Assembly: GCA_001630475.1 (NCBI GenBank)
Contig: KV419434.1
Coordinates: forward strand, 257,953-321,952
Reading direction: 5' to 3'
Source of the DNA: Sistotremastrum niveocremeum HHB9708
Taxonomy: Eukaryota > Basidiomycota > Agaricomycetes > Sistotremastrales > Sistotremastraceae
DNA length: 64,000 nucleotides
Of this stretch, positions 1 through 64,000 are shown in pieces (within the stretch, counting starts at the first letter, position 1; each line of letters starts with the position of its first letter). The notes under the pieces are model-generated. The model was not told where the DNA came from and made no database searches. It saw only the letters and a list, made by a program, of their open reading frames with translations. The position numbers were made by a program, and so were the translations under genes.

Positions 1-2077
1 GCAGTCGCTCCGCGGTTTCTGTGGTGTACCCATCGAGAGAGCCCCATCGTCGGATATGATCAGCATAATGAATGAGAGCATGGAGTTTAGGAAAATTGAA
101 ATGCTGGGTCTTACGAGCGTCCAGCTTGAGGAAGATGTCCTTGTTTTCATGGAAAACACGCAGAGATTCTTCAAGTAGCGCAATGCTTTCGGTAGAGTGC
201 TGCTTGAACGAAGCATAATAAATGAAGTCAAGCAAAGCCCGAGCACATACGACAACTTCGGTTTCAGCTCCGGCGACAACTGAAACAAACACCTTTTCCA
301 TCTCCTTGCATTCTCGACCTGTCCATTGGGAGACCTTCGATATTCCCTTGGTGAAATTCCGAAGACTTGAATGTCTTGGGATGCATTTGAACCTAGCATC
401 CACTTCGTCTTTCCCGAGAACATTGGAACACCAATCCACGAGATGACAGTGAAAGATTCCTTTGTGTAGTTGGTGAAGAAGGTCAGGAGGAAAGGATTTG
501 AAAACATGGAACACGGGGAGGTTGCGCCAGAAAGGCTGCTCGATGCACCTCAAGCCCAGTCGGTCAATGTCTTCGTGTTCGATGAGCGGATTTTCATAGA
601 ATGCATCGATGAATTCAACGCATTGTCGAGATCGAGAACGGGATGGGGTGGGATCTCCACGTTTGTTTGGATCAACCTCGCATTCTGGACAATGATTATC
701 TTTGCAACAAGCGATGAGGCATCGCTCGGGGTGGTCGACAGTGAAGACGGCTAGGAACGGGTATATTCGACGAACTGCATTGTCGGCGCAGAGAAGCTGA
801 ACACCGTCGGATTCAGGTCCCAAAGAATACAACGGTTCACAGATGTGTCGCATACACCGGTGATAGACCTCCCATCCTTTTACTCGCCGTACCTCCTGTG
901 TCTCGAAACACTCCAATTTAGTGACGGGGAGATAGGCAACCAGCCTCCAGGCTCGCTGAGAGACTTTTCGACGTGTTGCTTTGGAAATATTGCCGATGGT
1001 CATATACACAGGCCAGGCGACTTTATCACCGCTGAAGACCGAAAGATTGGTTTTATCGGTAGCGAAGATGATCGGAACGATTGTCGAGCTTTCTGGTAGC
1101 CGTGTCTGAGGCGGGTTCCACACGTTATGAGAATACAATGCGAGTTATAGAGCTTTGAACTCGTACCTGAGTCTCCCACCACCAGTCACCAGTCCACATC
1201 TCAGAATAAAACCTCTCCGTCTTCGACTCATCACTCCAAATGTGCTTCGGTGCGAATGTCATATCGTGTTTAAGAGTAGGGTCCCCGAGAATATCTTGGA
1301 TGCACTCAAGGATGTTGCGCGAATAAAGCTCGACGGTCTCGACTTCGGGGTTCCCGTTCGCATCCATTCGATCGCCGGGAATTTTGAAGTCGAATGTATG
1401 CCATTCGGGGCCCTTTGGAAATGTGTCGACCTTTTTCAGAAGGTCTTTGGCGGAGGTAAAGGAAAGATTGAGATTTTGGACCTGGACTAACATTAGTCGC
1501 GTCCCATACTGTGATCGGTCCAACTCACCATAGGCAACTTGAATAGTGATTCCAATTTATTCTGGCTGACTCCAGAGTTGACTAGCCATTTCGCAAAATC
1601 CCATTCCTCTTCGCTTCTGAACGAACCCCACAACTCCTTATTTTGCGTCTTCAGTCGAGCGAGATGTTGCTCGTAGATGGACGGGTGGAAGGATAAGGGT
1701 TGACCGGCGCGTGCAGATGGAGGGAATTCTTCAATATATGAACTGTCGCTGTCAAGAGGAGTCGTCGACGCAATGGGAACTTCGTCGTGGGTTTCGGGGA
1801 TCGCTGACTCTGGTACTTCCATTTCATCAAGGCCTTCATGCAGGCCTGAATCTGACAGGCCGTCATAGTTCAAGGCTTGATCTGGAAGTTCCTCAGAGAT
1901 GTCGACAGCGTTGCGATGAGAGTGAGAGGGCAGAGAAGGAGTGGGACGAGGATGATCTTCGGTGAGCGACGCGTTCAGTCTGCTCTGGGCTTTCCTGCAG
2001 AACCTCGAGGCCTGAATGTGCTTCTTTAGATACCCATTTGAAGTAACTTGTTTATGGCAGAAATAGCAGCGTGGCAT
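1..2077 (-). CDS. Plavaka-type (CACTA-like) transposase, 3' part outside window
   Basis: Reading right to left, the protein starts at 2077 with MPRC and a C2H2-like finger (CYFCHK ... HIQASRFC). An acidic, Ser/Pro-rich linker follows, then EEWDFAKWLV and ESLFKLP. One intron (about 1527-1490; GTGAGT donor, CAG acceptor) joins to a block with SAKDLLKKVD, GPEW and WTGDWWWETQ. A second intron (about 1166-1117) leads to RLPESSTIVPIIFATDKT, then a Cys-rich stretch with CCKDNHCPEC, and finally DGYTTETAERL at the window edge. This order is characteristic of the Plavaka transposases of agaricomycetes, which are related to CACTA elements. I see no stop or frameshift once the introns are removed, so this copy may be intact, but its C-terminus and left terminal repeat lie outside the window. 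The family call is strong; activity is unknown. The start was chosen because it sits immediately before the zinc finger. Confidence 0.85.
1..2077 (-). mobile_element. Plavaka DNA transposon, partial
   Basis: The transposase above defines the element. Its right boundary cannot be fixed: I found no clear terminal inverted repeat between 2,078 and about 3,150, and the left end is outside the window, so only the coding span is given. Confidence 0.6.
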
Positions 2078-3897
2078 CTGTAGAGTGAAAGGATCGTACT
2101 GGTAATGAGGACGAATTTGCGGTAGCTGTAGCAGATAGCGCACACGCGGTAACTTGCGCGCGTCGTGGTCTCTTCCCGATCTCACCAACCACCAGCATGT
2201 CAGTCTTGCGTTCACAGGTTCTTCATATTAGACATGAAACAGCTCTGGAGTCATCACAATATCCTCTGGTATCACCCCTCGTTTCCGTCTCCGTCCTGAA
2301 CTCGGTCGGGATTGCTTGATAGACTTCATCATCCCACCCGGCGCAGCCTGATTGTTGACGGCTTTCGTTGTCTCGAGCTCCTTCTGCGTGCTCTCGAGTC
2401 CTGATGACTGTGGTATCGAGGCATGGCATGTTCCCGAAGGAGATATCAGCATTGGAATCGCCCTGCGTCAAGCTCAGCATATGACTTCGTTGTGGCCCGC
2501 GGAAAGCGAAAGGTACGTATTGTCTTCAACATTCTTTTCGTTGTATATCACTGACAAAACCTATCGCATCAATGGTAAATTTGAACGTACAAAGCTTACT
2601 CAGGCTGCCGCGTCACTGTCGTTCCAAAACCTCGAGCACCCCCAGCATTCGCAACGCAGAGCTGTCGTCAGTCATGCACTCTCAAACCAACCAAACGACC
2701 TCTAGTTCGCACTAGAAGGTCGCGTTTCCCTTGATATACTCTATTATGTCGTATGAAGGACAAGCTCAGGGACTTTTTTCTCGCAGTTCAAAGTTTTCCA
2801 TCAACCATCACAACCAGCATGGTCTACCACCACATTGAGAGGAGGTTCTCAGTTTCAGACCCCAATCCACCCCACCATCCCTTCACACTCATCCTCCATC
2901 GCTTTGAAGCCCGAAATGGCCGCCATATCGTACGTCCATCCTTTAAGCGAACGAATCGAGCTGATCGCTTCGGATAGCATGGCGTCGCCTTCCGCCCACA
3001 ACTTCTCCTTCAACTAATCGATACGACGGATCACGCGGATATAGAGAGGGCAGGGGAGGAATGTGCGTTGTGGCTTCGTAGGATGGTGGCGCTCGCTAGA
3101 GATTTTGAGAGGCAAGTAGACCAGAGGGAGGTGACGGACGATTGAATGCCAAGGTGAGTTATTCGGTCATTCAATTGCTCGACCTTCTTCTCTAACGATC
3201 AATCTAATTCAGAAAGTGTGTTCCCGGTGACAACGCAGCCCCTCCCTCTCCCTTCGCTTTCCAGTACGCATACGTTGCGCTACAGTCGTGTTGCACGGAT
3301 CTCCTCTATCGCTTTGCGCTCCCAGTCCGACTGTATTCGTACCTCAAACCAATACATCTCGTTTATCAGTTATGTGCAATATCGTAACCCATCTTTGATC
3401 TGCAAAATTTTGCCAAAGATGATCAAGCAGCGCAATCGTTCCGGTATCTCAGTTGCGACCGCATATCTTAAAAAGTTCACCAACATTCTAAGCCATTTCA
3501 ATCATCGTGATGTCGATAATCCTGGTTTCATCTTGTCTGCTTACCGGTAAGATTTTGACTTCACTTCCGAATTGCGATCCGAGTTTCACCGCAATCACGT
3601 TCATTTCTGAATCTCCTTGCCCAACCACTTTCTCGACCTCTCGACCTCTCGTCTCCGTTTCATTGACATTCTATTGACCCCGCAAGTCATATTTCTAGCC
3701 TCCAGTAGCTTGCAATTCCCGTAGTAAATATTTTATTTATCTCAAGAGGTAGCACAGGCTGTATTTCTTGTTTAATTTCGCATTGTAGTATCAGCACAGT
3801 GTTTTTTAGGGAATTTGACATCATATTCATTCTAAATTTCTAAACATGTGTGACTATCAAATAGAACTCTCAATCCGCTTGACAACTTAAAATAGCC
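2078..3897. other. 1.8-kb stretch with weak open frames only
   Basis: Short frames occur on both strands. Minus 2228-2452 ends in a basic stretch (RRRKRGVIPED). Plus 2424-2513 begins MACSRRRYQHW and reaches a good GTACGT donor. Plus about 2,990-3,145 reads ECALWLRRMVALARDFERQV before a stop. They could be exons of a small gene, but I could not join them into one reading frame or recognise a family. From about 3,550 to 3,890 the sequence looks non-coding. Confidence 0.3.
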
Positions 3898-4638
3898 TTA
3901 GTTTCGAGGAGGTTGTTCCCAGCGAACGCAATAGAACGTGTCCTGCCTGGGGATTGGGAACTGATGTGGCTGATTGTGGTCCTCCTCTACAGCGAAGTTC
4001 AGACCTCGTGCAACGGCGTCCGCAGGATCGATGGCAACCGGCCTGGATGAGTTGGCAACCGACGGAGGAGAAGGAGAAGCATTGAGAGCAGTGTCTGGCT
4101 CCTCATATTCCGCTTCATCAATCTCGGTTGGCACGGGGCTCGGGACTCGATCTGCATAGAAGTTGTTTACTCCTGGTACTCCAAAGATGAATCCTCGGAG
4201 GACTGGCTGAGGAGGTGGTGGGTGCATGGCCGGCGGTTCGGTGCCAATGGGCGGGAGATGGGGAGGTGGTGGGCTCTGAGGAGTGAGAGGAAGCGGATCG
4301 TCGACGGGGATGGGAAGCGGATCGTCGACAGGGACAGGCAAAGGGTGAATGAGAGGTGTATTGGGTGGGGTAGTCGACGGCGGTGCCTCAGCCTCGGGAG
4401 CTGGAGAGTTTAGTCGTTGGTCTGGCAAATTAAGAGTCGGTCGACTTGTTGGTGAAACGGAATGCGAACGGGAGGCATGGGTTAACACCTCCTTGCGGAT
4501 AGAAAGCCGCACGATCTCCTTTCTATATCTATTGTAAGTAAATATTGGATTTGAGGTAAAGACAGAGACTTACAGATGAGGATCTCCGTAGGGCCAGTGG
4601 ATGTTATGCGACCGCACACGGCGGAGACGTTCAACCAT
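3898..4638 (-). CDS. Proline-rich hypothetical protein, two exons
   Basis: Exon 1 (4638-4574) encodes MVERLRRVRSHNIHWPYGDP and ends at a GTAAGT donor. Exon 2 (from about 4523) continues in frame as YRKEIVRLSIRKEVLTHA. The rest of the roughly 230-residue protein is low complexity, rich in Pro, Ser and acidic residues, with a tandem VDDPLP motif, followed by a more ordered C-terminal part (RGFIFGVPGVNNFYADRVP and VARGLNFAVEEDHNQP) and the ending FYCVRWEQPPRN. There is no signal peptide or membrane segment. I do not recognise the family. It is divergently arranged with the DUF6532 gene at 4881, about 240 bp away, so the two may share a promoter. The clean splice and frame continuity support a real gene, but the repetitive middle makes function prediction unsafe. 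Confidence 0.6.
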
Positions 4639-4880
4639 CGTTGCGTAAGTCGAAAATGTTGAAGTCGATGCCGACCACAGAGCTTTAAGCCTTGAAGACT
4701 TTCAGGATTATTCGTGCATGTTCCAGAATGCCGTGGAACTCTTTAGCGTGAGTGAGAGCTGAGTTTGAGAAGCAAGTTCCACGTCAGCTAAGATTCGGCT
4801 ATACAGCTATACAGACCAAACCTTATCCATCGATTCCACGACATCACCCTCAGCATCTCCTTGAACGTTGTTCGTAGCTC
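4639..4880. promoter_or_regulatory. Shared intergenic region of a divergent gene pair
   Basis: This 242-bp gap separates the start codons of the proline-rich gene (minus) and the DUF6532 gene (plus), so it must hold both 5' regions. No canonical TATA box or named operator is obvious. The role is inferred from position only. Confidence 0.4.
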
Positions 4881-7790
4881 ATGGCTCCCCCGAAAGGGCG
4901 CAACACGTCTTCGACTTCAAAATCTAAGAGAAGAACCACAAATTCTGAGGAAGGTGTCATAGTGAGTACTCGTGCTTAGTAGAATCTTCAAAAAAGCTGA
5001 CGTGGCAAAGAGTGAGGATGTCCCTGTCCCTACAACCAAAGGATCATCAGTTGCAAAACATCGCTCGAGCTTGAACAAGGAAAATGTCCCAGCATCATCA
5101 GGTCCGGAACCGACGAGGAGGTCTGGAAGACTAATGACGGCGGTGAGGACTGAGAAGGGGGAAGCTTTAGGTGCGTTGTGAGGTGGCTATCGATCTTGTG
5201 CCGGCTTAAATCTTGGATGCAGATGCTTCAATTGCCAAAGACAATGTTCGTCGGGCCCTTGCAACCAGAACAAATAACAGTGCCGGCCGATCTCGAAAGC
5301 GGATAGCATCAGCTATAGATGGCGAAACTGAAGACAATGCTCAACAACACTCCTCCAAACGAGCCAAGGTGTCATCTAGGGCAAAAGCGAAAGAGGTGCC
5401 AGTCATCGAGTCGGAGGACGATGAGGACGATGAGGATGAAGATGGTGATGTTAGGGTTATCCCTAAGACCAGGGTAAGTCCGACTATCAATGAAAGAAGA
5501 CAATCGCCTGATTCGACTCTCAGTTTGAGATTGTCGCTCGTCAAGATAATCGTAGCTCAGACGTACCTCCGACTTTCACCTCCATTGCCACACAGAAAGT
5601 CCTCCAGTCGTCGAACCGCTCTTCATCTCACGATCATTGTCAGCATCATGAGGTACTCATGGGCCTATTTCCTATTCCGTCATTCCAGTTCTCCTAACTT
5701 GAGTTTGTAGGCGGTCGGGGAAAATCCATCCGACACCATCCATTCTTCAACTCCTCCCCTAGTCTCAGACTCTGCACCTTCTAACGGAAACCTTCACGGC
5801 AGTCAGATCGTTGTTAGCTCTCATGGATCAAGAGCAAAGAAGACTACGCGCCAGCTCCAACCCTTGTCCAGCACGATCCTCTCGCCAAATCGATCCCAGA
5901 CCCCAGGCCTTGCAGACTCGGATCGGTATGAAAGCGTACCTGTAACGGCGAAGGCAAAAACGTCGAGACTGAGTCAGGTATGTCTCCCCTCAACTTATAA
6001 CCAGATGAACGCTCACAAATTGAGTGCAGGGAAGCAACAAGGAACCGGGTTCTGACCCGAATAGGGGCAGGTCCCGTTCTCCCAGGAGTGCTGTCCCTCG
6101 TCTTTCCGTTGGGAGAGACAGTCGCTCGAGATCGCCACGTAGATCAACTGCCGTCGAACGATACCCCACCTCACGCCCAATGCGCGCTTCACCAACTTCT
6201 GCTCGCCTGCAACCATCTAATCGGAGAGATCAGGATGCAGAGCTTCTTTCGGATGACGCTGACCTTTTGCAGTCGCAGGCTCCGTCAGAGGTCTCACTTG
6301 GTGGGAATACCGATCGGGAAGTTGGCGAAGAAGGAAGCAATGAGGAGGTCGGTGAAGACGAAAGTGACATGGGCTCGGGCAAAGGTGATGTGACCAGTGA
6401 TGAAGATATGCATGTTCACAACAACGAACTTAGTGATGCCGATCGTGATGCTGATGACGAAGAAACTGGGGTAGAGGCTACCCGACCAGGCGAGAAAAAT
6501 CTGGCAAAGCAGGCTCATCGTCGCAGCCGCCGAAGAACCCTTGAAGAGAAATATCCCAAGACCATCAAACACTACTATCGGGACGAACAGAACAAGGTAG
6601 TGCCGCGTCGTAACCCAGCCTATACAAAAGGCAAAGTCAATCGCTGGCAGTATCACCCTAAGTATCGGAAGATTTTTGAGAGGGCCTGGGTTACCTTCGA
6701 ATTTCTGATGCTCATGAATTCCGTCTTTCCTCGTCCTGAGCAGGAGCGTAAAATGGCAATCAAAGCCTGGATGGACTCGTGTGCGCACTTTGGCGTTGAC
6801 TATGGCTTCGACGACTTCATTCTTCAAAATGTAAGTGTTTACTTCTTTGTTTGCTCCACTGTTGACTGCTACATCCTTTACAGATCGCACAGCGCACGTG
6901 GCAACTCCGCGGAGAGATGAAGACTGTCGCCAAAACACAATTAGCGTATTACGGTTTTGTTGACAGTACTTCCCGCAAAGTCATGAAGAAAAATCGGAAG
7001 AACTATCGTCTTCTGGTGAAGAAAAACCGTTTCATATTTCAGGCAAGTCGATCATATTAATATGCCATTATGGTGTCTGCTGACCATGACGACAACCGCT
7101 CCCTGCAGAATCCACATGACAAAAACGATCATCGTATATATTACAATCAGTCGATTGCCACAGTCTTGCGCGAGACTCTATTCAAAAAAGGAAAAGTAGG
7201 GGACCATTTCCTTGCCGAATTTCGGCGCGTACCATTCCAGAGCACCCTCATAGCATTTGCGGCGACGGCGGTATGTTACATCTTCATTACCAATAAGTTA
7301 TTTAATCAAGCACTAGATACAAAATGTCCTGGATGAGTACAAGAAAGGTTACTGGGCCCCGATCAAATTCTCCGCCGAGACGTATAAGAAGGTCTATCTA
7401 CAGCACCAAGAAACTATGCGAAAGTTATCGCATGCGGGACCGAATGGCGATATGGCAATGGATCGCTTGACAAAACATATTGAACACGATCTTTAGTACG
7501 TATGCTTCACTGTAGTTGCACCGATCTAACCGGAACATATGTCTAGTATCCATTTGCAGGACCTAGACGAATGGGACGAAGATGTTGACGCGGTCTTCGA
7601 CGACGACAAACTCAAGCTACAAGCCGATGCCATAGTTGGTGCTGAAGAGTCTGCAAGTTCTGTCGGTGATTCAAGTTCTGGCTCAGATTCGGAGGATGAA
7701 AGCTTGGATGGTGAAAGCGAAATTGAAGCTGTGCCAGGGAAAGGGAAAGGGGCGAAAAGGTCAGCGAAGGCTTGCGGGCGCGGTGCATGA
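4881..7790 (+). CDS. DUF6532 domain-containing protein
   Basis: The ATG at 4881 opens MAPPKGRNTSSTSKSKRR, a basic N-terminus. A long disordered region split by introns follows, with RRSGRLMTAVRTEKGEAL, RKRIASAIDGE, an acidic run (SEDDEDDEDEDGD), and RS-like stretches (RGRSRSPRSA, SRSRSPRRST). The C-terminal third is the conserved part: RRRTLEEKYPKTIKHYY, then AWVTFEFLMLMNSVFPRPEQ, DYGFDDFILQN, RTWQLRGEMKTVAKTQLAYYG, YNQSIATVLRETLFK, ALSTLIAFAATA-like helices, and LDEYKKGYWAPIKFSAETYKK. The protein ends in an acidic Ser/Asp/Glu tail. This order matches DUF6532, a basidiomycete-expanded family of unknown function often fused to long disordered nuclear-looking N-termini. Nuclear localisation is inferred from the basic and RS segments. 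At least eight exons are needed; the stop is at 7790. No break in the conserved region was seen. Confidence 0.8.
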
Positions 7791-9074
7791 GAGACATGAT
7801 CAGACACCGCTGTTTTTTCGAGTGAATGTGCGGCAATCGGTCTAGTTTTGAGATCATAAGATATGGTAGATCTGCGCTGTATCCATCCGTCATCTATGAC
7901 CTATACCTATAGAGCCACTAATTTGACTATGCTTGTGAGCTACAGCACGATGATTTGATTCCCTCGGATTTTAAGTACTTAATTCCGAACTCCCCAACGT
8001 CACCGTCGTCGCGTAGCGTTGAAACAACAGCACTGCCGAATATCTACCAGGCGGCCACATCACGACTATCTAGGCAATATCTAACAGTCTCATACTATTC
8101 TGGAATGTATCAAGCAACCGCATGGCATCTATGCTAGACATGTCGGTGAACCTTGACTGTCTATGGGGTGGCTATGAAGGGGCTACAGGACGCTATCAAC
8201 AGGGGGGCATGGCCATGGCGACTACTGACCTATACAACACTATATCTCGCCCCGTAGTCTCTAGGAATCCAAGGGGGGCTTTCCTGATGTTCCCACTATA
8301 GCACTGCTTTGGTGCACCCACTGTAGAGACCCAACAATAGCTTCCGTGTTATCTTTTCTTTCTGTATTAATTTCTCCTTTTACCTTTGACTTCAGACCGA
8401 TATCAAGACCTCGTTGGTTTTCTCGCATTTCTATCTATTTTCTAACCATGACCACCGAGGATATACCAGATTGAGTTTCCTTGAGGAAAAGACCATGCTC
8501 TCGCAACGCTAAGTGTGATCTATTAAGGCAGTCTACTTCTCAGGGTGCAGTAGTACGACCATCAAGACAGTTTACGACCTCCATCACCGCAGGCCAATCC
8601 CCTTCGAGCTTATCATAAGATCACGTCCGAGCTCCGCAATCCGATTCTCGCCGACAAATTGTCTTTTCTCCCAAGACTCTCCAACGCTCCGTACTCATGT
8701 TCGTCTCCATCCCACCCTCCACTCCTCGACGCGCATCACACCATATTATCCGAGGATTGAGGATGAGACAATTGAGAAGTTTGACGCGCGGATCTGCTTC
8801 TTCGCCCGGTACGCGTACTGCGACTCGAGTATGCATGACGATAATGTCGTCTTTGATTTGGACGATCAATATTTGAAATGCCTTTTCCCTTCCGAAAGCG
8901 TTGATCGGGCTTCACTGTGGAGAGACGTACTTGGTCGGAATTGAGGGAGAGCGAGAAAAGCTTGTTGTATTCAACGTTGCATACACAATACAGTGAATAC
9001 ACCTTCAACAGCATTCAAAAGTACCATTGCTACTCTTCATAGAGACGACGCCGAATCATCCAAATCCGTTGAAC
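7791..9074. other. Intergenic, one unassigned open frame
   Basis: Mostly non-coding. An open plus-strand frame runs about 8,520-8,944 (roughly 140 codons). It includes HRRPIPFELIIRS, EKFDARICFFARYAYC and NVVFDLDDQYLKCLFPSE, but has no good ATG until late. It could be a gene fragment or exon. The 8,140-8,340 part has several short G- and C-runs in opposite orientation, possibly the remains of a small transposon, but I could not define termini. Confidence 0.25.
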
Positions 9075-10699
9075 TCAATACTGGATGATACAGACCTTCT
9101 CGACACTCGGCCACTCTCGACTCAAGTGCAAATATATCTTCCCATGTACCGGATCAATATGTCCAATCTGACACTCAACTTCCAAATGCTCCGGAATCAA
9201 CGCAGCTCCAAGATTCTCGAATACGCATTTCAGAACCTGCATTCTTCCATAATTCAAAAAAACCACAGGAACAGACGAGCCGAATGGCTCCGATAGTCCA
9301 TCCCACGTCGGTCTGTCTTTCGAGTTCAAGAATTGAGAGAAAGGATTCCATGATAAGTAATCTTTTAAGGGTATGAGGGAGCCTATCTCGAGTTTGTGGG
9401 TGGAGGGATCGAAGAGGATGGGATTTAGGGTTGTCGTCATCTTGCGTTGGCCGCGGATGATGTCGTATTGGGTGAAGTCGAAGATGTGTTTGAGGCCGCG
9501 GGATGATGCGAGGGAGAGGTTTAGAGCTGGGATTTTCTGGGGGATGTTGAGGCCTGCGACTGTGTGAGCTGGAAGAATGCTCCATCGGCTCGCATCGATG
9601 TTGCGGGTCTGCGTTTGAGCCGGAGAAGCATCGTCCAGCTTGGAAGACGAAAATTCGATGATACGGAAGGAAATGTGTCCCAGAATTTTTAAAACGAGAT
9701 AGTTATCCTGTAGGTTCGACGAGAAGAACGTGCGCTGTAAGGTCTAGATAATATTTTTCGTGAGTTTCCAAACAGTTATCAGGAAGATCACGCCGAACCT
9801 TGAATTCCATTAACTCGAAGTCAACATCTAATCGAGCGCCTGATTGTGTCACCCAGTTCAGGACGTAGATACTGTCGTTGGCGAGAAAGGCGATGATGGA
9901 TTTTCGGACTGAATAGACGTCTCCTTCAATTTTTCCCAAGTTTCGGATGTGCAGTGCAATTGGAGGATGAACCACATCGTAAGTGTCGGAGTCCAATGAG
10001 AATTTGAGCTTGATGATCCAGAATCTCTGGCTTACGACGCAGAGGAAGGAGAACGTCAGTACAATCGATAAGGTATTAAAGTCACGACGCACTCATTCTG
10101 AACAGTCCGTTCAAGGATGACAACGACCACCAGCCCATCACCCAATATTTCAACTTCACATCCAACAATCTTTCCTTCAGCGCTAAAGACCTCATCCATA
10201 TCCCCAGTGGAGCTACACGTCGCTCGAGTCGAGTGAATCCAAACGTTCGATTCGTTATGTACGACCATCCACTGTCCTCCATAAATTGGTTTACTGGGAT
10301 ACGTCAGTCCGTCGGAGGCGGTACAGTCGAATACCACGCGGGACGAGATAGGGGTTGGGTGATTTTTATTTAGATTTGAGGAGATTTGGCGAGATCGGAG
10401 GGCGTGGCGGAATATGAGAGGAGGGGGGAGGGAAGAGGAGAGTGTGTATCCGGTTGGGAGGGGGATGTTGGAGGGATCGGCTGCATTGGTCCAGACGGAG
10501 GGAAAGAATCTGGTGACGGCGTAACAGGCTCTCATGCTCTATTGATTTGAATGATTTGGAAGATAGGAATGAGGGATTGATAACGGATGAAAGATGAGGA
10601 GGGACGTACGAGCGCGAGGGACACGATGTCGTGGATGTATAATCCGTTGAGGATGTGCAGATAAATTTCTGAACGACGGAGGTTCTGAATACGGGACAT
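9075..10699 (-). CDS. F-box domain protein, agaricomycete type
   Basis: Exon 1 (10699-10610) encodes MSRIQNLRRSEIYLHILNGL then DIVSLAL, the pattern of an F-box helix pair. A GTACGT donor and an AATAG acceptor (exon 2 from 10538) keep the frame into SMRACYAVTRFFPSVWTNA, the rest of the F-box. The remainder, split over several exons, is rich in beta-strand-like segments: GYTLSSSLPPPLIFRHAL, GGQWMVVHNESNVWIH, YDVVHPPIALHIRNLG, SRGLKHIFDFTQYDIIRGQ and KIYLHLSREWPSVEKV before the stop at 9075. F-box proteins recruit substrates to SCF ubiquitin ligases through Skp1; the C-terminal half would be the substrate-facing part. Agaricomycetes carry hundreds of such genes, so the target cannot be guessed. 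Internal splice junctions after about 10,098 are approximate. Confidence 0.7.
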
Positions 10700-11425
10700 G
10701 GATTTCTAGCACTTGATGGCTAAGACTATGTGTGAATTGACATGAACCTATGAAAGACTTACAATTGATTGAGTTACGCCCTATTGCCCAAGAGTCGAAG
10801 GATGCAGGACTGGTGTCGTTGCTGGACTTGGATTGGATGGTAGCGGCACCTGATTGGAGGATATGAACGTCGCATTGAACGGTGACTGTGACAAGGCGCC
10901 AATACGTAGGATTAATCCCAGTCCTTTACTTTCATTTGCTGTAGCGTAGTTTGCCATTTGTGGAGGTCCTCGCAAGGGTCCTCGAGTAGTCAAACACAGC
11001 ACAACACCGTGACTGGCATCGATGATCGAAATGGGCGTCTTTCTTTCAATATTTTCTCCAGCATTATTTCGACGTCGGTTTGACAGCTTCACGCCGGGTT
11101 GATGGTGTCGTGTTGATAACATTATAACTCTGACGCCTATCTCATCTCGAACCTCGACTTGTTACCTCAAATGGCTCGCGAAGCTCACTTCGAAGCAAGA
11201 AACCAGTCCCCGGTTCCACGCTCACCTCGAATTCTACATCCCGGACTTCAGGCCTCTACAGTTGTATGATTTTTTTTACATAGCCATCCTGTGCGCCGCG
11301 TTCCAATCAGCTTCCCCCTATCCATTTGACCATTTGATCAGCCGAACTGTTGGACGCCTGTTGTTTATTTGAACCAGCTTGGATATACTTAGGCCAACAA
11401 ACACCATTGACTAATATAGCTGTTT
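10700..11425. other. Gap with one short unassigned frame
   Basis: A minus-strand frame at 10781-11122 (113 codons, MLSTRHHQPGVKLSNRRR ...) has no recognisable domain. It could be a 3' exon of the gene upstream (11426-13179) or chance. The rest appears non-coding. Confidence 0.25.
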
Positions 11426-13179
11426 TTAGCTGACTGATACTGATGACTGCCTCCGTGAAAGCTTACCTATAGGGTATGCCTGCCACAATTTGTTATTCTC
11501 GGTCGTCTCCCATTTCAAATCCACGTGGTGCTGTTGCGCCAACTCTTCAAGTTGTTCGACGTTCGGACGAGTTGGGTCGAAATTCGTAAACCTGATTAGC
11601 TCTCTGAAGTCTGTCTCGGTGATCTGTGAAGAGAGTTGAGGATCATGTCCGCCGTCCGAGTGAAGTGTCGTATCCCAGAAAACCACTTGAAATTTTAGAC
11701 CGGACGTCAGACCAGCAATTATTCAGGGGTACCTTTTTTTCCGGCCATCAATTGAGCTGTAGGCGATTTAAAATGCTCCACGTATGAGGACAGAATGGAA
11801 GCGTCTGGAACACCGTCCCGTTCACATAGCTGATAGTATGTTAGCCGAATGCCTGTGATTCGTTCACAACGGCGTACCTGTTGGAATAATGGAATCTCGT
11901 CGTCATGTATTGCAACTACATCGGCATTCGAGGCCTTGAGTAGGTTCGTGACTCAGTACCTCCGAGAACAGAGGATCTAACGTCACCTCAAAATAATGAT
12001 CTGCCAGATTATCGTACAAAGATTGGTCCTGAGCTAGAATGAGTTTTCAGCCGATTTCGAAGACGAGAGACCGCGGACTGGAATAATGTGAGGAAAAGCT
12101 TCAATGACCGAGTCATCATCTTCCGGCGGAGGTTTTGGAAGGGTGTGCGGGCCGGCCGAGGCCTTCATTGAAGTTCGCTCTTTGAGCCGCCAGCCCTTGA
12201 TGAATACGCCTTGATCTCTATTTGAGAATGCCGGAGGTTCATTCCATGGAATGTATTGATGGGGAGGGCGATTATTGTCTATGAGTTCTGGTCCCCGTCT
12301 ATAGTCCACTCCAGGTTCTTGGGTCCGTTCTAGGGAAATTGAAGCCTGGATTAAACCTGTTACTCCCACTCCAACCCCATACTGCACTTGTTTTGATCTA
12401 AAGGTGGCGCGTTCCCACGACTTTGCTCTACAACATCCGGTGATGGTGACAAGGTCCGAGAGGGATATTCTATCGTGCATTGTCTCTTTAAGAAAGGTTT
12501 TCCAGATGTCGAGATTATCAATGAGATAATCTTTGAGATCGTCATGGAACGGCTGCTTCATATCATAGGACACGTGATCGTCTGTGAACAAAACAGCCCC
12601 TTTTCCGTGGTCTGCTAAGAGCGAGATTTTAGCGCCAGTAAGACCGCTGTAAAATACAAATAAAATCAGAGAGGAGCGTGTAATATAGATAAAAACGGAA
12701 CCCCGAGAATTCCAAGCTGATGCCTGCCTTGAAGTGATTTTTACCAAGAAAGAACCTCGGACCCTTTTGAGAACTCGACAACAGGAGTTTGTTGAAATCA
12801 GAAACTCCATCAGGAACAAATCCTCTGAAATCATTCGGAGGCTGATAACCACCGAGTCTGAAATGTTCTTCCGCTTCGCGACGAAGCATGACGTTGAAAA
12901 GCCGAATGAAACGACCGTCCCTGTTTTAAGCATCAATAAATGTTGAACATGAGATTTTGTATAAAAATGCCTGATATATCCCATATCTCCAGGCGATATG
13001 ACATATGAGTCCGGTTCTGGATTCCACAAAGGAAAACCCATCCCACAATGCAAGAGTTGTTCTGCATAGAGACGGGCAGATGCAGGAGCTAGTCCTATTG
13101 GGAGGGGGTTGGATTCAGTTAATTGTTCCGCCACATTCGAGGAACGGAATCCCCAGCTGGGGAGCCAAGAGGGTGGCAT
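11426..13179 (-). CDS. Conserved agaricomycete hypothetical protein (LYAEQLL...FPLW.PEP family)
   Basis: I recognise the general pattern of an unnamed, highly expanded agaricomycete family: ARLYAEQLLHCGMGFPLWNP, SPGDMGYIR, then RFIRLFNVMLRREAEEHF, FRGFVPDGVSDFNKLL, GPRFFLGKN, KAGISLEFSG, and after another intron LTGAKISLLADHGKGAVLF. A middle region has LVTITGCCRAKSWERATF, and a tail has ADVVAIHDDEIPLFQQ, LCERDGVPDASILSSYVEHF and VVFWDTTLHSDGGHDP. The ATG at 13179 (MPPSWLPSWGF) is the closest in-frame start. Intron 1 (12970-12921) appears to use a GC donor: splicing AG|GC to ACAG|GG restores YIRDGRFIRLFN exactly. Intron 2 restores EFSGGLTGAK. The function of the family is unknown. The C-terminal end is uncertain because a GTAAGC donor follows LWQAYPI and the last exon may lie further left. 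Confidence 0.65.
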
Positions 13180-13231
13180 GGTAATGACCGACCATCGAGG
13201 AGCGTTCACCTCATCTATATCTTGGTGCGAG

Positions 13232-13972
13232 TTAATTATCGAGGGGCGGTGACGGCTGAGAACGTGGTCTTGTCATTGTCGGCCACGCATTCAATTTGGT
13301 ACAAACGCCCTTGAAACGGTAGTCTGTGGCCGTGTTGAGTTGGTTCACTGCTCTAAAATTGTCTGAGCACGTTTGGCTCAAAAGTTTGGAGATAGCAAAA
13401 TATTCATCTCCGCAAAAGAATTCGGAGCCTCTGATGGTATAGACTAGCTCATGGACTCGATTGCATATATCGGCTGGGATAGTCGGTTTTGGTTTTTCGC
13501 GAGTATTAGCAAGAACTGTGTTCGTATTTCTTCTCAAATCGATCACGGAGCTGATGCCTGCGCAGCCACGGGAAATGCCGTGATAGCACTGCCGTGCATG
13601 CACCTCACCCCTCGTGCGTCTACCAGCGTAACAAGATATTGAAGCACGATAGATATATTCGGACCAAATATTGTTATATGACGGAGGGTGCATATACGTT
13701 GGCCTGTAGCTTCGCAGCAATACGACATGACACTGGGATGAATCCGATCGTAACGCCCAAACAGTAGAACACCAGGTAAAGAGGTCAAGGGAACAGTCCA
13801 GCGCTAACACAGCCCCATAACATGCGTTGAGAAGCTTGAGCTCGTCGGACTGAATGACATGAGTGGAATCACTATGAAGTGGAGAAGACAAGATGCCATC
13901 AGGGCCTCGTGTGGTACGCGCGATAGGGTGATAGACAGGTGGACGAGGTATCGAAGAAGCCCAGTATGCCAA
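13232..13972 (-). CDS. Unassigned 246-codon open frame
   Basis: An uninterrupted minus-strand frame starting MAYWASSIPRPPVYHPIART and including SDELKLLNACYGAVLALDCS and CNRVHELVYTIRGSEFFCG. Its length is notable in this intron-dense genome, and it lies between two minus-strand genes in the same orientation. I do not recognise a domain, and the Cys/Arg-rich middle looks less protein-like, so it may contain unrecognised introns, be part of a neighbour, or be chance. Confidence 0.3.
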   Translation of the reverse strand: MAYWASSIPRPPVYHPIARTTRGPDGILSSPLHSDSTHVIQSDELKLLNACYGAVLALDCSLDLFTWCSTVWALRSDSSQCHVVLLRSYRPTYMHPPSYNNIWSEYIYRASISCYAGRRTRGEVHARQCYHGISRGCAGISSVIDLRRNTNTVLANTREKPKPTIPADICNRVHELVYTIRGSEFFCGDEYFAISKLLSQTCSDNFRAVNQLNTATDYRFKGVCTKLNAWPTMTRPRSQPSPPLDN

Positions 13973-14159
13973 GTCTCAATGTCTGGGAGAAGTCATAGTC
14001 AGGAATGGTATCAAAGTTGACGAAGGAGACGAAAGAGACCCAGGTGGACACAAGACTCGCCCATCATCCAACTCCAAGTTCGAAATAACGTTTTGTTCCA
14101 CGTTGAAATCCTAGAGATATAGTATATCGGCGACGTTGGTGACGTAACGCGTGCAGCTG

Positions 14160-15518
14160 TCAATGTTCTGTGTGGGGGACGTCTTTCAACCAATCGGAAA
14201 TCTTGAGTCTCTCAGAATCTCGTTCCTCCTGATACGCAGCCTGAACCTGCGGCAAACGGCTCCAAAACAGCCCTACAGCTGCCATCGCGATGTCCGCTTC
14301 GACCAAGTTCGGATCCGACACGTAAGACGACTCAGAGTCCCATTCCGATTCACTATCGTCATCCCCTTCGCTGATTCTGGGATGCGATGATAAACCAGAT
14401 TCCGTTCTATGACGGATACGATCGAATGCTTTGGTCGGTAATTGGTCTGGGCGAGGGAATCGTTCTTGTGTGGTCAATATATCCATGTGCTTCCCCCATT
14501 TATAAAGTGCGGATGCCCCGTAAACATAATGCAATAGTATATCGGACGGAAATGATGAAGGATTGAGCGTTGAAGTGGAGAAAGTTGCGTCGCGACAGTT
14601 GGGATATGCGGCGGCTGTAGGCGGTGAAGGGTTACCGAGCCAATGTAGAGTGCAACGCGAATGCGGGGGGTTGAATGAGTCGGTGTTCGGATTTGGGTGC
14701 TTGGAGGAGTGGATATCGGTGGTGGTGAGTATTTCGTTTGGGGTCTATGGATGGCGTCAGCTTGGTTTAGGTAATGAATGTCGGATTACATACCTTGATG
14801 ATACCGATGTTTCTTGAACGGAAGGAAGCGTGAATGGGAGAATGGACCAGGAGACCATTTCGGATGTCGTTGATGTCTGTCAACGGCTGCGAGGACGTTG
14901 ATGAGTCGGTACGAGTACTTCGAAGTTCGATAATTTGACGGAACCACTGTTATGTACTTAGTTAGTAAGTTATGAGGATGTGAGGTGAGAGAATTATACA
15001 CGTTCGCCTCGCTTCAATGGAATGATGTGCATGGCGTGACAGCCTTCGTTGGCAGCAAAGCCGCCGAAGACGCAGCACTTGTCGCGTTGAAGGATAGAGC
15101 TACGGAAGGAAGGTGATCGATTAGTCCCATTTGATGATTTAAGTATGTGTCTTGAGTTTCTGACAACCTCGATGTCAACTATGCTTTGCCGAAATCCTGA
15201 TAAAAATTTAGTAAATGGTTTTCTTCGGCCTCGAGCTGGACACGTACCCATACCACCCTCAGGCACATAGTAATATCTGGAATACATCATATCCTCTGCT
15301 TCGAGAGAAACTTCGATGCCATGATGTCCGCCAGGAGCAGTCCTCAAAGTCCCAATTTCACCACGGATGCACCAACCCAAATATCTCAGATATTTATGAG
15401 GCTTCGGAGTAATACTCGCGATCTTGGACAGTGGGATATGGAGGAAGACTTCTTGATTGTCTTGAGAGATGTAGAAGACGAGGTCTATGAATATTTCCTG
15501 AGGCAGGGACGAGTTCAT
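14160..15518 (-). CDS. HNH nuclease domain-containing protein
   Basis: The start at 15518 gives MNSSLPQEIFIDLVFYISQD, followed by SKIASITPKPHKYLRYLGWC, YYYVPEGG, and after an intron SILQRDKCCVFGGFAANEGC and HAMHIIPLKRG. The next exon reads FRQIIELRSTRTDSS and DINDIRNGLLVHSPIHASF, then RCTLHWLGNP, LLHYVYGASALYKWGKH, and the ending SRLPQVQAAYQEERDSERLK. The conserved HNH elements are visible: the Cys pair, the His of AMHIIP, the Asn of DIRNGLL and the His of SPIH. The family is an agaricomycete group with an HNH domain in the middle and an acidic Ser/Asp tail (GDDDSESEWDSE). A nuclease role is inferred from the family; no substrate is known. The start codon is 293 bp from the divergent kinase start. 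Confidence 0.8.
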
Positions 15519-15811
15519 CGAAACGACGAAAAAGAACGAGCCTGGGGAAGAACGCGTTACTGTCACAAGGTCTTGTCACACGATTTGTCATAGCCTCGCC
15601 TTGATGGCATCTTCGGCACGCTGTTGAAGTGGACAGCAAGACAGTGTTCGAACCCTTGCGCCATCCTTAATTTCGAACTGCTCGGAGATCCGAAAATGAT
15701 CAATGAAACACAGCGCGCAGCCCAAAACACGTGTACCTCCATCTTTTCCTACAAAAGCGACTCTGCGATGCCTCGAGGAGTCGTAGCTCTCTTTGCTCTT
15801 GCCTCTAACCC

Positions 15812-17094
15812 ATGTCTTTGGTCGTTCGTTCTTGTCGGGCGATTGATCAGCCTTTGGAATACATCAATTCCGGAATTGATTGGGATACCCTCGATGTGAC
15901 CAATAAGGTCAAATTTCCCGAGGAGTACTCCTGGCCTGTGGGCACAGGAGGAAACGCGGACATCTATCTAGCGGAACTTGACGGAAAGGTTGTCGCCGTG
16001 AAGGTACCACGATACTATGGAATGGATGATGAAGACAAATCTGTATTGATAAAGGTCAGATCAACCTATTCTTTGACAAAAAGTTCGCCGACAAACATCT
16101 TAGAAAATCAAGCGAGAAATTGGTATCTGGGCTCGATTGTGTCATTCTCGAGTCTTGCCTTTTATCGGCTATTGTTCCTTTTTATACGGACCCTCGGAAG
16201 TGTCGACATTTTCTTTGGTCTCGCCATGGATGAGAAATGGCACAATTTCAAACTATGTTCACCGCTATCAAAACGCAGACGTGTCCTCACTGGTCCGTGC
16301 TCATAACAAGTCGAAACATCTAGTTGACTCCCCATATCTAGCTCATTGAAGTTTGTGAAGGCCTGGAATACCTTCATGCGCAAAACATTGTGCACGGCGA
16401 CTTGAAACCGGTATAGACTCTCAGATCGTTCATATTGCATGTAGTGCTGAAATCTCGCGATTCGAAGTCAAATGTTTTCATCTCCGACGATGGGCATGCC
16501 GTATTGGCTGACTTCGGAAATTCGAGATCAGTAGAGGCTTTGATCCCTCTCTTGGATGGGTTAAACAACTTGGACCTGTCTCATGCGTGCGGGACTTCTC
16601 GGTACATGGCACCCGAACTTTTCGAAGCTTCGGCTGCCAGCTCATCGACGGCAGCCGACATTTGGGCCTTGGGATGTGTTCTTCTTGTGAGTGTGACTAA
16701 GAGGCTGATATCTATCATCCCTAAAGTTGACATTTGCGAGCTGATGCACCGCATACGACAGGAGATTGGAGTGCGAGCATTGCCATATGAAAGCTGCAAA
16801 GGAGACGCCCAAGTGATGTCCAGCATAATGAATCGAAAACTCCCATATCAGCAAACGTTGGAAGATTTCTTAGAGCAAAAAATTCGTCTTCTGTTTCGGT
16901 GGTCGTGGCAGTTTGGTCAGACATATTACCACAAACGCGGTATTGGCGCGATTTGTTCCAGGTGTTGGGAGACCTGTCCTCTTTCTCGTCCTCGGATCTC
17001 GACCATCGCACGTTGGCTGATTGATCTGAGAGATGAGAGCTTATCCTTTCACGAAATGAGCTGGAGAAACTGGGAAGACGAGTTGCGTCGGTGA
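15812..17094 (+). CDS. Protein kinase, TKL-like (HGDLKP type)
   Basis: The ATG at 15812 opens MSLVVRSCRAIDQPLEYINS. The glycine loop is VGTGGNADIY and the ATP-anchoring Lys sits in VVAVKVPRYYG. After an intron the frame continues as KREIGIWARLCHSRVLPFIG and MRNGTISNYVHRYQ. Next come LIEVCEGLEYLHAQ, the catalytic loop IVHGDLKPSNVF, ADFGNSRS (DFG) and GTSRYMAPELFEA (APE). The C-lobe has ADIWALGCVLL and ends ICSRCWETCPLSRPRIS, then WRNWEDELRR. The HRD Arg is replaced by Gly (HGD), which is common in agaricomycete TKL kinases, while the catalytic Asp and the VAVK Lys are present, so activity is plausible. About six exons. The kinase core fills nearly the whole protein, with no transmembrane or partner domain visible. 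Signalling role unknown. Confidence 0.8.
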
Positions 17095-17537
17095 GCTTGC
17101 TTGTCTACATTCTACATGACAACATAATTGAATAGATTCTGAAAGATTTCAAAGCATAATTGAAAGAAGAATCAAAGCAATAGTGCAATGGGAGGCGAAT
17201 GCATCGGGTAGATCCCATGGCGTTCCAACTCTACATTCTCTCGATACCGATGAATAGAAGTAATTACGCTGCTAGAACTGCACATATCGACTGTGCTGAC
17301 TGCATCTCTTGAATGATCATGAACATCATGACATGTATGACACCGTGGGGGCAACATTATAAATCACTCCGAACATGCTCATCTCAGCCTCTTTGACATT
17401 TTTCAGACTAGTGTACTTATGTAACGCTTTCTTTGACTCATCACTTGCTTGCATATTGAGCGCCCCGCGCCAGCAGCGATCAGTCGTCGCGAAAAGAGCA
17501 CTGAAGGAGAACAAGATTCTTGAATATATTGATAATC
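17095..17537. other. Intergenic between convergent genes
   Basis: This holds the 3' ends of the kinase (plus) and the coiled-coil protein (minus). No further gene was seen. Confidence 0.5.
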
Positions 17538-18697
17538 CTAATCGTCATCCTCGAATTGCATTTTCTTCGCTACTCGTTTAACACGTGTTGGATTTGCTTT
17601 GGAATTATTTGACGGGAGCGAGACGGGATTCGCCGGGGTAACAGATTCTGGAAAGTCGGATGATGAGTTAATAAAGGTATTGAAGCTCGGAAGGGAGAGT
17701 AGGGGTGAATTATTCGTGGAGGTAAACGTAGGACGGAAGACGGTGGAATATCAATGAGAGGGAATACGAATTTTCAAGGAGAAGCGAGGCGACGACGTAC
17801 TCATGTAATTTTGCTGCTTCGTCGTCGATAACGACTTGACTTCCTTCTCAAGTGCTTTTATTCGTTCCTAAATTTTGATTCTGTCAGTATGAAGAGCATA
17901 GACATAAGAAAGGGGCGTACCTCCGCCCGTTTTCGTTCTTGTTCTTGTTTCGCCTCGAGTTCGGCCAGCGCTAATATGATGTCATCATTGAGATCTGAGA
18001 GATATGAAGGACGGTGAAGACGGACGTGGTATCGAAGATGAAGGTGCGATGGGTTCTTTTATTCGAGGTGCATGTGATGAGGATGTAATGGGTGGCATAG
18101 GATGTGATGGGGCTGATATTCGGTTTTGACGCGATTGTGCTTGAACGCCGACCTATTGCGCATTATATACTTCAGAGTAGGGTGGAGGATAGTATGATAG
18201 GAGACGCACCGAGAAAACGAAATCTGTGCTTAATCTCAATGCCTCATCGGTCGATACGGGCTCCAAGGGAATCTGGACTGGACGTGGACCCACGGGGTCG
18301 ATCACCAACTAGTTTGGTCTTGTCGATGAGTTTCTTATATCAAGGGAGCTGATGTCACGAACCGTAATTGATGATGACTCTAGATCTGAAACTGAAAGCT
18401 CTCCCCCTGAAATGGCTTTCAACGACTCGTTCGCAAATTCCTTCATAGACTTGGACTTCTCTCGAGTTCTAATCAGCCTTTATCTCATCCACTATTATGG
18501 GAGTGACTTACTGTCAATTTACGAACGTCCCCTTCACGTAGAATGCTCTTCCACCATTTGCTGGATGTAAATGAGACTAAAGCGAGCGTGAGACTCCAGG
18601 AATCGTCGTCCGTGGCTGAAGTCAAGACGAAGCGGTCTGTGGATTGATATATGACTTGTATTAGGTCGTCGAGCGGGTAGAGGTCTTCGAGGCTCAT
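17538..18697 (-). CDS. Small coiled-coil protein, possible XRCC4/XLF/PAXX-like NHEJ factor
   Basis: Exon 1 (18697-18512, 62 codons) reads MSLEDLYPLDDLIQVIYQST, then WSLTLALVSFTSSKWWKSIL. Exon 2 (about 18458-18363) gives KSMKEFANESLKAISGGELS. Exon 3, after CTAG, gives VIDPVGPRPVQIPLEPVS and DEALRLSTDFVFS. A Ser/Pro-rich linker (APSHPMPPITSSSHA) is followed by an acidic-basic helix, ILALAELEAKQEQERKRAE and ERIKALEKEVKSLSTTKQQ. The C-terminus is TRVKRVAKKMQFEDDD. A strand-rich head, a short coiled coil and a basic tail ending in an aromatic-acidic motif is the general plan of XRCC4-superfamily end-joining proteins, whose C-termini bind Ku. No single motif proves it, and the linker before the helix is atypical. 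The gene itself is well supported by six frame-consistent exons; the family is a hypothesis. Confidence 0.6.
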
Positions 18698-19249
18698 TTT
18701 CTTTCGATTGTGGTGGGGAGAAGGGAGCGCGTCTGGATAAGCGCCGGTTACGCGTCCCTTTTCTCTTATTCGTCTGGCAACGATATTCTCTGGATCTCAC
18801 TCGAGAGTTTCTGAGATCTGCTGATGGGTTCGACCTGAGGTCGCCGTCGAATTCACATCAAGCACGAGTCGGATGCGGGGCCAGATGGTGAGTGAGTGGT
18901 CACGATTGACAACTGATGATCTGGCGACTATCGAGACGGATCAGCTGGGCTTCTCTTGTCTCTGCGATTATCTGCGATCGACCTCTGATCTGCTACGTTT
19001 TTTGAATCTGGGAAAGCCTTAAGCTCTGTATTCTACGTCTTCGTTCCCTGTCCGATGTCGCGCAACGTTCAAGGAAGGCTCCATCGACCGGGGTGTCTGC
19101 TTCGCTCGCTAAGAAGTGAAAAAGGGTCATGGAACAAGGGTGCGGGAGATGGTGCGTTCTCGATCGATTCTCATACGTCAGAAACTGTCAAGCTGATATA
19201 TACATGCAATGTTACAGGATCTGCTAGCTTCGATTACACGCATCCGATC
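18698..19249. other. Intergenic
   Basis: This holds the 5' region of the coiled-coil gene and the 3' flank of the first zinc-finger gene. I see no supportable coding region. Confidence 0.4.
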
Positions 19250-20110
19250 CTACGCTTGCCCATGTCTACATCGCAGATGACGAGCAAGAGCATCCCGTCG
19301 TCTGAAAAAGCGATAATGACATTGGTCATGAGGGCAATAATACCTGATATCCAACGCCTTCCCAACATGTGCCTCCAAATGCCGTTGCCAGTCCCCGTTT
19401 GACTGTGGTCTACATTCGCAACATTTGACTCCATTTTCGACCCAAGGACATGCCCTGCCCTTGCGTCGGTATAGGAAGTGACGAGGGATACCGATGTTGT
19501 CGAGTTCTTCGACGAGGTCGTCGGGGAGACGGTAGGACCAGTAGAGGCGGTTGTACACGGATGGGGGGTCGAGCATCATCTCCTGGAATGTGTTGCGTTA
19601 AGGTGTGGAGGGCCGGGAACGTGCTGGATACGTACCTCCATGACCATCTCGATGGCATTCGTGTCGTCTTCAGCGGGCAACTGAATGGCATCGTGAACTG
19701 GGTTCAAGGCCTCGAGAGCGGCGGCGTTTGCGTTCCAAGCAGTCGCGTTCGCGGGGATTGCATTCATTGTGGGTGGATCGAGGGTTGAGAGGAGGGAGGC
19801 TTTCGTGAGGACTTTTGCGAGGTTGTGGTGGGAGGAGCGATGGCGGAGTCCGAGATATCTTTGGTATTTATATTCAGCACGCGTATCGAATGTCTATTGT
19901 TCTTTTCGGATGACAAATTGAACGAGGTGGCATACAACAATTCAAGAGAAAATGCCACAACTTGGCGACGGGGTGGCATTGGCTCTGAGAGCGGCAACTT
20001 CGGCAGAGGCGGAGTTTCCGCTTGTAGGTCCTGATTCGGCAGCGCCGAGCCGAAATCCGACGATTTTCTCTCCCCGCAACCAGTCGAAGCAACTGTCAAC
20101 GCTTCAATCG
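19190..20110. repeat. Direct duplication, unit 1 (C2H2 gene plus flanks)
   Basis: This unit matches about 24,840-25,700 in the same orientation. The 3' flank shares a TACA...GTTACAGGATC string (near 19,200 and 24,870), the zinc-finger gene is conserved, and the promoter shares a GCCGAGCCGAA...TCCGAC string (near 20,040 and 25,640). Boundaries are approximate. Confidence 0.65.
19250..19767 (-). CDS. C2H2-type zinc finger protein, paralogue 1
   Basis: Exon 1 (19767-19636, 44 codons) starts MNAIPANATAWNANAAALEA and ends at a GTACGT donor after EMVMEV's Glu. Exon 2 (about 19582-19250) begins EMMLDPPS and carries YRLPDDLVEELDNIGIPRHF. Then come a first finger (CPWVENGVKC ... RHLEAHVG) and a canonical C2H2 finger (CPHDQCHYRF ... 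DALARHLRCRHG), with a stop after GQA. The protein is about 155 residues. The second finger has the C-X4-C...H-X4-H spacing expected of a DNA-binding C2H2 domain; the first is an unusual long-loop variant. By my count about two thirds of the exon-2 residues match paralogue 2 at 24913-25408. It may act as a small transcription factor; targets are unknown. Confidence 0.7.
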
Positions 20111-20399
20111 ACTGTCGCTCGATTCCTGAATACTAAAACGCTAACTGAGATTGATATCGGATGCGTTATCTCTTTATCAGCCTCTTTACGTCGTGATTTT
20201 GGTCAGAAATTTCACTGAGCTCTGTGGTCAAGTCTGTGGTGCCAGACTAATCCGAGAACTGAGAGGAAACGTATCTGGGCAGGCGATGCTTTCAATGTGA
20301 AGATTGCAATGCTACAATCCTCTAACTCACATTGCGTCAATTCTACGCCCCCGAATCGACACTAAATTCTCAATTCGGATCCGCCTCATCAAGGGATGA

Positions 20400-23300
20400 T
20401 CACGATGGAGAACAACTTCAGACGATCGGACGCCCACAACGTTCCGTACCAGTATGTCTACTGTACGAAATACTCCTCAGATATTGAAACAAGTTCTTTC
20501 TCCAGTTTTCAATATGACTTGTCTTTGCCATGCGGCGCCGGAATACTCGAGCGGCCTGAATCGGTCATGCAGGAGACGTTCATTTCTTGCAGAACAGATC
20601 CATGACTATACTCGTTTTCGACGTCATTCACTTGGTTTCATGGACCAGGAGTACTGTCCTGTGAGAAGCGTAGTGAGGAGGATTGAGTGAAAAGTCGGTT
20701 TGAAGGAGCGTTGATTCGAAGAACGTACGTTCGCCTTTTTTCTTTCGACTAATGATTGTTCATACATCGAGGCTTGAGATATATGAACCTATCGCAAATG
20801 ATTGGCTGGAGCTCTTGAATTCGGACCGCCCAACGCTCCACCTCACATGTACCCCACAGCGCTCGATGCCCACCTGCCTGCCGACACTCCTGCCTTCCTT
20901 ACTGTTAACGCTCTCGATCTCTGAGTCGCAAGTCATTCAATTCTCGCTCATCATCAGAGAGATATCATGCCGACATATGCAACGTCAATGCCTATAAAGT
21001 GACTTGGCTTCCTTGACGCCTCTGAGAGACGCCGAGGAATGTGTTTGGAACTCGATCGGGTGGACGTCGCGATCGACCAGTCGTATTGCGGCGCCGTTGT
21101 CATGTTCGATACTCACGTGAAGCGATTCAAATCGTCGTCAGCGTTCACCTGGGACTGTTCATCCGTCTGGCTCTCGGACGATCTGGACTGTCTGTGATCA
21201 CTCCACAATTTAGGAGACGCCGTTCACTCTATTTATCCTTGCTTGCGATCCATAAACTTTCATCTGGGGACCCGTAATTGCTTCTGTCTTTCTGTAAACT
21301 ATTAGCATGTCTAGATCTGGCTGATCACGAAGTATAGATATCTTGGTATTGAAACTTCACCGAGCGTGGATCGGGGGGTCATTTTTCTTGGTTCTGGTGT
21401 CCTCCATTTCCCTGGCACACCACATGGTCAAATTCTTTGTCAAGTAATCGGCTTCAGACGAGTGTAGGGTGAATATCACGAAGCGGTCAGTCTACTCCGG
21501 CAGCGTCATTCCGAAGTCGTTGGAGCACTAGGTACTAGTGCTTCTTCTCTCATGCCGTGCCTCGCGTCTTTGCAACCCTGGCAACGAGGCATTTCCGGGA
21601 GAATTGCATGTGGGGTTCAGCGTTGAGGAGTTGGTCTTGTCCAATAACATCCTAGTGTTTAGCGAAACTCCAACGAGGCCCAACACGACTCCCATTTTAT
21701 CCGCCTTTGCTCTCAGATTTCTCGTACCAACGTGCAATCGTATCGCAAGCTTCAGAATGCACATTCTGACCCGATCCAGTCGACTTTAAGATGTTGAGCT
21801 TCACGAAAACTTAGGGGATTAATGATCATGAAATGGCTGAGAGTCTCGGATTCGAGATGCGGGCGCGTAGATCAGGGACTTGGGGGAATCATCGCTCAGG
21901 CTGGATATGTTGTTAGCAGATCGATATCCTTTCCAATGGAATTTGGGTTTGATTCCATAAGTATCAATTCGCTCTCATCTCCCAGCTAGTACTAGCCTTC
22001 CCTCGTACACGAAATCCGCTCTGATCGACTGCCACACTGAAGAAATTCTCGGGCGTCGATGCCCACAGAAAAAGCTGACTCGGCTCCCAGTGTGAATAAA
22101 AGACCGCCACAGAAAGATGACACAATATAAAGACCATAGAGCCACCACGGCGACATTCCATCTCCGTGCTCAGAAACTTTCCCAGGAAGCTTGATGACTC
22201 TGTATTTGCACATAAATTCCTTCCGACTCCGTTTCTTCCGAGTTCAACAAACAAATGTGAGCGTTCACTAGAAGCCCAAGACGCTCTGCGAATCTTTTCA
22301 TTAGATTGGATGTTCAGGGTCGGGAAGAAGGGGGTGAGTCTTCTCTTGGTTTGCTGTGCTTTATTGAGTCTTCCGTTTCGCCCGGATCGGGTCGGAAGCA
22401 AAGCGTCTGTTTCCTTATTCGAGAGGATCAACGCCCATGCCATAGGACTATAGAGCTTCTTATAACGCGGTCCGTTTTGCCGATATTTCAGCACGTGGAT
22501 GGCTACGATGTGGGGAAAGCTGTGAGGAAGGTTGAAGCGCTCGAACTGGTCAGGATTGGTGTTTGGAGTGCCTGGTTCGCGCTCATGAATTCGAAGGTGA
22601 GTCATAGATGTCTTGCTCAGGAGTACATGCCAGATTCTTAATTGGTTGGATGATCTGGGGATGCTTCTATTTATGACGACACTACCCCAACCGAGTCTTC
22701 CGGTGGTTGACAAAGCGAAAGACTAAATGACCAATGACCGCTGACGGCGCGCATTGGTTGACCGTCGGTCGGCCAGAGTGCTAATTGCTAATAGAAGTCT
22801 GCGCGGCATATCTTTCGGAGCGCTTCGTAATTACTGAAGGAGACACTAGGTTAGTATGTCTCTTGTTGATCTGATATTCAATCTTGTACGGACATCAGAC
22901 TATTGTGGTACCTTACTTGCTCGATAATAGACCGATCGCGCGCAGAACCGAGTCACTGGACGGAAGTATATACTTGTTGATTTTAGTTAGTAATATTACT
23001 CAACTAAGAGTGCCTCGTTGGCTTCGTGATGTCTTCATTTGCGCCGAAGCTGTGACGATGCCTCGAATAGCCTGAATGCTGCGCTCTCAATAGAGATATA
23101 TATTCAGTGATGCTCGCTTTTGTACATGGTATCGTATGGGAGATGAAGACGCACTGATCGCTCGTCAATGTAAGCTGCGGTGTACTCGCATTGATTCGTT
23201 GTTTGAGGGAGGGCTGAATATGGCTGTAGAAATTCATTTCTGTCGCCAGCGCAGTCTTTCGTGCTTTAGATGATGTGTGGTATCCAGGTAGTCGTAGCAC

Positions 23301-24501
23301 TGATAGTAGTCCTGATAGTTGCTATACGCTCGATCGGTGTCGATTGATCCTGACTCGTTTCTGAAGGTGTCTCGGGATCAAAGTTCCCGACCGACCAATG
23401 AGAAACACGGCTTAAGAGTCAGAAGGCATTGTATTTGGCAATAATATGTTGAATGGACCTAAGCCATATGCATCAGAGAAGGATTAGGGTATCGTGAAAT
23501 ACTCACCGCCACCTAATAACGATACAGAAGGTTGTCGAAGCTGTTTCGTTGTATGGCCCCATATGATCCCAATTTAGTGACGACGGAAGCTCCAGATTTG
23601 GGCTTGATACATACTCAGAGTGATGCTCGTTCGCTTTCGAACAAAGAGATATCCTCCCGGTATTCCGTGTAGAATTTTGGGGAGCCAGTATGAAGATTTT
23701 ATATTCGAGGCCTATAATAGCATTCATTCGGACTGCACAAGTGACTGAGCTCGAGACGCCCAAGAGCTTTCAGTCGAGGATCATATCGAGTCTTCTCCAG
23801 TAGAATTGAGTTCAAGTTGAACTGACAGGATGACGCGGTCACGGTGCGGTAGAAAAAATAAGCGTGAACCTCTGAGTGAATTTCGATCGGACGGAGTCGT
23901 GAATCATCATCGTCGACCTACAAGTGAGGGTTTGATCTGCTGCAGTTGAAATTTCAGGGCACGTCGTCAGAACAGAGAAAAAAGCAGAGGAAGACAACTG
24001 CTAGCTGAGTTTGAAATTCGAAATCACGAGCGCTCAAACCAGCTTACGTCAGCGTCAGTCGCTTTTACCGTCGAACCACCCAAACGTTCCGCGAGGCTCG
24101 TTTAACACATGACTTGAACTATACTAGTGATTCACATTATTTCTCATCAACAATTTTCTCCAACAAAATATCGGAGGCCACGCTATGGATCGTGAGATGG
24201 ATCTATCCGGAGATTGAGATGATAGCGTGCGTCCTGAATTATCAGACCTTATCGCGCTCTCAACCTCTTTCATAGCTCTGTGAAGAATATTCCGCCTCGC
24301 TCAACTAGCTTCGTGAGGTCTCACTATCAACATGAACCTCTTATCGCTTGTCACATTCCGCGACACGGACCCCTGACCTTCCTCGTTTCCATTCGTCTAT
24401 CAACAAGCCTTCCAACTTGCAAGATCTACTCTGATCGTCCTCGTCCTCGCAACGTCATGTTTAGCAAGCTCGTCGGAATGACGATCTTGATTATGTGGTG
24501 A
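20400..24501 (+). repeat. Inverted duplication, internal copy (A)
   Basis: This block matches the reverse complement of about 58,600-63,880. Anchors in order are: a CTCCTGCATGACCGATT string (20,560 vs 63,840); GATACTCACGTGAAGCG (21,110 vs 63,270); CGCGTCTTTGCAACCCTGGC (21,566 vs 62,808); CCCAGGAAGCTTGATGACTC (22,180 vs 62,180); CCTCGTTGGCTTCGTGATG (23,010 vs 60,565); TGTAAGCTGCGG (23,170 vs 60,405); and the P450 fragment (24,420 vs 58,690). Homology is patchy with small indels. No gene in this block other than the P450 relic was recognised. Confidence 0.75.
24390..24501 (+). pseudogene. Truncated cytochrome P450 fragment
   Basis: The plus-strand frame reads KIYSDRPRPRNVMFSKLVG then MTILIMW and stops at 24501. 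It corresponds to RIYSDRPRSSTVMFGKLVG then MTTLIMW of the complete P450 at 57220-59127. Upstream sequence (about 24,000-24,390) matches that gene's promoter, but the membrane anchor exon is degraded and everything after this motif, including the heme-binding region, is missing. Homology is replaced at about 24,550 by the flank of the second zinc-finger gene. Not functional as a P450. Confidence 0.75.
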
Positions 24502-24839
24502 AGAATGTTAGGTGCGTCGTGCCCGTTGAAACGATCTTGCGATTACTGACTTTCACATTGAAGGTTTTCATAGCACCGCAGTTTGTTGTGTCTGATAACC
24601 TCTCGATTCGGTCCCTGTTGCATCTCTAACCGCGGTGGATCGATACCTGATTTCTGGCGATCTTCTATGAATATCTTTAAGCTCTGGTCTCTCTTCTGCC
24701 CCGTCGCTGCTCACCAATGTCGTACAATATGCCACGAAGGTTCCATCGATATCCACCAGGATCCTTGTCTCGGTGGCAGAGCAGGAAATCGCATTTCGTA
24801 TACTAGCGAATGGGAGATGGTACGTCCTTTACTAGTAAT

Positions 24840-25870
24840 CCTGGGAGACCTTTATTCACAACTGACATGTACATACAACGTTACAGGATCAGGTAACCTC
24901 GAGACCTCATACTCAATTATGTGCATGTCCGTGTGTAGATCGCAGATGACGAGCAAGAGCATCGTGCCGAGAGAAAGAGCGACCATGACACTGGTCAAAA
25001 GGACATGGAAACCTCGTATTCAACACCTTTCCAACATGTGCCTCAAGATGCCTGCGCCAATCCGCGTTCGAATGGACTTGATAATGACGACATCTAACCC
25101 CATCGTTAACCCAAGGACACGGACTGTTGATACGTCGATATAGGAAGTGACGAGGGATGCCGATGTCCTCGAGTTGCTCGACTTGGTCATCGGGGAGGCG
25201 GTAAGGCCAGTAGAGGCGGTTGTTCTGTGCTGGCGGGTGGAGCATCATTCCCTGGAGTGTTCGGTCAGAATGTCAGACGGTGGGAACGAGGGGCTGGGAT
25301 GCATACCTCCATGAACATCTCAATTTTGTTTATGTTGTCATCCTGAGGCACGTGAATGACATTGTGATTGTGGATCAACGCGTCGTGAGCAGCGGCTTCA
25401 GCGTTCATCGTCGCTGTTGAATCGGTATGGATGGGCGCGAGGAATCAAGACGATGGATGATGGTTGTTGGGATAAGAGAAGGTGGCTCGGAGTCTGAGTG
25501 CTCGCGACTATTTATATTTTGGTTCAACTTTTATTGTTGTTGCCGGTTTGTATTGTAGATTTGGTGGCATAAGAAACAAGGTGGCACGCTCGCTTGTACC
25601 CGGAGTTATCGTTCCTTTCCCGTGCCTCGACCCAGAGTCGCCGAGCCGAACTCCGACAATTTCTTTTTCGCCATGGCCCGTTGAACAACCTCGGGACCGA
25701 CTCTGCATCGTAGCTGTCATCCCTCTCGACATCTCATGGCTTTCTCGAAGCGTCGTCGACTGCATTTGGGGGTTTCAGCTACCGGTTTCTGATCGACTGT
25801 TCAAGGGATACCGAAGGCCGTCAGAATATCCACTGGCATGCACCGTCATCTTGCTGCTGTAATCTCATAC
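24840..25870. repeat. Direct duplication, unit 2 (C2H2 gene plus flanks)
   Basis: Counterpart of 19,190-20,110, same orientation. It contains the second zinc-finger gene, its promoter and a matching 3' flank. Limits are approximate because the outer flanks diverge gradually. Confidence 0.6.
24913..25408 (-). CDS. C2H2-type zinc finger protein, paralogue 2
   Basis: Exon 1 (25408-25307, 34 codons) starts MNAEAAAHDALIHNHNVIHV and ends INKIEMFME at a GTATGC donor. Exon 2 (25251-24913) begins GMMLHPPAQNNRLYW, then RLPDDQVEQLEDIGIPRHF, a first finger (CPWVNDGVRC ... WRRHLEAHVG), a second finger (CPFDQCHGRS ... DALARHLRSTHG), and ends HAHN. Total 146 residues. The exon structure, phase and motif order equal those of paralogue 1 at 19250-19767, and its promoter region is also duplicated. 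Both copies are open through all exons, so both may be expressed. As with paralogue 1, a DNA-binding role is inferred from the fingers. Confidence 0.7.
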
Positions 25871-28800
25871 TATTGGTCGGGCTTTGGGATCGAACCGGAG
25901 CGCATAATTCATGATCTGGTCGGAGAGTGCTTCGATTTATATCTACAGAAGAAAATTTGAGTCCCAGGCGACAAGCAATTTATCAGAATAAATCCAATTT
26001 ATCCAACCGACGCTCTCGTTACGCAATATGCGGCTTGGCTTCGCCACATCGACATACAGAATGGACCCGTTGAATACGTGTTGATACTATCGTGGCGTCC
26101 AGACATATCGAGGCATCCGCCTGTTTCCTTGGATGAATGCCGGTATGGCAAGGATACCCAAGACCCTCGGTTGCGTCCGTTTCATGTCGTTCATGCAGCA
26201 CCCACTTTTATGGACTACGTTGGTCATGTGCGGTGGGTATATCTTCTTATACCCCCTGCATGTCGTATTCAGGGGAATCAGATCCCACTCACGATAAGGC
26301 TTTCTGATATCTCGCTTATCCACAGATTGCATTTACAATAAACAAGGTGTCTCCGTGATGTCCACGTTCCTGTCCTGAGAGCAGTTCCACGCAATCCAAG
26401 TTTTCGGCAGGCCGACATACGCAGATCTCAAAAGTTGTGTTGTTACCTACTCTTGGTCCCCCGAAGGAATCTTTCTGAGATATGCCGCTCATTATCGTCG
26501 CTAATTATGTCTCCTAGGCTTGAGAAACCGCTGCGCTCATTTCGATCACAAAGCATCCGACTTACTTCCCCATACCCTTATAAGGAAGGTAACGAGGCTT
26601 GTTGTCACATGCCCGAGTTGTCGGCACCACATAATACCCGAATCCATACATCTTTCGTACATGCTCCTCTCTGTCTCAGAACCGCATGCGGTGCTCTCAG
26701 ATCAAGTAGCCTCGCTAGTTCAGCCATCGAGGCAATGGGAAGGTGGTAAGGGGCATTTTAAGCGCCGCAAAACATCGGACCGTGCCCCACTGACTCTAGA
26801 GACGCATCGAATAACGAGGTAAAATCCTTCCTGCGTCTGCGCTTTCGTTGCACTAGTCCCGAAGTCTGTTAACTTCTGAAACCCTCGCAGATATCAAATG
26901 TGAAGGATGCAATACGGCTAGCTTGAATTAAAGTTGCGGAGCGGAAACGGACCGGAGCCCTTTCCCTGCGAACCGAGAAGTGAAGACCCTGACGATAACG
27001 ATACGCGATGGTCGGGCAGGCAACTGTCGTGCCCAACACCCTGTGTTCCACACCCAAGATTTCTATTGCACACGCCGTTCTGCACTAATGCGTCGACCCC
27101 GCAACTCGTCTTACACAGAAAGACGGTCCTTCTGTGTGTAAGTGAGTACAGCTATGAATATATATTCCACGTAGATGGCTACTTGTCGATGAAACCACTG
27201 TGAGTTGACACTTGAGAGTTCTCGTTTGCCCAGGTTGAGTTCGGCAGGCACCTTAGAGTTGCCGCTCGATATAAGACATTCGCTGCTAATAAGCTCTCCT
27301 TGAAATGCAAGAAAGGGCGCGGATCGTTATTTTATCTTCTATGTTGGCGCCTGATATACAATAGTCCTGAACGGCCTGAACCCTGGCGGGTAATCCTCAT
27401 CAAAGCATTCGAGTTCCAGGGGAGGAGGATATCCTCCCACGGAGATCTCCATCATCGGGGTCAGAGGCGTGGGTGATCTCCGAGCTCTTTCGACGCTCTC
27501 GCATTAGAAGAGTGCACTCAGGGTAAGACTCTACAATTGCGCTATTGTCAGTCATGGTTTTAGAATGTTAACGCCATGCTAGCACCAAGTCCACAACTTC
27601 TGAAATGCCGAATGCAGAACTAGAAGCAGGTCCCTGACGCTTCGATTTCCGACAGGCACAAACAGGTAACGCTGAATGTACTATCGTTTATGATCGATCA
27701 AGCTTCGCTGCAGGATCGGTTGATCTGCTCCCGTCCTTGCAAGTCTTCCATCTGCCCTGCGAAGTGCGATGTTCAGACGTACGGTCCGAGGGTGGAGGTA
27801 CAAGCGCTGACCCGTGGAAGGGACCGAATGGGTGCAGTCTGTGAGTCTTCTCGCGATATCTCTGACTAAGACAGCTCGCTTAGCTATTCCAGTTCCCTAA
27901 ACCATGCGAGCAAGTATTGTACGACAACGATACCCGCCCTCTATACCCTGAACCGAAGCCCAATTCGCCACAACCCTTGTCTAAAGCTGGTCTTAGGGAT
28001 GGGTTCGCATATTCGACGACCTCTTGACGCTCAAACTCAGGTCTTGGACGGTAAGCGTTCGCCAAATAAGGTGAAGCGTCTTTCCCTGTCAGTGCCTGCG
28101 CCCTAGATAGTTCTTCCTCTCGAGCAAAGGATCGCATTTCGAATCTCTTTGCTTATGTATATGGGCTTATCTGAGAAATAGATGCTTAGTAGTTTATGGC
28201 TGCAGGTTCCATGGCCGCATATGAGCCGAGTTACAATATTTCGCGTCGACTTGCGCATGTCAGGCCCCTAACGTAGCCGATCGGAGAAGACTTCGCTGAC
28301 TTCAGAATTCAGTCGGCAAACATTAGGATGTAAGAAGTAGTTGCCGAGATTTTATCGAGCGGCAGTCGGCCGCCTGTCAATAAGTGAAGCCCTGCATGTG
28401 TGACTCAAGCTCACGCCGAAAGGGACTGGAGGGAAAAGGAGAGCGGTCTCGGATGTTCGATTTAGCGCATGATATGAGAATTGGCGGATCTGCTTCAAAT
28501 GGCTTCGTGACCGAAACGTAGAGATGCCAGTGGCAAGACTGAGTAAATCTGAGCTATACTTCTTTCAGAATCTTCAATACAGCTGGACCTAAGGAATCGT
28601 GAGAATGGGAGAGAATAGTAGGCGCCGAAAGATTAGATTGCAGGGCGCGTACTAGAATTAAGGGGGTCAACCAAACCCTGGAGGTCCATTATCGAGAGGA
28701 TCCAAAGTCTCGGAGAGATCGAATTGTGATGGGTTCCTTGCCACCAATGCCGACATATATCTCTCGGCGGTCCGACGAAGCTGCAACGGAGAAGCAAGAT

Positions 28801-31800
28801 ACATATTGGTGAGAAACGAGATCCCAACAGTGAGACTTCATCATGGGTAGATCTGAGTTCCCGACCGAAGAGGGGTACTAAACTAAGATTCCCCGCAATC
28901 GGGGCTGCGTCAAGCTTTCCAGCTGAGCTCCCGCCTGATCTCATCAACGTCCTCATCAGCTTCATCGGTCCGTTCTTCCTCGCACTTAGATGTTCATGTC
29001 TCGTCCTTCGACGTGCTAGATAATAAACATACTATCGCCTTACCAATGCTAAACTGACTCCTTCCAATTGATATCAAGTGAGGTACAAAATGAGTTCAGG
29101 AATGCCTCCAACCGCTCCCCACGTCAAACGACTTCGAAGAAGTCCGAATATTTATTCCCAAGAACTGTACCCCAGAATCTGACGCGAATATTGAAAGTAT
29201 GCCATCTTTGACGACCACATGTAGATAGACGCCAGTAAGAATATTTCGAGATCTTCGCCCGGTAAGCAACACCCCCAAATCCAACCACGTTCAAGATGTG
29301 CAGGGTAAGATGGAAGACCATTTGGTCCCGGCGCCTTCGCCTAAAGCCATCGGAGATCGCTGTGTGTTTCTACTCAATAACATTCCGTACCACAGTACGG
29401 CATCAGTCTGTTTGAACCTCAGATTACAAACGTTCAACAACTTTGGAGGACGCTCGATCAGAATATATTATCCGAGAAGGTCAACAAACGCACATGGCGT
29501 TCTAAGTACCTTAGCCTATTTGTGCATAACTGTTCCCAGAGGCATCTGATTGATGGGACTCCAACGTCGCTCAATACGAGGGGAGTTCGGAAAGCAAGCA
29601 AAGGTCGTCATCGCAAACCCTCCTCATGACACTGGCGCTGGTGGCGAAAGACGGTTTCGTCATTCGATTCTCGGCTCCATGTTGACGAGGGAGATTGGTG
29701 TCCTAAGAAATCAGACGGTGGAGGTAAGGAGGTCGCAATTATATGCCACGCGGAGAATGCCGTTCTGGTTCACAAGAGTCGCTCGCTAAATCGTGATGAT
29801 GTCATGGCGCTAAAGATTATTTCTATCGAGTGTTTTACCACGGCTCGTCCTGAGCGATACGATAAGCATCAGTTGTTAGGTAGAGAGAAACTGAATGAAG
29901 ACATACGATTCTGATGGCTTGAAATTCGTCGAAGAGAATCGATCGACGCGGGTTGGCGAAACATCAAAAGCGTTATGGTTCAGCGTATGAAACAGCTTCT
30001 CGCTACTTCGAAGTGTACCCAGTGCTATAGCACATGCGTAGACGCTTGTTTGAGAGTTGTCAAGGTGTAGTCGGGATACCGCTCGTTAATAATAGTCCCC
30101 GTGACCCAAATCTCTGTCTCTGAATTTCTCGAGAGTCAAGGGTGAAACAGCTGTTAGTTAAGTGGTCGTCAAAACAGACGTCCCTATGGCATAGCTTAGC
30201 GAACGTTGGTTGGGTCCTTAGCAGATCAGAAGCACCAGCATAACACATATGTTCGGTTTTAGAGATACCTCGAGCAGAAGCAGTAGACAACGAGGCTCTA
30301 GGACTTTGTGGCACCGGTAGGACGAGCACGTCATTGTTCGCTAAAGCACATTCGGACAATGCTCCGGATTTGCAGGGTAGGACAGAAGATATGTGGAGCG
30401 AGAAGACTAAGAAAATCAGACCTAGATGATACTCGAACCGCCTCTCCTGGGAAGCATGTGAAGCGGAGGAAAACCACTCGTTGGCTGAAGGATGATCGTC
30501 GCCGTGAACCGAAGTAGCGAATGGGAACGCTGGCCATGTTATCGTTTCATTACGATAGCGATGGAAGAAGTTGTCGTCAGGTACCCGATAGCCAGGAAGT
30601 CTTGGTCGGATCAGGACCGCCATACTATGCGTTTCAGAATATTTTTATCCTCAGAATAGCGCGATGAGTAGCGCGTGGGATAGACGGTGTGTAATCTCGA
30701 ATATTGAAATCGCTGAGGAACGAGCGGCGTCGAGACCGAAAAAGCCTCGGTGACCAGCCGAAAATATCCTGTCACCGAGTTAGCTGTGCTCGTGTGCCTG
30801 AATCCTTCCACAGATACAGCAAAGAAGCGGCATCTCGCGTATAGCCACGACTTCAAGCCTATCAGTCTATCAAAGGATCGCCCTCATCCTTGATATATAG
30901 AACAGCCTTCAGTGATGAGGCGCTAGATACTATAACACCGAAATAGCTACGCTCGGAATTTGAGCGAGGAGAACTTGTAAGGGATAGCGATGGTGCGATA
31001 GCCGTGAGAAACGAAGCCACGAAGGTGAGGAATGTAACGCGAAGTGAATGCCGAATGGCTGAAACGATCATGCCGGTTCATGATGAACTGATTTTGGCAA
31101 TTCTATGGCCGTTAGAACGTCTGCCAATCGAATGGCTCAAGGACGGCGAGGAAGATAACAGGAGTGAATGCCGAAGACCAAGACTCATTCCGAATCGGAC
31201 CATCAGTCCCTAGGGCTATGAAACAGGGGAATGAGGAACTAACAAGCGAAGGAACGAACGAAGGGCGTACCACTAGGATCTCATCTTCAATGAGCCTGAG
31301 TCTCTTCCATCATCTTCGAGCAGAATCGATCCAAAATGGTTGATCCCCTGCATCCATGATCCGATACCGTATACAATGTATCTAGACGCTGAGACCGACG
31401 TTGTGAACGTGCAAGAATCAACGTTGAAGGTGAGTCTAGATCCCGAGTCAAGCCTCGAGGGTAACGTGTGCGAACAGGGTAAATGGTGAGAATCAGCAGA
31501 ATGAGCAGTTGATCATAGATTTGAACTCCGCTGAGCCGAGTAATCCGAAGATGAAGATCACCAGGGCCAGCGCTTATGTGCCGTACCATGATCCTAGGAT
31601 TCTCCATATAGAATGCCAGGCAGGGATGTCTTGTACGATCTAGGAAGCTTCCGTTATTCGTTCCACTGAAAAGGAATCGAGAATGTCTAGAATACCGAGG
31701 TAGTGAATACTTTTTGACGCCCGATGCCCAAAATCGAGTAAATACCTCGGTTTTCATGGGTTTGGGAGGGATTTGCACAGTATGGTCATCAACAAATGAG

Positions 31801-33408
31801 TCGCTATCAGATCTCATGATCTAGACTGTAGACCGTTTGATTCGAACTTCCTTGAATCTCGCTTAAAATATTACAATCGAGCATTAGAATCAAACCCTCG
31901 CTTGTTCGATGAGCGCTGGTGGAGGTCGCATTTAGCTGTAGGTTAATCGGGATCCTTCTTCGAAGTCAGAGGGCTGGTTTTATGTCTGGAAAGGGAGCAT
32001 GAGATCCAGAGGCTCATAGATCGTGGAATCAATATCGCAACACAGAAGCCGAATGTTGAGATAAACGTGACTGAAGAAGTAGAGGTGGATGTTATAGCGG
32101 ACCGCATGAATGGGAAGTCTTACCGCCCATACGATATCGCCAGGAACGGACCGTATGGAAGGAATGTGCTAGAAGCGATTGTAGTAAATGACACGATGGG
32201 GTTTGAACAAGATCAGATGGCTGTTACAACGAGCGAAGAGGAAGTAGTCGAAGGGGAAGTGCGAAGACTGGTGAGGAGTGCGACTTAGTTCGGGGGCGAC
32301 CGGATGCAGCAATATCAGGAAGTCATCGCGTAACTTGGGATACCGTGGCAGGGGTGCGCTACGTGGATGAGAGTGGGAAAGCTGAGCACTGAGTCGCTGG
32401 AATGATTTCCCGACAGGGGAGCTTGGTCCTGCTTGGTTTAGGAAATGAAAGCACATGGCAGTCTTAACGTCTAATTGGCGAAGACAGGAGACGCAATTTG
32501 TGGCCTGGGCGCGCTTCGTATCAGGGACAGATGTACAGGGAACAGGGTGCACCTGAAGATGAAGTATGATGAGGGCGCGAGTCATCAAATTTGATCTTGA
32601 TGACAATAATAAGCATGTCGTCGAACTTCTTCCTATGCGCCTACAGTAATATGATTGACACGATTACTGGAAATGGAGATGGTGGGTTGGAAATTGGATT
32701 GATGTGAAACGCGCAGTAGGCAGAAGTAGACCTTACGAGACCGAATGAATGCGTTAACGCCGGCGTTTCTAGGTAGAAGATGATGACGTCATTAGTCGTG
32801 AGTCGGGGAGAAGCCAGAAAGCGCGGGGTAGATGCTCGTTGAAGGCATAAGGCACTCGGAAAGTTTAGGAACACACTGGCAGATATAACAGTCAAGTAAG
32901 TGAGTAAGTGGAGTGGGAGCTGGAACACAGGCGAGCTGGAAGTAAAGTTTTCTGATGAGTACGGATCGTTGGGGTGTTTTTGGGCTGTAGCTCCGTGCAT
33001 GGGCGAGACTTTCGATGATGAGTATCCCGATATCTCCCGGCTTTGTCTTTCGTGAGCGACTGGAAACAAACGGAACAAGAGTGGAGTTGATTTTATTTCG
33101 TGCAATTTGTTGCTGGGCAGAAGCACGACTCTTACACCAGCGCGTTCGGCCTGTTGATCCCGGGTCCGGACTTGTTGTCATCCTAGAGATCATGTTGTCA
33201 CCCAGCTTTATCCCAACGTACCCACGAGTAGGAGCCGGAGACCAAGATCAAGCTCTCTTTTCAAAAGAGCTCTGGAATCATGACATGACAACGGAGATAA
33301 TCCCGCCGCGGCATTTTCCGGCTGCCACGACGCTTTCCGCGACAACTGCTGCCTGCGCCCATCAATGACCCCGACGCGCTTGCCCTCTACAACCTTATAG
33401 TCTCTCCA
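25871..33408. other. 7.5-kb gene-poor region
   Basis: Many short frames occur on both strands, none with a recognisable domain except the F-box relic listed separately. The longest, minus 30060-30623 and 31287-31817, have no family motif and poor local coding character; they could be decayed genes. The 33,200-33,408 part should hold the transporter's promoter. Confidence 0.4.
28841..29023 (+). pseudogene. F-box motif relic
   Basis: An open plus-strand stretch reads KLRFPAIGAASSFPAELPP, then DLINVLISFIGPFFLALRCS and LVLRRAR before a TAA at 29021-29023. The LPPDLINVLISF ... LRCSCLVLRR pattern is that of an F-box. No start codon, splice-compatible continuation or downstream domain could be joined, so it looks like a remnant. 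It could instead be an exon of a gene I failed to assemble. Confidence 0.35.
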
Positions 33409-34979
33409 ATGCCTATCGACCGGTCACATTATGAAGCCGTTGAGGCGTCACCGCCGCAATCTTCGATACCCCTCACCATCCAGCAGGACTGGGATGCATC
33501 ACCGTCGATAGCCATGCGACACCACGACGAGATTGACGAGTCAGAAGAGGCAGAATTGGAAGATGAGATGATGGATATCCCTCACGAGGCAAGCCTGGCC
33601 ATGAAGAAGAGATTGTGGTGGCGAAATGCTCTTTTAACCGCGTTATGGATACTGTCTTGGTAAGCCCGAAAATTCCGTATATCGCTTTGAGATATCTGAA
33701 TCCGCCCAGGTATTTCTTCGCGACATTACTATCGGTGTACAACAAGTGGATGTTCAGTCCTGAACGATTCGGCTTTCCCTATCCTTTTTTCGTCACGTCG
33801 ATGCATTTCTGGATTCAGACCATCATTGCCTCTATCCTTCGCTTCAGCTTTCCATCAAGATTCCGTCCTTCGAACTCACCAGACTTGCGAGCCTACTCGT
33901 TCGTTATATCATTCGATTATCCTGTACACTGTTGATGCCTCCGTAGGACGAGAGTCGCTCCCACAGCCGTGGCAACCGCCCTCGACATTGGCTCCTCCAA
34001 CCTCTCCCTCCAGCTGATCACCCTCTCATTCTATAGTACGTTATCATCTTACTTGTTGTCTGAGTGTGAAAACTTATTCTTTATAGCAATGGTCAAGTCC
34101 TCCTCCTTGATCTTCGTCCTATTCTTCGCCTTCCTGTTCAAACTAGAACCTTTCTCTCTCCGCCTCGTCGCCGTCATAACTCTAATTTCGACGGGCGTTC
34201 TCCTCATGGTTTTCACCGAAACGGCCTTCGTTCTTCTGGGCTTCCTCCTAGTCCTCGCCGGGTCCGCGTTCGGCGGTCTTCGCTGGGCACTGACAACCTT
34301 ATTATTACGAGACCAAAAATTAGGGATGGATAATCCCGTCGTCACCCTCTTTTGGTTAGCGCCTGCTATGGGTGCTACCTTGAGTTTCTTGAGCATAGTC
34401 GTGGAGGGATGGGGCAACGTCTTCGCTACTAAGTTCTTTCATGATGGTGCGGAGATTGCAAAGACGATTCCGCTATTGATCCTGCCAGGGACCTTGGCGT
34501 TTGCGATGGTGCTGAGTGAATTCTTGTGAGTCAGCGCCGCGTTTGGATTGATTCGAATTGCTAATCTACGCTTCGAAGTATTATATCAAGGGCTGGGGTC
34601 GTCCCTATGAGTATCGCGGGGATCTTCAAAGAAGTCACAACGCTCACCGTCGCAGCTTGGGTATTCGGGGATTCTTTAACACCTCTCAATATTATCGGTG
34701 TCATCATCACATTCCTTGGTCCGTCCTATTCTTCGATCTTCTGCTGTTAATCTCACAACTTCCATAGGCATAATTCTATATACGTACCACAAGTACCAAA
34801 AATCCCTCGAATCCTCCGTCCCACTTGATGCTCACGGCAACCCGATTCCTACCTCCTCGTTCGACCGCGGCGTAAGACTCGACGAGGATGCAATGCCTCT
34901 CAAGGGTCGCTCCAACGGTCACACCGGGCATCGGACCGATTTAGTCGAGGAAGATGTCGAAGAACGTTTACAATCCTAA
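33409..34979 (+). CDS. TPT/SLC35-family nucleotide-sugar transporter (SLC35C2/Ymd8-like)
   Basis: The ATG at 33409 gives MPIDRSHYEAVEASPPQSS and an acidic cytosolic tail (EESEEAELED-type). Helices then run across exons: RNALLTALWILSW joined by an intron (33660-33709) to YFFATLLSVYNKWMFSPERF, then FVTSMHFWIQTIIASIL. Next are ATALDIGSSNLSLQLITLSF, MVKSSSLIFVLFFAFLFKLE, LISTGVLLMVFTETAFVLLG and SAFGGLRWALTTLLLRDQ. Later come ETLSFLSIVVEGW-like segments, FKEVTTLTVAAWVFGDSLTP and GIILYTYHKYQKS. The stop is at 34979 after a polar tail. The NKW motif in the first helices, the DIGSSNLSLQ loop and the MVKSS motif are hallmarks of the triose-phosphate-translocator branch of nucleotide-sugar transporters. 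It resembles yeast Ymd8 and human SLC35C2, placing it in Golgi or early secretory membranes. Substrate is not predictable. Confidence 0.85.
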
Positions 34980-37900
34980 ATTGGCGGAACCCCTGTATCC
35001 TTTACATTGCCTTTAAATGTCGTGAGAACTCCTCAGCGGCTGCTGTTGACGACACGAAGACGCTGAGGAAGCCGTCGAGGTTGCGTCTCTATCGTGCGGC
35101 TGCAGGGCGCGATGACGTCATTTCATGGTTGACTGAGAGGTACTGCGACGGCGAATGGTCGCTGGTTCCCGTCCAGGGAGGTAGACTGCTTCGTGATGCT
35201 ATGCGTATAGGACAAGGGATGCCCTAGACGTCATATCAGACCGCGGGAGGCCTTGGACACCGCTCTTATACTTTGTTCCTCGTTCATTTCCGTTTTGCTT
35301 TTACATGTACGATATATTATGTTAGTCTCTCCCCACAGTGAAATCTAAATCTAGATCTTCAGTGTATATACCCTCGGCAAGACCTTCGCACCTGTTTTTC
35401 TTGTCCACATGCTCATCAACGTTCGTTGCCTCACGATAGACAAAATAACGGGGATAATAATAAAAATAATAAAACGGGTGAAATTGATCGAAAGATAATG
35501 AGAAAGCATCCGAATCTTAAAGCTTAAGTAAGTGACTTAGTTGTGCCTGGAGATAGGCAATCTATATATAGATCCCTCGGACGATCCGTGAGCCTATAGC
35601 ATTCCGGCTATTCCGTCTCCGGCTAGCGGACGCTATCTCCAGATCCTCAGCCAATGATCGTCTGTCGGAGTCATAAATCTCGGAGACGGAGCGATATTTT
35701 GAACCCGGAATCGGATTCGGTATGGTGTGCCATGTGCTCCGATTGGAGAGCAAGATATGATCCCGCCCTTCCCGATAAGATACTTAACAAACTAGTAGAG
35801 ATTAGGATTAGGGCGTAAGGTTGGCCACCTAATTTGAGTCATCCGGGAATTTAAGTTTGGGCGGGCCGGGCATCGCGCGGTTGGGATAGATATGATAGAT
35901 CTAGTCGATTGCAGCCGAGGATACGGTGTAATTGTGGTGCGGATGGAAACAGTGACTCTTGCTGTATTGTTTGGAAGTAGTAATCGATTCAGTGATCGGA
36001 TCGAATGAAGCTGCGCGCGAGAAATGGCCAGCATTTCGAGTTTGATAGGAGTCTTTCTCGACATGAAAGGATCGAAACTAGTGCATTGATGGTTAGAGGA
36101 GGATCCGGATGGAGAGGCAACGGCTATGGCTACGTTGGAGCCTTCGGACACGGAGAGGGCGGCGGATCGAGTAAGTGGGCCGCAAGCGAGAGCGGGCAGG
36201 CGCCTATGTATTATTTGTGCTCACAGCGGGAGAAATGATTTTATATATTGCTTTACATCGGCACAAATGAGCGCCGGACGTCGGTGGATCGGTGGATGGC
36301 CGGGTTTCTTCGATTACATGTGGTGCCGGCTCTGCACGGCTTGCCGACCAGGAGGTTACTCACTGACTGTCCAGGTCGTACATTGTCTTTCTTTCATCTC
36401 TTTCTGACCGCTACTTGTAGGACATTTGGCGCTAGAAACCTTCCTGGTTGTTCGTATGGTAGCCTCGAGTTGATTCAATGGAAGTGATCGATCAGGCGAT
36501 TCGGGCCTGAGGTCCTCAGGAGATTCGTCGAACAGCAAGCAATCCACCCACTAATTCCTGATGCCTCGTTACGGATAATTTACGAGCGCTCACTCGATCC
36601 ATGGAAGAAAACGCACAGACCTATCGTGGCTCTCGGCGCAGAAAAGAGACCGCATGTATGGTTTAAAAGTGCCTAGATTCACTGTCTGCCGCTTGGCCGA
36701 AGTTGAGATGCGAAAGTATAGACAATATGAGATTCAATGAGGAGAGTGGAGTATTCATCACGAAGCACCAAATATTTCCGAAGCTCAGTAATGCTTCCGC
36801 ATGAATAAAGTGTATAAAACCAAGCTTTGGAAGGTGGGCGCACGATCAGGCCCAAACTGCGCCTAGGGTCCTGTAAGGGTCAAGAGTCCGAACCCCGATG
36901 ATTTCTTCCCGTCCGCCGACGAATATCGTTCTGGGGTGTGGCGCTAGTACAGGTGCCCTGACTGTAAGCGACCATTCCATGCCCACCTAATCTCATGCGG
37001 CTCACAGTGTGAGGGGCGCTTAAGTCCTGAATCTCGCCAATCTCAAAAGATACCTCGGCTGCGCCTTCCCGCCCGTCGATCAGTTAGGTAAGGTTCGCTT
37101 CAAGAATCGAATCAAATCAGTTCCTTTTTGTTAAGTTGCTATGGCGTGCATTGTCTTTTTCAACTTGCGATTTCCCTCCGGAGAAGGAAGAAAGCAGGTC
37201 GATAGGAGCGATAGACTATCGTTGCTTCGGCTTATCAGATAGTCAATAACTTTAACGTCTATCTAGAACAGGACCACGTCAAAGCGCGCAATTCCGCGCC
37301 GCCTCTGCCGTCGCCAAACGTCCCGACGTTTTCTTCCTTTCGTCGACTCCACCACTGCGCCGATAAATCACCGAAGCATTGGCTGACGACCAGAAGACCA
37401 CGAATTGATTGAGATATTGCGCAAGAGAAGACGAACGGCAGGTCACGAATCTCATCACGAGGCATCCGTGGGTAAATTCTACGGCATTCTCTCCTCTGCT
37501 GTGATCTATCACGGGAAAACACCAGGTCCATGAACATCAAAGTAGACCCTTGGCTCGCTTGTCGACGCCTCGCTAATGACCGCTCTGGCAACCTTTTTCG
37601 GAAAATAACCCCAGTCTGCGTGACCAGCGTCTAGTAGATCTCACCTTCCAGATTATCCATCTTGAGCGACATCCTGAGCAATAAGTGCAGTAAAAAGACA
37701 TGCTTGATCGTATTGGAGAATAGATACTCAGCGTCTCTTCTTCTCCCTCGCTTCTCGTTCACACTTTCCTTCTATGTCGTTAGATTCGAGTCGTCAACGT
37801 TTCTCACCATCATCGAAGCTGTTCTCAACGTGGGTCACCGAGACCCCCAGACCTCATTTCTTTTACAACCTAGCCCCCCGTATTTACGGGTATCTCCCGT

Positions 37901-40900
37901 GGACACACGAGATCTTCTAAGCCAGCTGACTAGAGGCAAAATGGTCATATTGTAAAAGATTAGAAATGTCGCAACAGACCTTTCACATCTCAACCCGACT
38001 TTGTCCTTGGCGGAATGTAAACATCCCGACGGATCGGGAGGGGAAAAATCGTGACGGGAAGTTCAGGAACAGATGTTCGACATAGAACGGAAAGAAAACA
38101 TACTTTCGTCATAGAGAGGGTGCTAGGAAGGCCAGAGGCCGGGTAAGAGTATAGTGATCGGCGGGCTCGAGCGTGAGTCGATAATTTGGTCCCGTTCCCG
38201 ACGTCGCCAAGCTGAAAAGACTCGCGAAAGTAGGGCATAGCACCTGAGAGGAAGACCAGGAGGCCGATGCTATGACGCAATTGATCAGTATACCGGTGGG
38301 CGCATCCTAATTGTTATGTTGAGCTTCGTACTGACCCTGGACTTCTACGAAGACAATGGCGTTCGCAGCAGGTCAATCAGACCGTACGATCGTTAGAATA
38401 ATCGGTTTCAGAACCACGACCAGGTAGTCTCACCGTGTGTCCTGTAATTAGTGTGTGTATGAGTTAGTTCCCATCAAAGAAGACAACGGTCAAATGCGAG
38501 ACCGTACGAGCGCTCACCTTCGATGACGTAGCATTCGACTTACAGTGAATGCTCAAATATTCTATATCGAGATTGACGCGCTCGCAAGGGTCATATCGGA
38601 AAGTAGATAGAAAATCACGTCCAGTGAGCTGTCCAGACGAATTGATGGCTCACGAGACATGAGTGCATTGACTCCGGGGAGTAGCCAATCAGAATAGTCG
38701 ATTTAATCAGAGCGGAAGATAACTCGGGTAATCACGGGCGTCAGGCTTTAGATTCTCGATAAGGAAATTCAATCCAGTTCGACCGACCTCGCGCCCGCCT
38801 TCATGCTTCGCCTCAGTCCAGAGTGTGGGCGGGAATGAAAAGGGGAAATAGGATGCGCGGGGCGACTTCTAGATAATCCTCGCTTGGGAGATTAAGGAAC
38901 ACGTGTGGCGTTGAGTCGTCCTGATCGAAGGTGGAGTCGACAGATTAGCGAAAGCATTTGTTTCCACAAATACTCAGTCTAAGTGGGCGCAAATGAAGCG
39001 TGTGATATAAGGTACAACCTCCAAGGAGTCTTTTTCGCGTCATGTTCGAGGCTCGGGGGACGATGAGAGGACGATATTGAGCATTCGCGAGTATGGCAAA
39101 CCTCGTGGTTATCTCGAGCTTTGAGGTCCCCGATGACGAGATGTCCACCACACGTATCATTGTAGCGCCAAGAAACCGACGATTCTTCAATCCCTGCAGG
39201 AATTTAAGCGTTGCACTGGTCACAGATAGACTGAAAAGGACATCGACGAGCGTTCAAAAGTAATCGGACCGGATCAGGTTTATCTAGGAGACTTGGAAGT
39301 ATACTTAGAGGTAGAAGCGACTTGATAAGATGATCGCGACGCCCTCAACTGACGTTTCCAAGGGTGTGCGGGAGGCGCTGAGAATAGTAGGGGTCCTGTA
39401 TTATTCGTGGTCTTTAGTGCGTCATGGCATCCAGGGGCTCGAGAGAGGAAAGTCGTCATAGCACACAGAGCCGGGGTGTTTCTCATGACCTGATCGACAG
39501 AATGGGACATGAGGTCTAGATTGTAGCCCAGGACGATCAGGTTCATTGACGCAATGTTCACGTTGAAGACATGACGTCGATCATCATTCGAAGGGCGTCG
39601 AGGCATCATTGCTGATGATCTGTTGTTGGTGATCTTGGAGGATTCTACGACTGCAGGGAAAGGAACGACGAAGCACCGCCCGACGATAGAATCGTCGGGA
39701 TTAAAATCACATGCCTCTGATAAACTGTACAAGCAGACCCTCGAGAGCGTGGAAATCTTCCAAAGGTAGAGTCTGCTCCGAAAGCTGCCGTAGATCATGT
39801 AATCAGAGGCGGGATTATTGATGAGATTTGTGTGAAGACTGACACTGCATCGAACTTATCGCACATGACAAAGTCATGTCGCTCTTTGATTCGCTCGCAT
39901 CCGGGATCGATATGTCCTACGGATCAATGGCGGGAACATAAAGGCAGATTTCACGCTCATAGGGAGAGCTTAAGGAAGTGTTGTTACTTCGAGGCGGTCT
40001 TCGGGTGCGTAAATCGTATTCATTGGGTTCATTTGTTTGCCTGTCGTGTGATCAGATGAATCTTCTAGTACTGTTGACGTGGAAGAACTTGTGTAGTACG
40101 CGAGGTGATAGGTAGGATTTCGCGAGACGACGTGTGCATCGCAAAGTGTGCTTCAGGCACAGTAGCAATGGTGTCAAGGATGGAATACATGTCTCCGGTT
40201 CGGTTGCTGGCTATTGCCGGTCGTGGGGACTATTAGGTGGTTCCGCAGTTAAAAATGACCGACCAACTCACTCGAGAAGATATTTCGTGCTTCCGATAGA
40301 CAGCTGCTGGAGAGTCGGGGAGAAACTGGGGTTCAAGACACAGATCGGAAGTCCGATGGATCTCAAGGGCGATTTGAGAAGTTGAAGAAGGATCACCATT
40401 TACGAACTGTCAGGATTCAGCGCTTAAACGATATGTTGAAAGATCCTGAAAGACGACGAAGGAGGCTACAAACAGCATGAGCCCTTGACCCTAATATGGA
40501 AGTCCTGGACTCACACTCACGAAGCAGGGCACGAAGAGGAGAGGGTGAAACCCTAGCTCCTTCGAATGAACCTGATCACGATGCCATGGGTAGGTTCTGT
40601 TCGAATAACGAGAGCTATACCCGCATCGACTACGTCCCGTGTGGGAGGACGATAGAAGCGGGCGCTTATTAGGCGTGCATAAGGTATGTCGGACGTAACG
40701 GGCTTCCGTAATGGAAGGTCTGGCTTCCCGAGACGGAATCAGAGCCAGGTGGCTACGGCTCGAAATTCCGAAACGATCGTTGGGATTGCTCGATTCAACT
40801 GCGAGAGTGGCGTGCGAGTGCATTTCAGGAGTTACGGCGAGGGAACGGCCATGAGACATCAGTGCGAAGGAAGCCTGTGAGGGTCAATTCGGAACCAGCC

Positions 40901-43900
40901 TAGATCAGACCCACTTATGAACGAAGAAATGGAGAGGATGACATGATCCGAGCTTATGAGGTTGGTGATCACAGGAAATGAAGAAGATGCGTACAAGCTG
41001 AGGTCGAAGGCTGGGATATTAAAAGTGGACCATTTAGGAGAGGTGTTCTCAATGTTCCTGACGAAGTCGAAGTCACGCTTCACTCCTACTTCCTGGTACC
41101 GGGAAAACCTGAGGGGTCTCTGCGTCACTCGGCGCTCTGAGCCAAATACGGACGGATCGCCATTCGCAGAGCATCAGTTTTTTTCTCCGTTTTCGAGGTC
41201 AGAATAATCGAACACGATTAAAAATGTCAGAAACGCACGATAAATGAGTTGAAGTTTGGCATCCTGCCGTTGACGATTCATAATTGGAACAAGGGGAACC
41301 AACAAGGTCGAAATGTCGTACGAGCCAGCCGTCTCTCGGAAGGCGGGGCCAATGTCCCGGGAACTTGGTGCAGCAGCGTCGGAGAAACCAGTCACAGAGT
41401 GAGCCAGATCTGAAGATCGAGAGATCGGGGTAGGAAGGAAAAGATTCGAGACAGAGATGAATATTCTTTGCATCGGTCGCATCGCATCGCATAATAAGCG
41501 TGTCCCCGGGCGATCCCGTGAGAAAGCTGCAAAGTAAGTGGGGCCTTGGCTCACCTGCTTCGGACGAATTCGGAAGGTTATGCAACTTGCCGGATGCATC
41601 TTGACTTAGCACTTAGTGCAGACCAGATCTCCAAGGTCCCCTATTCCGACTGCATATTACCCACCCCTTAATTCACCCATCCCGATATCTATCCCGAAGC
41701 CGTCCCGAAGCCTCGTCAAGAGCTGTTACCCGAGACTCATGAGATGCATGTGGGCACATGAATTAGTCTTTATCGAACGATTGAGAGTCGAGTGTGAGAA
41801 TTCGGGTGGGTTTCCATATATGGCAGCTTGAACGAGTCTCGTGCTAGAGGGCGAGTCGCATCAGAGCTTTCATTTCGTAGTGGGGAAGCTTCTGAGTTCT
41901 ACCTCCCCACATACTATGTGCGAGGGCGTCGGAGTAGACGGCGAGGCGCGATTACCGGCCCCGAAACGAAGAGACTAGCGGAAGAAGGAAAATGAAAGGT
42001 TGTTCTAAGACAGATTTGTAAGAGACTTAACGAGTGCCTGATCGCGGTTGTTAGGGATGCGGCGTGGCGTACCACGGTATGGTCATATCGTGGAAAACCG
42101 GAACGAGAGAATCGTCCTCAGATTTATGTACCGTTGTATCTTGGCTGAGTCAGATCTTTCACTGTCACCTGCTGATGGCTCACGAATTCCTTAGTGTGAG
42201 TATGATGTCAAATGAGTAATGGCTCGAGTCTTAGCAACTTCATTTCTAGGCTGCCGAAGAACGTTTGAAATGGCTTTTCTAGAAAAAGGAACGAAACTCA
42301 CAGGAGATGATTTGACGTATGATCAGTGTATGACCCCGCCGTTCTGTCGGGACCGACCGCTGCGGGAGCAACGGCAATAATTTCGGGAAATATAGGTCCA
42401 AGGGCGAGAGGAGCGGCAATCTAGAATATTGGTCAGGGATCTCAGGTTAATATTTAGAAGACCGAATTGGCCGGAACTTAAGTGTGTAATGGGTAAATAT
42501 TACTGAGCGCTTGTGTCATACCTTTCTTAGGCACGCTTCTCATGGACGCACCTCACTAATGGTCTCAATTGTGTCATCCTCGTATTGCAAGATAAAGGTC
42601 GTCTGTGTAGGTGTTGAAACCTTCTAGGGCAGTTCGGTGTGGTATTTCCGCAGTCGTTATCCCTCCCGAGTTTTCCTAGGCGATGGAAGGTAAGCAAAGG
42701 TGGTCTTAGGGGTCGGAGAAAATCGGAATTCTTGACAGTACGACTACGCAGACGGTCATTATTGAGAGAAGAACGGATGAATGTGGAATGGAATGGTCGG
42801 GTAGAAGGGTTGAGAGGAAGATTCACCGTTTGTGTGTCTCACAGACTGTCAACTTGAGAGCATTGAGGGTGGAAAAAACGGGGGACCTCGGTTTAGCGTG
42901 GCTACGCTTCTGATTCGTTCACGGTCGTCAAGAGACGGAGTCCTATACTTTGTCTTGTGCCGTGTGGGGGATATGTGTATTTTAAGAGCGACGATTTCGG
43001 TAGCTTGTGTGCTAGTCTCTAAGCAGGGGAGCGAGTGAAAGTGAGGGGATGATGGAAGAGGCTTCTCAGATGATATAATACGCCTTATCTGCTGACTTCT
43101 AATACCCCTGTTCCTAGACTTCTCTAGATCTGCCACGCCATGACGCTATATCCAAACCGAGATGATATGCCATCGAATGAATGGATCGAATCTGTGATCC
43201 CGAGATCATCCTTGTCTGTGAACGACTTGACGATCAGGAACGAACTCGTTATTGAGGGTGTCGATCTGATGTATGTCGGTTGAGAGAAGGGTTTGAATGC
43301 CGAGATTAAAGTGTGAGCATAATGTCACGCGTATGACTGAGTGACCTCATGATGTATAAACATGAACTTGCCGGTTGCCGATCGGCATGGACATTGAGAA
43401 ATATTCCTCGTCTGGTCTCATCGGATTCGGGAGCGCCAGCGTCAAATAATAAAATACTCCTCAGTCGTCGGACGTCTTCAAGACGGCATTTAAATATTTG
43501 CGTGACGGTACGGGGGTCGGATACCGTTGATGAAGTGGAGGGTGGAGATGCCGAGGTGGATTTACTTATTAGAAGTAGAAGTTAGGATCTTGTAGGAAGG
43601 AAGAAGTGCGAAGAGCGATTAATGATTAATGAGGATGACGTTAGGTGCTTCGTTATGATCTGGATTATGTATATGTATATAATATGTATATCTTCGGAAT
43701 AGCGAGTACGTACCTTTTCGTTTTATGTTTCGAGGATTCGTTGGGGTCGGAAAGGCGCTGGTGCCAGCGGGCGCATCGCCTTTTGATATATTTGAGTGTT
43801 GGGTCATATCAGAGCATATCATATCATGGAGGATGGGTACCAGTGGGCATTCTGTGCTCAGGATGCGGTCAGAAGCGGCGAACGAAGGTCTTCGGTGGAA

Positions 43901-46900
43901 GCCTAATAGGATGGTGTTGGGAAGAGTGATATGGTAGAGTAAACTTAGACTTAGACTTAGAATGTAATGTTGTAATGCTCGAGCGTTCCACGGTCCACGG
44001 ACTCGGAGTTGTCGGAACGCCCGATCACGTCGTGTGGAAAATGATTCATGCTCATTGTAGAGTGAGAAAATAATAGACTGGAGTGATATATTTGGTTGCG
44101 TCGACGCCTCGAGCCTCGAGGGATGCGGCGAGGCGAGGCGGGAATTGAGGCCGTCCGCCGTCTGCGTCGTGATAAATTTGGCGGCGACGGAGACGAGAGG
44201 AAACGGTAGTGATACCGATCATGTTATAGCTCAGTATATTCCTAGGCGTCCGGTCCGATATTCCAGGAACAGGGGAATGCGATCTGCACGCACTAGCGTG
44301 AATTCGAAAGCGGTCCGTAAGAGTTTGTCGCCCGTTGCGTGGCTATACCGTTTTGAATTGTTATTCGAGTTCTGCCAGCCATGCTTTCTGAGTAATGAGT
44401 AATGGGGCTTCGAGGGATGCTTCTAGACCCGGTGGGATATTTTGGTTCGTGATTTGTTGGAGGTGGTTCGCGAAGAATGCAGGGTCAGATGTTGGCTTGG
44501 TAGAGCTTGGATGAAGGTAGGGATAGAACCGGAAGATTGGTTGGATCATGAATTAAAGAAGCGAAGGAGTGGTATGGCGATATCGTGTTTTGCCTAGGTT
44601 AGTTAGTTTGGTGCTCTCCCTGTGTTGTCGTCCCCGAATGCATAGCGCGCAGACGGAGGGTACAGACGGAACGGAAAGCAATAGACGATGAAATTGGGGT
44701 TGGTCGAGACTGTTCCTATTTTTGTGTGCTGAGAAACATGGATCTAGGTCGACGGACGAGTGTGATTCCTATCTCAGCGATTTATGTCTACACGTGAAGA
44801 ATGAGCTGAATGGAGGGTACATACTATTTAGTGAACATTGCAATTGATTATGAGTAGGGATCAAAGATAGATCGTACCTGACTCAAAGGACCTGTGCGGC
44901 TGCACCTGTGGCGCTGATCATCATCTCTGTATTCGGGAGTCCATCGATCCAATCCAGTCTTTCGAAATTCGAAGCGCTCTCGCGAAACGCAAATCTGGAA
45001 CGTACAACGGCGCGGAACAAATTATAAGCGCCCAATCCATTAACGATCGCTAAATATTGATGGCTCACTTTTGGATCCACATAAAATCGCCGGTGAGGAT
45101 CACTGGCAGAGGGATGATTTTCGACGGGATGCGATGAATGAGATGGATTTGGATGTGGATGTGGATTCGGGATATGGATGTCAAAGCTGAATGATGGGCT
45201 GATGTAAAGAAGCCCGCGAGCGGGCAGAAGCACACCGGCGCGGCGCGAATTAGTGTTTGGGATTTCCTTTTTTGGGATGGGGTGCTAGGAACGGGTTCTG
45301 GAAGTGTTTTTTGGGATGGGAAGGCGTCTGTTTTCGTTTTCGTTCTTGGTGACGGACGGACGGGGGACGGGGTTGTGCGGGGGCCGATGGTGGAGATGAG
45401 GGAGGCACTTTGCATTGGGTTTTATTACATGTAGCGAATGGTATGTAACGAATGGTACTGACAGGATGTCGTTCGAGTATATTTGGGAATTAAATGTATG
45501 AATATGATGGAGTTGGAGATTTTGAGACTGAAACGGTTGGAGTTTGAGTTGGAGGAGGTAATCGTACAGATCGAACTTGATCTGAGGATCAGAGGGAGTA
45601 CTCCACACGAACGTGAATGTACATCTAATGAATAGAATCGGTCATGATCGAGGCTTTTTGTTAGACTCGGGACATACTCGTCACGAAGAGGCGCTTAAGA
45701 AGTTCGAGGGACTCCAGCCCAAGACTATACTCAAGAACGTGTTTGATTTCGATTCAAAGTTGATTCAATCCTGATCGAATAGGAAAGACTCAAAGTAAGA
45801 TTAAAACGGTGCCTAAAATTAACGTTTTGACTCTATGGTAAGACTCGGAGAAGGAGGACTCAATACAATCTATACAATATCTATATTCGGCTGATTGAGA
45901 GGAAGGTGAAACTGATCTACGTACATCTTGAGTGTTCCGCAGAAGTAAAGTAGGGTGGGGTTGGTGGAGATGAGCGTGATGTGCTATGTGCTTCGATGCG
46001 CTGTGCTGTACTTCATGCCGAGAGTTTAGAATGAATGGTGGATGAGCGTTGTCATGATACCTTAGCCTGCGGGACTGGCTTTGAAAGTTTGATTTTCGGG
46101 AGTTGAAGACGAATGCGGAAGTCCTCCGCCCGACGTCACTGTTCCTGGGTCTTGGTACGGTACCGCATTACAGAGACAGACAGAGGAGATCAGACTCATC
46201 AGAGATCAGTAATATTAGTGTAGGATTGCGTAGAGAATGTATTTCGGAAGGGTCATAACGATCGTTCGGCATAGGACAATTTTAGTTGTTGACGATGACT
46301 TCGGAATAGAAAATAGAACAGAGAAGGGATCGGAAGAAGGAGGGGAAGGGTATTGAGTTGGTCACACGAGCAGTCGATTGGTTGCAGGCACGAGAGAACG
46401 GGAAAGGGCGAGCCAGCTTCCGGGTTTATTTTGTGGGTTTATGGATGTGTATTGAGTGTTGGACCAGTGTAGTAGTTTGAGCGGGTGCCTGATGGATCTG
46501 AGACTTGAGTTGACTCGTGGCTGGGAGATATTCCTCGATCGAATGTGGGGAGGCTTCGACTGAAACCTCGTGTCGTGGGTGCTTCGTTATTATTTGATGC
46601 GGTGCAGTACGGTGCGCTGGGATATATGAGTTGTTTATGGATGGAGCTTGGGATTGAGATGAGGCGCTGAGAGAGCAGGTGATGGGAATTGGAGGAGAGT
46701 CAATGGATGGCTTGGCTTGTGTACTGTGGATGTTATTGGATGAGATCATGAGTTGTGATCGTAGCGTGGATGTGAATGTGCCACGGAGAATGGAATGATG
46801 CGAGGTTTGTTTAGAGTGGAGATACGGATACGGATGTGCTTAGCGAGTGAGCGGGGGATTGGTAAAATCGACGATGTTCCTGGAATGAAGTTGTGACGAG

Positions 46901-47793
46901 GCGAGGGCGCAGGTAGAGATTATATGATGTTCCGATAATTCCCGATTGAGGAATGGTGGGTGGGTAATGCGATGGGACGATGAGGGTGGGCTGATTAGAG
47001 AAGAATTGGGCGGGATTGGATGCGCGGGAATGTCTGGAGTCAGGGGTAGATTGGCTGAGCAGAGTATTTCGGTGAATTAACGGTCGAACTCGGAAGAGGA
47101 TGACGACGTCAGCGTGAGTGTGCATACCGACGCGACGTGCCGGAGAAGAGAGCCGACATGTCCGGGATGTCGTTCCGATGCGCCCCGAGAGGTTGGTGAG
47201 GTGAGTTGTGATCTGACGATCTGCGAAGTTGCAGTTGGAACGAGAATAGAGGGACAAGGGAATGCGAATACGCAGAGAACAAGGCAGCTGGGAGTGTGGG
47301 AGATGACGTTCGTTAAACGCTGGAGATGAGATTGAGATCAGGAAAAGTGACGTGGATGGGAATGCGAGTGAGAGCAGCCAGGGATCACTTTAGCGCTGCT
47401 GCAGGCGGGAGAGGGCCCGAAGCTAAGGGCGTAAATCCGCCGCGAACATTTTTGAATTTCGAGTGGTGTTGGGGTGTGTTTGGCCTGCTCGGACAGATTA
47501 GGAAGGAAGGTTTCACATGATTGATGGCGTCTGCAGGCTAAGGGTCGTGAAGAATGCCTGAATAAAGAATTCAAATATGCGTGCTTTCAAATACGATGTT
47601 GTGGGCTGTTTGGTTGCTCTGTGAGCGAATATCAAAGGCTGCTCGGTTCGTGTCTTCCTTGACCTCGCACCGTCCCCTCTCCCCTGCCTCCCTGGTATGA
47701 CGACAACGCTCTCTGGCCAGCCCTATATCTAATCTACTTCCTGCTTATAGCCCCGACTCAACCATCGCCTCCCCTTCCACCCAACTCAACGCA
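34980..47793. other. 12.8-kb gene-poor region
   Basis: I found no gene I can support here. Short frames on both strands lack domains. Weak candidates are minus 39280-39798 and 38945-39223 (F-box-like leucine-rich composition only) and minus 44883-45233 (ordered-looking tail, VSHQYLAIVNGLGAYNLFR). The region has local low-complexity patches such as GGATGTGGATGTGGATT near 45,150 and an ACTTAG triplication near 43,950. The last kilobase must include the promoter of the transcription factor at 47,794. Confidence 0.4.
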
Positions 47794-50700
47794 ATGGTCT
47801 CAGACGCTGGCATCCGTTTCGTCATGGAGGGCCCTCACGCAGCACGCGTAAGACAGAAGAAGAGGGCCCGTCTAGTCACTGCCTGCGATGCCTGGTATGT
47901 CTTTGTCGTCGTTGGTAGCGTTGCAGTCACCAACTCGTCCCCAGTCGCATCAAGAAGGTCAAGTGTCACCAAGCTACGCCCAAGTCACGCTGCGAAGCCT
48001 GCAAAGCATCACATACTGCCTGTCTCTTCGGCGACCGCGATCGATACCATGCTGAACGCGGCATGTCCACTGTCAATGGTACCTCCCCGCCTTCCGATTC
48101 ATCAGAAGAAAACTCGATGCCGACAGGTGGTCACTCTTCGCTCACCCACGGCACAAACTCTGCCGACTCCAGCGGCCGCAACTCCCCCGCTAGCCATCTC
48201 TGGCCATTCGGCGAAGAACAGGCTGCTCAACGTAACATTACCGCACCCTTCCTTCGCCATCTCGGCCCAACAGCCCCAGTCCCAGGCTATCAACGCGTCG
48301 ACGTCCCTTCACGGTCTCGCTCAGACTCGATCCATTCGACGACATCCCATGCTTCCTCACCCTACTCATCCTCATCAGGATCCCCAGTCCTGTCGACATC
48401 CTCCCTCTCATCATCATACAACCCCGCCAACTCACCCGTCATACACTCAACATCCTCATTCCCATTCAACCTCAACCCACCCATGTCGCCCAACCTCCTC
48501 TCCCCCTCCCACCTCGCCGAACTCTTCGACCCCGATCGTCCACGATACCCCGCTCCTCATCTCATGGATCACCTCGTCGAACTCTTCTTCACGCATCTCG
48601 GATGCCATTTCCCGTTCCTGGACCACGACTCTATCGTCGAGCGCGTCAAATCAGGAACTCTCCCTGCTATCTTGGCCAATGGAATCGCAGCCCTATCAAG
48701 CAGGTAAGCCTCCTTGCCAACCATTATCACTCTCTCCTCTCCCTTTTTTCCCTTATTCTCCCTCGCGCCAATCTCTCGCTCTCGAAATTGCGGATCTGGC
48801 GTCGGCGATCGGAGCTTTCGAGCACCTCCGAACCATCGGGCGTCTCTTCCGGCATTTTTTCGATTTGTCCCTTTTTCTTATTTGATTTTCCGCTTTTGGC
48901 GCCTCTTTTCATATATGTTCGAATTCCGATCGCTGACCCCCCTCTCTCTCAATCAGGTTCTCGGACAGACCTGAGCTGATCAATAATTGCTTGCCGTATG
49001 CTGCTGGCGAGCCGTTTAGCCATATGGCAAAGGTATGTTCCACTATCACGTTCCTTCCAGCTTTCCTAATTCACTACTAGCTCCTCGTCGTGCCGATGAT
49101 GTCGTGGCCGTCCGTGGAAGTCCTCCACGCCCTCGTCCTCATCGCATGGGCCGAATACGGCTCAGCGAGAGATTCCGGTCTATTCATGTATTCCCGCATG
49201 GCAGTCGCTATGCTCCTCGATCTCGGTCTTGGGAACGCCCAGACGATCCAGATGGCCAAGAAGGAAGAGGAGAGAGATATGCTGAGGTTTACGTGGTGGA
49301 GCGTTGCTCGGATCGATCTTACGAGTTCGTGGGGTACGTACTTACGTTTTGAGTTTTGAGTTTGCGGTGCTTATCGGTGATGTGTTCGTTAGTCACGGGA
49401 CGGCCGGCGTCGTTGAAGGAAACGCAGTTTGATATTACGCTTCCTTCTTCGCAGAAGACTAGCGAGGCCGCTTCGAAAACGTTGTTGTTCGCGTACCTGA
49501 CTGAGATGTTCACCATCCGGGACGAGGTCACGGCTATGATGAACGATGAGAGTACGTCGGCGAACAAGTCGCCTGCTGATATTGTTGTTGGGTATGTCTC
49601 TTCCTTACTTTCGCGGTAGGATATGACTGATGAAATGGGGATATAGCGGAATTCAAGCTCGTCTTGCGAACTTTTATCGCAATCTTCCCTCCGAACTCGA
49701 ATTCACACAAGAGAACTATCAGCGCTTCTCACAACATCGTCAAGGCACCGTTCTCCTCCTCCTTCACCTCATGTTCCACGGTGCCAATGTCCTCGTACAT
49801 TGGCCTTCTCTCTTCCGCGAATTCGAAGTCGCGGTGCCACATAGTATCGAAGTCTCGTATGCTGTAAGCTATTCTAGCCTCTTTATTTGCGCCAAGTATT
49901 CTAATGTGCATTACAGTCATCGAGAGCTATGGTCGATGCTATACTCATCGCTCATACCATCGATCCTACTGGCGTTCTTACCAACCCCTTCTTCGACGTT
50001 CCTATCTCCGTTGCCGCCCGTGCCTTCTTGGCTGCGCGAACGACGATGGGCGCTGCGGTACACAAGAGCGCGCTGTATCGTGAAGAATGGAACGAGGCGA
50101 ATCTGACGACGTGTATGGATGTCCTGTGTAACATGTCAAAGTAAGTCTACTTCGCCTTATCATCGGACGGCGGCTGATCTCCTTCAATAGATACTGGGGT
50201 GGCGCAGCTATCGTTGAGAATCTCCTCGAACAGCGCGGTGCCAAGCCTTCCGCACAGGAATCGTCACAGACTGATCCTTTCCACCCTCATTCGCATTCCT
50301 CCTCCTCCCGCGATGAATCACGTGATATCCTCTCACGTCATCGCAGTAACAGCGTTGCCTCTTCTGTCTCTTCATCGACAAGCAGTCGTCCTACGACGTC
50401 GCGATCGCAATCGGAGACGACGTCACCTACTATTCATCGTCCGACCTCCATCACTATGCCAGTGCGCAGACATACGGGGTTGACTTCGCCTTCGACATCA
50501 TCGTCGACGAGTATGAACTCTCTCATTACTCCTATGTTCGATCATGATCTCCTCGGAAACCCTGCGGCCGTTACTCCCCGCCCTCTTCAACTTCCTTCGC
50601 AGTCTCCCGGTCTTAGCGCATCGAACTCGAACTCGGGTTCATCATATCCTTTCGCTATGCCGGATCTCTTCGCTGCGTTCTTCGAGAATCAGATGATGGG

Positions 50701-50921
50701 GACGACGTTGGATCCTGCGCAGCTGGAGGACCTTCAGCCTGCATCGTCGATGCATGGCATGAGTGCTCGAGAAGCTGCTGGACATGGTCTCGGTCATTCG
50801 GGGTTGTTATCGCCGGGTCTCGAAAATTCTCTATTCTCATCACCGTCCTGGTACGTTCATCCTCTTCTTTCATCGTATCAATAACTCATTGTATCGTTCC
50901 AGGGTATCCCAGATGCTGTGA
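47794..50921 (+). CDS. Zn(2)-Cys(6) transcription factor with fungal-specific TF domain
   Basis: The ATG at 47794 starts MVSDAGIRFVMEGPHAARV. A 50-bp intron (47895-47944) splits the binuclear cluster, whose spliced form has CDACRIKKVKC then CEACKASHTAC, spacing C-X2-C-X6-C-X8-C-X2-C-X6-C. A Ser/Pro-rich linker leads to the fungal-specific TF domain: LVELFFTHLGCHFPFLDHDS, ILANGIAALSSR, EVLHALVLIAWAEYGSARDS, MAVAMLLDLGLG, RFTWWSVARIDL, RLANFYRNLPSEL and LLLLHLMFHGANVLVHWPSL. A long Ser/Thr/Gln-rich activation-like tail (SSSTSMNSLITPMFDHDLL) ends SPSW-VSQML across the last intron, stop 50919-50921. It would be a nuclear DNA-binding regulator. The target genes are unknown, and nothing nearby forms an obvious pathway. 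Six or more exons; all junctions keep frame. Confidence 0.88.
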
Positions 50922-51764
50922 AGTCCTCGTCTAAAACGAACATTAAAATTATATTATTGCAATCTCGTCTCCGTCTCTCATATGCATCCTCATCGATATA
51001 CCGCCGAGCTCTAGAGTTCTCACTACGGCATTCCAAACACCCTTCCTCTCTCTTGCGCATTTTCTGCTTTAGACTTGTTGGTATAAAGATTCACGTTTCG
51101 CCGCATACACCTCTTCTTTTCTCTGTATCGTATCTTGATCGCTTCTCATCCCTCTCCTCCTCGCTGTACATTTGGGCTCTCGTGGTTTTTTCTTACTCGT
51201 ACTCATCCTTTCTGGAACTGAAATCAATTTACTGAAACACTCGACTTTATCCGTGCTTTGTGTGATACACGTGTCTCAATCGACTATAATAACGGCTTCT
51301 CGAAAATTGTCTCATATAGTCTCATCTAAGCGAGGCCGCCGCGGCAGAAGGCTTGTTAGTAATCTAATCCCACTTCGCTGCGGACACTTACACGTTAATC
51401 GTTCGTGTTTCATGTCCTGGGTAACAAGTCCTTCAAAGCTTGCGGAAAGCTTCGTATCAAGTGTTTCATCCAAGCTTCGGACTCTGTCATCCTTCTTGTC
51501 GGTGTGGGTTTAGTATTAAGAAGTGATATTCCAAGAAACTATTACCAATATCGATTCCGTTTTCGAAGTGAAAAACTCTCTTGAAATCCTACACTCGTAC
51601 GTATTCCACACAGAACGTTCTGCTAATGACGCGATACACATCTAAGCCTTAATCCAGAGCTTAACAGAAACCTGCTACTCCCTCACATAAGCACCCATGC
51701 GCCATTATCCACTTGACGGCTTCTTCGTCACTCGCTTAGGTCAGTTAAACTTTAAGAAGTACGA
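50922..51764. other. 3' flank of the transcription factor, no gene
   Basis: Pyrimidine-rich and without supported coding sequence. It probably contains the 3' UTR of the transcription factor. Confidence 0.4.
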
Positions 51765-52205
51765 ATGTCGCCATCCGCTACTCGTATCGCATGGCATACT
51801 CCGAGCCCATCTCAACATCTCAACGATCAATGGCATGGGAAGCTTATCCGAGGGTTGGAGCGAGGACCGGTTCCACTTCTTAGAATCCAATCTGACCTTT
51901 CGAAGCCGACCCCATTCATTATCGCGCTTAGATTACGAGAGATTATCTCAAAGTCGAGTTTTTGGGTGGATCACTCTCAATGTGAACCTCTGACGAGCTT
52001 TGATCGTCGACGGATCGTCAACACTGATGACGCACTTGCTATGTTGCACGTGAAACAGGTAGACGGAGAAAAAGCATGGCTTATGCGAGATAAGCTCGTC
52101 CCAGGCACAATGGCTTTTAGGTGGCATCTAAGCGGAGCTCGTGTGAATGTCGGTAGAGGTCACTGGGTAGAGCTGTCACATTCTCCAATTCCTGCGGGCC
52201 GTTGA
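51765..52205 (+). CDS. Unassigned 146-codon open frame
   Basis: A single open plus frame from MSPSATRIAWHTPSPSQHL through LSKPTPFIIALRLREIISKS and LAMLHVKQVDGEKAWLMRDK to the ending LSHSPIPAGR. Composition looks protein-like and there is no internal stop, but no domain is recognised. It may be the 3' exon of a gene whose first exon lies near 51,697, or chance. Confidence 0.3.
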   Translation: MSPSATRIAWHTPSPSQHLNDQWHGKLIRGLERGPVPLLRIQSDLSKPTPFIIALRLREIISKSSFWVDHSQCEPLTSFDRRRIVNTDDALAMLHVKQVDGEKAWLMRDKLVPGTMAFRWHLSGARVNVGRGHWVELSHSPIPAGR

Positions 52206-55200
52206 CTTGAAGACGAGGTCTGGATTTGTTGAGTAAGGAAAATATATATTTATAGCCCCGGGCATTCGAACGCGACATCGTGTCGTCAAATTTCTGGCTA
52301 GTGACGATAATCACCGCTACCTAATCTGCTATACGATGTCCGAATAGTATAGGAGTCATTGCGGTCTAGTCCATTATATTCTTCTGCCTCAGGCAATAGA
52401 GTGGTGATGACTGAGCTCAGCGGCCTCAGCCGATCCTCAGCTGACAACCTTGAGGTACAGAAGACGGCGGTCGTCAAGGTCCTCCTCCACGAGAATCGAA
52501 GGAGTTTCTACACGGTGCCACGTTAATCAGGAAGAAGATGGAAGTATTTTACAGATGCTTCCGAACATATCCAGATCTCGCAACCGACTTGAGGAATGCC
52601 GTCATGATGCTAAGTACATATATAGGAATCTCCATAGCGTATCACTTGGAGAATATTATAGAAGCATTATTGAGATCGGTAACGTTTTTGAGAAATACTG
52701 TGGCTTGAACCATACGACATCTTGTACGTTTCCTGCAAAAAAAGGGGAATAACTATGAGCAAAAGTAATAACTATCAGATTGACCGTCTTTCGTACAGGA
52801 TCTACAGAGCAACCATCCATCCACAGGATCTCACTGTATACACATCAATCATACCAAAATTGACTAATACATTTAGTGGCTTCGATAATAATGGCTCTGA
52901 TGAGGCGCAGGTCGCCGTTGAAGTCGGTGCTGCCGTGTCGGAGACGCATTCTCTGTCTGAATCACTCTAGCACTGCTTAGGCAGACAGGATTTGAAGAGA
53001 AGATTTTATTTGGTAATTTGACCTTCAAAATCGGTGATCATACGCCCGTAGACCGTGTTCGCTCGCCACTCCAGGACAATCGAGATGAGAAGGGAACTCG
53101 GAGATTACGGCGCACACACACACCGGCGCTCAAAGCTTTCGGCATTCCGGCATCCGGGATCTCGGCAGTCCGCGTCTCACGTCCGAAATCAACAAAGGAC
53201 ACTCTACCTGAGCGTAGCGAAACCCACCGGCGGTGATATACCTCAAGAAAGAAATCTCCTGGTCAGCGCTTATTAAAGGCACGTTGCAAAAAACCCTGAG
53301 CGCGTTATTGGTTCTCATGCTTTGACCCCCGTGGTGGTGCATCTGGGGTGCAGTTGAGACGACGACCTTGTACATGCGTGCCCCACGTACAGGGTACTTT
53401 CAATTGATGAGTTGCTTCCTTCGACTCAGTCGATGCACTGAATCAAGGGTATCTAGCAAAGCAGGAAGACCAGTCTCTCGGACAGATCAAGAAGCTCGAT
53501 TCCCTGTACTAGTCCTCTATCAACAACGCCCTTTTTCTGATTCTGCTCACGATGCCCCGGCCTCGGTGTCACGGATTGTTGTCATCTTGTTATCGAAATT
53601 GTGCCTCGATCACAAAGCACGGCTTGATGGGAAATGTTCTAGAAGTAGAAGGATCCACCAATGCAGGGATAAATCAGAAGCCTGATCGTCGGCCCTCAGT
53701 ATCGCTCGGGAGAGGGGACAATCATAGACATAGTGTCTTGATCGGATGAGACACTATTTTATAACATACTAGAGAAATGGGAGAGCCATAGCGGAAGCGC
53801 TAGCAGGACGTCGTAAACATTAATACACGAATACTTATCATGGATCGGAAACATAGGACGACCGAGCTGTATCAGTCTGTTTTCAGAGATACCGATGATT
53901 CCAACTAGGATATGGGAGATGCAAACATGTAAAACTTTTCACGTTACATCGCCTCCAGGATATGTAGATAGAAATCCGCAGGAGTTATCTCTTGGATGCG
54001 AATGATGAGGACCTTTATGGTCGATTTTCATCTCGTCCAGTACATAGATCCTCTCGAAAACCGAGTAAAGGGCATTCATGCCGACACTGAGCGTTATATC
54101 GAGGCATGGATCAGGCCAATTCGGCTTCTCACATGATTGATTAATTGATAGCAACGACTACGACTAGTGTCGAGAACTGTCCGCGCGGAAACTGGAGAAT
54201 TTTATCAAATGAGGGGTTGATGCGTTTTGATTTGATTCGTTCCTGAAAATTGTTTGGCCTCGGAAATAGAATGAAACTACTTACAGACTAGCACTGGCAG
54301 TCACTGATCAGAAAAACGCCCCTCAGTTTCGTCTCACGCGTAGCGCAGAGACCAATTGTTCCCTACAAAACTGAGATCGGAGAAGCCGCCTCAAGTCGGT
54401 GGTCATGACCAATGAACGATACCTTTGGCGGGGCATATTCAGTTCTACATGCATCAACCGTTGTCGGTATTGTAGTCGTTCATACTGATTCAACCGACCC
54501 TGACCGTGTCAACCCTCTCGTCCTTTCAGTATTTTTTCTTACCTCTTTAGGTTATGAACAATCACTAGTTCGGGGAATGCTTATTCCCTAAGGCCTTGGG
54601 TATCTCAGCTTAGTACCTCCACTCCGAACCTAGCGGAGCAGCTGACACAGAATAACGTTGACAAAATTTTGGCGTAGAAATCACCGACTTAGTCAGGGCA
54701 TCTGGACATACGTTCCAATTCGGCTGACCCGGGGTGCAGACCTCAATGCGTGCAATTATCTCCTGGAAGAGTGGTTATTCTACCAATAAACCATTTCCTG
54801 GTTTCCGAGAAAACGAAACTGGAGCTCCGCTCAGGTTCCCCGAATGCGTCGGTTCTGGTGTCGGTTCTCGTTGGTTGAAAGCAGTCGAAAATATTTGCAT
54901 ATATGGAAGAGAATCCAATTGCGTCTGATACAAAAAAAAGCTTGATCAGCCAATCATATAATTGATAGATGAATAGTTATGAACAATCTGACGAGATCCG
55001 GCGTAAGACCCCTTCAGACTCGTGTACCCAGAATCAGGCTTTTAACATGACGATCAGATATTTCCCATGTCTTCCAGTACTAGTCTGCAGGGCTTGTCTC
55101 TTCTCGTTTGTAGTCAAAGCTTTGAGCTCCACACGAGTAGTGGTCATCGATGCTTTTATGGGCCGACTTGTGGGCCGATATCGATGTGGTCGGTTTGGCG

Positions 55201-55656
55201 GAGTCTGAAATCGGCACGACAGCGCTGCTGGCCAACGCATGGCGCTTGGTTCATCCGATCCGTTGGCTGCACCTGTGCTGCACCACCCACTGTGGCCTGC
55301 CATTCACGATCTTGATCTGATTTTCAAATGGGAAAACTAGCCTCCGCTCAGGTCCGGAGGCGCAATTATCCTCTGGTAACTAAACGACGATGAATGCAAT
55401 CCTTCTTCAGCCGATGAAGATATCGAGGACCGAAGCTATGTATAATATTCAACATATATTGCCGCCCGGATCCCAAGTTCATTTAACCTGGAACGCCATG
55501 AGGACTCTGCGTGTCGCGCTCATGTTACCCATAGCCTGCTTTTTGCGTTTCAAAGTCATGCTCAACTTCACTTGTACTACTCCCGTTCGACGTTGAACGT
55601 ACTGGCACGGCGGCATTTCAAACTTGTCTAGGACTTGGGGGACCTGCAACATTTCA
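52206..55656. other. 3.4-kb gene-poor region
   Basis: Only short frames on both strands; no recognisable domain. The right end contains the 5' flank of the gene at 55,657. Confidence 0.4.
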
Positions 55657-57050
55657 ATGATCGAAGGAAATCGGAATGTAATATCCTCTCTGGAAGAAAG
55701 ATTCGAAAGCTTCAGAGACGTTTCCTACGATGTTGGAAGATTCATGGATATTGTGTCCATAAAGATGATGAATTCGACTTCAGAGGGTGCTGAGGGATCA
55801 GTAGCACGGACATGGGAGAGTATCAGAAGGGTACGTGCCAATTCATCCACACCTTTGCTTTTCGTTAAACCGTACTAGAAATGGCGAACTCTGCGAAGCG
55901 ATCTCAAGAGCGCAAACATCGAGACGAACATCACCATCCGAAGTCAGTTCTTATATATCGCAAATTTTCGATTCGCTAAATCACTCTCATAGATTACGGG
56001 CGGGGTCTTTACGAGTTGGTGGACGAAGACATTTCGAAAGGTGAACAGCTAGAGATCTTGCGCGCCATTTCCTCAGTACGTTGGAAATTCTCCCTTCTTC
56101 CCCGATCATAATCAAACAAAAAATAGACGATCCGCACTCCTGATGTCTCCGCGATATCCACTGCTCGCCTCCTAACCCAAGTCCAAAGCTTCTCAGCCGG
56201 CCTCAAACAACTGACCAATTACGCGTCTGCCATGACTTCCAATCCACCCCTCCCACGTAATCCGCCTAGCAGACATGCCTCATACGCTCAGTACGTCAAT
56301 CCCTTGAAATTCTCCCTTGATGATCGATGAACGGAGTATTGCAGACCCACCTCGACCGGTTTCTTCGGAAGCCTATCTTCCTCCATCTCGGGCCTGTTCG
56401 GAGGCTCACCTCCGACATCCCCGAGACCCCTCGTCTTGCCTTCGAGACATAACTTTCAAAGTCGTGCGGAGGGTGGTGGAGGTACTTATTATTCCCTCGA
56501 ACATTTTACTGTAATACTAATAATACCCATTCAGTCAGTCGATTCTTCGGCTGGATTAAAGGACCACAGTCATCTCCTCCGCCTCCACCTCGCCCAGAAC
56601 CCAGAATCGCAGAAAGCAGAGGTCTAACAACAGCACCGGAACGACGAAGGACACGCACGAAGAGCCGAGTCTCTGTTCATACAACTCCTCTCCACCTCCC
56701 TTCAGAAGACTACATATCGACATTGAAGCATCTGACTGTCCTCGCTGCCTTACTTGAGGAGAATGTTGGGATCTTCGAGCGTATGGAGAATTGCGCGCGA
56801 GCGAGTTTGGCGAATTTGATTTATGTCGTTGAGGCTAATGTGAGTTGGCCGTTTTCTCTTGATTGTATGAAGACTGATTGCGCCCATCTTCGCCGTTCAG
56901 CCTGATCCTCACGATGTAAGCGATTTATTTCTCATGTATGCCAAGTATCCTTATCTCTCGCAACAGGTAATCAATCAATTAGTCACGGAATACGTCGCAT
57001 TCGACAGATTGACTCAAAAACTGGTGGACTACGTTGCGTCTTCAAATTGA
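55657..57050 (+). CDS. Conserved hypothetical protein, multi-exon
   Basis: The ATG at 55657 begins MIEGNRNVISSLEERFESF and exon 1 ends SIRR at 55830 (GTACGT). Exon 2 from 55879 gives KWRTLRSDLKSANIETNIT, and exon 3 (about 55993) IRNYGRGLYELVDEDISKGE. Exon 4 gives SARLLTQVQSFSAGLKQLTN-like helices and a Pro/Ser/Gly linker (STGFFGSLSSSISGLFGGSP). A later exon has RFFGWIKGPQSSPPPPPRP, then EDYISTLKHLTVLAALLEEN and GIFERMENCARASLANLIYV. Final exons give NPDPHD and VINQLVTEYVAFDRLTQKLV, stop at 57050. The helical segments separated by a disordered linker show no catalytic motif. I do not recognise the family. An upstream start (MSRTWGTCN, 55624) is possible. All seven or so junctions keep frame, which supports a real gene. 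It converges on the P450 gene with 169 bp between the stops. Confidence 0.6.
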
Positions 57051-57219
57051 AGCATGTTCGACTGCGATATTCTGGAACATCGGATCGATTTTTATTATCT
57101 TATTTATATCAAGTGTTGTATCTTGTTGCAGGATCGACATACATTCATCCACTCATTGCTACGCTAATGATCTAACATTGACTACGTCTCTTGATTATGA
57201 AGTCGGCTTTCAACGGGCG

Positions 57220-59127
57220 CTACTTCCTCCTGATGATACGAACATTGAATGGCCTCAGATGCCGCGTAATTTGACCAAAGCATTCAAATTTGGGCTCTAT
57301 CTCTCCACCTGCATCATCAAGACATTTAGAGATCGTGAAAGACGAGAGGATAGCGGAAACCATCAGGAACAAAGTCCGGTTCGCAAAGTGCATCCCCGGA
57401 CAGATTCGTCTGCCGAATCCGAACACATAATCGTTCGGATCTTGTTGGACTTTGCCGGTCATTGGATCTGGGATAAATCTTTCGGGATTGAATTTCGATG
57501 GTTCGGGATATTGGTCTTCGTCGTAGCACATCGCCCTACACGAGACGTGAGTATAAACGGGGAATAGGAGATTGAGACTATATACCAAATATTGGCGATG
57601 ACGGTAGTACCACCGGAGATATGTATTCCTTCATATTCATCGTCTTCGGTTAGACGATGTGGGATGCCTGAACGCAAAAAGAAGAGAATATTAGCAGAAG
57701 ATCTTGGTTTCAGCATCAAGTACGTACCCAGAGGCACGATGCACTGCCATCGATGGACCTCCTTCATGAGGGCGTGGAGGAACGGAAGGTCTTTCCAGTG
57801 AGTGATGTCGGGAGAATGGTCTACTCCGACGACTGCGTCGATTTCTGCTTGTGCTTTGGCTTGAACTTCCGGATGCATCGCCATGAGATAAAAAAAGGCT
57901 TTGAGGAAACCAGCGGTCTTTGGATGTTTGAGTGCTGGAGAGATGGGTAGAAGAATATCGACTCACGGTGTCAGCACCTCCTAGATACATCGCGGCTGCA
58001 ACATATCGGGTAACGGTATCGTCGGCTTCGGTCTGTTCGGATTTGAGGAGCCAATTTGAGACGAAGCTCGGTGCGGCACGGTGATCTTTTATTTCTTGCT
58101 TGACGAAGTCGTAGGGCATGTTGTTGAAGTCGTCGCGGATGCGGCCTTGTTCTTCGGCAAATTTGTGAAATCGGAGACCGGGAAGCCAGCGGGGAAGGAA
58201 TTGCACTAGGTGAATGTGAGCATCCGGAAAGAACGTAGAACAATGGTACATACAGATAGGGAAATAATCTACGATCCATCGCTGCGCTACCACTTCGTTC
58301 GTCAACACGCGGCTAAATTTGCGATATAGGTCGTAGAACTTGTCGTCTTTGCCGGAGAGTTGATAACCATAAGCAATCCGTAGGATAATGCTTTCGCTGA
58401 GACTAAACAGGGATATCAGGCTAAGATCTATAAGAAGAATAGGCGGGTAAACTCACATCTCGATATGATCATAGAAATCACCGGGAGAAGAAGACAGTCG
58501 ATCCAGGAACTTCTCGCGTTCATCCTCAACGATACTCGAATGTTCGTCTAGGTTTCCTTTCCCAAAGACTTCGGCGAACATTCTTCGAAATTTAGGGAAG
58601 ACAGGATCCTCCGATCCGCACCACATGATCAAGGTGGTCATTCCGACAAGCTTGCCGAACATGACGGTGGATGATCGAGGACGATCAGAATATATCCTCG
58701 ATCGTTTGGATAGCAGATCGTTGGCAACGGCGAAGTGGTTGAGAAAAATGACGAGGAGTTTTGGTCGCATGGGAAGTATGAGATATAATTGGCCCTGATA
58801 GTACCCGTTCAGCACGTTTATAGCAGATTGACTGATGCTTCAATCACCGTAAGTTTCCGTCCACGATGCGTATTCTGCGGCGATGCTGATATCTTTTCGT
58901 TGTTCCGCTCGAATGATATCCTTCGCTGAAGGAGATGGAGGTGGCTTGGAGCTCTTCACTGTAGATCCTCGACCTCGGATCAACTTAATCAGTGCCAAGA
59001 TACAGGCAACCACTGTGACCGTCGTCAGCTGCACAGAGAAGGATTCCAGTCTTGCCAAATTGAGAAACTGGATCCGTGAGGGCCCGGAGTTCGTGTCGGA
59101 ATATGCGACAAATGTCGAGATGTTCAT
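57220..59127 (-). CDS. Cytochrome P450 monooxygenase, complete
   Basis: From 59127 the protein starts MNISTFVAYSDTNSGPSRIQ, with a hydrophobic anchor (TVVACILALIKLI) and a Pro-rich hinge. After an intron it continues GQLYLILPMRPKLLVIFLNH, then SRIYSDRPRSSTVMFGKL and MFAEVFGKGNL. Next are VQFLPRWLPGLRFHKFAEEQ, the I-helix AAAMYLGGADT, the ExxR motif in LMKEVHRWQC, and IPHRLTEDDEYEGIHISGG. PERFIPDPMTGK and the heme-binding loop FGFGRRICPGMHFA carry the Cys ligand; the stop is at 57220. It is an ER-anchored monooxygenase of the fungal CYP group that resembles O-methylsterigmatocystin oxidoreductase-type enzymes. The substrate is unknown; no biosynthetic partner is adjacent. Several introns separate the exons. 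The anchor-to-hinge segment is shorter than usual, so the first intron boundary may be imprecise. A truncated relative lies at 24,390-24,501. Confidence 0.85.
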
Positions 59128-60924
59128 ATCGATGTTCAGCCTTTATGGTGGTCGTGGCTGGACAAGAAATGCTTCAGAGGTCTGTGGAAAAGGATAAGAG
59201 CGAGGATAGGGTCTGTATGATCCACGACGCAACGCTATCATCTCTTCTCCATCTCCGGATGGCTCGGTCTCACGAGTCATACGAGGTTTCCAACGTCTTG
59301 AAGATACTCGGTCAATTAAGACAGTGCTGAGAGATGCAAGCAAGCTCTAATGGGCTGAAAATACAAGCCTAGAAGAGCGTTCGATATAGTTTGACTGAGT
59401 CGCCGAGAAACGTGAACAATGCTGACATAAGCTGGTTGGCTTTCGCTGGTGATTTCACATTTCAGACTCAGCCACTAGCTTTCTTTGGCTGTTCATGCAG
59501 GACGAAGTGCAACTAGATCTCGACTCTGGCATGTCAATCCATCGTCACTGGATTTGGAATGTCTCCCCTTCGCCTCCTTTTTGAATTTGATCTTGGATTT
59601 TGACGGGTCTACTGCCCAAGCGGGCCTCTTATCCAAGCTCTTATCCGACCGATTTCAAGAAGACTGTCATTGTATCGGCATTCTACGGGTCTGATACTCA
59701 ACAAGTTTTGAATTGAAGACTTGATGTTACTAGGAAAACTCGGTCATGGCGTCGTACTCCACCACTATTGTATTGATGAATTACTCGCGCTTGCTCAAGA
59801 CCACCTTCACCGAATGTCACCGTTCATGCCGAAGTATGAGACCAGAATTTCTATCCGCATTTTTTCCATAGATAAAACCCTCTGAGGCAAGAGAGTATCT
59901 CCAGCACGAGTAGACAATTGACTCACAACTTTGGGGACCCGAAGCTCTACAGGAAAGGCCCGGAGGACAAGTTAGCATTACTTCGACAATCGCCGGAAAA
60001 TCCGCGCGCTGTACCACGAGCAAGAGGGACGATGGATTCGAATATTTTCTCGGAAATGCTTATGCTGGGACAAAACCTTCTCGTATGGCTTCTACGATAC
60101 GATCCGGCGGTGAGGATTTGATTCTACGAAATCCTACGATTTGCTCATGCACATGGCTTAGCTCCATCTCAACGTGTCGTTGCCAAAGACGGAAGGCCTC
60201 AAATTACATAGATCTTGGCTCTCATTGGTCGGTCGGGACCTTGAGCACCGAACCATTCTCGGGCAGCAAGTCGGGATCCTGTGTTCAACAACTATTAGGG
60301 GTATCAGTGCAATCGGTACCTCAACGCCACATATCATGGAATACCTCCGAAGTCGATAGAAATGAAGCAATAACGCTTGGCGCCACACCCATCGCGAAGA
60401 CGCCGCAGCTTACATCGACTGGCGCTCAGTGCGTATCCTTTTACTTATACAAAAAAGCATGTACAAAATTGAACATGACTGAATAGATATTTCTATGGGG
60501 CGCAGCATTCAGGCTACTCAAGCCATCGTCACAGCTTCGGCGCAAATCAAGACATCATGAAGCCAACGAGGCACTCTTATTTGAGTAACATTACTAACTA
60601 AAATCAACAAATCAGAACCTGCGACCGGTTCTGTGCGCGATCAGTCTGTTACGGGGGAGGGAAGGTAACCTGACGTCTCGCATTTCCATACGAGATTCGA
60701 CATCAATGAGAATTTTACCGCACTCAGTGACTCCCTAGGTAATTACGAGGCGCTCCGAAAGATATACGTCACCGATTTTTATTGGAAAGTGAACACTACG
60801 GCCGACAGACGGTCAACCAATGTGCGCCGTCGGCGGTTGGAGTCACCTAATCCCCTTAGTTGTTTAGTCTTCCGCTTTGTCACTCACCGGAAGACTCGGT
60901 ATGGGGTCATGTCATCATAAATAG

Positions 60925-60932
60925 ACCTGACC
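60925..60932. repeat. Target site duplication, left (ACCTGACC)
   Basis: Eight bases, ACCTGACC, directly precede the element. The same eight follow it at 61713-61720. Confidence 0.75.
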
Positions 60933-61712
60933 TAAGGTTCAGCACGGGCTACGGCCATCCGGCTATCCCTGGGGGATTATCCGTGTGACAGGATATCCGC
61001 GTGACAGGATAGCCGTGACAGGGCCCATCCGAGGATCGAGGATCGAGGGCCTGGATTTTCGAGGATATCCGGATATATATTAATATATTTATTATTTTAT
61101 ATATTATTTTACATTATATATATTATTATTTTAATCATTTATATATACATTTTCGATTATATATATTATATTATTTTATTTTTTCGGACCTCACCACAGC
61201 CTGCAGCCTTCATCCAGCCCTACATCCAGCCATCCATCAGCCAATCCATCCCCAATCCATCTATTTCCGCCCCTAGTAGTCTTCTCATAGTGTTTAGACA
61301 GTGTCTTGAGGTTGTTGAGGGAGGTCGTCGATGAGGAAGGGGGTGGATTCGTCGTCTGAGGCCGGTCGGTGGTGTTGGAGAGAGGCTGGGGACGAACAGC
61401 TGAGTTCGAAAACAAACCGCGCGTTGTTCGTTGATCGAGTTTGATCAAGTTTGATCACGATCGGATCGCGGGAACACATATGTAAATAGTGAAAATAATA
61501 TATATATTAATATATATCAAAACAAATAATATTAATATTAATATATATTAAAACAAATAATATATATATTAATATCCTAGGATGATCCGGATAATCTCGG
61601 ATATCCCCGAAAATCTCGGATATCCCCGCCATTTTATCCGAGGATGGGGGATGGGCCTCCGAAAATTTCCGGGGATATCCGTATCCGAGGATATAGCCCG
61701 TGCCGAACCTTA
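60933..61712. mobile_element. Non-autonomous hAT-like element (MITE), 780 bp
   Basis: The ends are TAAGGTTCAGCACGGGCTA and TAGCCCGTGCCGAACCTTA, imperfect terminal inverted repeats of 19 bp, flanked by an 8-bp duplication ACCTGACC. An 8-bp target duplication is the hallmark of the hAT superfamily. Both sides just inside the ends carry repeated GGATATCC-type subterminal motifs. The core is AT-rich (about 61,075-61,185 and 61,491-61,575), with a short non-AT patch between that has no transposase domain. Copy A, aligned across the site, lacks it, so it inserted after or independently of that duplication. Confidence 0.8.
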
Positions 61713-61720
61713 ACCTGACC
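61713..61720. repeat. Target site duplication, right (ACCTGACC)
   Basis: Second copy of ACCTGACC, immediately after the right terminal repeat. Confidence 0.75.
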
Positions 61721-63892
61721 TGTATGATCTCAGATTATCCGACCGATTGGCATGTACTCCTGAACAAGATAGCTATGTCTCACCTTCGAATGCATGAGCG
61801 CGAACTGGGCACTGAAGCAAAACGATCCTGACCTTTTCCGGCGCGTCAATTCGTCACAGCTTTCCCCACATCGGAGACATTCCACGTGACGAAATATCGG
61901 AAAAACGGACCGCAAAGTAAGAAGCTCTCTGCTCCTGGTGCATGGGCGTTGATCTCTTCCAATAAGGAAACAAGGAAACAGACGCGTTGCTTCCGATCCG
62001 AACCCGAAGCAGGCGAAACGGAACATTCATTAAAGCACAGCAAACCACAGGAAGACTCAATCCCTTCTTTTCGACCCTGAACATCCACGATATGAAGGAT
62101 TCGCAGAGCGTCTTCCAGTGAACGCTCGTTTTGTTGAACTCGGAAGAAACGGAATAAATTCATGTGCAAATCTAGAGTCATCAAGCTTCCTGGGAAATTT
62201 CTGAGCACGGAGATGGTCTGTCGCCGTGGTGGCTCTATGGTCCTTATATTGTGCCATCTTTCTATAGCGGTCGTTCATTCGCACTGGGGGCCGAGTCAGC
62301 TGTTTTTGTAGGCATCGACGTCGGAGAATTCGTTTAGTGTAGAAGTCGATCAGAGCCGATTTCTGGCATGCCTGAAGTCTAGTACGAGCTGGGAGATGAG
62401 AGGAAATCGATACTTCCAAATCAAACGAGAATTCAATCGGAATAATCTGCTAAGAGCATAAATGGCCCTAGCGATGATCTCACAGTTGACCTGATTTACA
62501 CGGCCGCATTCCCAGTCCGAAATTATCTGACATTTCATGATCACAGATGAGGTTCACTTTGCGTAAGGTTCAAACGAACAAAGTCGATGAGATCGGGTCA
62601 AAATGTGTATTCTGAAGCTTGCGATCCGATTTCATTAGAGCAAGAGAAATTCGACAGGAAAGGCTAATAAAATGGATATGGTGGTGGCTGTCATTCGGCT
62701 TCAACGAACACCACGTTTTTATTGGACAAGGCCAAGTCCTCGATGTTGGGCCCCACATCCAATTCTTCCGGGAGTGCCTCGTTGCCAGGGTTGCAAAGAC
62801 GCGAGGCACGGCATGAGAGGAGAAGCATCAGCCAGCTGGTGCTACAGCGTCGTAACGACGATGCCGGAGTAGACTGACCGCTTCGTGATCTTGAATCTAC
62901 ACATGTCAGAAAACTGATTCCTCGAGAAAGGAATTGACCATGCGGTGCGCCAGGGAAACTGAGGACGATAGAACCAAACAAAACGATCCCATATCCAAGC
63001 TCGCTAGAAGTTTCGGGTTCGGAATATTGGTGCTTCGTGATAAGCCAGATCTAGACAAGTTGGTTCAAGGAAAAATATAGAAGTAATCGGGAGTCCCTGA
63101 ATGAGGGTTTATAAAGCGTAAGGGTTATCTTTGACGTGTGAAGTGCGAGAAAATCAAGTGAACGGCGTCTATTAAATTGTGGAATGACCAGACACAGTCC
63201 AAGTCGTATGGGAGCCAGACAGATGAAGAGTAACAAGTGAACACTGACGATGAATGGATACGCTTCGCGTGAATATCGAAGATGGAGACAGCGCCACGAA
63301 ACGATTGGTCCCTCGCAAGGCCCATCCCGATCGACTTTCAAACACATTCCTCGGCATTTATCAATGGCGTCAATAAGTCATCGTATAGACATTCGCATCG
63401 AATATGTCGGCATGATTCGATACGAGATGTCCTAGGTGATTAGCGAGAGTTGAATGACTTGCGTCTCAGAGATCCAGAGCGTTAACAATAGCAGTTCCAG
63501 AAGGGTCGGCAGGGCATGCAGGCATTGAGCGCTGTGGGGCGAGGTGGAGCGTTGATCAAAGGAGAGAATGGGGGTTCGAATTCAATGGCTTGATCTCATC
63601 GTTTGAGATGGGTTCATATGTCTAAATTCACACAGTATTAGTCATTCATCAGTCGACAGAAAGAGAGCGTGCCCCTCCGTCATGGCCAATGCTTTCTCCG
63701 AACAAGCTCACTTTCCTCGAAATGAATCGATACTCACCTTGAATAGATCCGTTAGCCAGCCACATTATTAGCTTCAGAGGAGGATGTCGAGAAAAGAAAC
63801 AATGAAAATCGTCTGAAAGAAATGAAGGTCTCCTGCATGACCGATTGAGGCCGCTCAAGTTTCAGGGGGAAAGTCATAATGCACCCATCACC

Positions 63893-64000
63893 TTAGGTTA
63901 GGTTAGCGGTTAGGTTAGCGGTTAGCTCTTAGGTTAGGTTAGGTTAGGTTAGCGGTTAGGTTAGCGGTTAGGTTAGCGGTTAGGTTAGCGGTTAGGTTAG
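63893..64000 (+). repeat. Telomere-like repeat, TTAGG mixed with TTAGCGG
   Basis: From 63,893 to the window edge the sequence is built of TTAGG and TTAGCGG units, mostly as TTAGGTTAGCGG, with one TTAGCTC variant and a short run of plain TTAGG. The G-rich strand reads 5' to 3' toward the right, the orientation expected at a right chromosome end. Because the window stops here, I cannot tell a true terminus from an interstitial tract. Confidence 0.75.

What the first reader, a model, noticed from the sequence alone, without database searches (positions are those of the whole stretch)
63893..64000. Unusual telomere-like repeat: TTAGG alternating with TTAGCGG
Most agaricomycete telomeres are built of TTAGGG. 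Here the tract is mainly TTAGGTTAGCGG with plain TTAGG runs and one variant. The orientation and the neighbouring duplicated subtelomeric block support a chromosome end. If genuine, the telomerase RNA template of this fungus would differ from the canonical one, or the tract is a degenerate subterminal array.
Basis: partly seen in the sequence, partly recalled or inferred. Interest (0 to 1): 0.7.

Follow-up and report, generated by a model that had tools for sequence, protein, structure and literature searches.

The report
Fungal telomere with two-part repeat
The chromosome ends of this fungus carry an unusual telomere in which TTAGG and TTAGCGG units mostly alternate, found at many contig ends, which suggests that its telomerase copies an unusually long template and often slips on it.

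Summary
Window 63893-64000 is a tract of TTAGG (S) and TTAGCGG (L) units reaching the last base of contig C41. The 12-mer TTAGGTTAGCGG is packed at 14 of 222 contig ends, G-rich strand outward each time; (TTAGGG)3 has no match in the assembly. Of 191 units in the 14 tracts, 176 are exactly S or L. L is mostly followed by S (LS 53, LL 5); S is followed by L or S (56, 37) without memory. Odd units lie inward (p 0.006). A telomerase RNA-binding domain is encoded, and helicase frames lie near three of the 14 ends. Best reading: a genuine telomere whose telomerase RNA template spells both units and allows re-annealing one unit back. Bombus TTAGGTTGGGG with stray TTAGG is the nearest described mechanism. 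The telomerase RNA gene was not identified; C14:466801 is a weak candidate. All 14 tracts stop right after TTAG: assembly stopping where copies diverge, or a fixed 5'-CTAACC end. Species not identified. New variant of a known kind.

The parts
63893..64000 (+). Telomere tract, G-rich strand 5'->3' towards the contig end; units S S L S L x S S S S L S L S L S L S + TTAG (S = TTAGG, L = TTAGCGG)
63893..63921 (+). Inner exact array SSLSL
63922..63928 (+). Single odd unit TTAGCTC, with 12 complete units between it and the terminal TTAG
63929..63996 (+). Distal exact array SSSSLSLSLSLS
63997..64000 (+). Terminal TTAG; the same terminal phase as at the other 13 telomeric contig ends

Best explanation
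This is the chromosome end of a fungus whose telomerase adds two kinds of unit, TTAGG and TTAGCGG. Shown: the tract ends the contig, G-strand outward, at 14 contig ends; units mostly alternate; L is followed by S in 53 of 58 S/L steps, and S by L (56) or S (37) without memory of the unit before. Inferred: the telomerase RNA template covers at least one full S+L pair (12 nt) plus an annealing stretch, and the sequence GGTTAG can anneal at two places on it. Copying runs through S then L; after L the end re-anneals at the 3' site and S is made next; release after S followed by re-annealing gives S runs; rare annealing at the inner site gives LL.
For: 14 telomeric contig ends, uniform outward orientation, 0 (TTAGGG)3. 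176 of 191 units are exactly S or L; transitions SL 56, LS 53, SS 37, LL 5; within-tract shuffles give LL 18.2 and alternations 73.4 against 5 and 109 observed, 0 of 20000 shuffles as extreme. P(L|LS) 28/43 and P(L|SS) 18/31, p 0.63, as expected if every S is an independent continue-or-release step. The 15 odd units sit inward, mean 12.0 against 8.6 units from the end, p 0.006: renewal from the tip. TERT RNA-binding domain on two neighbouring stretches, E 6.4e-20 and 6.8e-8. Helicase frames 2.3, 0.2 and 7.7 kb from the tips of C63L, C77R and C88R, one of them RecQ-like by sequence, as described for subtelomeres of Agaricus bisporus var. burnettii and other fungi (PMC7473861 passages). Precedent for irregular extra TTAGG from alternative annealing in Bombus (PMC9841428 passages).
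Against: No telomerase RNA with this template was established. Only 14 of 222 contig ends carry the searched tracts, and by these searches no contig has one at both ends. Tracts are short (40-140 bp); if longer telomeres exist, the distal part is not assembled. Helicase frames were found near only 3 of 14 ends, and not near the window's end. No reads, TRAP or hybridisation data are available.
Confidence: 0.83

Rival explanations
1. Degenerate subterminal array: the S/L tract lies inside a different true telomere (for example TTAGGG) that the assembly lost.
For: Tracts are short, 40-140 bp, and contigs could stop before the real end.
Against: (TTAGGG)3 has no match in the assembly; odd units are enriched on the inner, not the distal side; every one of the 14 tracts reaches the last base of its contig.
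Confidence: 0.07
2. Two telomerase RNAs (or a single short template TTAGCGG with frequent skipping of two bases) instead of one two-unit template.
For: Both unit types occur; an L-only 16-mer CGGTTAGCGGTTAGCG exists at C5:134463.
Against: Independent sources or random skipping predict no alternation, whereas LL is 5 against 18.2 expected and alternations 109 against 73.4. Dependence on the last unit fits one template with both units in fixed order.
Confidence: 0.1
3. Assembly, linker or library artefact at contig ends.
For: All 14 tracts stop exactly after TTAG (log10 probability -10.6 for a random cut), so something other than a random break set the last base.
Against: Tracts differ from end to end in unit order and length, join different flanking sequence, and carry inner variants; an adapter would be constant.
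Confidence: 0.02

Closest known systems
Bombus TTAGGTTGGGG telomeres and their telomerase RNA (PMC9841428, passages read)
   Same: Composite repeat with TTAGG as its first part; irregular extra TTAGG units in TRAP clones and interbands attributed to alternative annealing.
   Different: Insect, 11 nt, rest of the unit TTGGGG; telomerase RNA identified and TRAP done. Here 12 nt, second unit TTAGCGG, telomerase RNA not established.
Aspergillus oryzae and relatives, TTAGGGTCAACA telomeres (PMC10100673 section 7; PMC10767889 passages)
   Same: Fungal 12-nt repeat that begins like a canonical unit.
   Different: Ascomycete; second half unrelated to the first, and no two-unit alternation is described in what I read.
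Basidiomycete telomeres: mostly TTAGGG, variants TTAGTG, TTAGGA, TTGGA, TTAGGGGG (PMC10100673 section 7); Malassezia template changes (PMC12506658 section 9 part 1 and section 13)
   Same: In Malassezia the repeats vary by changes in the telomerase RNA template and by sliding of the annealing site.
   Different: The motifs named there are single units; none is given as two unit types in alternation in the text I read.
Mammalian and Ustilago maydis C-strand 5' ends (PMC6167521 passages)
   Same: Telomere C-strands stop at a preferred base of the repeat; mammals 5'-CTAACC, which is also how all 14 contig ends read.
   Different: U. maydis prefers 5'-AACCCT. Here the phase may reflect where the assembly stops, not the natural end.
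Subtelomeric RecQ helicases of Agaricus bisporus var. burnettii (PMC7473861 passages)
   Same: Helicase frames close to the tips of three of the 14 ends here; one matches RecQ helicases by sequence.
   Different: Found at 3 of 14 ends only; the three frames are distant from each other (22-31% identity).

Membership tests
Telomere of a linear nuclear chromosome | Same short tandem repeat at many sequence ends | tested here: met
   14 contig ends; only 4 internal 12-mer hits, against 8 for the reversed control
Telomere of a linear nuclear chromosome | G-rich strand runs 5'->3' towards the end at every site | tested here: met
   within tracts, minus-strand hits only at contig starts and plus-strand hits only at contig right ends
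Telomere of a linear nuclear chromosome | Repeat forms the physical DNA end (BAL-31 sensitive, reads stop there) | not testable with these tools
   no reads or DNA
Telomerase-maintained telomere | Telomerase reverse transcriptase encoded | tested here: met
   PF12009 at C17:593650-594161(-), 76 and 37.3 bits over a cut-off of 25; it rang in none of the 14 control genomes, so there was no positive control
Telomerase-maintained telomere | Telomerase RNA with a template complementary to the repeat | tested here: inconclusive
   Template-like loci listed; C6:1074781 lies in an intron between two in-frame exons and C5:228214 in an open frame; C14:466801, C38:134670 and C5:134463 unresolved; Rfam on six loci gave two irrelevant matches below gathering score
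Canonical TTAGGG telomere | (TTAGGG)n at chromosome ends | tested here: not met
   0 matches to (TTAGGG)3 in the assembly; 8 for the reversed control
Composite repeat from one template with alternative annealing (Bombus-like) | Extra short units interspersed in an otherwise regular long repeat | tested here: met
   SS 37 and LL 5 among mostly alternating units
Composite repeat from one template with alternative annealing (Bombus-like) | Template RNA identified and TRAP ladder with the long period | not testable with these tools
   no RNA or enzyme data

The most novel reading that the evidence does not exclude
One telomerase RNA carries two non-identical repeats in a single long template with a built-in inner re-annealing site, so that telomerase makes a memoryless continue-or-release choice after every TTAGG; the G-strand thereby gains a CpG in every long unit, which a fungal cytosine methyltransferase could methylate, and the C-strand is trimmed to 5'-CTAACC at all ends, as in mammals and unlike U. 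maydis.
Probability: 0.2. Interest if true: 0.72.

Novelty: new variant of a known kind. Interest (0 to 1): 0.5.

Why it matters
The basidiomycete telomere motifs named in the survey text that I read are single units. A two-unit repeat records at each chromosome end how often telomerase continued, released or re-annealed, so the enzyme's choices can be read from sequence alone. The CpG in each long unit raises the question whether the telomere itself can be methylated.

Tried and rejected
LL-only or SS-only templates were not searched systematically. Non-telomeric loci found (lengths): C1:1442612 (12 nt), C5:228214 (15), C6:1074781-1074798 (18), C14:466801 (14), C5:134463 (16, L-only), C38:134670 (14), and a satellite on C6 at 1145448, 1145482, 1145641 and 1170789 (16 in L053 and L058). 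By my hand estimate about three 14-nt matches are expected by chance at even base composition. Rejected: C6:1074781, the longest, because it lies in a 50-nt intron (L011 1471-1520) whose removal joins two open frames without a stop; Pfam gave no match for either exon and the PDB none for the second, the only one searched there; that they look like an ABC-C transporter is recalled, from no call. C5:228214, because it lies in an open frame (Pfam LRR match below cut-off, E 0.0017). C5:134463 could spell only L units. C14:466801 (L013) is intergenic, downstream of an FKBP_C gene, and has a complementary pair GGGACAGA/UUUGUCCC, found by eye, that overlaps the template on its 5' side; its template is not specially unpaired (0.67 against region 0.48; the coding locus L010 gives 0.87). 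Weak candidate only. C38:134670: 0.49 against 0.39.

Paper searches for the repeat: (20 of 3094 listed; 20 of 40 listed), no listed title is about telomeres. Listings were used to choose papers; most of those papers were not opened.

Full report
Observation. The last 108 bases of the window, 63893-64000, consist of TTAGG (S) and TTAGCGG (L) units with one odd unit, TTAGCTC. The window is C41:257953-321952 and C41 is 321952 bases long, so the tract ends the contig. No other array of three or more exact units occurs in the window.

Genome-wide. The 24-mer TTAGGTTAGCGGTTAGGTTAGCGG has 26 hits in the 34.7-Mb assembly of 111 contigs, all in terminal tracts at 11 contig ends; the reversed control pattern has none. 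The 12-mer has 63 hits: 59 at 14 contig ends (C6R, C22L, C25L, C27L, C40R, C41R, C43L, C49R, C53L, C63L, C71L, C77R, C81L, C88R) and 4 internal, against 8 for the control. Tract hits at contig starts are on the minus strand and at contig right ends on the plus strand, so the G-rich strand points outward each time. (TTAGGG)3 has no match, its reversed control 8. The tool says that its counts are lower bounds. I fetched seven further contig ends (C1L, C1R, C5L, C5R, C6L, C14L, C14R): six have no tract and the 10 kb of C5L are all N. The remaining 201 of 222 ends were seen only through the pattern searches, which would miss a pure TTAGG end.

Grammar. The 14 tracts hold 1171 bases and 191 complete units: 112 S, 64 L, 4 TTAGTGG, 3 bare TTAG, and 8 single odd units. 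Transitions are SL 56, LS 53, SS 37, LL 5; steps that touch an odd unit are left out of these four. Shuffling S and L within tracts gives 73.4 alternations and 18.2 LL, against 109 and 5 observed, with 0 of 20000 shuffles as extreme. After S the next unit does not depend on the unit before: L follows LS in 28 of 43 and SS in 18 of 31 cases, p 0.63. The 15 odd units (TTAGTGG included) lie on average 12.0 units from the distal end, against 8.6 in shuffles, p 0.006. A tract renewed from its tip looks like this. Not every odd unit is inward: one TTAGTGG is the last complete unit of C6R.

Flanks. The tracts join different sequence. Among the last 10 kb of the 14 ends, BLASTN at E 1e-10 and 150 bases or more finds five matches, for instance C41R-C63L, 632 bases at 90.7%, and none is common to all ends. 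Of ten long open frames from the end loci that I scanned (ten of the 14 longest listed), three carry DEAD and Helicase_C domains, all at telomeric ends: C63L about 2.3-4.7 kb, C77R about 0.2-2.1 kb and C88R about 7.7-9.1 kb from the tip. The C63L frame matches RecQ helicases of the PDB, best E 1.4e-26; the other two were not searched there. TBLASTN with the three finds them only at these three ends, not at the other 11 telomeric ends, the six readable non-telomeric ends, or elsewhere in the window. Subtelomeric RecQ helicases are described in Agaricus bisporus var. burnettii and other fungi (PMC7473861, passages). The same scan found Transposase_21 at the non-telomeric C6L and Helitron_like_N at C27L.

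Mechanism. A TERT RNA-binding domain is encoded on C17. The simplest mechanism is one telomerase RNA whose template spells S then L (12 nt) plus an annealing stretch, with two places where GGTTAG can anneal. Full copying gives SL; release after S and re-annealing at the 3' site gives extra S; occasional annealing at the inner site gives LL. This step is inferred. The precedent is Bombus, where TTAGGTTGGGG telomerase products contain irregular TTAGG units and TRAP interbands explained by alternative annealing (PMC9841428, passages).

Telomerase RNA. Exact matches of 14 nt or more to the circular 12-mer, and 10 of its 12 possible 13-mers, are covered. The longest non-telomeric match, 18 nt at C6:1074781-1074798, lies in a 50-nt intron between two in-frame exons. 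C5:228214 is in an open frame. C14:466801 is intergenic, downstream of an FKBP_C gene, and could spell GGTTAGGTTAGCGG, but a 14-nt match is within chance by my hand estimate, and folding does not single it out. C38:134670 is a 14-nt match upstream of an open frame. C5:134463 spells only L. So no gene is claimed. The basidiomycete telomerase RNAs that I read about are from Ustilaginales and Malassezia (PMC10035886 passages; PMC12506658 abstract, section 9 part 1 and section 13).

Terminal phase. All 14 tracts stop right after TTAG, log10 probability -10.6 for random cuts. Two explanations remain. TTAG is the point where S and L diverge, so an assembler working on cells with different tips would stop there; I think this the more likely. 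Or the contigs stop at the natural C-strand end, 5'-CTAACC, the mammalian position, while U. maydis prefers 5'-AACCCT (PMC6167521 passages). The assembly alone cannot decide.

Print. Full-text searches for the repeat and its complements (20 of 3094 and 20 of 40 papers listed) show no listed title about telomeres. The TelFinder survey, as read in its abstract and section 7, gives TTAGGG and single-unit variants for basidiomycetes (PMC10100673). Its supplementary table and the TeloBase tables were not read, so the motif may be recorded there.

Verdict. A genuine telomere of a composite type that I found in no fungus in the text I read, a new variant of a known kind; the template gene remains to be found.

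Noticed in passing
window 60934-61711: The right copy of the inverted duplication is interrupted by about 0.8 kb (60926-61747 against 33 bases at 22633-22665); the insert is bounded by inverted 18-base ends, 17 of 18 matching, at 60934-60951 and 61694-61711, like a small non-autonomous DNA transposon with an AT-rich core.
   Followed up: partly
L053 1498-1720 (C6 about 1145.4-1145.7 kb) and L058 (C6:1170740-1170860): Internal satellite built of telomere-like words, 18-bp unit GGTTAGCGGTTAGGTGAG with variants, about 28 and 53 kb inside the telomeric right end of C6.
   Followed up: partly
L011 1498-1515 (C6:1074781-1074798): An 18-nt exact match to the telomere repeat inside a 50-nt intron (L011 1471-1520) of an unnamed membrane-protein-like gene; chance, or a telomeric patch captured in an intron.
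   Followed up: partly
L032 2263-4656, L034 7852-9684, L036 807-2240 (C63L, C77R, C88R): Subtelomeric helicase frames with DEAD and Helicase_C domains at three telomeric ends, one RecQ-like by PDB sequence match; only distantly related to each other.
   Followed up: partly
all 14 tracts: Four of the 15 odd units are TTAGTGG, the C-to-T product at the CpG of TTAGCGG; the complementary product TTAGCAG was not seen.
   Followed up: no
L047 (C5:1-10000): The first 10 kb of contig C5 read N throughout; whether withheld or a gap is not known.
   Followed up: no
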